The notes beneath the pieces were generated by a model. It made no database searches. It was given only the letters and a program-made list of their open reading frames with translations, and had not been told where the DNA came from. A program made the position numbers and the translations under genes. A stretch of 49,778 nt of DNA, taken from NCBI GenBank assembly GCA_030694905.1, contig JAUYTY010000040.1:1-49778 (forward strand), written 5' to 3'. Shown here one piece after another: positions 1 to 49,778 of this stretch. The stretch comes from Eubacteriales bacterium. Lineage in GTDB: Bacteria > Bacillota > Clostridia > Tissierellales > Dethiosulfatibacteraceae. Position 1 is the stretch's first letter. Every line of letters begins with the position of its first letter.

Positions 1-1
1 A

Positions 2-562
2 AATATGGTGGTTGACGTAGGTGGTGGCACAACTGACACAGCGGTAATTTCACTGGGAGGGATTGTCACCAGTGAATCATTGAAAATTGCTGGAGATAAG
101 ATGGATGAAGCCATTCAGTATTATTTCAGGCATCACTACAATATGATGATTGGCGTAAAAACAGCAGAAAAGGTTAAAATTGCCATTGGTAACGCTATGC
201 ACGATGAAAAAGATGCAGAACCGGCCTCCATGGATGTGACAGGCAGGGATCTTGTAACAGGACTTCCCAAAAAAATAAACGTTAAGGATTTTGAAATACG
301 AGAGGCTATCAGCGAACCGATAGCTGCCATTATTGGCTCTATCAGGAGAGTTTTGGAGATCACACCGCCAGAACTGGCAGCGGATATTCTGATAAGAGGG
401 TTGACATTGACAGGCGGTGGTGCTTTACTTAAAAGGCTCGACAAACTGATAAGCAAGGAAACCGGGGTTCCGGTGAAAATTTCCGCAGATCCGCTGGATT
501 GCGTCGTTAAGGGGACGGGCATTGTTTGCGGGAATATCCATAAGTATAATAATATGTATTAG
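2..562 (+). CDS. mreB: Rod shape-determining protein MreB (5' partial)
   Basis: Bacterial actin homologue that polymerises under the membrane and organises the elongation machinery. Only the C-terminal ~186 residues are present, because the gene runs off the left edge. The reading frame is open from base 2, so the ATG at 5 is internal. Visible actin-fold motifs are the second phosphate loop (VVDVGGGTTDTAVISLGG) at the very start and the adenosine-binding segment LTLTGGGALLKRL about 45 residues before the end. mreC follows after a few bases, so the two are co-transcribed. The family assignment is secure. MreB and its paralogue Mbl cannot be fully separated on this fragment, but the following mreC and mreD favour MreB. 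Confidence 0.93.
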   Translation, partial: NMVVDVGGGTTDTAVISLGGIVTSESLKIAGDKMDEAIQYYFRHHYNMMIGVKTAEKVKIAIGNAMHDEKDAEPASMDVTGRDLVTGLPKKINVKDFEIREAISEPIAAIIGSIRRVLEITPPELAADILIRGLTLTGGGALLKRLDKLISKETGVPVKISADPLDCVVKGTGIVCGNIHKYNNMY

Positions 563-578
563 ATAAACGGTGATTGAT

Positions 579-1418
579 TTGCAGAAAACAAAAAAAATCA
601 ACAACTTCATATTTCTACTTATCGTTTTAGTCCTGATAATTACAATAGGGCTAAGTACTACACGCAATCAGCCGTCTCAAATGTCTGGGATGGTAGGTAG
701 CGTGTTTTCGCCTGTGCAAAAGGTTTTTTACTCTATCGGACAGACATTTGCCAATTCCTTTGATTCTTTGCTGAATATTTCCAGAATTCGCGAAGAGAAC
801 ATACAGCTGCAGGAGAGAATCAGCATACTTCAGGAAGAAAACATCCAGTTGAAATATATTGTCAATAACGCCGATGCCCTTAAGAATGAATATGAGATGC
901 TAAGCAACTTTCAATATGAGCATGTTAAAAGTCAGATCATATCAAGGGATATAGGCAATTGGTTTGAAAGATTTACAATCGATAAAGGAACCAATAGCGG
1001 CATCCAAATTGATGATATTGTCATTAAGGCAGTCAGGACGGAAGATCAACTGGTAAAAGTTGGTCTGATAGGCAAGGTGGTAGATGTTGGATACAATTGG
1101 TCCAAGGTTGTCACGATTGACGACATAGGAAGCAGTGTCAGCATCAAGGTGCTGAGGACCAACGAAGGTGGGGTTGCCAAGGGATCGATCAGTGGCAACA
1201 TAGAAGCCTTTATGTTTAGTCAGACAGAGGATCTAAGAGTGGATGACGAAATAGTGACATCAGGCTTGGGCGAGATTTATCTGCCCAATATTTATATAGG
1301 GAAAATAGTTAAGATTGAGAAAACCTCTGATCTGTTGACCGAAAAAATAACTATAATCCCTGTTGTGGATTTTGAAAAACTTTATGAAGTGTTTGTTATC
1401 AAGGTGGACAGAAGATGA
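579..1418 (+). CDS. mreC: Rod shape-determining protein MreC
   Basis: Bitopic scaffold protein of the elongasome that links MreB to PBP2. It has a short cytoplasmic tail, one membrane helix (FIFLLIVLVLIITIGLS), a coiled coil rich in REENIQLQERISILQEEN-type heptads, then the beta-rich MreC domain (ISRDIGNWFERFTIDKGTNSGI onward). At about 279 residues the length is typical. I chose the TTG at 579 because GGTGA at 569-573 sits 5 bases upstream. The in-frame GTG at 570 overlaps this ribosome binding site. The same RBS-to-TTG spacing recurs at 41379. The stop overlaps the mreD start (ATGA). Confidence 0.92.
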   Translation: MQKTKKINNFIFLLIVLVLIITIGLSTTRNQPSQMSGMVGSVFSPVQKVFYSIGQTFANSFDSLLNISRIREENIQLQERISILQEENIQLKYIVNNADALKNEYEMLSNFQYEHVKSQIISRDIGNWFERFTIDKGTNSGIQIDDIVIKAVRTEDQLVKVGLIGKVVDVGYNWSKVVTIDDIGSSVSIKVLRTNEGGVAKGSISGNIEAFMFSQTEDLRVDDEIVTSGLGEIYLPNIYIGKIVKIEKTSDLLTEKITIIPVVDFEKLYEVFVIKVDRR

Positions 1419-1906
1419 AAAAGTTTTTAGGCCTTGTCGGGTTGGTTATCATCAGTTTCATATTGCAATCCACAATTCTTCAATTTCTACGGATCTTAGG
1501 TGTTACAACAAACCTGGTACTGGTGGTTTTGGTGGTCATTTCCTTACAGACAGACGAAATAACCGGAGCAGGATTGGGTCTCATGGTTGGTTTTCTTACC
1601 GATATCCTATACGCGCAGTTTTTTGGTGTCAACACACTATTGTTTTTTTGCATAGGTTATTTGACTGGCAGGGCTTCTGAGGATGTTTACAAGTTTGATT
1701 TTTTTACAAATCTTTATTTTGTTCTTTTTGGAACATTATTCTATCATTTGTTTTTTTATTTTATCCATTATTTTCTGAAGATTGGCTCAGATGCCATATT
1801 GATTACGATTATGCCAATTTTGACAGAAATCGCTCTAAACCTTATCATTCTATACCCGATATTCAGACTCGAAAAAAGCATATTCAGAAAATTGAAAATC
1901 AATTAG
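1415..1906 (+). CDS. mreD: Rod shape-determining protein MreD
   Basis: Small integral membrane protein of the elongation complex, 163 residues, almost entirely hydrophobic, with about five membrane helices starting at FLGLVGLVIISFILQSTILQFL. The motif LVVLVVISLQTDEITGAGLGLMVGFLTD resembles the MreD/YrvJ-type core. It starts at an ATG overlapping the mreC stop, so translation is probably coupled. The 3' end lies only a few bases before the PBP2 ribosome binding site. Identification rests on position, size and hydrophobicity plus moderate motif similarity. Confidence 0.85.
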   Translation: MKKFLGLVGLVIISFILQSTILQFLRILGVTTNLVLVVLVVISLQTDEITGAGLGLMVGFLTDILYAQFFGVNTLLFFCIGYLTGRASEDVYKFDFFTNLYFVLFGTLFYHLFFYFIHYFLKIGSDAILITIMPILTEIALNLIILYPIFRLEKSIFRKLKIN

Positions 1907-1908
1907 AA

Positions 1909-1923
1909 GTGGTGATATAAATC
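1909..1923 (+). promoter_or_regulatory. Ribosome binding site and probable ATC start codon of the PBP2 gene
   Basis: GGTGA at 1911-1915 lies 5 bases before ATC at 1921, the same spacing as GGTGA to TTG in mreC (579) and in the response regulator at 41379. An in-frame TAA at 1918-1920 rules out any upstream start. Between it and the conserved N-terminal NRYNIL segment there is no ATG, GTG or TTG in frame. The ATC is therefore the best start candidate; ATA at 1930 is a poorer one. Confidence 0.6.
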
Positions 1924-4900
1924 GAATCCATAAGTCTTAAAAACAGATACAACATTCTTTTTCTTATTGTTATAGCCTTGTTTGCTGTTCTGGTCTTCAG
2001 ATTGGCGGTCATGACAATTGTTGAAGGCGATGAATACAGGGCGGAAGCAGATATAAAAACCATTAGGGACATCCCTATAAAAGCACCAAGAGGCAACATC
2101 TACGACAGAAATGGCGTTCTTTTGGCTGGAAACATTCCAAGCTTTACGGTGCAAATCAGAAAGGATGATATCAATACGGAGAACTTCGATGATACAGTCT
2201 TTTTACTTGCCAACATTCTTGACCGGAATAACGAGAGAATCATTGACGAATTTCCTATTGTCTTAAACAGGATCGGTTTTAAATCAGGACTGGATCAATC
2301 TGAATACTATTATATTGAGGAATTGGTCGAGGACTTGCTGATAGACAACCAGCTTGTCGCACAGCTATTTGAAATAGACAGCCAAATTGACTCGCTGATT
2401 GATATAAAAGAAAGAATACTCCTGATTTTACAGAATGAAGTGGCAGACATAGATGTTTTGTTTATCGACGGTCAGTATCAATTTGATGATGTTTCGCGCG
2501 AAGAGGCACCAGAGGTTTATTTGTCACAGATCATATATAATGACAGCAAACTGATTAAAAAACTATTGGCAAATTCAGAGCTGCGAAAGCATATTTTCGA
2601 TATTCTTAAAATGAATGAATTGGATGAGGGACTGCAATTTGTTCCCTATTCGTATACATATGACAATGATTATGAGCAGATTAAAAAGGATCTTGTTCCG
2701 GTGCTGGAAACGATAACTTTTGAGTCGGATGCCAAGTCAGACTTTTTGAATCTGGTAAGGCATTATTGCACAGATAGCTTCTATAGGTTGGTATTCAATG
2801 ACGGTGACAACAAAATCATGCCAGGTGTAATCCTTTATGACAGAATGATTATTGATTATCCGGATCTGCCTATCGATTATAGATTTGATGAAACCCAAAA
2901 TGTCATCTATTTCAATTTTACGAACGATGAAGATAAATTGGCTTTCATAAATCAACACAGCTATACTGAAGATGCATCCGCATACAGCATTCTATTGGAC
3001 CTGGCGATTAAGAGCAATGTAGATTTTGAAGTCATTCAGCTGGATGACGTAAAGTTTTACGCACAATCAAGATTATTGCCATACATCAATCCAATGATAT
3101 CTGTATCAGCTTGGGAATATACATCATTACTCAGAAAAAACAATTGGGTAAAGGCTAATCTGGGTAGCAGCGCAACCACGGATATGACAGCTGAAGCTGT
3201 TTTTGAAACCCTTAAAAAGAGAGCTAAGCTAGATGATGTCAATGACTATCTGGCAAGAAAGTTTTTTGTCATTAAAGAAAGATATGATAAACAAGGCTAT
3301 CTTGCTTTTCATCCCATAGATATGTGCTATGGCATCTCGGAGAAAACGGTAGCTTTACTCGCTGAGAATTCAGACAAGCTAAGGGGCGTTGAAGTTGTTG
3401 TGCAGCCTCTCAGATATTATCCCCAAAATGAATCTGCAGCCCATATTATTGGATACATGGGCAAGATTTCACAGGATTTTGAGATAGCCAAGTACATTCA
3501 AACTGAAGGGTATCTGCAAGATGATTTGATAGGTAAGACGGGGTTGGAAGAGAGTTTTGAGTTGCTGCTTAGTGGAACAAAAGGTAAAGAGACACTTAAG
3601 GTGGACGTATATGGAAACAGAATCAGCTCATTGGAGACAGCAGAACCCATACCTGGCAACAATCTATACTTGACAGTTGATATCGAGCTTCAGAAAAAGA
3701 CAGAAGCTTTGCTATCCTATACGATGGAAAAGATAAGAGTCGGAGGCGTTTACGAGAGCAAGTGGGGAGAGTACAAATTTGACAGGACATACAAAAATGC
3801 ATATTCTGGAGCTGTTGTCGCCATAGACGTGAAAACAGGCGAATTGATCGCAATGGTCAATGATCCGTCTTATGACCCCAATCTTTTCGCAACAGGAATA
3901 TCCCAGGAAGACTGGATAACACTGTCCAATGAATCAAAGGATTCCATGGCGCCAAGACCACTTTACAATATCTCTATGCTGACAGCCATACAACCGGGTT
4001 CCACATTCAAAATGGTTACCGCATTGGCAGCATTGGAAAAGGGAATTTCACCCTATGAAAGGATTTATTGCGCCGGTTACATGGAGATTGGAAATCAGGT
4101 TTTTGGATGTTGGATTTGGAATATGTACAAGTCAATTCATGGATATGAAAATATGTATGAGGCCATCAGAGACTCATGTAATTTCTACTTCTATACCTTG
4201 GTGCTGGGAGAAAACAGAGCAACAAACCAGAGAATATCCGCCAGAGTAGAATTGGATGATCTTTTGTCTATGGCAAAACAACTTGGTCTTGATGGTAAAA
4301 CAGGGATAGAGATACAGATACCTAATGAATTCTCTGGCGGTGTACCTAGTCCGGATACTAAAATCAGCTCCATCAGGTATTTTTTAAGAGAGTATTTGAA
4401 CCAAAATTTAGATAAATTCTATGCGGTGGGCAAGAACTACAACTCAGATGAGAAAGAGCAGATGATAAATACAATAGTCAGCTGGGTCAGAGGAGACGAG
4501 CCTTTGACACGTGGAGAGGTTTATGAAAATCTGACGGATATGGGTTTGAGACCCGATAAGGTAGATTCCAAGGGTATTCCATTAGTTGATATGATTAAGT
4601 ACAGTTTTCTAAATCAAGCCGTTTGGAATGATGGGGATAATGTTAACATCAGCATAGGTCAAGGCAGCAATGCCTACACGCCTTTGCAGATGGCAAACTA
4701 CGTAGCTACCATAGCCAACGGTGGATACCTTAGAAACATTAGTGTCATCAAGGAAGGCAAGACGTATGACAATGCTTCAGTTGTGTATGAACCGTTAAGA
4801 AGCGCAGAACGAATAGAGATCAGGGATTATTCCTATCTGGATGTACTCACGAGGGGAATGGAAATGGTATCTGCAGACAGCAAAGTATTCAATGATTTTC

Positions 4901-5133
4901 CTGTTAGAGTTGCTTCCAAAACCGGAACAGCTCAAAGAGAGGGCACAAACCCTGAAACAGGCGAACTCTATGATGACTTTTCATGGTATGTAGCTTACGC
5001 ACCCGCAGATGATCCACAGATAGCTATAGCGGTCGTTATATTTCAGGGTGGTTCGGGAAGATTCCCGGCACCGCTGGTCAGAGATATAATTGGAGAGTAT
5101 TTAAATCTTGAACCTGAAATAGCGGGAGAGTAG
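1921..5133 (+). CDS. mrdA: Penicillin-binding protein 2, class B transpeptidase (MrdA-like), unusually long
   Basis: Monofunctional D,D-transpeptidase that crosslinks peptidoglycan during cell elongation. From the ATC at 1921 it has about 1070 residues. It shows an N-terminal membrane anchor (LKNRYNILFLIVIALFAVLVFRL), the class B dimerisation motif APRGNIYDRNGVLLA, a very long intervening region of mixed helices, then the catalytic motifs STFK (S694), SCN (from S752) and KTGTA (from K1000). There is also an insertion of about 75 residues between SCN and KTG. Clostridial PBP2 proteins are often longer than the roughly 630 residues of E. coli, but this is near the upper end. A start at TTG 1978 would cut the membrane helix in half and has no RBS, so it is rejected. 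Its operon position after mreBCD supports the elongasome role. Confidence 0.9.
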   Translation: MESISLKNRYNILFLIVIALFAVLVFRLAVMTIVEGDEYRAEADIKTIRDIPIKAPRGNIYDRNGVLLAGNIPSFTVQIRKDDINTENFDDTVFLLANILDRNNERIIDEFPIVLNRIGFKSGLDQSEYYYIEELVEDLLIDNQLVAQLFEIDSQIDSLIDIKERILLILQNEVADIDVLFIDGQYQFDDVSREEAPEVYLSQIIYNDSKLIKKLLANSELRKHIFDILKMNELDEGLQFVPYSYTYDNDYEQIKKDLVPVLETITFESDAKSDFLNLVRHYCTDSFYRLVFNDGDNKIMPGVILYDRMIIDYPDLPIDYRFDETQNVIYFNFTNDEDKLAFINQHSYTEDASAYSILLDLAIKSNVDFEVIQLDDVKFYAQSRLLPYINPMISVSAWEYTSLLRKNNWVKANLGSSATTDMTAEAVFETLKKRAKLDDVNDYLARKFFVIKERYDKQGYLAFHPIDMCYGISEKTVALLAENSDKLRGVEVVVQPLRYYPQNESAAHIIGYMGKISQDFEIAKYIQTEGYLQDDLIGKTGLEESFELLLSGTKGKETLKVDVYGNRISSLETAEPIPGNNLYLTVDIELQKKTEALLSYTMEKIRVGGVYESKWGEYKFDRTYKNAYSGAVVAIDVKTGELIAMVNDPSYDPNLFATGISQEDWITLSNESKDSMAPRPLYNISMLTAIQPGSTFKMVTALAALEKGISPYERIYCAGYMEIGNQVFGCWIWNMYKSIHGYENMYEAIRDSCNFYFYTLVLGENRATNQRISARVELDDLLSMAKQLGLDGKTGIEIQIPNEFSGGVPSPDTKISSIRYFLREYLNQNLDKFYAVGKNYNSDEKEQMINTIVSWVRGDEPLTRGEVYENLTDMGLRPDKVDSKGIPLVDMIKYSFLNQAVWNDGDNVNISIGQGSNAYTPLQMANYVATIANGGYLRNISVIKEGKTYDNASVVYEPLRSAERIEIRDYSYLDVLTRGMEMVSADSKVFNDFPVRVASKTGTAQREGTNPETGELYDDFSWYVAYAPADDPQIAIAVVIFQGGSGRFPAPLVRDIIGEYLNLEPEIAGE

Positions 5134-5145
5134 AAAGGGGGAAAA

Positions 5146-5856
5146 ATGAGTAAATTTATACTAATAACGTCATGCAACGGCAAACAAGGCAAAACGATTT
5201 TAGCCTTAGAGCTAGCAAAAAAACTCGCGGTAAAGCATAAAGTACTATTCGTTGACATGTCAAAATCTTCAAAATCAGCAGCCTCTTATTTAAGAAATGA
5301 TGAAAATATCATCTATGATTTTGTTGATCTGATGTCCGGGGTGTGCTCAGTGGAGGAAGCGACCATCAAACCCCACAAAGATAATCATTTATTTGATTTG
5401 ATACCTGCCCCTAGGCTCAGAAATAAAACGGTCAGGGATTCAAGGTTGTTTGAGAAATTTTTTATGATGTTCAGCAAAAGCTACGATTATGTCATAGTCG
5501 ATGGAATAGATTTATATCAGGATGATATTTATTATGACTATGATGGGCTTGATAAGATTGTTTTCATAACCGAGGGCAAGATTGAAGACCTGAAAAAGAT
5601 TAATAAATGCATCCAGAAGATAGGAAAAGAAAATACAGATAACCTATTGACGGTAATAAATAAGTATTCAAAAACAGAAATGCTTAAGGGCAGGATGTAT
5701 AATCAGAAAGAGCTTGATGAAATGATGAAGATTAACATAATAGGTGAAATGGGCTTCAATAGCGCTTACGAATCCATAGAAGTTATGAATGATCAAACAG
5801 ACCAAATCTTGAAAGACTTCAAAGAAATCGCAGGAAACATTGTTGAAAAAATGTAG
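5146..5856 (+). CDS. MinD-like ATPase with degenerate P-loop
   Basis: A 236-residue protein that aligns by eye along its length with MinD: ILITSCNGKQGKT for ITSGKGGVGKT, IIYDFVDLMSGVCSVEEATIK for IVYDLVDVVEGNCRLKQALIK, IPAPRLRNKT for LPAAQTRDKT, and YDYVIVDG for the Walker B strand YDYVLIDC. The signature lysine of the deviant Walker A motif is Asn and the following Gly is Lys. The second aspartate of the DxD after strand 2 is Ser (VDMSKS). A C-terminal segment (LKDFKEIAGNIVEKM) could be an amphipathic membrane-targeting helix. It follows PBP2 where clostridia usually carry minC-minD-minE, yet no minC or minE is present here. Nucleotide hydrolysis is doubtful. Function is unknown; a septum-placement or elongasome-linked role is inference from position. 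Confidence 0.7.
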   Translation: MSKFILITSCNGKQGKTILALELAKKLAVKHKVLFVDMSKSSKSAASYLRNDENIIYDFVDLMSGVCSVEEATIKPHKDNHLFDLIPAPRLRNKTVRDSRLFEKFFMMFSKSYDYVIVDGIDLYQDDIYYDYDGLDKIVFITEGKIEDLKKINKCIQKIGKENTDNLLTVINKYSKTEMLKGRMYNQKELDEMMKINIIGEMGFNSAYESIEVMNDQTDQILKDFKEIAGNIVEKM

Positions 5857-5877
5857 TGCCAAATGACTCATAACAGA

Positions 5878-5909
5878 TAAAAGGACTTCATTCAAATGGA
5901 GTCCTTTTC
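5878..5909 (+). terminator. Rho-independent terminator of the mre operon
   Basis: Inverted repeat AAAGGACT...AGTCCTTTT with a loop of about 12 bases, the right arm ending in a T run. It lies 20 bases after the MinD-like gene and closes the mreBCD operon. Confidence 0.85.
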
Positions 5910-5980
5910 TTATATGCAATATTAAGAATTAATTAAGTTGCTTAAAATATAATGGACGTAGGCTCAAATCGGAGGTATTT

Positions 5981-7564
5981 ATGAAAAAGAAAAAAACAAC
6001 AAAGAGAATGGTGATTACATCAGCCATAATCATAACGGTATTGATCGCTATTTTTGTTTATATACGATTTAATGAAATCAGAAATCTTAGGGCAGTGACT
6101 GACACAACTCAACAGGAATATATTGTAGATTACGGGAGCATCAGAAAGACCATAACTGGAAGCGGCAGCATCCAACCAAGTGACACCAGATTGGTATCGG
6201 CTGATCAAACCGGTGTAATAGACCAGTTGTTTGCTGATATCGGGCAATTGATAAGCAAGGATGATGTCTTAGCCATGTATGAGATAGAAAAAGATGAGAA
6301 TGCTGAGAGAATAAATACTGAAAATGCCAGATTTAACCTGCAGAAGGCCATTAAAACCTTAAATGATTTGAATGAGATTCAAAGGTCGCTGAGAATAGTG
6401 GCTGAAAATAGCGGCATAGTCAGATTAAATGTCAATGAAGGCGATTTATTGCCTAACAACGCGGTTATTGGTGAAATATCTGAAGTTGGAATCATTAAAC
6501 TCCAATCCTATTTCACAAAAGACCAAATGGAAAAAATAAGCCTGGGAGATGAAGCAGAGGTTTTTCTTCAGGACTATTTACTGACATTAACAGGAACCGT
6601 AACAGGCGTTGATAGAGCGCCTGTCGCCATGGGAAGCGGGTCTTTGGGCTATATGATCCGAGTCGAGATCAGCTATGACGGTGCGTTGCAAGCCGGGACA
6701 AGTGCTAAACTGACAGTCATTAACCAGTATGGCAGATTTGCCTCTCCATTTGTAGGTGAATCAATAAAAAACCAGACAAAAACCTTGAATGCGCCATATG
6801 CATCAACAGTCAAGCAGCTTATGGCAGAGAACGGATCACATGTCAATGCAGGAGATCTGATAGCTGTAATGGAAAGTGAAGAACTAACATATAACATAAG
6901 ACAGCAAGAGATAATTGTGGAGCAGAGAAGGCTTGACGTTAATGAACTTGGGGAGCAAGATACCATTATCACATCGCCAATTGACGGGACAATCCTGGAT
7001 ATTATGGTCAATGAGAAATCATACGTTGACAGAGGGACACAGCTACTCAAAATAGCCGATCTCGAAAAAATGGAAGTCAGAATCAACATAGATGAACTGG
7101 ACATTCTGAGCATCGAAAAAAATCAGAAGGTAACCATAACGTCGGATGTGTTTGAAGGTGATTTTTTTGAAGGTTTCGTCAAAAATATATCTTTGAGTGG
7201 CGCAAGTCAAGGAGGCGTGACAACCTTCGAAGTTGTCATTGGCATGACAGATAGAAAAAATCTGATGTCCGGTATGAATGTGGACGTTGAAATTCTTGTG
7301 GCTGAAAAGAATAATGCGCTGATTATCCCAATCAGCGCCGTATCAAAAATAGCCGGCAAATACGTTGTCATGATGAACAACGCTGATGGGCCATATCCTG
7401 TAACCATTGAAGCCGGCATCATCACAGATAGCTTCGTGGAAGTGCTGGCTGGGTTGAAACAAGGGGATACGATTATAAATGTAGTGGCTTCGGATGTATT
7501 GACAGATGGAGGAAATTTCTTTCCCGGCGGACAAAGACCAGGTGGCGGGGGGAATAACCAATGA
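5981..7564 (+). CDS. Efflux membrane fusion protein (HlyD/MacA-like), duplicated module
   Basis: Periplasmic-adaptor-type subunit of an ABC exporter, 527 residues, anchored by one N-terminal helix (VITSAIIITVLIAIFVYI). Two consecutive adaptor-like units can be seen: a first barrel-sandwich and beta-barrel stretch (GSIRKTITGSGSIQPSDTR to about residue 250), then a second one from about residue 265 (TLNAPYASTVKQLMAENGSHV, DTIITSPIDGTILDIMVNE). The coiled-coil hairpins between half-motifs are very short. The tail is Gly/Pro-rich (PGGQRPGGGG). The strong RBS GGAGGT lies at 5971-5976. The stop overlaps the ATPase start (ATGA), so this is the first gene of an exporter operon, probably for peptides or antimicrobials. 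A possible -10 (TATAAT) lies at 5948-5953. Confidence 0.85.
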   Translation: MKKKKTTKRMVITSAIIITVLIAIFVYIRFNEIRNLRAVTDTTQQEYIVDYGSIRKTITGSGSIQPSDTRLVSADQTGVIDQLFADIGQLISKDDVLAMYEIEKDENAERINTENARFNLQKAIKTLNDLNEIQRSLRIVAENSGIVRLNVNEGDLLPNNAVIGEISEVGIIKLQSYFTKDQMEKISLGDEAEVFLQDYLLTLTGTVTGVDRAPVAMGSGSLGYMIRVEISYDGALQAGTSAKLTVINQYGRFASPFVGESIKNQTKTLNAPYASTVKQLMAENGSHVNAGDLIAVMESEELTYNIRQQEIIVEQRRLDVNELGEQDTIITSPIDGTILDIMVNEKSYVDRGTQLLKIADLEKMEVRINIDELDILSIEKNQKVTITSDVFEGDFFEGFVKNISLSGASQGGVTTFEVVIGMTDRKNLMSGMNVDVEILVAEKNNALIIPISAVSKIAGKYVVMMNNADGPYPVTIEAGIITDSFVEVLAGLKQGDTIINVVASDVLTDGGNFFPGGQRPGGGGNNQ

Positions 7565-8235
7565 TACGATTGGATAATGTCACTAAGGTCTATATCATGG
7601 GAGAAATTGAACTGACTGTGCTAAAAGGCATATCTATTGATGTCCGGGAGGGAGATTTTTACTCGATTATAGGACCCTCCGGGTCAGGGAAATCCACATT
7701 GATGAATATACTTGGATGCCTTGATGTGCCAACGTCAGGAGAATACTATCTGGATGGGAAGGAAATAAGCACCTATAATGAAAATGACCTTGCTAGAATA
7801 AGAAATGAAAAGATTGGATTTATCTTTCAGAAGTTCAATCTTTTGCCAAGGTTGGATGCCTTCGAAAATGTTGAGCTTCCTTTGATATACAGAGGTGTGA
7901 AGAGCAAAAGAAGAAAAGAGGAGACTGAAATTGCCTTGGATAGCGTCGGTTTGTATGATCGGATGCATCACAAGCCCAATGAATTATCCGGTGGACAACA
8001 GCAAAGGGTGGCGATAGCTAGAGCACTGGTAGGAAACCCATCGGTGCTTTTAGCGGATGAACCGACTGGCAACCTAGATACCAAATCAGGCAATGAAGTT
8101 CTTGACATACTCGAAAGTCTGAATAGAAAAGGCAGAACCATTATTGTCATAACTCATGATTTTGAAGTGGCCGACAGATCCAAAACGGAAATCACCTTAA
8201 GGGATGGCATCATTGTGAACAGGAAGGTGAAATAG
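7561..8235 (+). CDS. ABC transporter ATP-binding protein (MacB/LolD/YknY type)
   Basis: Cytoplasmic ATPase of 224 residues that powers the MacAB-like exporter. It has Walker A GPSGSGKST at residues 38-46, Q-loop context FIFQKFNLLPRL, ABC signature LSGGQQQR, Walker B VLLADEPTGNLD and switch histidine VITHD. The PTGNLDTKSG stretch and the GxxxLLPRLxAFENVELP context are typical of the MacB/LolD/FtsE group rather than importers. The start overlaps the fusion protein stop, and the permease begins just after its stop. Confidence 0.93.
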   Translation: MIRLDNVTKVYIMGEIELTVLKGISIDVREGDFYSIIGPSGSGKSTLMNILGCLDVPTSGEYYLDGKEISTYNENDLARIRNEKIGFIFQKFNLLPRLDAFENVELPLIYRGVKSKRRKEETEIALDSVGLYDRMHHKPNELSGGQQQRVAIARALVGNPSVLLADEPTGNLDTKSGNEVLDILESLNRKGRTIIVITHDFEVADRSKTEITLRDGIIVNRKVK

Positions 8236-8236
8236 T

Positions 8237-9406
8237 ATGAACATGAGTCTGAAAAACACCTTGAAGATGTCAATCAAATCCATACTAAGCAATAAGATGA
8301 GGACGTTCCTGACTATGCTAGGTATTATTATCGGTGTTTTTTCTGTGATAGTAATGGTTTCAATGGGGCAAGGAGCGACAGCCAGCGTTACACAGAGCAT
8401 TGAAGGGATGGGTTCAAATCTTCTAAACATAACGCTGACAGACAGGACAATCAGATTCAGCAATGATAATCTGAATGAATTGTCCATGCTGGAAGGGGTT
8501 CAATTAATGTCGCCAAATATCAATTGGGTGGCGCCTGTGAAATACGGTCTGAATAATGAGGCAGGGATATCGGTTGTAGGCGTGAATGAAAATTATATGG
8601 CGATAAATGGGCATACAATAAAGACGGGTAGATTGATTAATCCCTTGGATATTGAAAACAGAAACAAAGTGGTGCTCCTAGGTTCAGGGGTATCAGAAAA
8701 TCTATTTGGCCGGTTCAATCCCATTGATGAGAGCATCAGCCTTTCAGGGATAAAATATACCGTTGTTGGCGTGCTGGATGAAAAAGAGAGCACCTTATTC
8801 GGAGATAACAACAATATGGTATTGATTCCTTACACAACGGGTATGAGGCAATTCAGAACCAATTCTGTAACCAGTATTACGGTACAAGGAGCAGACGCAG
8901 CCTTAATTGACAAAACCCAAAGCAACATAGAGTCATATCTATTGAACATTTATGGAACAGATTCTTATCGAATCTTTAATCAGGAGCAGCTGCTGTCGAC
9001 CTTGAATGAGATAACAGGGGTGTTGACGCTGCTTTTGGGGGGTATTGCAGGCATCTCCTTGCTGGTTGGTGGAATCGGTATAATGAATATAATGCTGGTG
9101 ACTGTATCCGAAAGAACGAGGGAGATTGGTGTCAGAAAAGCGATAGGCGCGAGAAGAAGCAATATTTTATTCCAATTTCTCATAGAATCATCTGTAATTA
9201 GTGGAATAGGTGGTATAATAGGTATTATGCTTGGGATGTTGGCTAACAGGATCATTAGCACTGCATTTGAGATACCAATCAGTGCCAGTGTGCAGGTTGT
9301 TTTGATAGCATTTTTATTTTCTTTGTTTGTAGGCGTTTTCTTTGGGATGTATCCTGCAAACAAGGCATCGAAGTTGAAACCTGTTGATGCTCTCAGGTAT
9401 GAATAA
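8237..9406 (+). CDS. ABC transporter permease, MacB/FtsX family
   Basis: Four-helix FtsX-type permease of 389 residues. The first helix is MRTFLTMLGIIIGVFSVIVMVSMGQGA, followed by an extracellular MacB core domain of about 220 residues. Three C-terminal helices then include GIAGISLLVGGIGIMNIMLVTVSERTREIGVRKAIGA, the characteristic family signature. It forms a tripartite-like exporter with the two genes before it. The closest well-known Gram-positive relative by architecture is the B. subtilis YknXYZ system. The substrate is unknown. The two-component system directly downstream may respond to the exported compound. Confidence 0.92.
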   Translation: MNMSLKNTLKMSIKSILSNKMRTFLTMLGIIIGVFSVIVMVSMGQGATASVTQSIEGMGSNLLNITLTDRTIRFSNDNLNELSMLEGVQLMSPNINWVAPVKYGLNNEAGISVVGVNENYMAINGHTIKTGRLINPLDIENRNKVVLLGSGVSENLFGRFNPIDESISLSGIKYTVVGVLDEKESTLFGDNNNMVLIPYTTGMRQFRTNSVTSITVQGADAALIDKTQSNIESYLLNIYGTDSYRIFNQEQLLSTLNEITGVLTLLLGGIAGISLLVGGIGIMNIMLVTVSERTREIGVRKAIGARRSNILFQFLIESSVISGIGGIIGIMLGMLANRIISTAFEIPISASVQVVLIAFLFSLFVGVFFGMYPANKASKLKPVDALRYE

Positions 9407-9424
9407 GAATATCAGGGGTGTAGA

Positions 9425-10093
9425 GTGAAGATTTTAATTGTAGAAGATGAGGTTAAATTGACACAAGCGCTGGAATTTCTTTTCAATAAGCAAAAAATTG
9501 ACGTTGAGATTGCTAATGATGGAGAAGAAGGGCTGATGCTGGCGGAAAAAGACATATATGATGTGATAGTACTTGATATAATGCTGCCTAATATAAGTGG
9601 GTTGGAGATCGTTCGGATAATCAGGGAGAAGGGTATCAAAACACCAGTGATTATGCTGACAGCAAAAGACACTTTAGATGACAAGGTTCTGGGACTTGAC
9701 TCAGGAGCGGATGACTATCTGGTAAAACCCTTTGCTACCAAAGAACTGATCGCTAGAGTAAGAGCATTGGGCAGAAGAAAAAACACCGAGTACATAAATG
9801 AAAAATATGAGTTCAATGACATAGCCTATCTGCCGAAAAACTTTGAGCTCATCATCCGTGGCATCAATGTAAAGATACCCAAGAAGGAAGGAGATCTTCT
9901 TGAAATGCTAATCAGCAGACCTGGTCAGGTTTTCACGAGAGATCAGATTGTTGACCGTCTATGGGGGCTTGAGTCGGATGTGCTGGAGAACAATATAGAG
10001 ATATACATCCATCATTTGAGAAAGCGTCTGGAAGAAACCAATACCAAGATTGAAACAATCAGAGGTGTGGGATATATCATCAAGGAGAGATAG
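9425..10093 (+). CDS. Response regulator, OmpR/PhoB family
   Basis: DNA-binding response regulator of 222 residues. The receiver domain has the acidic patch EDE, phospho-acceptor D51 (VIVLDIMLPNISG) and the lysine of LVKPFAT. The C-terminal winged helix ends in the typical NIEIYIHHLRKRLE and IETIRGVGYII. The start is GTG at 9425, preceded by AGGGGTG at 9414-9420. The kinase gene follows 1 base after the stop. By position it most likely controls the preceding exporter operon. Confidence 0.93.
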   Translation: MKILIVEDEVKLTQALEFLFNKQKIDVEIANDGEEGLMLAEKDIYDVIVLDIMLPNISGLEIVRIIREKGIKTPVIMLTAKDTLDDKVLGLDSGADDYLVKPFATKELIARVRALGRRKNTEYINEKYEFNDIAYLPKNFELIIRGINVKIPKKEGDLLEMLISRPGQVFTRDQIVDRLWGLESDVLENNIEIYIHHLRKRLEETNTKIETIRGVGYIIKER

Positions 10094-10094
10094 A

Positions 10095-11393
10095 ATGTTT
10101 AGAAAACTGAGAATCAGATTTACTTTATCTATTCTTTTGGTGCTGATTATTTTTTTGTCAATATTATCAGGTGCGTTATATATGGGCACAAAGACACTTA
10201 TAGATTCTTCGTCCAGAAATTTATTGGAAAAATCCGCAAATGAGATTATATATGGCAACAATATGGGGCAAGACTATTTTGGGTTTCCTCATATCAACGA
10301 TACACCTGACGTATTCGATAGATTCAGACAAAGTCTGGTATTCAATGACAGCAAATTAAAATTGAGCTATGCTGTCTATGATCAAAGTCTCAATATGGTT
10401 TATGTAAGAAACAATGGTGGCATTTCATTTGAAAAATTTGAAAAGCATGTTCTCAATGCTTACAAAAATCAAGGATTCAGTTTTGTGATCGACAATATAG
10501 ACAATATCGATTACAGGATTTACACAAAGTTCTTCAGAAATGCTGGAACTATGGGTGTTCTTCAACTTTATCAGGATATTACGATGGAGTTCTTTATCCT
10601 GAACCACTTGAAAAAAATACTGACAATAGCATCATTGATGAGTGCGTTTATTTTGACAATAGTCTCATGGTTTCTGGCAGGGCTAAGCATTAGTCCTGTA
10701 AAAAAAGCATGGCAAAGACAAAAGGAATTTGTTGCGGATGCGTCCCACGAATTAAGGACACCACTTTCAGTAATACAGACTAATCTGGATGCGGCTTTAT
10801 GCGATCAAGAGGGAACAATCGTTGAAAATGAGATGTGGCTGAACAATGCCTACACGGAGACACTGATGATGACAAAGCTTGTGGAGGAATTGTTGACGCT
10901 AGCGCAAATAGATGCCGATCAGATTAAAATCATCAGAGAAAAAATCAATTTCTCTGATATTTGCATGAGTGTAATTGACCGGTTCCGGGTGAAGCTTCAG
11001 GATAGCAATCTAGAGTTGAATATGAGTATAGATGAGGATGTTTATATTATGGGGGACAGCTTGAGAATGGCCCAGCTGATTACAATTTTCTTAGACAATG
11101 CCATAAAGTACACCAACCGGGACGGGAAAATCGAAATCACACTCAAGTCAGAGAATGACTATGCGACCTTTAGAATAACCGACAGTGGTATGGGCATGTC
11201 TCAAAGAGATGCCGAGAGAATTTTTGACAGATTCTACAGGGCTGACAAAGCCAGACACAGGGAAAACGGAGGAACAGGATTGGGACTGAGCATAGCGAAA
11301 TGGATCGCTGACAACCATAAAGGCAGAATATCCGTAGATAGTAAAATCGATCAAGGCACAACATTTATTGCAGAATTTCCATTGAGCAAGTAG
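10095..11393 (+). CDS. Sensor histidine kinase, HisKA/HATPase type
   Basis: Membrane kinase of 432 residues from the ATG at 10095. Two membrane helices (TLSILLVLIIFLSILSGALYM and ILTIASLMSAFILTIVSWFLA) flank an extracellular sensor of about 140 residues. The H-box is ADASHELRTPLSVI with H218. ATP-binding motifs follow: N-box FLDNAIKYT, G1 DSGMGMS, F-box RIFDRFYRAD and G2 GGTGLGLSIAKW. No HAMP domain is evident between the second helix and the H-box. An upstream in-frame extension to 10050 lies inside the response regulator gene and is rejected. It forms a cognate pair with that regulator. Confidence 0.93.
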   Translation: MFRKLRIRFTLSILLVLIIFLSILSGALYMGTKTLIDSSSRNLLEKSANEIIYGNNMGQDYFGFPHINDTPDVFDRFRQSLVFNDSKLKLSYAVYDQSLNMVYVRNNGGISFEKFEKHVLNAYKNQGFSFVIDNIDNIDYRIYTKFFRNAGTMGVLQLYQDITMEFFILNHLKKILTIASLMSAFILTIVSWFLAGLSISPVKKAWQRQKEFVADASHELRTPLSVIQTNLDAALCDQEGTIVENEMWLNNAYTETLMMTKLVEELLTLAQIDADQIKIIREKINFSDICMSVIDRFRVKLQDSNLELNMSIDEDVYIMGDSLRMAQLITIFLDNAIKYTNRDGKIEITLKSENDYATFRITDSGMGMSQRDAERIFDRFYRADKARHRENGGTGLGLSIAKWIADNHKGRISVDSKIDQGTTFIAEFPLSK

Positions 11394-11425
11394 AATATAA
11401 TCAGCACAGACCAAAATTACACTTT

Positions 11426-11454
11426 TTGACATGAAAAAAATATGATAGTATAAA
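11426..11454 (+). promoter_or_regulatory. SigA-type promoter of glmM
   Basis: TTGACA at 11426-11431 and TATAAA at 11449-11454 are separated by 17 bases, a near-consensus vegetative promoter. It lies in the only gap between the kinase gene and glmM. Confidence 0.8.
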
Positions 11455-11480
11455 AGAACGAAGCTTAGAGGAGGAGAATA

Positions 11481-12827
11481 TTGGGCAGATTATTTGGAAC
11501 TGATGGTGTCAGAGGAATCGCAAATAAGGAATTGACTGGAGATTTGGCATATAAAATAGGAAGAGTCGGTGGATATCATGTCACGAAAGGCAAGAAGAAA
11601 CCTAGAATAGTTATTGGCATGGATACCAGGATTTCTTGTGATATGCTGGAGGGAGCTGTCACAGCAGGCTTATGCTCAGCAGGGGTGGATGTCTTATATG
11701 CCGGTGTGTTGCCGACACCTGCCATAGCGTGTCTTATCAGAGAGCTGAACGCTGATGGCGGTGTAATGATTTCAGCATCACACAATCCCTACACCTACAA
11801 TGGCATAAAATTATTTGATTCATCCGGTTATAAGCTATCGGATGAACTTGAAGAAGAAATAGAGAATGTGATTCTGGAGGGTGAGGATATCCATTATTCT
11901 CCAACTGAAGGCGCCATAGGCAGGAAGATTTATTTAGATTATCCAATGGGAATCTATATGGATGCCATTATGAGAACTACCAAATCTGATTTCTCAGGAT
12001 TGAAGATTGCGTTGGATTGTGCCAATGGAGCTGCTTTCGATGTGGCGCCGGAGGCTCTAAAGGCATTGGGAGCGCAAGTGTTTGTTATTAATAACAAGCC
12101 CAATGGCATTAACATTAATGTCAACTGTGGGTCCACGCATCCGGAAACACTGCAAAATCTTGTTAAAGATACGGGAGCGGACATAGGATTATCATTTGAT
12201 GGGGATGCGGACAGACTCATAGCCGTGGATCAAAATGGAAAAATAGTCGATGGCGACCATATAATGGCAATTTGCGGCAATTATATGAAGAAATCCGGTG
12301 TACTTAAAAACAATACCATCGTGGGTACTGTCATGAGCAATATGGGACTTGATATATGCCTCAAAGAAAGAGGTATTGCATTCGTTAAGACCCAGGTAGG
12401 AGATCGATATGTGCTTGAAGAAATGAGACGAAGAGGCTACAATCTTGGAGGCGAACAGTCAGGGCATATCATATTCCTGGATTACAATACCACAGGAGAT
12501 GGACTTCTGACAGCTGTCCAACTGATTTCGTCATTGGTTGAGCAGAACAAAACACTGGCGGAGCTGTCAGCCATTATGTACGATTACCCCCAGGTATTGG
12601 TAAATGCAAGAGTTAAGAACGAGAATAAAAAGCTGTATCTTGAAGACGTGATTATCAATCAATCTATAATCGGGTTGGAGTCAGAGTTTGAAGGAAAAGG
12701 AAGAGTGTTGATAAGACCATCCGGTACTGAACCATTGGTCAGGGTCATGATTGAGGGCGAAAACGAATTCGAAATCAGGCAGAAGGCAGTGGATCTCAGC
12801 AAACTGATAGAAAGTCGTCTGGGTTAG
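11481..12827 (+). CDS. glmM: Phosphoglucosamine mutase
   Basis: Converts glucosamine-6-phosphate to glucosamine-1-phosphate for UDP-GlcNAc and peptidoglycan synthesis. It has 448 residues, the normal length. Visible are the N-terminal GRLFGTDGVRG, the active-site loop ISASHNP with phosphoserine S100, the metal-binding DGDADR at 240-245, the sugar-binding GGEQSGH and the phosphate-binding RPSGTEPLVRVM. It starts at TTG 11481 after a strong GAGGAGGAG. The gene stands alone with its own promoter. The commonly linked cdaA, ybbR and glmS genes are not adjacent. Confidence 0.96.
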   Translation: MGRLFGTDGVRGIANKELTGDLAYKIGRVGGYHVTKGKKKPRIVIGMDTRISCDMLEGAVTAGLCSAGVDVLYAGVLPTPAIACLIRELNADGGVMISASHNPYTYNGIKLFDSSGYKLSDELEEEIENVILEGEDIHYSPTEGAIGRKIYLDYPMGIYMDAIMRTTKSDFSGLKIALDCANGAAFDVAPEALKALGAQVFVINNKPNGININVNCGSTHPETLQNLVKDTGADIGLSFDGDADRLIAVDQNGKIVDGDHIMAICGNYMKKSGVLKNNTIVGTVMSNMGLDICLKERGIAFVKTQVGDRYVLEEMRRRGYNLGGEQSGHIIFLDYNTTGDGLLTAVQLISSLVEQNKTLAELSAIMYDYPQVLVNARVKNENKKLYLEDVIINQSIIGLESEFEGKGRVLIRPSGTEPLVRVMIEGENEFEIRQKAVDLSKLIESRLG

Positions 12828-12830
12828 TCT

Positions 12831-13055
12831 CTATAGTATCTTGTTGACTCTTTTAACCCAATAATCTTTTTCTGTAATGCTGCAGACAGGACATTTTTTT
12901 ACACCGAGCTTCTTATCTCTCACAAATATGACCTTATTGGAGCAATAAGGACACCATCGTTGCTTGCCGGATAAATGAATCTTATCCGGTATGCTTGTAT
13001 CTGGTTGCTTGTTGAAATGGATCAGTTTAAAAAGAGATAGCTGCTCATTTTCCAT
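12831..13055 (-). CDS. Small zinc-ribbon protein, unknown function
   Basis: Conserved-looking small protein of 74 residues with two CPxC knuckles (CPYC and CPVC) 18 residues apart around basic residues, a probable zinc ribbon. No signal peptide is visible. I prefer the ATG at 13055 because AGGGTGA lies just upstream on the minus strand; the GTG at 13064 overlaps that RBS. It is convergent with glmM (3 bases between stops) and divergent from the LacI-type gene. Role unknown; single zinc ribbons of this type can bind nucleic acid or a protein partner, which is inference. Confidence 0.65.
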   Translation of the reverse strand: MENEQLSLFKLIHFNKQPDTSIPDKIHLSGKQRWCPYCSNKVIFVRDKKLGVKKCPVCSITEKDYWVKRVNKIL

Positions 13056-13119
13056 ATTTTTCACCCTTATTTATTCTATAACAATGCATCTGCAATGACA
13101 AGAACATTATTCGACACTG

Positions 13120-13153
13120 ATATCAACGAATAGTCCATATCAACGAATAATCC
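13120..13153. repeat. Tandem 17-bp repeat upstream of the lacI-type promoter
   Basis: Two adjacent 17-bp units (TATCAACGAATAGTCCA and TATCAACGAATAATCCT, from 13121) differ at two positions. They abut the -35 element of the LacI-type gene at 13154. The position, immediately upstream of a promoter and between divergent genes, suggests an operator or activator site, but this is inference. Confidence 0.6.
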
Positions 13154-13181
13154 TTGAAAATATATCAGAAAAATGTATAAT
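13154..13181 (+). promoter_or_regulatory. Promoter of the LacI-family gene
   Basis: TTGAAA at 13154-13159 and TATAAT at 13176-13181 with a 16-base spacer. It lies 45 bases upstream of the chosen ATG. Confidence 0.75.
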
Positions 13182-13226
13182 ATAGGAAAACGGGAAAATA
13201 ATCTATTATTTCGAAAAGAGGTTTTT

Positions 13227-14228
13227 ATGATAACGATAAAAGATGTTGCACGTATGTCCGGTGTCTCTATTTCTACAGTATCCAGAGTCATCAACGATTC
13301 GAAACCTGTTAGCCCGGAAGTTCGCAAGAAGGTGCTTGAAGTAATCGAAGAGACGGGATACAGACCCAATGAAGTCGCCAGAAGTCTAGTGACGAGACGC
13401 TCGTATTTGATTGGTGTTATAGTCAATGATTTGTCGAATTCGTATATAGCTGAAATGGTTAAAGGTATTGAAGAAGTAGGCAGAATGTATAATTATGACA
13501 TACTTCTTTGCGGTTCGTATTATGACAGGGAAGCTCAGATGAACCATCTGTCATTGCTAAACAGAAAGCAGGCGGAAGGCATCATATTAATAGGATATCA
13601 TTTTGATGATGACCTGATTGAAGCTGTCAAGAAGAATACCAAGCATTCCATGTATTTTACCAGAGACATCAAGAATGATACAATCGATTATATCAGCATA
13701 AACAGTTTTCTCGCATCCGCGGAGATGACCAAATATCTTATAGGAGAAGGCCATACCAAGATTGCTTTTTTGTCCGATTTTGGTGAAAGCTCAACACATG
13801 AACTCGACAAGATCAATGGGTACAAAGAAATGCTCAAAGAAAACAATATTGATTTCTCAAAGGTATATGTCGCTGAGGGCAGAAGATACAATGACGGATA
13901 TGCTATGGCAACAGAGGTTATTAAGGATTTAGGCAACATTACAGCTGTATTCTGCGCAAATGATGAATTGGCTATTGGACTCATCAACCATCTGTTTGAT
14001 GAGGGATACAAGGTTCCTGATGATATTTCCGTCGTAGGCTATGGAGATTACAAGGAGAGTCAACATGTCAGACCGACCCTGACTACCATATCCGAACCAT
14101 TCTATGATGTCGGAGCTGTTACAGTCAGAACACTTATCAAAAAAATTGAAGGAGACAAGAACGCTGTATCAAAAATAGAACTGCCTTACAGTTTTATGGA
14201 GAGAAATAGCGTTAAGACCTTAAATTGA
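13227..14228 (+). CDS. LacI-family transcriptional regulator
   Basis: DNA-binding regulator of 333 residues. The N-terminal helix-turn-helix is ITIKDVARMSGVSISTVSRVIND, followed by the hinge GYRPNEVARSLVTRR and a periplasmic-binding-protein-like effector domain (IGVIVNDLSNSYIAEMVKGIEE to YSFMERNSV). The start is the ATG at 13227 after AAAAGAGGT; the longer frame from 13173 overlaps the promoter. It has the general CcpA/LacI look, but no catabolic sugar operon lies next to it and I see no decisive CcpA-specific motif. The ligand is therefore unknown. It may regulate itself through the tandem repeat upstream. Confidence 0.9.
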   Translation: MITIKDVARMSGVSISTVSRVINDSKPVSPEVRKKVLEVIEETGYRPNEVARSLVTRRSYLIGVIVNDLSNSYIAEMVKGIEEVGRMYNYDILLCGSYYDREAQMNHLSLLNRKQAEGIILIGYHFDDDLIEAVKKNTKHSMYFTRDIKNDTIDYISINSFLASAEMTKYLIGEGHTKIAFLSDFGESSTHELDKINGYKEMLKENNIDFSKVYVAEGRRYNDGYAMATEVIKDLGNITAVFCANDELAIGLINHLFDEGYKVPDDISVVGYGDYKESQHVRPTLTTISEPFYDVGAVTVRTLIKKIEGDKNAVSKIELPYSFMERNSVKTLN

Positions 14229-14229
14229 A

Positions 14230-14796
14230 ATGAGACTATTCATTGCTTACGATTTTGACGAGAGCACCATCAAAAAGATTTCAGATATTCAGAATGTTCT
14301 GAAGAAAAACGCTGAAAAAGGAAGATGGCCATATTTTAGGAATATTCATCTGACCTTAAAATTTATCGGAGAGGTTGACAGTCAGTACCTTCCTGAAATT
14401 GAAAAAACCCTGGACGACACTTTTGAAGGGATGAATATAAAGCCAATGATCTTTCAGTTTGACAAATTGGCGTTTTTCAGGGGAAATGGCAATATTCGAA
14501 TTGCCTGGGTTGGCTTGAGAGGAGAAACCAAATTTTTGGAATTGCTCCATCAGACCATAGACGATAACCTGGCTGCTATTGGCTTGAAAAAAGAGAACAA
14601 GCCTTATATACCCCATATCACCATTGGACGGGATATTTTCTTTGACAGTTCCTTGTTTGAGTTGAATGAAGCGTTGAAGAATCATTTTGAGCATCAGTTG
14701 AGGATTGGTTCAGCCACACTTTACCAGAGCATTCAAACAGGTGGCAAAAGGATTTATAAGCCATTGAAAACATATACTTTTTTTAACAAGAGGTGA
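14230..14796 (+). CDS. thpR: RNA 2',3'-cyclic phosphodiesterase
   Basis: LigT/ThpR-type 2H phosphoesterase of 188 residues that opens 2',3'-cyclic phosphates on RNA ends. Both catalytic H-x-T-x motifs are present: HLTL with H40 and HITI with H129, the latter in YIPHITIGR. The start lies 1 base after the LacI-type stop with no clear RBS of its own, suggesting translational coupling. RNA ligation or repair activity is the ancestral annotation of the family; the physiological substrate is uncertain. Confidence 0.88.
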   Translation: MRLFIAYDFDESTIKKISDIQNVLKKNAEKGRWPYFRNIHLTLKFIGEVDSQYLPEIEKTLDDTFEGMNIKPMIFQFDKLAFFRGNGNIRIAWVGLRGETKFLELLHQTIDDNLAAIGLKKENKPYIPHITIGRDIFFDSSLFELNEALKNHFEHQLRIGSATLYQSIQTGGKRIYKPLKTYTFFNKR

Positions 14797-14799
14797 AAC

Positions 14800-14970
14800 A
14801 TGCTATCACAGGAAAAAATAGAGAGAATAAACTATCTGGCAAAAAAAGCCAAGATAGAAAATCTTTCTGAGGAAGAAAAATTGGAGCAGAAACAATTGAG
14901 AGAGGCATATCTGAAAAACCTCAGAGCATCGGTTAAGAACCAGCTAGACAGTATAGAAATAGTTGATTAG
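14800..14970 (+). CDS. UPF0291 / DUF896 family small protein (YnzC-like)
   Basis: Protein of 56 residues reading MLSQEKIERINYLAKKAKIE and onward, with the family hallmarks IxRINxLAxKxK, LTxEExxEQxxLRxxYL and a basic helix before NQLDSIEIVD. The strong RBS AAGAGGTGA sits 5 bases before the ATG. Homologues such as B. subtilis YnzC are short helical-hairpin proteins of unknown function, often near SOS or cell-division genes. Here it ends the lacI-thpR transcript and is followed directly by a hairpin. Confidence 0.85.
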   Translation: MLSQEKIERINYLAKKAKIENLSEEEKLEQKQLREAYLKNLRASVKNQLDSIEIVD

Positions 14971-14998
14971 AGAGACGCGTAAGCGTCTCTGGTTGTTT
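14971..14998 (+). terminator. Terminator-like hairpin after the YnzC-like gene
   Basis: A perfect 8-bp stem AGAGACGC/GCGTCTCT with a 4-base loop starts immediately after the stop codon. It is followed by GGTTGTTT rather than a clean T run, so efficiency is uncertain. Confidence 0.65.
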
Positions 14999-15023
14999 GA
15001 CCAGACTGCTTAAAATACAATTC

Positions 15024-15052
15024 TTGATACTGTTGACTTACTATTATATAAT
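15024..15052 (+). promoter_or_regulatory. Promoter of the gltX-cysS operon
   Basis: TTGATA at 15024-15029 and TATAAT at 15047-15052 with a 17-base spacer. The leader to the gltX start is only about 50 bases, too short for a T-box. Confidence 0.75.
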
Positions 15053-15105
15053 GATATGTGCATTATGCGTATGAGAGAAACAAACTAATTATTTTGGAGG
15101 AATAA

Positions 15106-16587
15106 ATGGATATTCGAGTCAGATTTGCACCAAGCCCCACTGGATATGTGCATATCGGAAGTTTGAGAACCGCATTATACAATTTCCTTTTTGCCAGAAA
15201 AAACAAGGGACAATTCGTTTTGAGAATAGAGGATACAGATAGAACCAGATTGGTGGAAGGCGCTATTGAGAATCTGCTGGATTCTTTGAAATGGGCCGGC
15301 ATAAGCCATGATGAGGGAGTTTTCATAGAAAATGGTGAAATAGTTCAGAAGGGTGAATTCGGACCCTATATCCAGTCGGAGAGATTGGATATATATCAGT
15401 CATACATCCACGAACTGATAGATAAGGGATACGCGTATTATTGCTTCTGTTCGAAGGAAAGGCTGGAGGAAGTCCGAGACAAGCAAAAATCAGAAGGACA
15501 AACACCCATGTATGACAGACATTGTCTAAATCTGGCCAAGAATGAGGCTGAAACAAGAATCAAAGCCGGAGAAGAATATGTGGTAAGATTAAAAGTACCT
15601 GACAATCAGGAAATAAAATTTCATGATATGGTGAGGGGTGATGTGGCGATACATGCCAGTGAGATTGATGACCAGGTTCTGATCAAGTCTGATGGCTATC
15701 CGACATATCATTTTGCTGTGGTAATCGATGATTACCTCATGAGAATAACCCATATAGTCAGAGGGGAAGAGTGGTTGACCTCAACACCTAAGCAGGTTGT
15801 TCTCTACAACTATTACGGTTGGCAGGTTCCGGATTTTGTACATCTGCCGACAGTCTTGAATAAGGATAAGAAAAAACTTAGCAAAAGACAAGGCGATGTT
15901 TCTGTGACCGATTTCTTGAATAAAGGCTATCTGCCGGAGGCATTGGTCAATTATCTGGCTTTGGTAGGGTGGAGTCCAAAGGATAACCAGGAACTATTCA
16001 CAATGGATGAATTGATAGAAGAGTTTTCCTTTGACAGGGTATCCAACACCGGTGGCGTTTTTGATGTTGACAAGCTGAACTGGATTAATAGCCATTATAT
16101 AAGAAAAGCTGACAATGACCAGTTATTTGAACTTTCAGTTCCACATATCACAGCATCGGGAAGAGATACAGAAGAAAATATACGTGGAGAAAAAGACCGC
16201 TACATCAAGATCATAGATCTGGTGAAGGAGAAGCTGGATAACATGTCGCAAATCAATGACCATTTGGATGTTTTCTTTGGGAATGAGGTTTCTTTTGAAA
16301 ACGAAGAGGTCGTCGATACGCTTCAGCAGGAGCATGTCAAGAGGCTCCTAAATGCATTTATGGTGAAACTCAATGAGACAGAGACAGTTGATGAGGCGTT
16401 CGCAGCCAATATTTTCAATGTTCTAAAAAGTGAAACAGGTGCTAAAGGCAAAGGATTGTTCATGCCCATCAGGGCAGCTGTAACAGGGCAGCTTCACGGA
16501 CCGGACATGGGTAAAACCTTTATCATACTGGGCAAGCACTTGCTGATCAGGAGAATTGAGTTTGTTCTAGATGCTTTGAACAATTAG
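15106..16587 (+). CDS. gltX: Glutamate--tRNA ligase
   Basis: Class I aminoacyl-tRNA synthetase, 493 residues, charging tRNA-Glu (and probably tRNA-Gln in an organism using GatCAB). The HIGH motif appears as PSPTGYVHIGSLRTALYN (H16-S19) and the KMSKS-like loop as KKLSKRQGDV (K256-R261). The start is the ATG after TTTGGAGGAA. It heads the classical gltX-cysS-mrnC-rlmB-rae1 order, without the cysE seen in Bacillus. The C-terminal anticodon-binding domain appears complete. Confidence 0.97.
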   Translation: MDIRVRFAPSPTGYVHIGSLRTALYNFLFARKNKGQFVLRIEDTDRTRLVEGAIENLLDSLKWAGISHDEGVFIENGEIVQKGEFGPYIQSERLDIYQSYIHELIDKGYAYYCFCSKERLEEVRDKQKSEGQTPMYDRHCLNLAKNEAETRIKAGEEYVVRLKVPDNQEIKFHDMVRGDVAIHASEIDDQVLIKSDGYPTYHFAVVIDDYLMRITHIVRGEEWLTSTPKQVVLYNYYGWQVPDFVHLPTVLNKDKKKLSKRQGDVSVTDFLNKGYLPEALVNYLALVGWSPKDNQELFTMDELIEEFSFDRVSNTGGVFDVDKLNWINSHYIRKADNDQLFELSVPHITASGRDTEENIRGEKDRYIKIIDLVKEKLDNMSQINDHLDVFFGNEVSFENEEVVDTLQQEHVKRLLNAFMVKLNETETVDEAFAANIFNVLKSETGAKGKGLFMPIRAAVTGQLHGPDMGKTFIILGKHLLIRRIEFVLDALNN

Positions 16588-16602
16588 GAAGGTGATTGTG
16601 AT

Positions 16603-17997
16603 TTGAAACTATATAATACCTTAACCAGACAAAAGGAGGACTTCATACCTCTTATACCTAAAAAGGTGAAAATGTACGTCTGCGGACCAACAGTCTATAA
16701 TTACATCCATGTAGGGAACGCTAGACCAGTCGTTATTTTTGACACCCTGAGACGATACTTCAAATACAAGGGCTTTGAGGTGACTTATGTTGTCAATTTT
16801 ACGGATATAGACGACAAGCTTATCAACAAAGCCATAGAGGAAAACACAACTGTTAAGGAACTGGCAGAAAAATACATCCGTGAATATCTGATTGATGTGA
16901 GAGGATTGAATATTCTGGTTGATGAAACCATCAATCCGAGAGCTACCGATCATATCGGCGGAATGATCAAATTTATAAAGGCACTGGAAGAGAAGGGATT
17001 TGCGTATAATATCGATGGAAATGTATATTTTGACACGACTAAAATCAAGGATTATGGAAAACTGTCCAAAAAAAATCCGGATGAGTTGATTTCAGGCGCA
17101 AGAGTGGATATCAACGATGAGAAACGATCACCGTCAGATTTCGTGCTGTGGAAAAAAGAAAAGCCAGGTGAACCGTCTTGGGGGAGTCCTTGGGGGAAAG
17201 GCAGACCTGGATGGCATATTGAATGCTCTGTTATGATTCGGGATATTTTAGGTGATACAATTGACATCCATGCAGGTGGAGAGGATCTGCAGTTCCCTCA
17301 CCATGAGAATGAAATAGCTCAGAGCGAGGCGTTGACAGGGAAACCCTTTGCCAACTATTGGCTCCATAATGGCATGATCAATGTGAATGATGAAAAAATG
17401 AGCAAATCACTGAACAATTTCTTTACTGTGAGGGATGTCAGCCAGGAGTATGACCTGGAGATCCTAAGATTTTTTATTGTTTCAGGACACTACAGAAAAC
17501 CAATAAGCTATAGCCGAGAAACAATCCATCAGGCAGAAGCATCTCTGCAGAGACTATACAATTCTAAAATCAAGCTTCAATCGCTTTTGGAGAAGAATCC
17601 ATCCGGCAAGTTGGATGATGCCGCAAGAATGAAACTAGTAAGTTTTAAAAGCGATTTTGAAAAAGCGATGGATGATGATATCAATACTGCAGACGCTGTC
17701 ACGGCTTTGTTTGAGACAGCAAAATATGTTAATTCATACTTTGATGAAAGCACAACCAAAGAGACAGTTCAATACACGATTGATACCTATATGGACATGG
17801 CTAATGTTTTAGGTATCCTGTACAAAGTGCCAGATGAAGAAATATCTGATGTCGCAAAGCAAATCCTTGAAAAAAGGAATGAGGCCAGAACGAATAAAGA
17901 CTTCAGACTGGCTGACGAATTGAGAAATCAATTGTTGGATATGGGAATTGAAATAGAAGATACGAGAGATGGCGTGAAATGGAAGAAAATAAATTGA
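16603..17997 (+). CDS. cysS: Cysteine--tRNA ligase
   Basis: Class I synthetase of 464 residues. It has the N-terminal zinc cysteine in MYVCGPTVYNYIHVGNARP (C27, HIGH-like H36-VGN), further zinc ligands in GWHIECS and HHENE, and KMSKS at 265-269. The start is TTG 16603, with GGTGA at 16591-16595. The gap to gltX is 15 bases, leaving no room for the T-box often found before cysS. The 3' end overlaps mrnC by 19 bases. Confidence 0.97.
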   Translation: MKLYNTLTRQKEDFIPLIPKKVKMYVCGPTVYNYIHVGNARPVVIFDTLRRYFKYKGFEVTYVVNFTDIDDKLINKAIEENTTVKELAEKYIREYLIDVRGLNILVDETINPRATDHIGGMIKFIKALEEKGFAYNIDGNVYFDTTKIKDYGKLSKKNPDELISGARVDINDEKRSPSDFVLWKKEKPGEPSWGSPWGKGRPGWHIECSVMIRDILGDTIDIHAGGEDLQFPHHENEIAQSEALTGKPFANYWLHNGMINVNDEKMSKSLNNFFTVRDVSQEYDLEILRFFIVSGHYRKPISYSRETIHQAEASLQRLYNSKIKLQSLLEKNPSGKLDDAARMKLVSFKSDFEKAMDDDINTADAVTALFETAKYVNSYFDESTTKETVQYTIDTYMDMANVLGILYKVPDEEISDVAKQILEKRNEARTNKDFRLADELRNQLLDMGIEIEDTRDGVKWKKIN

Positions 17998-18377
17998 CCA
18001 AGGATCCGAGACTGATGTCTCCGCTCCAACTGGCTTATATAGGGGATGCCGTATATGAACTGCTGGTGAGATCTTATCTGATAGAAAATCATGACATGAA
18101 TGTCAACGACCTCCACAGAAAGGCTATTCTTTTCGTTAAAGCCGAAGCACAAGCTGAGGCTTTTAGATTTGTGGAGAACTCACTGACTGAGGAAGAATTG
18201 AGAATTGTCAAAAGGGGTAGAAATGCCAAGAGTGTCACAGTGCCGAAAAACGCTAAACTGACAGACTACAAATATGCCACCGGACTTGAGGCTTTATTTG
18301 GTTATCTCTACATGTCCAATCAGACTCAGAGAATAGAGGAACTGTTCGAAAAAATAAAAACAGAAGCAATGAGGTAA
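17979..18377 (+). CDS. mrnC: Mini-ribonuclease III
   Basis: RNase III catalytic domain without a dsRNA-binding domain, 132 residues, which matures 23S rRNA in Firmicutes. Family signatures are LAYIGDAVYELLVRSYLI with the catalytic Asp, RGRNAKSVTVPKNA, and DYKYATGLEALFGYLYM with the second acidic site. The start lies inside the cysS 3' end, and rlmB follows after 3 bases, indicating tight coupling of the RNA genes. Confidence 0.95.
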   Translation: MEENKLTKDPRLMSPLQLAYIGDAVYELLVRSYLIENHDMNVNDLHRKAILFVKAEAQAEAFRFVENSLTEEELRIVKRGRNAKSVTVPKNAKLTDYKYATGLEALFGYLYMSNQTQRIEELFEKIKTEAMR

Positions 18378-18380
18378 AAT

Positions 18381-19112
18381 ATGAGAACTGTATTTGGAAA
18401 GAATCCAGTGATGGAAGTCCTGCGAAGCGACAAAAAAATTGAGAAAATCTACTGTCTTGAGCGAAAAAACAAATCGGTTACAGATCAGGATCTGATAGAT
18501 CTGGCAATTGAAAAATCAGTCAGTGTGATAGAAGTAAGCAAAAATAAATTGGACGCATTGTCAAATGACGGAAACCATCAGGGATTGGTTGCCATAGTTG
18601 AAGATTATACATATTATGCATTGGACGACGTATTGGAGAAAGCACGTCAAAAAAGCAAAGGCCCTTTTCTTGTTATATTGGATGGGATAACCGATGTCCA
18701 TAATTTTGGTGCGATTATCAGGAGTTGTGAATGTGCTGGTGTGGACGGTATCATCATTCCAGAGAGAAGATCTGCACAGATAAATGACACTGTCGCTAAA
18801 ACATCGGCGGGAGCCCTTGAGTATATACCCATCATTAGAGTTGTGAACATCAATGCCACAATAGATGATTTGAAGAATAAGGGGTTTTGGATATATGGCG
18901 CGGACATGAATGGAGACAAAGCATACTACAGTGAAAAATATGATGGATCCGTTGCTTTGGTCATTGGAGGAGAAGGGAAGGGCATCAGCAGGCTGACAAG
19001 AGAAAAATGCGACACCATAGTTGAGATACCTATGTATGGCAGAATCAATTCGCTGAACGCATCCTGCGCTGCGACAATTTTAATTTACGAAGTCATCAGA
19101 CAAAGAGGATAG
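18381..19112 (+). CDS. rlmB: 23S rRNA (guanosine(2251)-2'-O)-methyltransferase RlmB, SpoU/TrmH family
   Basis: SPOUT-class RNA methyltransferase of 243 residues. It has the N-terminal substrate-binding domain (FGKNPVMEVLRSDKKIEKIY), then the trefoil-knot domain with motif 1 ILDGITDVHNFGAIIRSCECAGVDG, motif 2 LVIGGEGKGISRL and motif 3 IPMYGRINSLNASCAATILIYEVIRQR. The position after mrnC is the usual one. Exact target guanosine is assigned by family. Confidence 0.92.
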   Translation: MRTVFGKNPVMEVLRSDKKIEKIYCLERKNKSVTDQDLIDLAIEKSVSVIEVSKNKLDALSNDGNHQGLVAIVEDYTYYALDDVLEKARQKSKGPFLVILDGITDVHNFGAIIRSCECAGVDGIIIPERRSAQINDTVAKTSAGALEYIPIIRVVNINATIDDLKNKGFWIYGADMNGDKAYYSEKYDGSVALVIGGEGKGISRLTREKCDTIVEIPMYGRINSLNASCAATILIYEVIRQRG

Positions 19113-19114
19113 TC

Positions 19115-19657
19115 ATGAACATAGGCAAGGAATATCTTTTTGTAGACGGATACAACATCATTAACTCATGGGAAGAGCTGCAAGAAATTGCTGAAGCCAG
19201 CATTGAGTCCGCAAGACAGGAATTGATCGATATCATGATAGAGTATCAGTCCTACAGAGACATCAATTTGATTGTGGTTTTCGATGCCTATAAAGTGAAG
19301 GGTACCAGCCTCAGAAAAGAGAAGTATGGACAACTGGAGGTTGTTTTCACAAAGGAGAATGAAACTGCAGATACGTATATAGAGAGAAGATTGGATGAAA
19401 TAGGCAGAATAAAAAAAGTCACAGTTGCCACATCCGATGGCATGCTGCAGCAGATGATTCTTTCAAGAGGAGGACTGAGACTTTCTGCTAGAGAGTTCTA
19501 TCATCTGGTAAAAGACACCGAAATTGAGATAGAAAGAAAAAGAAGAAAAATCTCGCAAAACAGCATCAATTACAGAGGCACGCTTGATACCAGAACGCTG
19601 GACAAGCTAAAGGGATTGATAGTTGAAGAGGCTCAAAAAAAGAGAAAAAAGAAATAA
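19115..19657 (+). CDS. rae1: NYN-domain endoribonuclease Rae1 (YacP)
   Basis: PIN-like NYN domain protein of 180 residues. B. subtilis Rae1 enters the ribosomal A site and cleaves mRNA. Acidic residues of the fold are seen in LFVDGYNIINSW, VVFDAYKV, NETADTYIERR and VATSDGMLQQ. The highly basic tail ends in KKRKKK. It ends the RNA-metabolism operon; a terminator follows directly. In Bacillus the next gene is sigH, which is not found here. Confidence 0.88.
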   Translation: MNIGKEYLFVDGYNIINSWEELQEIAEASIESARQELIDIMIEYQSYRDINLIVVFDAYKVKGTSLRKEKYGQLEVVFTKENETADTYIERRLDEIGRIKKVTVATSDGMLQQMILSRGGLRLSAREFYHLVKDTEIEIERKRRKISQNSINYRGTLDTRTLDKLKGLIVEEAQKKRKKK

Positions 19658-19662
19658 TAGAC

Positions 19663-19697
19663 AGGCACTTTGATCAAACCATTCAATGTGCCTTTTA
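19663..19697 (+). terminator. Terminator after rae1
   Basis: Interrupted stem AGGCAC-T-TTGA/TCAA-T-GTGCCT followed by TTTT. It closes the gltX operon. Confidence 0.75.
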
Positions 19698-19761
19698 TAA
19701 TACCCAAAACTATGCTAAAATTTAATGGTGTTTGGTACCTAATTGGAAGGAGAATTGCGAT

Positions 19762-20874
19762 ATGATTAGAATAGAAGACTTGGAGACGCCCTCGTTCTTA
19801 CTGGATTTGACAGTTTTGGAAAATAACATAAATGATTACCAGAATGACTGCTTTGATAATCAGAAACAGCTCTGGCCAATGACCAAGACCCATAAGAGCT
19901 CGTATATTGCCATGATGCAAAATAAAGCCGGGGCCAAGGGTTTTCTGGTTGGAACCATTGATGAGGCGGAGATGCTGGCAGATAGGGGAATCGTCAATAT
20001 TATGCTGGCTTATCCCTACACGGATTTTCGGAACCTGGAAAGGATTGCCGATATATCTGGAAAGGCAAACCTGTATTGTGCCATAGACCATCCTGAACAT
20101 GTGGCCCTTTATAGTGATTTCTTCGGCAAACGAAATCAGATTTGTAAAACAATCATCATTATTGATACCGGGTTAGGTAGATTCGGAGTTTCTCCTGATG
20201 AGGCGGGGAAATTTGCATTGGATGTGACAAACACAGAGAATCTGGAACTCTTTGGCATATCGACCCACTCGGGACAGGTTTACGGATGCTCAAATAAGGA
20301 AGAAGTGATCAGACAAGGTCAGTCAGGATTGGATAGATTGGAAATGGCGAAGCAAAATATAGAAAAAGAAGGTATCGAGCTTGAAATTATAGCATGTGGC
20401 ACCACACCAGCCTTTGATTTGGAAGTAAAGCATAATGTCACAAATATTGTCAGACCGGGCAATTATGTGTTTCACGACAACATTCAAATTATCCTGGGAT
20501 CCGCAGAAGAAAAAGACTGCGCCTTCACCGTCCAATGCACAATTATCTCGAAGCATGAAAACCACCTTCTGATAAATTGTGGAAGCAAATGCCTGGGCCT
20601 TGATAAAGGGGCCCATGGGGTCAGTGGACTGGATACATACGGATTGGTCAAAGGACACCCGGAGCTGAAAATCGTATCATTGTCCGAAGAGGTCGGGAAA
20701 ATATATTCAGAAGATCCGGACCGGTTCAATATAGGAGACAAATTGCAGATCATACCTAATCATTCCTGCTCATCAGCTAGCATGACCAGTTATCTGACAG
20801 GTCACAGGCAGGGTGTTGCTGAGAGGATAATAGAAATTGATATGAGGCCCAATTCAAAAAAACCGATATTATAA
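19762..20874 (+). CDS. DSD1-like PLP enzyme (D-threonine aldolase / D-serine dehydratase-like)
   Basis: Fold-type III (alanine racemase-like) PLP enzyme of 370 residues. The N-terminal TPSFLLDLTVLENNI and KTHKS carry the PLP lysine. GAKGFLVGTIDEAEMLADRGI, DTGLGRFG and STHSGQVYG follow, and the C-terminal metal-binding pair H and C lies in IPNHSCSSAS, as in D-threonine aldolases and DSD1. The start is the ATG at 19762 after GGAAGGAG. The frame would extend upstream to 19732 without an RBS. It probably cleaves or deaminates a D-amino acid; the substrate cannot be told from sequence. It stands between terminator and sbcD. Confidence 0.85.
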   Translation: MIRIEDLETPSFLLDLTVLENNINDYQNDCFDNQKQLWPMTKTHKSSYIAMMQNKAGAKGFLVGTIDEAEMLADRGIVNIMLAYPYTDFRNLERIADISGKANLYCAIDHPEHVALYSDFFGKRNQICKTIIIIDTGLGRFGVSPDEAGKFALDVTNTENLELFGISTHSGQVYGCSNKEEVIRQGQSGLDRLEMAKQNIEKEGIELEIIACGTTPAFDLEVKHNVTNIVRPGNYVFHDNIQIILGSAEEKDCAFTVQCTIISKHENHLLINCGSKCLGLDKGAHGVSGLDTYGLVKGHPELKIVSLSEEVGKIYSEDPDRFNIGDKLQIIPNHSCSSASMTSYLTGHRQGVAERIIEIDMRPNSKKPIL

Positions 20875-20885
20875 GGGGGGGAAGC

Positions 20886-22106
20886 ATGAATATTCTACAT
20901 ACAGGGGATTGGCATCTGGGGAAGACGCTTGAGGGATTCAGCAGATTGGAAGAGCAGGAGTTGTTTCTTGATGATTTTGTCCGAATAGCGGAAGAGAATT
21001 GCATTGATCTGGTAATCATCGCCGGGGATATTTATGACAGCTTCAATCCATCTGCAAAAGCTGAAAAAATGTTTTATGATACATTGAAGAGATTGTCAGA
21101 TGATGGGAAACGTCTGACACTTGTCATCGCAGGAAATCACGACAGCCCCGACAGGCTGGTTGCTGCCGGTCCCCTTGCCAGAGACCATGGCATCATTATG
21201 ATGGGAACACCCAAGACTGTTGTGGAACCGGGTATTTACGGGCAACACCAGATTTTAAAATCAGAAGAAGGATTTATAGAAATTGAAATCAACGGCGAGA
21301 AGGCCGTTATTGTGGCTGTTGCTTTTCCCAGTGAAAAAAGACTAAATGAGGTGCTTTATACTGGGATGGACAGCGATGAAGAAAAGCTGGCATCCTATGA
21401 AGACAGGATGAAGCTTTTATTCAATAATCTGGAAAAAAATTACAGAGCGGACGCGATTAATCTGTTGGTCTCCCATCTATTTGTCATGGGAAGCGTGGAA
21501 AGCGGATCCGAGAGAAGCATACAGCTTGGGGGGAGCTATCTGATAAACAGCGCTATTCTCCCTGAAGCGGCACAGTATATAGCGCTTGGACATGTCCATA
21601 AACCCCAGGTGGTTCCTGGGAGCAAGAAACGCGCTAGATATTCAGGATCTCCAATCCATTACAGTAAAAACGAGATAAATTATCAGAAAAGTCTGGTTAA
21701 AATAAGTGTTGCGCCTATGCAAAAACCGGTCATTGAGGAGATTCCGCTGAAAACTTACAAACCTATTGAATTGTGGCAGTGCGACAATCTTGCCTCCGCA
21801 AAAGAAAAATGCGAAGAAAACAGCGGCAGGGATTGCTGGATTTACCTCGAAATCAAGACAGACCAATATCTGAAGGAGAATCAGATTAAAGAACTGAAGG
21901 ACCTGAAAAAGGATATTATCAGCATCAGACCTATAACACCCGAGGAGATAGCAGGCAACAAAGAAACAAAAACCTTTAAAGAGAGAGCCTTTGATGACCT
22001 GTTTAGAGATTTCTATTTCAATCAAAGAGGCATAGCAGCATCACAGGAGACCATGGATATGATCATGAGTCTGGTCTACGGGGAGGATGAATATGAAACC
22101 GATTAA
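20886..22106 (+). CDS. sbcD: Exonuclease subunit SbcD
   Basis: Mre11-type nuclease of 406 residues that processes hairpins and protein-blocked DNA ends with SbcC. Phosphoesterase motifs are HTGDWHLGK, AGDIYDSFNPS, AGNHDSPDR, VSHLFVMG and LGHVHKPQ. The C-terminal capping domain follows. The ribosome binding site is the run AAGGGGGG before the ATG. The last bases overlap the sbcC start. Confidence 0.95.
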   Translation: MNILHTGDWHLGKTLEGFSRLEEQELFLDDFVRIAEENCIDLVIIAGDIYDSFNPSAKAEKMFYDTLKRLSDDGKRLTLVIAGNHDSPDRLVAAGPLARDHGIIMMGTPKTVVEPGIYGQHQILKSEEGFIEIEINGEKAVIVAVAFPSEKRLNEVLYTGMDSDEEKLASYEDRMKLLFNNLEKNYRADAINLLVSHLFVMGSVESGSERSIQLGGSYLINSAILPEAAQYIALGHVHKPQVVPGSKKRARYSGSPIHYSKNEINYQKSLVKISVAPMQKPVIEEIPLKTYKPIELWQCDNLASAKEKCEENSGRDCWIYLEIKTDQYLKENQIKELKDLKKDIISIRPITPEEIAGNKETKTFKERAFDDLFRDFYFNQRGIAASQETMDMIMSLVYGEDEYETD

Positions 22107-25100
22107 CCTGAAAATAAAGGGATTGAACAGCTTCGAAGAGGAGCAGGAGATCGATTTCGTCTCACTCACACGCGGTGGGTTTTTTGGAATTTTTGGACCT
22201 ACTGGCAGCGGCAAATCAACCATACTGGATGGTATAACGCTTGCCTTGTACGGTGATTTGTCAAGAAATAGCGCTGATTTTATCAATGCTAATAGTGATA
22301 AGGCACAGGTCAGCTTCGAGTTCCAGATATCAGGCAAGGAAAACAAGCGATATCTGGTTCAGAGAGACTTCAAAAGGGATAAGAACAGTCTTAAACCCCG
22401 AACAGACAAGTGCAAGGTTATGGATATCACTTCCGGTGGGATTATAATTTTAGAGGAATCCGTTAAAGGTGTTACCGAAAAATGCACCGAGATCATAGGG
22501 CTGTCCAAAGATGATTTCACAAGGACTGTGGTGTTGCCTCAAGGAAAATTCAGCGATTTTTTGAAAATGGAAGGGAAAAATCGCAGGGACATGCTCGAAA
22601 GACTATTCAATCTGCAAGAATATGGAGACAATCTACGCCAGAAATTGAAAGCTAGATTGGATAAAGAAACATCGGTAAAGATATCGCTGGAGGGAGAGAT
22701 CAAAGGTCTCGGCGAGGTCAGTGAAGATATCATTAAAGCCAAGGAGTTAGAATACAATACCAGGCAGGAGATGCTGCTTGCTGAGAAAGAGGAACTTAAG
22801 CTGATTAACCTTCAGTTTGAAGAGGGCAAAGAAATCTATAATCTTCAGAAGGAATATGAGAAGTATCAGGATGATGAGAAAGCGCTCCTTGGCAAAAAAG
22901 AGCTGCACATACAAAAAAATGTGGCGTTGGAAAAGCATAAGAATGCCAATTCCATGGCAATCGTCATAAGGAATTTTGAGGAAACATGCTACGAGAGAGC
23001 TGAAATCATTAAGCGGTTGGATGAGGTCACGGAAAAAAAGCTAACAATCAAAGAAGAAAAAACCAAGACGCAAAAGGATTTCGAACTGGCAAAGGATCAA
23101 TATGATAACATTCTACCAGGCGTAAGACTTAAGGAGCAGAAAGTTTTAGAAGCACTCGAAGAGGAAAATGAACTGCATGAGATAGAAAAGCTATCAAATT
23201 CCCTCAAATCGAGGGTAACTGAGTTGGAAGAGCGCTTGAAAGCTTCCGATGAAACAAAACAATCCAGATTGCTGCAGGTCGATAGTATCACGCAAGAGAT
23301 GGAGAAACTAATTGTTGAATACGATGCCTTGAAAGTTGATACCGTAATTAAAGAGAAGGTCAGGACAGGTGAAAAGCTGGTTGAAAGCTTTATTTCATTA
23401 AATGACAGCGTCACTAAGATACAGAAAAAGATACTTGAATTGTCAGCTCAAGAAGAAGATTTCCATAGTCAAAAGAAAGCGCTTGAACGAGAAAAGAATG
23501 AATCAGAAGAACTGCTGAAACAGCTGATTGATAAACTGAACGGGTTGAAGGAAAATTGTCCAGGAACACAGGAGGACTTATCCGCCATCAGAGATAAGCT
23601 TTTTGAACTGAAATCCAAATGGACCAAGCATGATGAGCTTGAAGATTCAATTAAAAAGAATATAAGCAACATTCAACAGCTGATTCAGGAAAAGGGTCCT
23701 CTGGAGGAAATTTTAAAAAACACAATTCTTCAGCTAGAGCAAATCGACACTGAAATCAATGATAATAAAAACGAGACAACGGCTTATGAGCTAAGGAAGA
23801 CGTTATCTGAAGGCGAGCCATGTCCTGTTTGCGGTTCGAAAGAGCATTATCCAGGACAATTGAAGTCTATTGATCTAACAAGTCTTGAGAGACTGGAGAT
23901 AGAAAAAAACGACCTGACACAGAAACTGAAAATGGCAGAGAAGGATATAAATGAGATAGCTGTAAGATTATCCATTGAAGACAAGCAAGCTATGACATAT
24001 TCGACTGAATTAAATAATCTAGGTAAGGATTATCAGTTAAAAAAACCTGAAGAGGAACAAGACAAATACGACAGATTGAAGAAACAGATCAATGCATTTG
24101 ACGAAGAAACCAACAATCTGACAAGAGAGATTTCTGAAACGACCAATATTGTCACTAAAAAAACAGGACTTCTGAATACAACCGGCGCAAGTCTATCAAG
24201 CGTCATCATTCAGTTGAAGGATAACAGCGAGGAGCTCACAAAACTTCAGAAAGAAACGACTGAGATACAGAAAGCGCTTGGATTACTGATAGCAGAAACT
24301 GGAATTAGAGATTTTCCGCTGGCATCCAAAGACATCAGAAGAAAAGACGGGCAAAGAGAAAAATTAGAAACTGAGATAAATACCCTTTCAGCAAATGAAA
24401 AGAAAATCAAAAAAGAATTGGAGGCTTTGGAATCAGCAATCAAAAGTGATACCAACCAGCTGATTGCATTAAATACCGATCACAAGAACAAGCTTCAACA
24501 AATTGAAAATTTAACTAACAGCATTGTTAAAAAAGCAGGAAACATCCAAAATTTACGACAACTGAGGGATGAAACAGCTCAGAAAATAAAATCAATCGAG
24601 CGGTTGTATAGAACACAATATGAAAAGAATTTGAAGTGTGCTGAAGATTTCGAGTCTATTGGCAATGAATTTCACAAGATAACGCAGAGCATGAGTGATT
24701 TAGAAAAGAGATTCACATCAACCGATAAAACACTTGGTGAAAAGCTAATTGAAAACAGATTTGACACTATCGAAGAAGCTAAAGGATTTTTAACAGACGC
24801 CGTTAACATTAAAAGAATGGAACAGGAAATTAGAGATTACAATGATGCCATCTCTAGAACAAAAGGCGTTCTGGAAAGCATTAGCAAGAAGCTTTTGGGG
24901 AGACAAATCACCGAAGAAAGTTGGAAGGATATTCAAAATCAACTGAAAAACAAAGAAAATCTTTTGAATTTGCTGAAGAAGGAACATGCTTTGCTAGAGC
25001 AGGAAATAAAAGATGCAAAAGAAAAATTATCTGGCGTCAAGGGTTTGATTGCCCAAATCAAAAAGATTGATGAGAGTCTCGGAACACTGCGGGATCTTGA

Positions 25101-25587
25101 AAATCTTTTTAAGGGAAACAGATTTGTCGAGTTCATCGCGACAGAAAGATTGAAATACATATCAAAAGAAGCCTCAACCAGATTGCTTGATATCACCGGA
25201 GGCGTTTATGGACTGGAGACTGATGAAGAGGGCAGGTTTTTGATAAAGGATAACAAGAACGGTGGCATTTTAAGGGAGTCGTCCACTTTATCAGGGGGAG
25301 AAACATTCCTGACATCCTTAGCCCTTGCATTGGCTTTATCCGCAGAGATACAACTGAAAGGCACAGCCCCCCTGGAGCTGTTCTTTCTGGATGAGGGATT
25401 TGGAACGCTGGATGACAACCTGTTGGACGTTGTGATGACTTCACTTGAAAGGATACATCACGAAAAGCTTAAGGTGGGGATCATCTCGCACGTTGAATCT
25501 GTCAAAAACAGGGTTCCCGTAAAACTGATCGTAACAGGTGCGGTTACCGGTGAGGGAGGCAGCAGGGTTAGAATTGAGTTAAACTAG
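22093..25587 (+). CDS. sbcC: Exonuclease subunit SbcC (SMC-like ATPase)
   Basis: Rad50-type ATPase of 1164 residues. Walker A GPTGSGKST is at 35-43. Long coiled coils surround the zinc hook CPVC at 577-580, almost exactly mid-protein. The C-terminal head has signature LSGGE from residue 1066 and Walker B FFLDEGFG with D1100-E1101. I chose ATG 22093 because GGGGAGG at 22080-22086 is then well spaced; the ATG at 22087 is too close. It overlaps sbcD by 14 bases. Confidence 0.96.
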   Translation: MKPINLKIKGLNSFEEEQEIDFVSLTRGGFFGIFGPTGSGKSTILDGITLALYGDLSRNSADFINANSDKAQVSFEFQISGKENKRYLVQRDFKRDKNSLKPRTDKCKVMDITSGGIIILEESVKGVTEKCTEIIGLSKDDFTRTVVLPQGKFSDFLKMEGKNRRDMLERLFNLQEYGDNLRQKLKARLDKETSVKISLEGEIKGLGEVSEDIIKAKELEYNTRQEMLLAEKEELKLINLQFEEGKEIYNLQKEYEKYQDDEKALLGKKELHIQKNVALEKHKNANSMAIVIRNFEETCYERAEIIKRLDEVTEKKLTIKEEKTKTQKDFELAKDQYDNILPGVRLKEQKVLEALEEENELHEIEKLSNSLKSRVTELEERLKASDETKQSRLLQVDSITQEMEKLIVEYDALKVDTVIKEKVRTGEKLVESFISLNDSVTKIQKKILELSAQEEDFHSQKKALEREKNESEELLKQLIDKLNGLKENCPGTQEDLSAIRDKLFELKSKWTKHDELEDSIKKNISNIQQLIQEKGPLEEILKNTILQLEQIDTEINDNKNETTAYELRKTLSEGEPCPVCGSKEHYPGQLKSIDLTSLERLEIEKNDLTQKLKMAEKDINEIAVRLSIEDKQAMTYSTELNNLGKDYQLKKPEEEQDKYDRLKKQINAFDEETNNLTREISETTNIVTKKTGLLNTTGASLSSVIIQLKDNSEELTKLQKETTEIQKALGLLIAETGIRDFPLASKDIRRKDGQREKLETEINTLSANEKKIKKELEALESAIKSDTNQLIALNTDHKNKLQQIENLTNSIVKKAGNIQNLRQLRDETAQKIKSIERLYRTQYEKNLKCAEDFESIGNEFHKITQSMSDLEKRFTSTDKTLGEKLIENRFDTIEEAKGFLTDAVNIKRMEQEIRDYNDAISRTKGVLESISKKLLGRQITEESWKDIQNQLKNKENLLNLLKKEHALLEQEIKDAKEKLSGVKGLIAQIKKIDESLGTLRDLENLFKGNRFVEFIATERLKYISKEASTRLLDITGGVYGLETDEEGRFLIKDNKNGGILRESSTLSGGETFLTSLALALALSAEIQLKGTAPLELFFLDEGFGTLDDNLLDVVMTSLERIHHEKLKVGIISHVESVKNRVPVKLIVTGAVTGEGGSRVRIELN

Positions 25588-25596
25588 GAGAAATAG

Positions 25597-26667
25597 ATGA
25601 CATTACAGCATAAACTATTGGACTGGTACATGCAGTATCATAGAAAGCTTCCATTCAGGGAGAGCCATGACCCCTATAACATATGGATTTCTGAAATCAT
25701 GCTTCAGCAAACCCAGATGGACACTGTTATTCCATATTATGAGCGCTTCATGGCTAGGTTTCCGACGGTAACTGAACTCGCAAATGCACAGGAAGAAGAA
25801 GTCTTTAAAATGTGGGAGGGTCTTGGGTACTACTCACGGGCAAGAAATCTGATTAAATGCGCAAGAATAATTGAAGACGATTATGATGGCGTGTTTCCAG
25901 ACGATTATGAAAAAGCCTTAAAACTTCCTGGAATAGGTTCCTATACCGCGGGAGCGGTGTTAAGCATAGCCTATAATCTGAAACACCCTGCTGTCGACGG
26001 CAATGTGATGCGGGTATTATCCAGGATATATAAAATGGAAGAGGACATCGCCAGCCCAAAGTCAAAAAAAATATTTGAAGCTAAAATCCTGACTATAATG
26101 CCGGATGACCCACGACATTTCAACCAAGCCCTGATGGAATTGGGAGCTTTGATTTGCACACCTAAAAGCCCGAAATGTTCAACTTGCCCTATCAATTCTT
26201 GTTGCATGGCATTTGAGATGGATCTGCAAGATAGATTACCTGTTAAAACACAGAAGCAAAAAAACAAAAACCTGCACCTGGCAGTCGCAATTATCAGACA
26301 AGGAGATACAATTCTCTTCACAAAGTCGGATAAGGGATTGCTTTCAGGTCTTTGGGGATTTCCCTCCACTGAGGGAGAGAGTAAGGCGACAGTAAAAGAA
26401 AAATTGATGACAGTACTGAATAATGAACTCAAAATCGAAATCAAAGATACGGTTGAGGTTGGAAAAGAGAAGCATGTTTTCACCCATAAGACTTGGCTGA
26501 TGGCTGTGTACAGGATAACGAGCGATTCCAGATCTGTCTGTCAAGAAAAGGCGTCAATAAAAGAAACAGATGAACCATACGATTTTGAAACAGCATGGAT
26601 TGCACTTGACGAAATAGAGAATTACGCTATATCAACGGCATTTAGAAAAGTTTTGAAATATCTTTAG
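25597..26667 (+). CDS. mutY: A/G-specific adenine glycosylase
   Basis: Removes adenine mispaired with 8-oxoguanine, 356 residues. Visible are WISEIMLQQTQ with the catalytic Glu (E33), the helix-hairpin-helix LPGIGSYTAGAVLS, the catalytic Asp in AVDGNVMRVLSR and the iron-sulfur cluster loop C-x6-C-x2-C-x5-C (CTPKSPKCSTCPINSCC). A C-terminal NUDIX-like 8-oxoG recognition domain runs from about residue 228. It is co-directional, 9 bases after sbcC, forming a DNA-repair operon. Confidence 0.95.
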   Translation: MTLQHKLLDWYMQYHRKLPFRESHDPYNIWISEIMLQQTQMDTVIPYYERFMARFPTVTELANAQEEEVFKMWEGLGYYSRARNLIKCARIIEDDYDGVFPDDYEKALKLPGIGSYTAGAVLSIAYNLKHPAVDGNVMRVLSRIYKMEEDIASPKSKKIFEAKILTIMPDDPRHFNQALMELGALICTPKSPKCSTCPINSCCMAFEMDLQDRLPVKTQKQKNKNLHLAVAIIRQGDTILFTKSDKGLLSGLWGFPSTEGESKATVKEKLMTVLNNELKIEIKDTVEVGKEKHVFTHKTWLMAVYRITSDSRSVCQEKASIKETDEPYDFETAWIALDEIENYAISTAFRKVLKYL

Positions 26668-26690
26668 GCATAAACAGAGGAAGGATAAAG

Positions 26691-27869
26691 ATGACAATCA
26701 AACTATACGAGAAGGATGTGTATCAGAAAAGAACTGAAAGCAGGGTACTAAACGTAATCCATGACAAGGAGAAAACACTTCTTGTTCTGGACCAAACCAT
26801 TTTCTTTCCCGAGGGTGGAGGACAGCCGTCCGACAAAGGAACCATTGGCGATAGCCAGGTTATTCATGTCTCTGAAAAGGATGGTGTTATCTATCACCAT
26901 GTCGATAAAGAGCCTGAAGGCGAATTCCATGTATGTGAACTGGATTGGAACAGACGCTTCGACCATATGCAACAGCACTGCGGTGAGCATATCCTGTCAG
27001 GTGTCATTCTGGAAGCGCTTGGATACATGAATAAAGGATTTCATCTGGGAGAAGACTATGTAACCATTGACATTGATGGCGATCTGTCAGACACTGAGCA
27101 AGTAAAAGGCATAGAAAACCTGGCAAATAAGGCAATCTATGAAAACAAACCGGTTATAACCGATACGGTTAACAATGCTGAAAAAGCCATTTGGTACAAT
27201 GTGCGAAAAATGCCTGACCTTCAAGAAAATTTGAGAATTGTTTATATTGCGGGTGTGGATAGTGTTGCTTGCTGTGGAACACACCCGGCACGAACAGGAG
27301 AGGTAGGCATCTTAAAAATACTTAAAGCGCAAAAGTACAAAGGCATGACCAGGTTGTTTTTCAAATGCGGACTAAGGGCCTTGCTTGAATTCCAAAGGGA
27401 GCATCAAATCATATCAGAGCTTAGTGTCAACTATTCAGCTGACATGTCAACGATACTCGACAAAATCAGCAAAGAAAAGTTAAAGTATTATGACTTGAAA
27501 AACCATTATGTTAAGATTCAAAATGCTTTGGCAGCTTTGGAGGCTGATCATCTGATCGATACAATCAAGCATCAAAGGTTGATTTTGTCATTCCGGGATA
27601 AAACAATCGAAGAAACCGGATTGATAATAAAGCATATATTGGAAAGAGAAAGTGCTTTAATTCTAGCATGTTCATTGCCAGATAAAAAAGTCATATTAGC
27701 CCATGATGGCAAACAGGATATTGACTGTGGAAAACTTATTAAAGAAAACATTCATGGCTTCAGTGGCAATGGAGGCGGTAACAAACATAGAGGGCAGGCT
27801 ACTTTTGAGGATATTAACGAGTTGGGGTCATTCGTTCAACATATTAATAATATATTATCAATTGAATAG
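26691..27869 (+). CDS. Alanyl-tRNA editing protein AlaX (long form with DHHA1 domain)
   Basis: Free-standing relative of the AlaRS editing domain, 392 residues, that hydrolyses mischarged Ser- or Gly-tRNA-Ala. Zinc ligands are in HCGEHILSG and CCGTHPARTGEVG. The N-terminal beta-barrel includes FFPEGGGQPSDKG. The C-terminal DHHA1 domain ends in FSGNGGGNKHRGQATFED. A helical stretch (KISKEKLKYYDLKNHYVKIQN) links the two. It follows mutY by 23 bases. Confidence 0.9.
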   Translation: MTIKLYEKDVYQKRTESRVLNVIHDKEKTLLVLDQTIFFPEGGGQPSDKGTIGDSQVIHVSEKDGVIYHHVDKEPEGEFHVCELDWNRRFDHMQQHCGEHILSGVILEALGYMNKGFHLGEDYVTIDIDGDLSDTEQVKGIENLANKAIYENKPVITDTVNNAEKAIWYNVRKMPDLQENLRIVYIAGVDSVACCGTHPARTGEVGILKILKAQKYKGMTRLFFKCGLRALLEFQREHQIISELSVNYSADMSTILDKISKEKLKYYDLKNHYVKIQNALAALEADHLIDTIKHQRLILSFRDKTIEETGLIIKHILERESALILACSLPDKKVILAHDGKQDIDCGKLIKENIHGFSGNGGGNKHRGQATFEDINELGSFVQHINNILSIE

Positions 27870-27925
27870 ATTCATTATATTAGGGTATAAATCATATTAA
27901 TAAAACAATAAAATTGTTTCAAATA

Positions 27926-27934
27926 TGATATAAT
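27926..27934 (+). promoter_or_regulatory. Extended -10 promoter of the diguanylate cyclase gene
   Basis: TGATATAAT matches the extended -10 pattern TGnTATAAT. No good -35 is visible, as is common for extended -10 promoters. It lies 30 bases before the start codon. Confidence 0.5.
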
Positions 27935-27963
27935 ATCACAATATGCCGAGACCGGAGAAGCAG

Positions 27964-30069
27964 ATGAATCGACTCATCAATAAATTCTATCTTGTAGCCA
28001 TAGTAGTTGCAATAATCATTTCAATTGGTATGTTTGCAGAATTCAATTATCTGGAAAACACCGTTAAACAGGAGACGCAAAAGATCATTGAATTAGAAAG
28101 AAACTACAAGGCAAGCGTCATTGACAACCATCTGATCTGGAAAGGTCAGATGATAAAGGACGCTTCTATTTTTATTGCAACCAACTCTGGAGATGAAGCG
28201 ATTTTGGCCTATCTTAAAGCCCTGATGGATAATAATCCTTCATTTTTGTCTATTTATTATGGAACAGCCAGCAATCGTATGATCAATGCCAGCGGGTGGA
28301 TACCACCGGCTTCATTTGATTTGAGAACAAGACCATGGTATATCAAGGCAACATCAGAAAAAAAGTTGGTGTATACAGAGGCGTTCTTGAACGCTTCAGG
28401 AGATCAATGGATTCTGACGGTCGCACAGCCGGTATACAATCAAAACTTACAGCTTCTTGGAGTTGTGGCAGGTGATATTTCTATCAGAAATATCTTGGAT
28501 ATAATCAATCTGTCTGAAACAACAGACAATGGGTACTCGTTCCTGATTGACAGCAAAGGCAAAATACTCGCCCACCCGAACTATCCTTATGAGCTGCCAG
28601 ATGAAACCATAGCATTAAAAGATATATCTGAAATATTGTCACCGTCATTGATAGTAGGTGAAGAGGGAATTGAAGAAACGGTTGTAGACGGTCAGAAAGG
28701 ATTTTTGGCTTATAGGACTATCAGCAATACTGACTTCATCCTTGGAAGCTTTATAGAGATAACAGGGATTATGAAACATTCTGAACAAATCTGGATAATT
28801 TTTTTGATAGCTACCTCCTCGACAATCATTGTATTCTTACTGCTATTCATTATACAGAGAAAATATATCATCAAACCGATTATGTCTCTGAATCAGGATA
28901 TTCTTTCGATTCCGGTAGGTGGTGAAATAGATTATGAGATAAGCATGGATGAACAAGATATTTTCTTTGAATTGAAACAGACAGTCAACAGCTTGTTAAT
29001 CAAAATTCATGAGTATTTTGATAAAATCAAAGAAAGCCAAGCCACATTAGTACAAAAAAACAAAGAGCTGGAAGAAAGCTTTCTACTAAGAGAATCCATG
29101 TTGGAAATATCGCAATCCATTATGAAAACAGAGGGATTGGATCGTATTTATGAAATCATTCTTATAAATGCTCTAAAGTCCATCAAACACGCTAAATTGG
29201 GAACAATCATGATAAAGGAAGGTGACTATTTTAAAGTAGCGTCATATATCGGATTTGAAAGGAACAGCATCGAGGATTTCAATATTCCAATTGAAGATTC
29301 ATTCTTATATAAAGCCACAGGGGGAGCCATGGACCGTCTGGTGCGCATTGATGATGTTAAGGCTTTTGATAGTTTTTATTTCATAAAAACCACGGATAAT
29401 GAGAATGAATTTATTCAATCAACTATAATTGCTCCGATTTATGTGGATCAGGAACTATATGGTGTTGTCAGTCTGGACTCGCTTCATATTAGTAATTTTG
29501 ATGATAATGACGAAAAAGTGATGGCTTTTATTCAAAGCAATATCGAGATTGCCATTACAAAACATCTGATGTTTGAAAAAACACTTTACCTATCCAGATA
29601 TGATGGGTTGACCGATCTATACAACAGGAATTATTTTGAAGAGTTCTTCATTACGCACAGAGAAAAGGCTTTGCGATATGATGAACATTTCAACATTGTA
29701 ATCTTTGATATCAATAAACTGAAGTATGTAAACGATCATTTCGGGCATCTGGCAGGTGACGCCGTGATTGTAGAGTTTTCCAAAAAGTTGTCGGGGATAG
29801 TTCGAAAGAGTGACATCATTGCACGATACGCTGGAGATGAGTTTATGGGGATGTTTTTTAACTCTGAGAAAAATGCCTTACATGATAGATTGATCCAGTT
29901 TTTGAATGAGATGGAGAATAGTCTCATACAATTGTCAAATGCTTCAATCTTCTGCACCTTTAGCTTTGGAATAGCCGAATTTGGAGTTGATGGCACTGAG
30001 CTTGACCAGCTGCTTAGGATAGCTGATGAGCGGATGTACAGATTTAAATCGGAATATTTTAAATATTAG
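27964..30069 (+). CDS. Membrane diguanylate cyclase (Cache-GAF-GGDEF)
   Basis: Signalling protein of about 701 residues that probably makes cyclic-di-GMP. TM1 is FYLVAIVVAIIISIGMFAEF. The extracellular double-Cache domain follows, with the signature RTRPWYIKATSEKK and a second lobe with SFLIDSKGKILAHPNYP. TM2 is IWIIFLIATSSTIIVFLLLFIIQ. A short HAMP-like and coiled-coil linker and a GAF domain come next, then GGDEF. The active-site motif is AGDEF at 623-627, with DGLTDLYNRNYFEE before it. An RxxD inhibitory site (RKSD) lies five residues upstream of AGDEF. The ATG at 27964 follows GGAG with proper spacing; the ATG at 27943 has no RBS. Confidence 0.88.
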   Translation: MNRLINKFYLVAIVVAIIISIGMFAEFNYLENTVKQETQKIIELERNYKASVIDNHLIWKGQMIKDASIFIATNSGDEAILAYLKALMDNNPSFLSIYYGTASNRMINASGWIPPASFDLRTRPWYIKATSEKKLVYTEAFLNASGDQWILTVAQPVYNQNLQLLGVVAGDISIRNILDIINLSETTDNGYSFLIDSKGKILAHPNYPYELPDETIALKDISEILSPSLIVGEEGIEETVVDGQKGFLAYRTISNTDFILGSFIEITGIMKHSEQIWIIFLIATSSTIIVFLLLFIIQRKYIIKPIMSLNQDILSIPVGGEIDYEISMDEQDIFFELKQTVNSLLIKIHEYFDKIKESQATLVQKNKELEESFLLRESMLEISQSIMKTEGLDRIYEIILINALKSIKHAKLGTIMIKEGDYFKVASYIGFERNSIEDFNIPIEDSFLYKATGGAMDRLVRIDDVKAFDSFYFIKTTDNENEFIQSTIIAPIYVDQELYGVVSLDSLHISNFDDNDEKVMAFIQSNIEIAITKHLMFEKTLYLSRYDGLTDLYNRNYFEEFFITHREKALRYDEHFNIVIFDINKLKYVNDHFGHLAGDAVIVEFSKKLSGIVRKSDIIARYAGDEFMGMFFNSEKNALHDRLIQFLNEMENSLIQLSNASIFCTFSFGIAEFGVDGTELDQLLRIADERMYRFKSEYFKY

Positions 30070-30079
30070 CATCAATTAC

Positions 30080-30121
30080 GTAACATATGTTACAAATATT
30101 TCTTGCAGTCTCGTGTACAAT
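30080..30121 (+). promoter_or_regulatory. HcpR/FNR-type operator with class II-spaced -10 element
   Basis: Perfect 14-bp palindrome GTAACATATGTTAC at 30080-30093, of the CRP/FNR-family type and like the GTAACnnnnGTTAC sites I recall for HcpR in anaerobes. A -10-like TACAAT at 30116-30121 starts 29.5 bases from the palindrome centre, which is the geometry of an activator bound at -41.5. There is no -35 element, consistent with activator dependence. Confidence 0.6.
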
Positions 30122-30398
30122 TAGGTCAGTAAAAAACCTTTACCGTAATTTCCACAAAGATTTCATCAAAGACAAGGTAACGCTAATCGGTTGTCCAAAG
30201 TTGGATGATAATGGTTACAACAGAGAAAAAATCGCATCAATATTGAAAGAGAATCAGATAAAAAGCATTACCGTTGTCAGAATGGAAGTGCCTTGCTGTT
30301 CAGGCATAATTCAAGCTGTCAGGCATGCCATGCTGGATGCCCGGTGCATAGTGCCATACAGAGAGGTGACAATCAGAACTAATGGAGAGCTTGTATAG
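30087..30398 (+). pseudogene. Remnant of a ferredoxin-like iron-sulfur protein (FrdX-type C-terminal part)
   Basis: The open frame encodes NFHKDFIKDKVTLIGCPKLDD and ITVVRMEVPCCSGIIQAVRHA. By recollection these match the C-terminal domain of a 4Fe-4S protein family that sits next to hcp (hydroxylamine reductase / protein S-nitrosylase) in several anaerobes. The N-terminal ferredoxin domain with its CxxCxxC motifs is missing. The first ATG (30087) lies inside the operator palindrome. No RBS or credible start exists between the predicted transcription start (about 30128) and the conserved part, where homology seems to begin near 30135. I read this as a 5' internal deletion that joined the promoter to the gene's 3' half. 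A functional small protein cannot be excluded. Confidence 0.6.
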
Positions 30399-30407
30399 AC
30401 ATTGGCA

Positions 30408-30443
30408 TAAAAACCACGTTGATTAAATAGACGTGGTTTTTTT
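30408..30443 (+). terminator. Terminator after the iron-sulfur remnant
   Basis: Stem AAAACCACGT/ACGTGGTTTT with a loop of about 11 bases and a run of seven T. Strong intrinsic terminator. Confidence 0.9.
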
Positions 30444-30565
30444 ATTTGATTAGCATCCGATGGCATACCTTGCTATATAAAAATAAAAAGAGTTGTAGTA
30501 TAATGAATGTAATGTCAGAAGATTACAATATCATGACAAATGAAAAACAGATTGCGAGGTCAGTA

Positions 30566-31273
30566 ATGAGGAATATTCTGTTTAAAATTGAAAACCTGAG
30601 TAAAAGCTATCAGATGGGCGAAGTGACTGTTGAAGCTTTAAAAGACGTAAGCTTTGAAATATATGACGGGGAGTTTGTTGTAATTCTTGGGCCTAGCGGT
30701 TCAGGAAAGAGTACACTGCTGAACATTATAGGAGGAATGGATGTTCCTTCCAGCGGGAAAGTCTATTTTAAGGAGCAGGATATTACCGATTATAACGAAA
30801 AGAAATTGACTAATTTTAGAAGAAAGGACGTCGGTTTTATTTTTCAGTTCTATAATCTTCTGGGCAATTTGACCGCGAGAGAAAACATTGAACTGGCAGT
30901 AGAAATATGCGAAGACACACTTGACATTGACGAAGTAATAAGGGCTGTGAATTTACAGGATAGAGCCAATCATTTTCCATCCCAGATGAGTGGTGGAGAA
31001 CAACAAAGGGTTGCTATCGCAAGAGCGGCATCCAAAAACCCCGAAGTCATGCTATGTGATGAGCCAACAGGAGCACTTGACTTTGAGACGGGCATATCCA
31101 TTCTAAAGGTCCTTAAGCAAGTCAACCAGGAATTCAAACGAACAGTGATCGTGATAACCCACAATACACCTGTGGCGCAGATGGCAGACAGGGTATTGAA
31201 AATGAGAAGCGGAAGAATCATTGAGAGCTACACAAATGACACGCCAATAGACCCTGAAAGGATTGAGTGGTAA
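30566..31273 (+). CDS. ABC transporter ATP-binding protein (FtsX-partner type)
   Basis: ATPase of 235 residues. Walker A GPSGSGKST is at 42-50, the Q-loop FIFQFYNLLGNLTARENIELA, signature MSGGEQQR, Walker B VMLCDEPTGALDFETG and switch VITHN. I start it at ATG 30566, preceded by GAGGT at 30556-30560. The frame is open to 30446, but the ATG at 30503 sits in a -10-like TATAAT (30499-30504) and none of the upstream starts has an RBS. The stop overlaps the permease start. It belongs to the lipoprotein/peptide exporter class (MacB/LolD), distinct from the system at 7561. Confidence 0.9.
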   Translation: MRNILFKIENLSKSYQMGEVTVEALKDVSFEIYDGEFVVILGPSGSGKSTLLNIIGGMDVPSSGKVYFKEQDITDYNEKKLTNFRRKDVGFIFQFYNLLGNLTARENIELAVEICEDTLDIDEVIRAVNLQDRANHFPSQMSGGEQQRVAIARAASKNPEVMLCDEPTGALDFETGISILKVLKQVNQEFKRTVIVITHNTPVAQMADRVLKMRSGRIIESYTNDTPIDPERIEW

Positions 31274-33618
31274 TGAAAAAGCTGAATCTAAGACTTTTTC
31301 GAATGATCAAACATTCAAAAGGCCAGAATATTGCAATTCTGATAGTTGTCATAACTGGACTTTTTACATATACAGCGATGAACAGCGCAATTACCAATCT
31401 TGAGACGTCCTTGCTTGAATTTTATGACCTGACCAATTTCGGAGATGTCTATGTGCAGATGATGCATTTTCCAGAGGGCGAGGTTCATAATCTGGAGAAC
31501 CTTGATAATGTCAAAGAAGTGGACGCAAGGATAGTCTTCGATGCACCGATGATCACAAGTAACCGTGATGAAAAAGTCAGTGTCAGGATTGTGACCGTTG
31601 ATAAATATGAAAACCGGATTAATAAATTGTTTCTCGAAAAAGGATCCAGAGCCATAGGCGACAGAGAAGCGCTGATCCAGAAGCAGTTTGCAGAGGCAAG
31701 AAACATCGCTGTTGGAGATACTATAACTGTTCAGATCAATGGTGTCAGATATCCACTCCTGATAAAAGGCCTGGTTTCAAGTCCCGAGTTCACCTATGTC
31801 ATGGAAGATGAGCAGGCATTGATGCCCAGACCGGACAAATTTGGCATTATTTTTCTCGAAAAGGATTTTGTCGGCCTGATCACAGGCATGAAAGGAATAT
31901 ACAATGATCTGGTGCTGACCCTTGAAGATGAAAGCAAGTATGAAGAGACGGAGAAGCTATTCAAGAATAGATTTGATAAATACGGTATCATACGTATAAT
32001 AGAAAAGGAAGACCAGCTCAGCAATAGCGTCATGTTTGAGGAGATCAACGGTGTCAAACAGATTTCTGGGTTTATTCCAATCGTATTTTTATTCGTTGCA
32101 GCAGCTATCCTGTCAGCCATGATCTCGCGTAATGTCAAGAATGACAGACTGGTTATAGGAATACTTAAAGCTCTAGGATATTCCAATGGACAGGTCTTGT
32201 GGCACTACATCATGTATGCCGTCAGCATTGGTTCTGTTGGAGGCGTGGTGGGGATTTTTACCGGAACTCTCATGTCCGGAGTTATGACCCGAATGTATCT
32301 TGAGTTTTTCTACATACCATTGCTTAAAGTGAAAATTGATCCGATGAATATTATAAGCGCAGTTGTTCTGACCACTATTTTTTGCACCATTGCAGGCCTG
32401 TACGGTGCCAGAAGGGTTTTGAAAATATCACCTGCCGAATCCATGAGACCCGAGGTTCCCAAGGAAGGGAACAGAATACTGCTTGAAAAGATTCCTTCCA
32501 TATGGAATAAGGTAACATTCACGTGGAAAATTGTTTTTCGCAATATTTTTAGAGATAAGAAGAAGTTTGCTTTTATCAGTCTAGGAGCGGCCTTTACAGT
32601 CGCCATGTCCTTAATGACCTTTTGGCTGTCTGATCTTACAGGAAGCATGTTTACAGACCACTACGGCAGCTTTATGAAAATGGATTACAGTGTTAAGTTC
32701 TCACAGCCTTTAAGTAGAAATGCCCTCATAGATTTGGAAAAGATAATCAAACCCGATTATATTGAAGGAAAGATAGAAATGCCATTTGAAATATCAAACG
32801 GGAGACTAACAAAGGCTGTCAATGTGATTGGACTTCAGCAAGGCAGCAGATTTTTCGACTTCAAGGATTATCAGGGCAACACAGTAGATCTTCCGAAAAC
32901 AGGCGCTTTGTTATCTTACAATCTGGCTAAATCACTTGAGGTGGATGTGGGAGATGCGGTGCTGATCCACAACTATATCCCTGGAAGAAGTGATGTCTAT
33001 GTGGAAGTCAAAGGTATCATCAAGCAGATTCTGGGAATCAACGTTTATATGGATATTTCACATATGGAAATTTTGACAGGAAAAGGCTCCTATAATGGGG
33101 CATATATGAATACAAAAGAGAATATTGGAGAAGACTTGAATTCGCTTAAGAGCATAAGTGGTGTTCAGTCAATTGGAGAGATGCAGGACGCTTTTATGGA
33201 ATACCTGGATCTAACCATATTGGCGATTGTCTTTATGGTTATATTCTCAGGATTGCTGGGCTTTGTAATCATATACAGCATGACCATCCTCAGTATAAAT
33301 GAAAGAAGCATGGAGTTTTCATCGCTGAGGGTATTGGGCTTTACCAAAGCAGAGATATTCGGTATCATTTTAAAGGAAAATTCAGTTATGTCAGCTCTAG
33401 GCTTTCTATATGGTTTGCCAATGGGTAAAATACTGATTGATGCCTTGCGAACTGTTTATGTCTCAGATCTATATACATTCGATGCCCCTATCAACGCTAA
33501 AAATATTCTATATGCTTATATATTCACAACTATATGCCTGACGATTGCACAGTTGATAACTTATAAAAAGATCAGAACGCTCAATTTTATTGAGGCTTTA
33601 AAAAGCCGAACATCTTAA
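31273..33618 (+). CDS. ABC transporter permease with two FtsX domains
   Basis: Membrane protein of 781 residues. An N-terminal helix (GQNIAILIVVITGLFTYTAM) is followed by a large extracellular domain and a three-helix FtsX domain (FIPIVFLFVAAAILSAMI, VGIFTGTLMSGVMTRMYL, TIFCTIAGLYGARRVLKISPAESMRPE). A second such set follows: FISLGAAFTVAMSLMTFWL, an extracellular domain, then ILAIVFMVIFSGLLGFVIIYSMTILSINERSMEFSSLRVLGFT. The start is ATG 31273, overlapping the ATPase stop (TAATG). The duplicated FtsX layout resembles the large peptide/bacteriocin-resistance and lipoprotein exporters. Substrate unknown. Confidence 0.9.
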   Translation: MKKLNLRLFRMIKHSKGQNIAILIVVITGLFTYTAMNSAITNLETSLLEFYDLTNFGDVYVQMMHFPEGEVHNLENLDNVKEVDARIVFDAPMITSNRDEKVSVRIVTVDKYENRINKLFLEKGSRAIGDREALIQKQFAEARNIAVGDTITVQINGVRYPLLIKGLVSSPEFTYVMEDEQALMPRPDKFGIIFLEKDFVGLITGMKGIYNDLVLTLEDESKYEETEKLFKNRFDKYGIIRIIEKEDQLSNSVMFEEINGVKQISGFIPIVFLFVAAAILSAMISRNVKNDRLVIGILKALGYSNGQVLWHYIMYAVSIGSVGGVVGIFTGTLMSGVMTRMYLEFFYIPLLKVKIDPMNIISAVVLTTIFCTIAGLYGARRVLKISPAESMRPEVPKEGNRILLEKIPSIWNKVTFTWKIVFRNIFRDKKKFAFISLGAAFTVAMSLMTFWLSDLTGSMFTDHYGSFMKMDYSVKFSQPLSRNALIDLEKIIKPDYIEGKIEMPFEISNGRLTKAVNVIGLQQGSRFFDFKDYQGNTVDLPKTGALLSYNLAKSLEVDVGDAVLIHNYIPGRSDVYVEVKGIIKQILGINVYMDISHMEILTGKGSYNGAYMNTKENIGEDLNSLKSISGVQSIGEMQDAFMEYLDLTILAIVFMVIFSGLLGFVIIYSMTILSINERSMEFSSLRVLGFTKAEIFGIILKENSVMSALGFLYGLPMGKILIDALRTVYVSDLYTFDAPINAKNILYAYIFTTICLTIAQLITYKKIRTLNFIEALKSRTS

Positions 33619-33632
33619 TTTTGGAGGAAATA

Positions 33633-34829
33633 ATGAAAAACAAAAAAAAGATTATCATAGGATTAATATTGATTATTGCTTCGGTCGGTATATATTATGG
33701 TTACACCAGTATGATGTCTACTGAAGAGGATTATACTTCCGCAACCGTTTTTCGTGGTGACATAAGAAATATTTTTATGGAAAATGGAGAAATACTTTCC
33801 GAAAACATCAACAGTTATTACAGCGATGGAATGAAAAGAGTCGAGTCAATCCACGTTGCAGTTGGTGATTTTGTCAACACTGATGACATACTTTTGGAGT
33901 TTGAATCAACCGTTGATCTTGAAATAGAAAAAGTGAATCAGGAGATCAAATCTCTTGAATCAGCCTTTAATGAAGTGGTTAAAGGTGTTGACTTTGAAAC
34001 TGTCAATAATGTCAGGCTTGAAATAACAGGTGTAAGAAACAGCCTTGCCCTCGCCGAGGAGGCATTGAAACGGTCAGAGAAGCTTTATGCCGAGGGTGTC
34101 ATTGCCAAATCAGAGCTTGATTCAGCAGAACTGGCCGTCTCGCAATTGAAAAATCAGATAGCGCTTCTAAACAACCAATACAATCTGTTGGTAAAGGGAG
34201 TCTCTTCAGATATAAAACAACAATATGAGGCACAGATTGGAAGTCTCGCGGTCACCTTGGACATATTAGAAAAGACCAGATCGAATTATATAGTAAAAGC
34301 CAATTTTGATGGCATCATAACAGAATTGAATGCATTCGTCGGAAGCATCCCTATGGCAGGAACCGTTGTTGTTGAATTACAGGACACATCCAACAAGTCG
34401 GTATACGCTGATTTTTTAGTGGATGAAGCTGTGAGGATCAAAGAGGGCATGCCGGCTTCAATTGAAAACAAGGACCTGGATTTATCAATTGAAAATCTTT
34501 CTGTAACTAGAATTTATCCCAAAGCTGTCGCCAAATTATCAGAATTGGGAGTGGTGCAAAAAAGAGTGACAATAACTGTAAGACTGCCAGATAGTTTTGA
34601 TCAATTGGTGTTAGGAACCAACGTGGACGTAGAGATTACCGTTGAGCAGAAAAAAAACGTATTATTGGTGCCGGAAAGTGCTGTTTTTGAAAAAAACAGA
34701 CAGTATTATGTCACAGTAGTTGATAAAGGTCAGATGATAGAGAAACAAATTGTCAAAGGCTTGGAGGACAGTGATTTTATTGAAATCATTTCCGGTTTGA
34801 ATGAAGGAGATTTAGTCCGTACCGACTGA
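33633..34829 (+). CDS. Efflux membrane fusion protein (HlyD family)
   Basis: Adaptor protein of 398 residues. The N-terminal membrane anchor is KIIIGLILIIASVGIYYGYTS. The first half-lipoyl is VESIHVAVGDFVNTDDILLEFES. A real alpha-helical hairpin of about 110 residues follows (EEALKRSEKLYAEGVIAKSELDSAELAVSQLKNQI), then the second half-lipoyl IVKANFDGIITELNAFVGS, a beta-barrel and the membrane-proximal domain ending EIISGLNEGDLVRTD. The start ATG 33633 follows TTGGAGG. Together with the two preceding genes it forms a complete ABC exporter operon. Confidence 0.88.
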   Translation: MKNKKKIIIGLILIIASVGIYYGYTSMMSTEEDYTSATVFRGDIRNIFMENGEILSENINSYYSDGMKRVESIHVAVGDFVNTDDILLEFESTVDLEIEKVNQEIKSLESAFNEVVKGVDFETVNNVRLEITGVRNSLALAEEALKRSEKLYAEGVIAKSELDSAELAVSQLKNQIALLNNQYNLLVKGVSSDIKQQYEAQIGSLAVTLDILEKTRSNYIVKANFDGIITELNAFVGSIPMAGTVVVELQDTSNKSVYADFLVDEAVRIKEGMPASIENKDLDLSIENLSVTRIYPKAVAKLSELGVVQKRVTITVRLPDSFDQLVLGTNVDVEITVEQKKNVLLVPESAVFEKNRQYYVTVVDKGQMIEKQIVKGLEDSDFIEIISGLNEGDLVRTD

Positions 34830-34830
34830 T

Positions 34831-34860
34831 TGCCAATCCACTAAAATTAGGGTTGGCAAT
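34831..34860 (+). terminator. Hairpin closing the second exporter operon
   Basis: TTGCCAATCC/GGGTTGGCAA forms a 10-bp stem (one G-U pair) with a loop of 10, 1 base after the stop codon. There is no T run, so it may stabilise the 3' end or terminate weakly. Confidence 0.5.
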
Positions 34861-34873
34861 CCATATTTAATAG

Positions 34874-34903
34874 TTGCATAATACAACAGTTGTATGTTAA
34901 AAT
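34874..34903 (+). promoter_or_regulatory. marR promoter with embedded operator palindrome
   Basis: -35 TTGCAT (34874-34879) and -10 TAAAAT (34898-34903) are 18 bases apart. The spacer holds the perfect inverted repeat ATACAAC-A-GTTGTAT (34881-34895). A repressor bound there would block RNA polymerase, so autoregulation by the MarR protein encoded next is likely. Confidence 0.7.
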
Positions 34904-34920
34904 AGTCAAGAGGTGATTTT

Positions 34921-35400
34921 ATGACCACAGAAAACAACAATCATTTAAGAGAGCTAATACGAATACTTGTAAGAAATCTGGGAATTTTAGAGAAAAATGA
35001 TGCTTCATGCTGTAGTGTTACCGTTGGACAATGCCATGCGATAGTTGAAATTGGTAGGGTTGGCAGTATTTCTCTTACTGAGCTGTCTGATTTGGTGGGT
35101 GTTGATAAAAGCACAATGAGCAGAACGATCAACAACCTGGTAGAGGACGATATGGTCATTAGAGACATTGATGACGACAACAGGAGATATGTCAATATAC
35201 AATTGACAGACAGTGGAAGGATGATTTTTAACAATATTGAAAAAACCATGAACACCTATTATCAAGGAATATTCGATACTATTCCAGAAGACAAGAGAGA
35301 TCAGGTTTTAGAGAGCTTACAGGTATTGAAGGACGCAGTAAAAAATCATCAACAGGGTTCTTGGGTTCAGATGGTGTTTGAAACACCACCTGAACCTTAG
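34921..35400 (+). CDS. MarR-family regulator of the arsenic-type module
   Basis: Winged-helix repressor of 159 residues. The core HTH reads ISLTELSDLVGVDKSTMSRTINNLVEDDMVIRDID with the wing DDDNRRYVNIQLTDSGR. Cysteines C30, C31 and C38 cluster near the N-terminus (SCCSVTVGQCH), which could bind As(III) or sense thiol-reactive compounds; this is inference. RBS AAGAGGTGA precedes the ATG. The last nine codons and the stop (MVFETPPEP) lie inside the left part of repeat copy A, so the C-terminus was probably rewritten by the repeat. The following genes (ArsM, ArsN-like, YjbQ) are the probable targets. Confidence 0.88.
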   Translation: MTTENNNHLRELIRILVRNLGILEKNDASCCSVTVGQCHAIVEIGRVGSISLTELSDLVGVDKSTMSRTINNLVEDDMVIRDIDDDNRRYVNIQLTDSGRMIFNNIEKTMNTYYQGIFDTIPEDKRDQVLESLQVLKDAVKNHQQGSWVQMVFETPPEP

Positions 35401-35481
35401 AAACCGTTATCCAGGGACTCTACAGTGCTTATCTCCCACTTATAGAAGTGGGAGTCTTAGCACTGTTAGTCATCGGACAGG
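35369..35481. repeat. Structured intergenic repeat, copy A (after marR)
   Basis: Copy A begins with a 10-of-11-bp imperfect hairpin (AGATGGTGTTT/AAACACCACCT), followed by GAACCTTAG and CGTTATCCAGG. A long nested hairpin then spans 35416-35471: GACT, ACAGTGCT, CTCCCACTT and loop ATAG, with their complements. It ends AGTCATCGGACAGG. It shares blocks with copies at 36364 and 37364. It fills most of the gap between marR and arsM; the remainder to the arsM RBS shows nothing else. Confidence 0.8.
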
Positions 35482-35530
35482 TGCTGTTGATTTAGAAACA
35501 AAAAAATGCTGAAAGAGGAGATTGAATCAC

Positions 35531-36364
35531 ATGGAAAGCTTTAAGAGAAATAAGATTAGAAACTATTATGGCGGTATCGCCAAAGGTGTGACTGCCAATG
35601 CCAAAAGCTCATGCTGCAGTGGCTCGTCATGCTGTGGCGATAATCCTGAAACAGCTGAGCTATATAGCCCGGAGCATATAAAGGGTCTACCCATAGAAGC
35701 GATAAATGCGTCCTTAGGCTGTGCAAATCCATTGGTGTTTGCAGACCTTAAACCAGGCGAGACAGTGTTGGATCTGGGAAGCGGCGGGGGTATCGATGTG
35801 CTGATCGCCTCTGGATATGTTGGAGAAACTGGAAGAGTTTACGGGCTGGACATGACAGACGAGATGCTTATGCTTGCCAATCAGAATAAGGCAAAGAGTG
35901 GCATTGAAAATGTTGAGTTTATTAAAGGTTATATCGAGGATATACCACTTGATAATGAAACCGTAGATGTGATCACGTCCAATTGTGTGATCAATCTTAG
36001 CGAAAGCAAAGAAGATGCCATAAAAGAAGCCTATCGCGTGTTAAAACCAAACGGAAGACTGGCTATAGCGGATATTGTGCAGCTTAAGGATGTCAGCGAT
36101 GAGATCAGTCAAAGCATCGAGCTCTGGGTTGGCTGTATTTCGGGAGCTTTAAACTTGGATGAATACGAAAAGATACTGAAAATTGCCGGCTTCAAAGGCA
36201 TAGAGATCACACCGGTAAGTCTCTATTCCAAAGAGATGTTAAAAAACGTCGCAAGATCCAAAAAACTGGATGACATGTACAAAAGGTTGGATGAGGAAGC
36301 GCTCGATGGCGCTTATGCCAGTGCGATTGTTAAGGCATATAAATCAACAGGGTGCTTGGATTGA
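35531..36364 (+). CDS. arsM: Arsenite methyltransferase
   Basis: SAM-dependent enzyme of 277 residues that methylates As(III) to mono- to trimethylated arsenicals. The SAM site is VLDLGSGGGIDVL. As(III)-binding cysteines are C64 (LGCANP), C152 (TSNCVINLS) and C202 (WVGCISG). The C152-C202 distance of 50 residues equals that of the CmArsM pair C174/C224. An extra N-terminal cysteine cluster SSCCSGSSCCG (C28, C29, C34, C35) is also present. The start ATG 35531 follows AAAGAGGAG; TTG 35522 is too close to it. The stop TGA overlaps the first base of repeat copy B. Confidence 0.94.
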   Translation: MESFKRNKIRNYYGGIAKGVTANAKSSCCSGSSCCGDNPETAELYSPEHIKGLPIEAINASLGCANPLVFADLKPGETVLDLGSGGGIDVLIASGYVGETGRVYGLDMTDEMLMLANQNKAKSGIENVEFIKGYIEDIPLDNETVDVITSNCVINLSESKEDAIKEAYRVLKPNGRLAIADIVQLKDVSDEISQSIELWVGCISGALNLDEYEKILKIAGFKGIEITPVSLYSKEMLKNVARSKKLDDMYKRLDEEALDGAYASAIVKAYKSTGCLD

Positions 36365-36416
36365 GATGGCGTTTCAAACGCCATCTGAACCTTAGCGCCG
36401 TTAGGCATCGGATAAA
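36364..36416. repeat. Structured intergenic repeat, copy B (after arsM)
   Basis: A perfect 11-bp hairpin AGATGGCGTTT/AAACGCCATCT with a one-base centre is followed by GAACCTTAG, CGCCGTTAGG and CATCGGATAAA. It lacks the internal GGGACT-to-AGTC hairpin of copy A. Relative to A, the stem shows a compensatory C-G to T-A change. Confidence 0.8.
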
Positions 36417-36429
36417 TGGAGGGATGGTT

Positions 36430-36933
36430 ATGAATTTCATGATTGACGATATGAAAGAATCGGATTGGCAACAGGTGAGCGATATATACCTCGAAGGAAT
36501 CAGAACAGGGATAGCTACCTTTGAAACAGATGTTCCAAACTGGGATGACTGGGATGCAGGACATCTAAAGACTGGAAGGCTAGTGGCAAGGTACGGTGAC
36601 AGTGTTCTTGGTTGGGCTGCACTGACACCTTATTCCAACAGATGCATCTATGCGGGTGTAGCCGAGGAGAGTATTTACATCAGTCCATCCCATAAAGGAA
36701 AAGGAATCGGAAAAGCTTTGCTGTCAGCCTTGATCAAAAAGTCTGAAGAATCGGGATTTTGGACACTACAGGCTGGAATCATTAGCGATAACGCTATAAG
36801 TATCGCATTGCATGAAAGATGCGGCTTCAGAATTGTCGGCATAAGAGAAAAAATCGGTAAATCCATTGATGGAATCTGGACAGATGTGGTGTTGATGGAA
36901 AGAAGAAGTGAAATAAACATGTCGTATGATTAA
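36430..36933 (+). CDS. GNAT N-acetyltransferase, Pat/ArsN-like
   Basis: Acetyltransferase of 167 residues in the phosphinothricin/methionine-sulfoximine acetyltransferase group. Signs are DWQQVSDIYLEGIRTGIATFET, LGWAALTPYSNRCIYAGVAEESIYI, the acetyl-CoA loop HKGKGIGKALL and HERCGFRIVGIREKIGKSIDGIWTDVVLME. ArsN, a relative of this group, acetylates the arsenic antibiotic arsinothricin. Lying directly after arsM, this gene may do the same, which is inference. The start is ATG 36430 with GGAGGG at 36418-36423. Confidence 0.85.
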   Translation: MNFMIDDMKESDWQQVSDIYLEGIRTGIATFETDVPNWDDWDAGHLKTGRLVARYGDSVLGWAALTPYSNRCIYAGVAEESIYISPSHKGKGIGKALLSALIKKSEESGFWTLQAGIISDNAISIALHERCGFRIVGIREKIGKSIDGIWTDVVLMERRSEINMSYD

Positions 36934-36945
36934 GGAGGACGCAAT

Positions 36946-37362
36946 TTGCAAAGTTATAGAAAAGAACTGTGGTTTAACATTGCTTCCAGAAGAGGTTTCG
37001 TCAATATAACCCATGATCTCCAAAAATGCATTGATGAAAGTGGAATACAAGAGGGAATTCTGCTATGCAATGCCATGCATATTACCGCTAGTGTATTCAT
37101 AAATGATGATGAAAGCGGATTACACGCTGATTATGAGAAATGGCTAGAGAAGCTAGCACCTGAAAAACCACATAGTCAATATGCCCATAACGGTTATGAA
37201 GACAATGCTGATGCTCATTTGAAGAGAACAATCATGGGAAGAGAGATAGTCGTAGCTGTCACAAAAGGCAAATTGGATTTCGGTACCTGGGAACAAGCCT
37301 TTTATGGGGAATTCGATGGCAAGAGGAGAAAGCGGGTGCTAGTTAAAATAATTGGCCAATAA
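36946..37362 (+). CDS. YjbQ family protein (UPF0047)
   Basis: Protein of 138 residues with the UPF0047 signature: [78 protein letters not shown] and a C-terminal VLVKIIGQ. Some members show weak thiamine-phosphate synthase activity; the biological role is unresolved. TTG start at 36946 with AAGGAGG 10 bases before. Co-transcribed with the acetyltransferase. Its function in an arsenic context is unknown. Confidence 0.88.
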
Positions 37363-37363
37363 T

Positions 37364-37452
37364 GCCACCTGAACCTTAGAGATCGTTATCCAGGGACTCT
37401 ACAGTCATCGGATAGAAGTGGGGGTCTTAGCACTGTTAGTCATCGGATAAAA
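37364..37452. repeat. Structured intergenic repeat, copy C (after yjbQ)
   Basis: Starts with the right arm GCCACCT only, then GAACCTTAG, CGTTATCCAGGGACTCT and ACAGT. It continues with AGTCATCGGATA twice in direct orientation around AGAAGTGGGGGTCTTAGC, ending GGATAAA. The outer arms TTATCC and GGATAA can pair. Compared with copy A, the left part of the inner hairpin has been replaced by CATCGG. A terminator follows. Confidence 0.8.
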
Positions 37453-37455
37453 TTT

Positions 37456-37493
37456 AAGCGTCTTTCAAGAATTTAACATGAGAGGCGTTTTTT
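37456..37493 (+). terminator. Terminator of the arsenic module
   Basis: AAGCGTCTTTCA pairs with TGAGAGGCGTTT over 12 bp (three G-U pairs) with a loop of 11, followed by a T run. Beyond it a -10-like TATAAT (37511-37516) probably belongs to the PhoH gene promoter, without a clear -35. Confidence 0.75.
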
Positions 37494-37546
37494 CTATGAC
37501 TCAATAATGATATAATAAACTAAAGTATATTAAGGGGAGACAGAAG

Positions 37547-38917
37547 ATGATTAAAAACTATGTTATCGACACGAATGTAATGATCCACGACCCTATGTTT
37601 TTATACAACTTTCAGGACAATCACCTGATATTGCCATTGGTAACGGTTGAAGAGCTCGATGGTCTGAAAAAAGCTAGCGGTATACTTGGTTACAATGCAC
37701 GGCAAGTGCTTAAAGAATTAAACAAAGTACGTCAATATGGTGATTTTGTCGAGGGTATCAAGCTGCCAAACGGTGGAATTATCCGAATTGAAATCAATTT
37801 TGTAGATAATATACATCTACCGGACGGAATGGATACCAAGAAAAATGACAATCGAATACTGGCGGTTGCTAAAGCCATAGCCCAAAACGATACCGAAAGA
37901 CCCACTATTTTGGTCACCAAGGACATGTGTATGACAGTCAAGGCAGATGCTATGGGACTGCAGGTGCAGGATTATGAAACCGACAAGGTTAGGACTGATG
38001 ACCTTTACAAGGGTTACAGCGAGATTATGTTGCCTTCCGAATCCATCAATAGGATTTTCAGCGAGGGTTTGAAGATTCCATCAATGTTGGATGAGGAGGT
38101 TTATCCCAACCATTTTTTCCATATCAAAAGCCAGGATCAGTTTGGACACGAGGTTCTTGCCAAGGTCAAAAACAACAAGATAATTCCCCTCGAATATGTC
38201 AACGAACATACATGGGGGATCAAGCCCATCAACAGGGAGCAGAAAATGGCCATGGAGCTTCTACATGATCCAGGCATACATTTCGCAACTATCATGGGTG
38301 GTGCAGGCAGTGGGAAAAGTTTTATCAGCATAGCCTATGCTCTGCAAAGTGTTTTAGAAAAGAACCTGTTCAGAAAAATCATCTTTGTGAGGCCGGTAGT
38401 TCCTGCCGGCAATGATATAGGCTTTTTACCCGGTGAAGAAAAAGAAAAATTGAAGCCCTGGATGCAAGCTTTCTATGACGCGGTAGACAATCTTTTCGAT
38501 CAGAAGCAAAAGGGCAGGAAAGAAGAATACACCAGAAAAGATTTCAGACCTGAAAAACCGGATTTTACGGTGGAGAATTTCATTAACACATACATGGATG
38601 CTGGAATTCTTGAAATGAAGACATTCAATTACATGAGGGGCCGAACTCTTTCCAACACACTGGTCATTGTCGACGAAGTCCAGGAAACAACACCACACCT
38701 GGCCAAGCTCATGCTGACCAGAGCTGGTGAAGGATCCAAGTTTCTATTTATAGGAGACCCATCAGACAATCAGATTGACAATGTGTTGGTGGATTCAAAA
38801 TCCAACGGTCTGGTTTATACGGTGGACAGAATGAAGTATTTCGACATAACTGGTCATATAACGCTAAAACAGGTTGAAAGAAGTCCATTGGCTCAATTAG
38901 CGGAGAAGCATATGTAA
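37547..38917 (+). CDS. PIN-PhoH family ATPase/ribonuclease
   Basis: Protein of 456 residues joining an N-terminal PIN nuclease domain (NYVIDTNVMIHDPMFLY, LVTKDMCMTVKADAMG) to a C-terminal PhoH ATPase. The ATPase has Walker A GGAGSGKSF from residue 251, VRPVVPAGNDIGFLPGEEKEKLKPWMQ, Walker B VIVDEVQETTP and GEGSKFLFIGDPSDNQID. This is the PhoH2/YlaK-like architecture, which acts as an RNA helicase/nuclease in mycobacteria. Start ATG after AAGGGGAGA. It has its own transcription unit. Confidence 0.92.
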   Translation: MIKNYVIDTNVMIHDPMFLYNFQDNHLILPLVTVEELDGLKKASGILGYNARQVLKELNKVRQYGDFVEGIKLPNGGIIRIEINFVDNIHLPDGMDTKKNDNRILAVAKAIAQNDTERPTILVTKDMCMTVKADAMGLQVQDYETDKVRTDDLYKGYSEIMLPSESINRIFSEGLKIPSMLDEEVYPNHFFHIKSQDQFGHEVLAKVKNNKIIPLEYVNEHTWGIKPINREQKMAMELLHDPGIHFATIMGGAGSGKSFISIAYALQSVLEKNLFRKIIFVRPVVPAGNDIGFLPGEEKEKLKPWMQAFYDAVDNLFDQKQKGRKEEYTRKDFRPEKPDFTVENFINTYMDAGILEMKTFNYMRGRTLSNTLVIVDEVQETTPHLAKLMLTRAGEGSKFLFIGDPSDNQIDNVLVDSKSNGLVYTVDRMKYFDITGHITLKQVERSPLAQLAEKHM

Positions 38918-38949
38918 ATTATGGGAATAGAATTCTATCAGAAGCATCC

Positions 38950-38964
38950 GGAGGTGACGTCATC
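38950..38964 (+). promoter_or_regulatory. Ribosome binding site and probable ATC start codon of the EamA gene
   Basis: GGAGGTGA at 38950-38957 is a full-strength Shine-Dalgarno sequence 4 bases before ATC 38962. No ATG, GTG or TTG in the frame lies between it and the first membrane helix. The first TTG (38995) is 37 bases away and inside the helix. Confidence 0.65.
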
Positions 38965-39870
38965 AAAAGGAATCAAAAAACAATTGCCCTTATATTGCTG
39001 ATTATTTCTGCAATAATGTGGGGTATCTCATTTATCAGCATCAAAATAGCAATGACCGTATTTCCACCGATGAGCCTGGCATTTTACAGGTTTCTTCTGG
39101 CATCCATCATACTATATCCAATAATGAAGAAAATTGACAAAAAAGAAGCATTGAGAAAAAAAGACATTCCTCTAGTAGCCTTAGCGGGGATATTGGGTAT
39201 TACCGTGTACTTTTTCTTTGAGAACAATGGACTTTTGCGAATAAGTGCCAATGACGCATCCATCATCATAGCTATGCTTCCCGTAGGGGCTGCCATATGC
39301 GAAAGGGTCTTTCTCAAAAAGAAACTGAAGCTGATATCATTGGCTGCTATCATCGCTTCAGTTTTTGGAATCTATATGGTGATTGGCGGTGAATTGAGAG
39401 GAGGTAATCCATCGGGTTATTGGTACATGCTTGGGGCCATTATATCTTACTCGATTTATCTGATACTGACCAAACCCCTTTTTGATAGATATTCAGATAT
39501 TACAGTTGCATTCTACCAAAGCTTGTTTGGATGTGTTGCATTTATACCGTTTCTCTTTTTTGAAACGGTGCGTTGGGATCTTTTAAACACAACTATTACA
39601 CTGAATTTCTTCTTTCTTGCTGTTTTGTGCTCGGCAGTGGCAAGCTATTTCTATATGTACGCACTAAACCATCTAGGTGTTTCCATAGCAGCGGTATTTA
39701 TGAATCTTATTCCGGTTGTTACTTTTATTGCGAGCTTTATTATCTTTGGTCAAACCATGACTTTTATTCAAATCATTGGTGCGGTGGTTGTCATTGGAGC
39801 CGTTACAGTTGTGACCAGACAGCATGAAACTTTCGTAATTATTCCAGAAAATCAATTATCAGATTCATAA
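38962..39870 (+). CDS. EamA/DMT family transporter
   Basis: Ten-helix drug/metabolite transporter of 302 residues, made of two EamA repeats. The first begins IALILLIISAIMWGISFISIKIAM and the second YWYMLGAIISYSIYLILTKPLF. The family motif FxNNGLLRISANDASII is visible. The chosen ATC start gives IKRNQKTIALILL, with a positively charged cytoplasmic N-terminus as in homologues. The TTG at 38995 would truncate helix 1 and lacks an RBS. Substrate unknown. The 3' end overlaps the convergent hydrolase gene by 32 bases. Confidence 0.9.
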   Translation: MKRNQKTIALILLIISAIMWGISFISIKIAMTVFPPMSLAFYRFLLASIILYPIMKKIDKKEALRKKDIPLVALAGILGITVYFFFENNGLLRISANDASIIIAMLPVGAAICERVFLKKKLKLISLAAIIASVFGIYMVIGGELRGGNPSGYWYMLGAIISYSIYLILTKPLFDRYSDITVAFYQSLFGCVAFIPFLFFETVRWDLLNTTITLNFFFLAVLCSAVASYFYMYALNHLGVSIAAVFMNLIPVVTFIASFIIFGQTMTFIQIIGAVVVIGAVTVVTRQHETFVIIPENQLSDS

Positions 39871-40720
39871 ACCGATCCAGATTATCCTCAATTGGTGCAT
39901 GCCCACCATTTGGCAGCAACTCCAATCGCGCAATTTTTCCCATAGTCTCCGCGATTTCGACACCCATGGCTTTTGGCACAACCAAATCATCCTCTCCTTG
40001 AATGACAAGCGTCGGTGCTTTTAGTTTGCTGATCTCACCAGAGCCCTGGACGACTCCGTTGTGCTCATTCGATATATTGAAATGAACCAAAGCATAGTCA
40101 ATATCCACCAGGTTTCTTTGCTTTAATATTTCATCCAGGTAAGAATCATATCTTTCTTCTTCCGGCTTCTTGAATGTATAGATAGCGCTATCCCAAACGA
40201 GTTTTATGAATTCCTTATTTTTTGTCTTATAGGCATCCAGTATGGGCTTAACCTGGATTGGATCGGCTTCGATTTCTTCCTTCGTCTTTAAAAATTCTCC
40301 TAATAAAGGCTGTCCCTTCCCGTCTTTTTTAAGCATCGGATAGCCCTTGATACCAACCGATTCAACCAATATCAGCTTATCAACGAGATTTGGATAATCG
40401 ATAGCAAAGTGCATGACAATTCCGCCACCGGTGGACCAGCCTACAAGAGCAAACTTATTCAAACCCAACTCATCGACAAATAGCTTCAGATCCTCTGACA
40501 GCTCTTTTAACGAGCTTATCCTTCTGTTGTAGGATGAGGCTCCAAATCCCCTTAAATCCACCGCATAAGCTGTGTAGTCATTTGGAAGCCCCGACATAAC
40601 CGTGTCCCAATGTATTGATGAGGACATATTGCCATGGACTAATACGATGACCTTCCCGCCTTCTCCGGATTTTCGATATCCTAATGTCTCTCCGTTTCTC
40701 AAATCAATCGTTTTTAACAT
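39839..40720 (-). CDS. Alpha/beta hydrolase
   Basis: Hydrolase of 293 residues. The oxyanion region is VLVHGNMSSSIHWD and the nucleophile elbow GWSTGGG has S96. The acid residue is probably the Asp of QGEDDLVVP and the histidine is in PNGGHAPIEDN. No signal peptide. Start ATG with AAGGGGG on the minus strand. Substrate unknown; the fold includes esterases, lactonases and haloperoxidase-like enzymes. It is convergent with the EamA gene and divergent from the SHOCT genes. Confidence 0.9.
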   Translation of the reverse strand: MLKTIDLRNGETLGYRKSGEGGKVIVLVHGNMSSSIHWDTVMSGLPNDYTAYAVDLRGFGASSYNRRISSLKELSEDLKLFVDELGLNKFALVGWSTGGGIVMHFAIDYPNLVDKLILVESVGIKGYPMLKKDGKGQPLLGEFLKTKEEIEADPIQVKPILDAYKTKNKEFIKLVWDSAIYTFKKPEEERYDSYLDEILKQRNLVDIDYALVHFNISNEHNGVVQGSGEISKLKAPTLVIQGEDDLVVPKAMGVEIAETMGKIARLELLPNGGHAPIEDNLDRFMNLIIDFLE

Positions 40721-40755
40721 GATTTACCCCCTTGTTTATTAAAAAACTGTAGTTT

Positions 40756-40785
40756 AATTATACCATTTTTAATCAAATAACCTCA
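40756..40785 (-). promoter_or_regulatory. Promoter of the alpha/beta hydrolase gene
   Basis: On the minus strand TTGAGG (40785-40780) and TATAAT (40761-40756) are separated by 18 bases. A forward -10-like TATAAT at 40812-40817 probably serves the SHOCT genes. Confidence 0.6.
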
Positions 40786-40864
40786 ATCATATTTCTGCCA
40801 TATTTGTACTGTATAATCTAAGCAGATAGAAAAAGTTCTGAAAACTTTTAAAGGAGGTAAAGTC

Positions 40865-41047
40865 ATGATGTTTATCATTCCGATACTGATTGCATTTGGT
40901 ATATATTACGTATACAAGAACAATGACGGCAAAATTTTTGAAAAAAGCGGAACATCAAAAGCCGAGGAAACATTAAAACTCAGATATATAAATGGAGAGA
41001 TTGACGATTCAACCTATCTGAAGATGATGAGTCTTATTAAGAAATAA
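40865..41047 (+). CDS. SHOCT-domain mini membrane protein 1
   Basis: Protein of 60 residues with one N-terminal membrane helix (MFIIPILIAFGIYYVY) and a C-terminal SHOCT motif (ETLKLRYINGEIDDSTYLKMMSLI). SHOCT segments are short C-terminal oligomerisation or targeting modules. The RBS AAAGGAGGT is strong. It is the first of two adjacent SHOCT genes; function unknown. Confidence 0.8.
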   Translation: MMFIIPILIAFGIYYVYKNNDGKIFEKSGTSKAEETLKLRYINGEIDDSTYLKMMSLIKK

Positions 41048-41061
41048 AGGAGGAATTCAAA

Positions 41062-41310
41062 ATGATGTATGAACGAGGATTTGGAGCATTAGCCAATTGT
41101 TTCAGGGGTGCGGGATTCATGCGTGGCGGGCTAGGTGGTGTATTAATGATTCTAGTTGTCGCCGCCGTTGTCATCGGGTTAGTATACGTCACAAAAAAAT
41201 CCGGAAAAGGAAAAACAGATAACGAAGCGCTTAATATGCTCAAGCTAAAATATGCGCAGGGTGACATTACAGAGGAAGAATACCTGAAACGGAAAAATAT
41301 ACTCCAATAG
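41062..41310 (+). CDS. SHOCT-domain mini membrane protein 2
   Basis: Protein of 82 residues. A Gly-rich N-terminus (FRGAGFMRGGLGG) leads into a membrane helix (VLMILVVAAVVIGLVYVTKK) and a C-terminal SHOCT motif (ALNMLKLKYAQGDITEEEYLKRKNIL). RBS AAAGGAGG. It lies 14 bases after the first SHOCT gene and 68 bases before the response regulator. Homologues are often linked to metal stress genes, a weak hint only. Confidence 0.82.
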   Translation: MMYERGFGALANCFRGAGFMRGGLGGVLMILVVAAVVIGLVYVTKKSGKGKTDNEALNMLKLKYAQGDITEEEYLKRKNILQ

Positions 41311-41378
41311 TATGGTTAAAGGTTAATTTTATACTGTCTTCCAAAACTTTATAGTATAATGAAGGCAGGGTGATTGTT

Positions 41379-42062
41379 TTGAAATATAATGTTTTAATAG
41401 TCGAAGACCAACCGGAGATCAGCGGCATTGTCACGAAATATCTAGACAGCGATGGATTCAATACTTATATTGCAAAGGATGGCTTTGAGGCATTGAGTTT
41501 TTTCAATAGCTTAACAATACATCTTATGATATTGGATATTATGCTGCCGGGTATTGACGGGTATGATGTATTGCGGGAGGTTCGCAAAATATCTGAGATT
41601 CCTGTCATCATGCTGACAGCCAAACAAGACGAAGCTGACAGGTTAAAAGGGTTTGACACCGGAGCCGATGACTACGTTGTTAAGCCGTTTAGCGTCAAAG
41701 AGCTGGTTAAGCGGGTACAAGTATTGATCAACAGAGTATATCATGACAACGAAGAAATAATTTATACCTGTGGGGATTTAAAACTATACACACAGAGCAT
41801 GAAGCTATATCGCAATGATGTTGAAATATCACTGACATCCGCGGAGTATAGCCTCATGCTTGTTATGTTTAAGAGTCAGGGACAGGTCTTAAATAGAGAA
41901 CAACTGATTGAGCTTGCCTTCGGAAACTCATACGAAGGATATGATCGGAACGTGGATAGTTATATAAAGAGAATCAGACAAAAAATTGAGTCGGACTCCA
42001 GACATCCCCAATATTTGATAACCAAGTACGGCGCAGGTTATATATTCGGAGGTGAGCAATAA
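41379..42062 (+). CDS. Response regulator, OmpR/PhoB family
   Basis: Regulator of 227 residues. The receiver has IVEDQPE, phospho-acceptor D53 (LMILDIMLPGIDGYD) and KPFSV. The winged-helix domain ends with YDRNVDSYIKRIRQKIE and ITKYGAGYIFG. I start at TTG 41379, as GGTGA at 41369-41373 is 5 bases upstream; the GTG at 41370 overlaps that RBS. The stop overlaps the kinase ATG. A -10-like TATAAT is at 41355-41360. Confidence 0.92.
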   Translation: MKYNVLIVEDQPEISGIVTKYLDSDGFNTYIAKDGFEALSFFNSLTIHLMILDIMLPGIDGYDVLREVRKISEIPVIMLTAKQDEADRLKGFDTGADDYVVKPFSVKELVKRVQVLINRVYHDNEEIIYTCGDLKLYTQSMKLYRNDVEISLTSAEYSLMLVMFKSQGQVLNREQLIELAFGNSYEGYDRNVDSYIKRIRQKIESDSRHPQYLITKYGAGYIFGGEQ

Positions 42063-43447
42063 TGACCATCAGAAAACAATGGTTGATTGCATTGGTTCTG
42101 ACAGCTGTCCTATCTGTTATGGTGAATTCATTTGTTCTAAGTCTGCTGATCAACAGATACTTTGTAAACTATACAGAAGAAAAATACGAAGATCATTTTT
42201 ATCAGATCCTGGACTACGCTAAAACGGTTTTAAAGGATGCCAATTATTCAACTAACCAGATTGAGATTCAACTGGCATCACATTTGAATGATCCGATTAT
42301 AAGAATTAGATTATATGACAGTGATTTTAACCTCTTGGCAGATGTGGCCGAGCCCCATGATGCAATTGATAATATGATGAGAAACAGTATGATGAGCAGA
42401 ATGATGAGTAGAACTTTAGGCGCCTTCACAGACGAAACAGATACACATGATATTATTGACAACAGCGTTTTACTTGGCAAGATCACTATTACCAGATATA
42501 GTTCAATCGGCAATTCCTTCGGAACCCGAATGTTTAGAGCGGCATTAATATTTTACAGCATTCTTTCTTTCGGATTGGTTTTGGTATTTATTGTTTTGGC
42601 AGGTTCTAAGGTAAGCAAAGTCCTAAGCACTGATTTGGCTGATACTGCAGAAATGGCAATGAGAATCGATCTGGGAACGGGATTTGAAAGGAAAGCATCG
42701 AGAATCAAAGAAATTAGAATTATTCAGACAAGTCTTGAGGCTCTCAATACACGACTAAGAAAAAAACAGATGGCAAGGAAAAAATTTGTGGACGAGCTGA
42801 TTCATCAAACCAGAACGCCTCTAACGATATTAAAAAACCATCTGGAGGCTATAGATGATGGCGTAGTTGAAATGACACATGATGAAATAAGAACCTGCGA
42901 GGTTCAGATTGAAAACCTGACAGCAATAATTTCAAATTTGGGTAGTATTGTAGACGTCGGAAAAGATGAAATAACACTCAATGTTGAGATTTTTGAATTC
43001 AATCAGCTAATTAGGCAGATCATGGCTGGTATCAAGGTGCAATTCGACAGAAAGTCCATTGGTCTTGACCTATTATCATTTAATGAGATTTACCTTTCCA
43101 CAGACAAATACAAACTCAGTCAAAGCATCTATAATATATTGGCTAATGCTTATAAATTCACAGAGTCCAATGGCAATGTGACTATTGCATATGAAGCATC
43201 TAAAGACCGATTTATTATTGAGATTCAGGACGATGGGATTGGTATAGCAAATGAAGAGAAAGGAAGGATATTTGATGCTTATTACAGCGGAAAAACCAAT
43301 AGAAACACTTCAGGAGAAGGATTGGGACTCTTTATTGCTAAAGAGAATATTGAAGCCATGGGGGGTATACTGGAATTAGAATCGGATTTAGGCAAGGGCA
43401 GTAAATTTATCATAAACATTCCATATGCTGAATTGGGTGAACATTAG
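42062..43447 (+). CDS. Sensor histidine kinase with Met-rich sensor loop
   Basis: Kinase of 461 residues. TM1 (LIALVLTAVLSVMVNSFVLSLLI) and TM2 (AALIFYSILSFGLVLVFIVLAG) enclose about 140 extracellular residues with the methionine-rich stretch MMRNSMMSRMMSR, which could bind a soft metal. A HAMP-like linker follows. The H-box is DELIHQTRTPLTIL with H248 followed by Gln rather than Glu. N-box ILANAYKFTE, G1 DDGIGIA and G2 GEGLGLFIAKENIEAMGG are intact. The start overlaps the response regulator stop by 1 base. Confidence 0.92.
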   Translation: MTIRKQWLIALVLTAVLSVMVNSFVLSLLINRYFVNYTEEKYEDHFYQILDYAKTVLKDANYSTNQIEIQLASHLNDPIIRIRLYDSDFNLLADVAEPHDAIDNMMRNSMMSRMMSRTLGAFTDETDTHDIIDNSVLLGKITITRYSSIGNSFGTRMFRAALIFYSILSFGLVLVFIVLAGSKVSKVLSTDLADTAEMAMRIDLGTGFERKASRIKEIRIIQTSLEALNTRLRKKQMARKKFVDELIHQTRTPLTILKNHLEAIDDGVVEMTHDEIRTCEVQIENLTAIISNLGSIVDVGKDEITLNVEIFEFNQLIRQIMAGIKVQFDRKSIGLDLLSFNEIYLSTDKYKLSQSIYNILANAYKFTESNGNVTIAYEASKDRFIIEIQDDGIGIANEEKGRIFDAYYSGKTNRNTSGEGLGLFIAKENIEAMGGILELESDLGKGSKFIINIPYAELGEH

Positions 43448-43525
43448 TATTTGATTGATATATGAACAATATGTTAAACTAGCTGTAATCAACACTAGAA
43501 AAGTCAAAGAAATGGAGTACAAACA

Positions 43526-44260
43526 ATGAACGAAACAATAAAAATGCTCATGAACCATACATCCATCAGAAAATATCAGGATAAACCCATTGACAGGGAG
43601 ACGGTGGATATCATTATCCAATGTGCGCAGATGGCGCCGACATCCAGCCATTATCAATCTTATACGATTATCGAAGTAAGAGACCCGTTAAAAAAAGAAG
43701 TGTTGTTCGAAATATCAGGTGGACAGCAGTGGATTAAGACAGCACCTTTGGTGTTATTGTTTTGTGCAGACCTCCATAGAGGGAGCAAGTTTTATAAAGG
43801 TGTGGATAAAGAGGTATTCAGCAATACCGAGTGCTATACTGTAGCAGTTGTAGACGCTTCTCTTGCAATGCAGAAGGCGTTTATCGCCGCACAAAGCATG
43901 GGACTTGGCGGTGTAGCTGTAGGTGGAGTCAGAAATAATGTGGAAAGACTATCCAAAACATTTGAGCTGCCAGATATGGTAGCGCCATTATATCTGTTGT
44001 GTCTGGGATATCCCGATGACGCGCCGGAGATAAAACCGAGATTGCCACAAGAAGAAATATGCAAAGTTGATTTTTATGATGAGAGTCAACAGGAACGCTT
44101 GATTGGCGAATACGATGAGGTCGTCAAAAATTATTATACTGATCGGACAAAAGGAAAAATCACAGATACTTGGACGGAGCGTTGCGGAAAAATGCTGATG
44201 GACAAAACCAGGGACGATGTAGGAGTCTTTTTTAGAAAAATTGGATTATTGAAGAAATAG
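43526..44260 (+). CDS. NADPH-dependent nitroreductase, NfsA type
   Basis: FMN flavoprotein of 244 residues in the NfsA/FRP group, reducing nitro compounds, quinones or chromate. Evidence: HTSIRKYQDKPIDRETVDIIIQCAQMAPTSSHYQSYTII, ISGGQQWIKTAPLVLLFCAD, AAQSMGLGGVAVGGVRNN and CLGYPDDAPEIKPRLP. RBS AATGGAG lies before the ATG. It begins a run of five co-directional genes (43526-48346) that are tightly spaced and probably co-transcribed. Confidence 0.9.
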   Translation: MNETIKMLMNHTSIRKYQDKPIDRETVDIIIQCAQMAPTSSHYQSYTIIEVRDPLKKEVLFEISGGQQWIKTAPLVLLFCADLHRGSKFYKGVDKEVFSNTECYTVAVVDASLAMQKAFIAAQSMGLGGVAVGGVRNNVERLSKTFELPDMVAPLYLLCLGYPDDAPEIKPRLPQEEICKVDFYDESQQERLIGEYDEVVKNYYTDRTKGKITDTWTERCGKMLMDKTRDDVGVFFRKIGLLKK

Positions 44261-44273
44261 AGGAGGGTGAAGT

Positions 44274-44951
44274 ATGGATAACAAAGAAACAAAAAAGCAG
44301 GAAATTATCAAAGCCTTTCAATTCAGGCATGCTACAAAGGATTTTGATCCCGACAGAAAAATTTCAGATGATGATTTCAATTTCATATTGGAGACAGCGA
44401 GACTATCACCAAGCTCTATGGGTCTTGAACCATGGAAGTTTTTAGTAATCAAAAATAACGAGTTGAAACAAAAGCTGGCGAAGGTATCATGGGGTGCTTT
44501 AAAACAGCTGCCTTCAGCAAGTCATTTTGTCATCATTATGGCAAGGACCGTTGTAGACACGAAATATGACACAGGTTATTTCGCCTATCAGATGAAGGAG
44601 ATCAGGCAATTCTCTGACGAATTATTCGCTGAAAAAATCCAGACATACAAAACATTCCAGGAAGAAGATTTGCATCTTCTTGACAATGAGCGAACCATGT
44701 TTGACTGGGCTTGCAGACAGACCTATATAGCCCTCGGGAATATGATGACAGCTGCCGCGCAGATAGGCATAGATTCATGCCCGATCGAGGGCTTTAGCTT
44801 TGAAAAGGTGCAGAAAATATTGGCGGATGAGGGATTGTTGGAGGACGGGAAATTGGGCATATCCGTAATGGTCGCATTCGGATACAGGGATAAGAAGCCA
44901 CGACCTAAAACAAGACGCCAAATCAGCGAAATTGTTCAATGGGTGGAGTAA
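44274..44951 (+). CDS. NAD(P)H-dependent nitroreductase, NfsB-like
   Basis: FMN flavoprotein of 225 residues from a different nitroreductase subgroup. Signs are FQFRHATKDFDPDRKISDDDFNFILETARLSPSSMGLEPWKFLVI, CRQTYIALGNMMTAAAQIGIDSCPIEGFSFEKV and VMVAFGYRDKKPRPKTRR. RBS GGAGGGTGA. It lies 13 bases after the NfsA-type gene. Confidence 0.9.
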   Translation: MDNKETKKQEIIKAFQFRHATKDFDPDRKISDDDFNFILETARLSPSSMGLEPWKFLVIKNNELKQKLAKVSWGALKQLPSASHFVIIMARTVVDTKYDTGYFAYQMKEIRQFSDELFAEKIQTYKTFQEEDLHLLDNERTMFDWACRQTYIALGNMMTAAAQIGIDSCPIEGFSFEKVQKILADEGLLEDGKLGISVMVAFGYRDKKPRPKTRRQISEIVQWVE

Positions 44952-44964
44952 GGAGGATTCTGAA

Positions 44965-46332
44965 ATGTTAATACAAAGCGTTCATGCACACATCAACGCG
45001 AATCGAGAACAGGACATCAATACCCTAATTGAATTGGTTAAACATCCAAGTATAAGCAGCAATGAAATTGAGGTTCGAAACTGTGCGAAGTTCCTTAAAG
45101 ACATCATGATAGAATCAGGCATCAGCACACAGATTTATGAGACAAAGGGACAGCCAGTCGTTTTTGGTGAAGTGCCATCAAATCTCGAAGGCGCATCCAC
45201 TGTTCTTTTCTACGGCCATTATGATGTGCAGCCTCCAGAACCACTTGATGCCTGGCATAGTCCTCCTTTTGAACCAGCTATAAGGGACGGAAGACTTTAT
45301 GGTCGTGGTGCGGGTGATAACAAAGGTCAATTGTTGACCCATATATTGGCTGTCAGATCTTACCTGAAGATGGCGGGTGATTTGCTTGTCAATGTGAAAT
45401 TCATATTCGAAGGCGAGGAAGAAATCGGAAGCCCCTCTTTACTTGAGTTCGTAGAGAATAATAAAGAATTGCTGAAAGCTGATGTGGTATTGACATCAGA
45501 CGGACCCATTCATGATAGTGGCACGCCACTGGTGGCTTTTGGTGTTAGAGGCGTAATGAACTTTGAGTTTAATCTGGAGACAGCGACAACAGACAATCAC
45601 TCTGGCAATAAAGGTGGCGTTATTCCCAATGCGGTATGGGAAATGGTAGACCTGCTTGCGACAATGAAGGATGAGAATGACAAAGTAACCATCGAGGGAT
45701 TTTACGATGACGTGTTGCTGCCGAGTCCTTATGAACTTGATTTGATTGACAAGCTCCCCTATGATCCTGATAGTCTGGCAAAGGTTTATGGTGTGGAAAA
45801 AATCGATCTAAATAAAGTCCAGTTTTATGAGAGACTGCTTTTCCTACCTACCTTGACAATCAATGGGATAAAAGGAGGCCATATCGGCAGGGGAACCAAA
45901 AATATCATTCCCTGCAGAGCAACAGCAAAAATGGAAGTCAGACTCGTGCTCAACCAAGACCCAAAAGATATTTTCAATAAAGTCAAACAACATGTTGCAA
46001 AAATCAACCCGAAGGTTATCGTCACACAAGAAGAGGAAGATATGAAGCCTTCGAGGACATCGGCGGAGCTGCCTATTTCCAAAGCTATAGTCAATGCGGT
46101 TAGAGAAGGATTCGGAATGGAGCCGATTGTGTTGCCGTCCATGGGTGGAAGTCTTCCTGATTTTGTATGGACAAAAGGACTGGGCGTGCCTTCCATCATG
46201 ATTCCATACGCTAATGCAGATGAGGCGAATCATGCACCGAATGAAAATATGATGCTTGAGTGTTTTTATAAAGGAATCCATTCTTCCGCTCAAATAATTT
46301 TTGAGCTGGGCAAATTAAAGGAGCAAAAATGA
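44965..46332 (+). CDS. M20 family dipeptidase
   Basis: Zinc peptidase of 455 residues of the CNDP/PepV-like group. Metal ligands and catalytic residues are in FYGHYDVQP, GRGAGDNKGQ, FEGEEEIGSP, TSDGP and the C-terminal ANHAPNENM. The dimerisation domain begins at DNHSGNKGG. The ATG at 44965 has AAGGAGG at 44950-44956; the upstream in-frame extension lies in the preceding gene. No signal peptide, so it probably hydrolyses imported dipeptides. Confidence 0.9.
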   Translation: MLIQSVHAHINANREQDINTLIELVKHPSISSNEIEVRNCAKFLKDIMIESGISTQIYETKGQPVVFGEVPSNLEGASTVLFYGHYDVQPPEPLDAWHSPPFEPAIRDGRLYGRGAGDNKGQLLTHILAVRSYLKMAGDLLVNVKFIFEGEEEIGSPSLLEFVENNKELLKADVVLTSDGPIHDSGTPLVAFGVRGVMNFEFNLETATTDNHSGNKGGVIPNAVWEMVDLLATMKDENDKVTIEGFYDDVLLPSPYELDLIDKLPYDPDSLAKVYGVEKIDLNKVQFYERLLFLPTLTINGIKGGHIGRGTKNIIPCRATAKMEVRLVLNQDPKDIFNKVKQHVAKINPKVIVTQEEEDMKPSRTSAELPISKAIVNAVREGFGMEPIVLPSMGGSLPDFVWTKGLGVPSIMIPYANADEANHAPNENMMLECFYKGIHSSAQIIFELGKLKEQK

Positions 46333-47498
46333 AAGAAAGAATCGAATCATTGACAAATGATATAAAAAACGAGCTTGAAGAGTTGAGCCTGTACATCTAC
46401 AACAATCCGGAACTGGGCTATGATGAATACAAGTCTTCCAAAGCACATGTTGAACTGTTAAGAAAGCATCGCTTTGAGGTCGAGGAAGGATATTTGGGAA
46501 TGGATACTGCCTTCAAGGCGGTATACAAGGGACAAAAGACGGGACCAACCGTTGGATATCTAGCGGAATATGATGCTTTGCCGGGTATCGGCCATGGTTG
46601 TGGTCACAATATATTAGGTGCAGTCAGTACAGGAGCCGGAATCGTTCTCTCTAAACTCGTCGACGAAATTGGCGGAAATATTGTGGTTTTTGGGACACCG
46701 GCGGAAGAAACCAGTGGGGCAAAGGTCAGAATGACAGATATGGGTGCTTTCGACAAGCTGGATGTTGCTATGAGTGCTCATCCCGATTCAGACTTTTCTA
46801 AAAGCGGCTCATCATTGGCTTTGGAAGCCATTCAGTTTACTTTTCGAGGAAAGACAGCCCATGCCGCCGCCGCACCTGAAAAAGGGATCAATGCTCTGGA
46901 CGCTTGCCTGGCAACTTTCCACTCGATCAATGCATTGAGACAGCATACGCTACCTGAGGCAAGAATTCACGGCATCATCAGGGCAGGTGGAGAAGCCGCC
47001 AATATTGTGCCTGAATTGGCCATTGCTGAATTCTATGTCAGAACAACCAACAAACATTATCTGATTGAACTGTCTGAAAAGGTCAAAAACTGTGCTAGGG
47101 CAGGAGCATTGGCTGCTGGCGCCCAATTGGAAATAACAAACTATGAGGAAAGCTTTGACAATCTGGTCACCAATAAAACACTTCAGGATACGTTTGTCAA
47201 AAATCTGGGTTCTTTCGGTATTACCAATGTTAAGCCGGCTGAGGACATGATGGGATCAACGGATGTCGGAAATGTCAGCCAGGTATGTCCGACTATCCAT
47301 CCAAAATTCGGTATATGCGAAGAAGGCATTGTCATACCCGTACATACCCGTGAATTTGCAGAGGCAACTTTAACCGAGACCGCAAAGACGAATGTGAGTA
47401 AAACGGTAATGGGCTTGGCCATGACTGCGGTGGATATCATAGTAGATGGTGAACTGCTTGAACAGATAAAAAAAGAATTCAAAGAGGCAAGAAAATGA
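46329..47498 (+). CDS. M20 family metallohydrolase (AbgB/PM20D2-like amidohydrolase)
   Basis: Metal-dependent amidohydrolase of 389 residues. Signature sites are LAEYDALPGIGHGCGHNILG, TPAEETSGAKVRM, a dimer-domain GKTAHAAAAPEKGINALDA, MMGSTDVGNVSQVCPTIHP and IPVHTREFAEA. It is only distantly related to the preceding M20 dipeptidase, so they are not a recent duplication. The start overlaps the dipeptidase stop by 4 bases. Likely substrate is an N-acyl or dipeptide amide; not determined. Confidence 0.88.
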   Translation: MKERIESLTNDIKNELEELSLYIYNNPELGYDEYKSSKAHVELLRKHRFEVEEGYLGMDTAFKAVYKGQKTGPTVGYLAEYDALPGIGHGCGHNILGAVSTGAGIVLSKLVDEIGGNIVVFGTPAEETSGAKVRMTDMGAFDKLDVAMSAHPDSDFSKSGSSLALEAIQFTFRGKTAHAAAAPEKGINALDACLATFHSINALRQHTLPEARIHGIIRAGGEAANIVPELAIAEFYVRTTNKHYLIELSEKVKNCARAGALAAGAQLEITNYEESFDNLVTNKTLQDTFVKNLGSFGITNVKPAEDMMGSTDVGNVSQVCPTIHPKFGICEEGIVIPVHTREFAEATLTETAKTNVSKTVMGLAMTAVDIIVDGELLEQIKKEFKEARK

Positions 47499-48346
47499 AA
47501 TCTGTCATGGATGTCATCAAAAAGAGAAAATCAATAAGAACCTATGAGGATAAAAAGCTTAGCGAAGATGATTGCATCAAAATAAGAGAGTATATCAACA
47601 CAAAAGCGAATAGAATCGGGCCATCCGGAAAAGAAATCAGATTGGAGCTTATTTTTGCTGATGATAACGAAAGTGGTAAAGGTTTAAAGATAGGTACCTA
47701 TGGAATTATAGTCAATCCGCAGGCATATATAGCCGGTTGCGTCTCTAATACCCCTGAAGATATGGTGGAATTTGGATATGTCATGGAAAAGATGATTCTT
47801 TTTCTGACAAATTTAGGCTTGGGAACCTGTTGGCTTGGTGGAACATTTGACCGAAAGACACTTAACACTGAAATAATCATGGAAGATGGCCAAATCATAC
47901 CAAGCATAACACCGGTTGGATATCCTAAAAATAGAGAAGGGATTAAACAGAGAGCCATGCGTTTGCTGGTAAAGGCTGACCAAAGATTGTCTTGGAAAGA
48001 CCTTTTCTTTCTAGCGGATTTTTCACATCCAATGTCCCCGAAAATGAAAGGCATCTTAAATGAGCCTTTGGAGATGGTAAGATTAGGGCCATCAGCCTCC
48101 AACAAACAACCTTGGCGAATTCTGATATCTGAGGATAAATCAGTATATGCGTTTTATCTCAAGAGGACACCAAACTATGCCGGCAATGCTATGGGTTTTG
48201 ACATGCAGAGGATTGACATGGGAATAGCCATATGCCATTTTCAGATATCCTGTGATGAAATGGAAGTCAAAGGAGAATGGTTTATTGATCAATCAAAAGA
48301 AAACATAGACTCAATGGAATATATATCAAGCTTTAGATTAGCTTAG
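47495..48346 (+). CDS. TM1586-type nitroreductase family protein
   Basis: Protein of 283 residues with two half-nitroreductase-like units. The first starts VIKKRKSIRTYEDKKLSEDDCIKI, with FLTNLGLGTCWLGGTFDRKTL and ITPVGYPKN. The second contains MVRLGPSASNKQPWRILIS and MGIAICHF. This is the putative TM nitroreductase family, whose substrate is unknown. It overlaps the preceding peptidase gene by 4 bases. The 3' end overlaps the convergent minus-strand gene by 9 bases. Confidence 0.85.
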   Translation: MKSVMDVIKKRKSIRTYEDKKLSEDDCIKIREYINTKANRIGPSGKEIRLELIFADDNESGKGLKIGTYGIIVNPQAYIAGCVSNTPEDMVEFGYVMEKMILFLTNLGLGTCWLGGTFDRKTLNTEIIMEDGQIIPSITPVGYPKNREGIKQRAMRLLVKADQRLSWKDLFFLADFSHPMSPKMKGILNEPLEMVRLGPSASNKQPWRILISEDKSVYAFYLKRTPNYAGNAMGFDMQRIDMGIAICHFQISCDEMEVKGEWFIDQSKENIDSMEYISSFRLA

Positions 48347-49594
48347 AGTATCTTCCTTTTTCATCCGCTTATAGATGTGTTTAAACTTATTATACGTATT
48401 GGTGTCAACTGTGCTATTGCGATAACGGATTACACAATAAACATCTCTGAAAAAACTTAAAGAATCCGAAGCATAAAATGATTGTGCTTTGATGTGGATG
48501 TCTTCTGTAGTATCTGAGGGGAGTATGACAACGCCTCTCTTTTGTAGTATTGCTAAGAACTCCTTGTAATAAGCCCTTATTTTTTCTTCTCTCGTCTTTG
48601 GAGTCATGCGATCCATAATCCCGAGCCAAATTTTTCTACCATGTTGAGGCAAGAGAATTTCCTTGTTTTCAATGAAGCACTCCTCAACATGGCTGATGAA
48701 GGAATGCCGAGCGTAAACCCTGTACAACAAATAAAAAACAAATAGTGTTGTAAACACCACTAGCAACAAACGAAAAAGCATATTGTCGCTTGAAATATAA
48801 TGCATTGTCGTCTCAAATATTTGATCTGGATCAAGATTGCCATCAAGCTCCGACCCATTGGTCATTTCGTTTAACTCAAATAAGCCTAAAAACCATATGG
48901 CGCCATTATAAAACCATTTGGCCAAATATGACAAAGGAACAATAATGATTGTTAGGATGATCTTTACAAGGTATACATAAACACCTGAGAGCAATTGAAA
49001 GGCTTTGCCCAACAATGTAATAAAAGCATTGCTGCTAATCACCACAGAAAGCATGAGGATAAATGCCAGTGCTTTTCGGTTGATGCTTTCACATTTTTTA
49101 TAATCATGGCTATATTGAAGAAACCTGAGGCTTCTTAAAATAAAAACACCGGATATGACATAAATCATCATGTATCCTGCCGCATAATCGCTGAATGCTT
49201 TTAACCTCCAAAACAACAATGATGTAAATAGAAAGCCAGCACCTAGAAATAATCCAGACATAAATATCTTTTCGCTTTGAGCATAGTCAACATCTTCAAA
49301 GTTTTTTCGTAGAATAACCAATACTAAAGAACCGACAGCTGCCAAATAGGCAACTTGATAGTCAGGCAACTGAAGAACAGCTGGAAAACCAACCCAGGGA
49401 ACAATCGAAGCGAAAAAAAATTTACCTTTTGCTTTAATCACATAAGACAGAACAGAACAGAGCAATGACCATAAAAATAAAAATCCATGATGATCCCCTT
49501 CAATAACAAACAATAACAGCATGTTACCTGATAAGAAAATCAATGATAGCATATTTAAAAGCTTCATAATATTCAAACTGATTGTTTTCATCAT
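48338..49594 (-). CDS. Multi-spanning membrane protein with C-terminal DUF4129-like domain
   Basis: Protein of about 418 residues. About eight membrane helices fill the first 230 residues, then a soluble loop, another helix (LFRLLLVVFTTLFVFYLLYRVY), and a cytoplasmic C-terminal domain with REEKIRAYYKEFLAILQKRGVVILPSDTTEDI, resembling DUF4129. Such proteins are usually encoded beside MoxR ATPase and DUF58 genes. I prefer ATG 49594 (AAGGA 7 bases upstream on the minus strand) over TTG 49612, which overlaps the preceding gene's stop. Function unknown. Confidence 0.75.
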   Translation of the reverse strand: MMKTISLNIMKLLNMLSLIFLSGNMLLLFVIEGDHHGFLFLWSLLCSVLSYVIKAKGKFFFASIVPWVGFPAVLQLPDYQVAYLAAVGSLVLVILRKNFEDVDYAQSEKIFMSGLFLGAGFLFTSLLFWRLKAFSDYAAGYMMIYVISGVFILRSLRFLQYSHDYKKCESINRKALAFILMLSVVISSNAFITLLGKAFQLLSGVYVYLVKIILTIIIVPLSYLAKWFYNGAIWFLGLFELNEMTNGSELDGNLDPDQIFETTMHYISSDNMLFRLLLVVFTTLFVFYLLYRVYARHSFISHVEECFIENKEILLPQHGRKIWLGIMDRMTPKTREEKIRAYYKEFLAILQKRGVVILPSDTTEDIHIKAQSFYASDSLSFFRDVYCVIRYRNSTVDTNTYNKFKHIYKRMKKEDTLS

Positions 49595-49608
49595 TTCTAT
49601 TTCCTTAT

Positions 49609-49778
49609 TCAAATTGATTGAATCAAATACTTTTCTATTGCTGGATTAATCAAATCAAAGTTTGTATCCTCCAAAGCCATAATGATGACCTTGCTTGATG
49701 AGCGATTCAATTGTTCGATAGCGTCCAAATCTCTCTTTGGCATATAGGGCGTCACCAACAGGTAAGTTCGATGTTCAA
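49609..49778 (-). CDS. C-terminal end of a probable DUF58 protein (partial)
   Basis: An open minus-strand frame enters from the right edge and stops at 49609. The visible 55 residues include HRTYLLVTPYMPKRDLDAIEQLNRSSSKVIIMALED, a Rossmann-like strand-helix-strand that would suit the end of a DUF58 (vWA-like) domain. Its placement directly upstream of a DUF4129-like gene supports this. The call is tentative because most of the gene is outside the window. Confidence 0.5.
   Translation of the reverse strand, partial: EHRTYLLVTPYMPKRDLDAIEQLNRSSSKVIIMALEDTNFDLINPAIEKYLIQSI

Follow-up and report, generated by a model that had tools for sequence, protein, structure and literature searches.

A probable AUC initiation codon for the PBP2 gene mrdA, with candidate near-cognate starts elsewhere in its order

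The mrdA gene of this member of the Tissierellales, encoding penicillin-binding protein 2 (PBP2), is very probably translated from an AUC codon at position 1921 of the window, by which we mean the whole 49,778-nucleotide stretch analyzed here (contig C159 of a 2.8-Mb, 221-contig assembly). This start, as originally predicted, is the best reading of the locus, and Shine-Dalgarno (SD) placement, conservation, and coding constraint agree on it. The near-cognate start does not appear to be a lone oddity, because AUA, AUC, or AUU stands there in five of the seven family genomes that cover the position and other genes of the same genome seem to be alike. Throughout, AUH (ATH in DNA) stands for ATA, ATC, or ATT, canonical starts are ATG, GTG, and TTG, G000 is the window genome, and G001 (record LGGM01000005.1) is the closest relative compared.

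The mrdA locus and its start region

The assignment of the gene product is based on a TIGR03423 score of 465.8 bits (cut-off, 455) and on the presence of the transpeptidase and dimerization domains (PF00905 and PF03717), with mreC and mreD lying upstream and both scoring over their NCBIfam cut-offs. The window opens with an open-ended gene at 2-562 that, from its position, is presumably mreB. The features of the locus are as follows.

579..1418, plus strand: mreC, with a TTG start at 579; comparison gene with an identical 5-nt gap after GGTGA
1415..1906, plus strand: mreD, over the TIGR03426 cut-off; its stop codon, TAG at 1904-1906, lies 14 nt ahead of the ATC
1911..1916, plus strand: SD site GGTGAT, read directly; duplex of -10.6 kcal/mol for the ATC start
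1918..1920, plus strand: in-frame TAA, excluding GTG1909 and GTG1912; the same TAA is present in G001
1921..1923, plus strand: ATC, proposed mrdA initiation codon, 5-nt gap from GGTGA; ATA, ATC, ATT, or ATG aligned in relatives
1921..5133, plus strand: mrdA, penicillin-binding protein 2, 1070 aa (TIGR03423, PF00905, PF03717)
1978..1980, plus strand: TTG, earliest canonical in-frame codon, rejected as the start; without an SD, and codons 2-19 are constrained

The PBP2 is unusual in its length, as the best-matching stretch of the PBP2 model begins only at residue 441, which suggests a large insertion following the N-terminal part. Many mrdA relatives in the order are likewise long.

Direct reading of the start region bore out the anatomy that had been described for it. 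The in-frame TAA at 1918-1920 blocks any upstream start, the frame is open from 1921 to 5133, and no ATG, GTG, or TTG occurs in frame before TTG1978. GGTGA at 1911-1915 lies five bases ahead of ATC1921, and the same gap separates GGTGA from the TTG starts of mreC (579) and the gene at 41379. This is ordinary spacing for the genome, in whose sampled stretches gaps to the first ATG are mostly 1 to 6 nt with a mode of 4. The mreD stop lies 13 to 18 nt from the mrdA start across seven family genomes. When 70 nt around the start were folded, energies ranged from -2.2 to -9.1 kcal/mol across the seven genomes, among which no shared fold was seen by eye.

Conservation of the start position

G001 represents a second species in a separate assembly, and its mrdA product is 88% identical to that of the window. 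The original prediction would have been overturned by an orthologue with the same upstream DNA and an ATG elsewhere; instead, the 14-base leader between mreD and mrdA, TAA included, is identical in G001, and ATA replaces ATC. Between the two species, codons 2 to 19 comprise nine unchanged, seven synonymous, and two replacement codons, and third positions hold 9 of the 11 base changes. Because these codons evolve as coding sequence, translation begins ahead of TTG1978, in line with the claim that the N-terminus is encoded before that codon.

This pattern bears directly on whether TTG1978 (codon 20) might instead be the start, which would shorten the membrane anchor of PBP2. TTG1978 is the earliest canonical codon in frame, and in two relatives (G003 and G004) that codon is ATG. 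Against such a start, its computed pairing with the 16S tail is -0.5 kcal/mol compared with -10.6 kcal/mol for ATC1921 (energies for the standard tail, which may differ from the tail of the window genome), it would leave the SD at 1911-1916 without a start, and ATG is found at the ATC position in G005 and two codons farther downstream in G002. Together with the coding behavior of codons 2 to 19, these points leave the TTG1978 start with a very small chance of being correct. Sequencing or assembly error, with a true sequence that contains a canonical start or no TAA, might be suspected in an assembly of 221 contigs, but is very unlikely because a second species, assembled separately, has the same leader and TAA; the record of Dethiosulfatibacter aminovorans DSM 17477, with a start sequence as in G003, also has ATA at the aligned mrdA codon. 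It is scarcely credible that translation starts at GTG1909 or GTG1912 and passes the TAA by stop readthrough or frameshifting, for although the two GTG codons are close and in frame, and an in-frame GTG without a stop is found in G003, G004, and G007, the GTG belongs to the SD and a 5-base gap puts it in frame as a matter of arithmetic, the two codons lack an SD of their own (-1.8 and -2.5 kcal/mol), two species retain the TAA, and in G005 a TAG occupies the same place ahead of its ATG.

Initiation at AUC1921 is also consistent with the codons found at this position in relatives. The mrdA start was covered in seven of eight family genomes sampled, and the aligned codon is ATC in G000 and G004, ATA in G001 and G003, ATT in G007, and ATG in G005, with the ATG of G002 displaced as described above. 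Across the order, the N-terminus was matched in 204 of 249 genomes, from which we read a part, nearest matches first, amounting to 124 loci with 118 distinct start contexts; six loci without an alignment at the settings used were left out, and for four loci (L096 and L110 to L112) that were listed as lacking a canonical start, an ATG lies close to the edge of the retained stretch. In eight of the 118 contexts no canonical start is placed behind an SD, and every one of these has AUA, AUC, or AUU there (G000, G001, G003, G004, and G007; G017 in a second family; and G185 and G207 in a third). ATH makes up approximately 10% of noncanonical codons in the three genomes sampled. In the six contexts with an in-frame canonical codon, the best SD energy of such a codon is -0.8 to -3.4 kcal/mol, compared with -9.7 to -18.3 kcal/mol for the best-scoring ATH codon, which in G003 and G185 differs from the codon at the 5-base gap (ATA and ATT, respectively). 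Outside the order, matches in 41 of 291 genomes (some of them in the order) gave 30 loci, of which 29 aligned and 22, which may include class B PBPs other than mrdA, lay outside it; one of these 22 (L291) has ATA placed alike and a GTG inside its SD, and at the other flagged locus (L289) an ATG lies upstream.

The same geometry may conceal such starts from annotation. With five bases between GGTGA and the start codon, the GTG inside the SD shares the reading frame of the gene, and in six of the eight contexts (G003, G004, G007, G017, G185, and G207) it is formally open as a start codon. A gene caller restricted to ATG, GTG, and TTG would probably take it. These six contexts are weaker evidence for an AUH start, since purifying selection on isoleucine would likewise keep ATH codons. 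Only G000 and G001 among the eight have a stop between the SD and the start, and it is because two species carry this stop that comparison within the family exposed the mrdA case. Wherever GGTGA sits five bases upstream, near-cognate starts could be mistaken for GTG starts, which constitutes a blind spot.

Other candidate near-cognate starts and their background rate

Near-cognate starts seem to recur in lgt, a TetR-like gene, an EamA-family transporter gene, and infC. The transporter gene supplies a second proposed ATC start within the window.

38950..38957, plus strand: SD GGAGGTGA, ahead of the second proposed ATC start
38962..39870, plus strand: EamA-family transporter gene with a proposed ATC start, arranged as GGAGGTGA-CGTC-ATC38962 with a four-base gap

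No ATG, GTG, or TTG occurs in this gene from the upstream stop to TTG38995. It is without close orthologues (the best has 38% identity and an ATG one codon later), and its ATC start is proposed from the anatomy of the gene itself. For lgt (L156, 8067-8795, minus strand; L174 and L175), the codon behind GGAGGTGATT is ATT in G000 and G001 and ATA in G003, and an ATG lies at or just before the aligned codon in G002, G004, and G005; an in-frame GTG is open inside the SD. The TetR-like gene (L154, 11785-12429, minus strand; L181 to L185), whose similarity to RefZ is weak and below the cut-off, has ATC in G000, G001, and G006, ATA in G002, and an aligned ATG in G003 and G007. An open in-frame GTG is found inside its SD in G000, G001, and G006; in G002 there is no GTG in the SD and a TTG lies ten codons upstream. 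A leuC/hacA-family gene of G003 (L222, 18386-19591, minus strand) has an apparent ATT start and an in-frame TTG inside the SD. Five of six infC loci have ATT, and in G000 and G001 an ATG lies just before the SD of infC.

The background rate of ATH codons behind SD sites was estimated by scanning 471 kb of G000 (405 open reading frames [ORFs] scored), 400 kb of G003 (361 ORFs), and 400 kb of G012, a comparison genome from another family (346 ORFs). Among SD matches of 7 nt or more without a nearby canonical start, ATH accounted for nine sites and all other codons for six in the three genomes (3 versus 2 in G000, 3 versus 0 in G003, and 3 versus 4 in G012). Against the approximately 10% expected, this gives a binomial P of approximately 3e-6 (p = 0.1, assuming independent sites). 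Of the nine ATH sites, infC supplies two and mrdA of G003 another. With matches of 6 nt or more, the only level at which the window mrdA is counted, the excess is much weaker (16 ATH versus 51 other), and several of the ATH sites are apparent chance sites within genes. Since G012 shows such sites too, the AUH habit would not be private to the family.

Two energy-based screens of 229 ORFs are less clear-cut than the SD-match count. The first returned four near-cognate cases, one of them chance-like, versus two for six control codons, and did not flag mrdA, which was probably missed owing to a chance SD before ATG2011. The second returned 33 hits at the codon level, counting those that overlap; seven of the 33 were ATH (four ATC, two ATA, and one ATT), but AAT also had four hits. 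Taken across the order, it is a tentative proposal, with somewhat less than an even chance, that AUA, AUC, and AUU are regular minor starts (in very roughly 1% of genes) that are found on core envelope genes, mrdA and lgt among them, and are largely hidden by an in-frame GTG or TTG in the SD. If AUH starts are indeed used order-wide, PBP2 supply, and hence cell elongation, would be tied to the initiation machinery.

Possible mechanism and known near-cognate starts

Initiation at AUC1921 would proceed by ordinary SD-guided entry of the 30S subunit. GGTGAT would place AUC in the P site, where the initiator tRNA would pair with A and U and mismatch at the third base, and decoding of AUC in this manner would be expected to have a low yield. 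Ribosomes terminating on mreD 14 nt upstream may help. The level of IF3 would be predicted to modulate initiation at AUC, so that PBP2 synthesis would be limited at this step. In a search for an altered initiator tRNA, a tRNA-Met with a CAU anticodon loop flanked by GGG/CCC was found in three family genomes (G001, G005, and G007) and in G012. No initiator tRNA was found by pattern and DNA query in the assemblies of G000, G002, G003, and G004, or by DNA query in that of G006; pattern hits in G000 and G003 were not tRNAs, and G003 gave a weak partial match (78% over 51 bases).

Low, IF3-limited expression of PBP2 is plausible by analogy with characterized systems. Starting at AUC could carry a cost for a gene that the cell needs, since codons with weak third-base pairs, which IF3 disfavors, yielded hardly any full-length product in an in vitro study using E. 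coli components (PMC10158994). Alternatively, AUC may be the start but a near-neutral product of drift, tolerated through the SD and coupling to mreD and without any regulatory role. This alternative competes with the IF3-control step only and leaves the AUC start unaffected, and we give it close to an even chance. Family members exchange AUH for AUG and the reverse, and several unrelated genes appear alike, as drift would have it; on the other side, G000 and G001 have both retained a codon other than AUG in all three of mrdA, lgt, and the TetR-like gene, although shared ancestry explains each instance. Neutral drift and a regulatory role are about as likely as each other. Conservation of such a start on the chief transpeptidase of elongation suggests that translation initiation could set a limit on growth of the cell wall.

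To our knowledge, few bacterial genes starting at AUC, AUA, or AUU are known. Among the open-access titles and abstract openings listed, no near-cognate start on mrdA was reported. AUU, AUA, and AUC starts as such are already known, and to them mrdA adds a cell-shape gene whose near-cognate start is conserved. What seems more novel is that AUH starts recur on several core genes in the order, often masked by an in-frame GTG of the SD.

The infC and mrdA genes are alike in having a near-cognate AUH start, a type discriminated against by IF3 (PMC5472188, PMC13009471). They differ in that infC encodes IF3 and regulates itself, whereas mrdA encodes a cell-wall enzyme, and we know of no feedback of the infC kind for mrdA. 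The infC start is AUU in E. coli, ATC in Streptomyces, and AUA in S. aureus. A start-switch reconstruction recovered AUG-to-AUU once among 61,358 ancestral AUG starts (PMC5622118). In S. aureus, AUA starts are described for infC, ccpN, and citZ and an AUU start for cvfC1, expression in poor medium being approximately 10% of that from AUG and, for the AUA of ccpN, up to 30% in rich medium (PMC13009471). Like mrdA, ccpN and cvfC1 have conserved AUH starts with an extended SD in a Firmicute; they are, however, other genes, and their starts were demonstrated by ribosome profiling and reporters, whereas that of mrdA is read from sequence (PMC13009471). Listeria monocytogenes has six fixed noncanonical starts among 2265 conserved genes, with the ATT of infC and the ATC of rnhC experimentally confirmed, and these resemble mrdA in being fixed noncanonical starts with ATC among them; mrdA is not named in the portion of that account available (PMC13068326). 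The sigR gene of Streptomyces resembles the proposed mrdA case in that a noncanonical start limits translation through IF3, its GTC start rendering translation IF3 repressed, but the codon is GTC rather than ATH and its role is in the balance of sigma and anti-sigma factors (PMC5472188).
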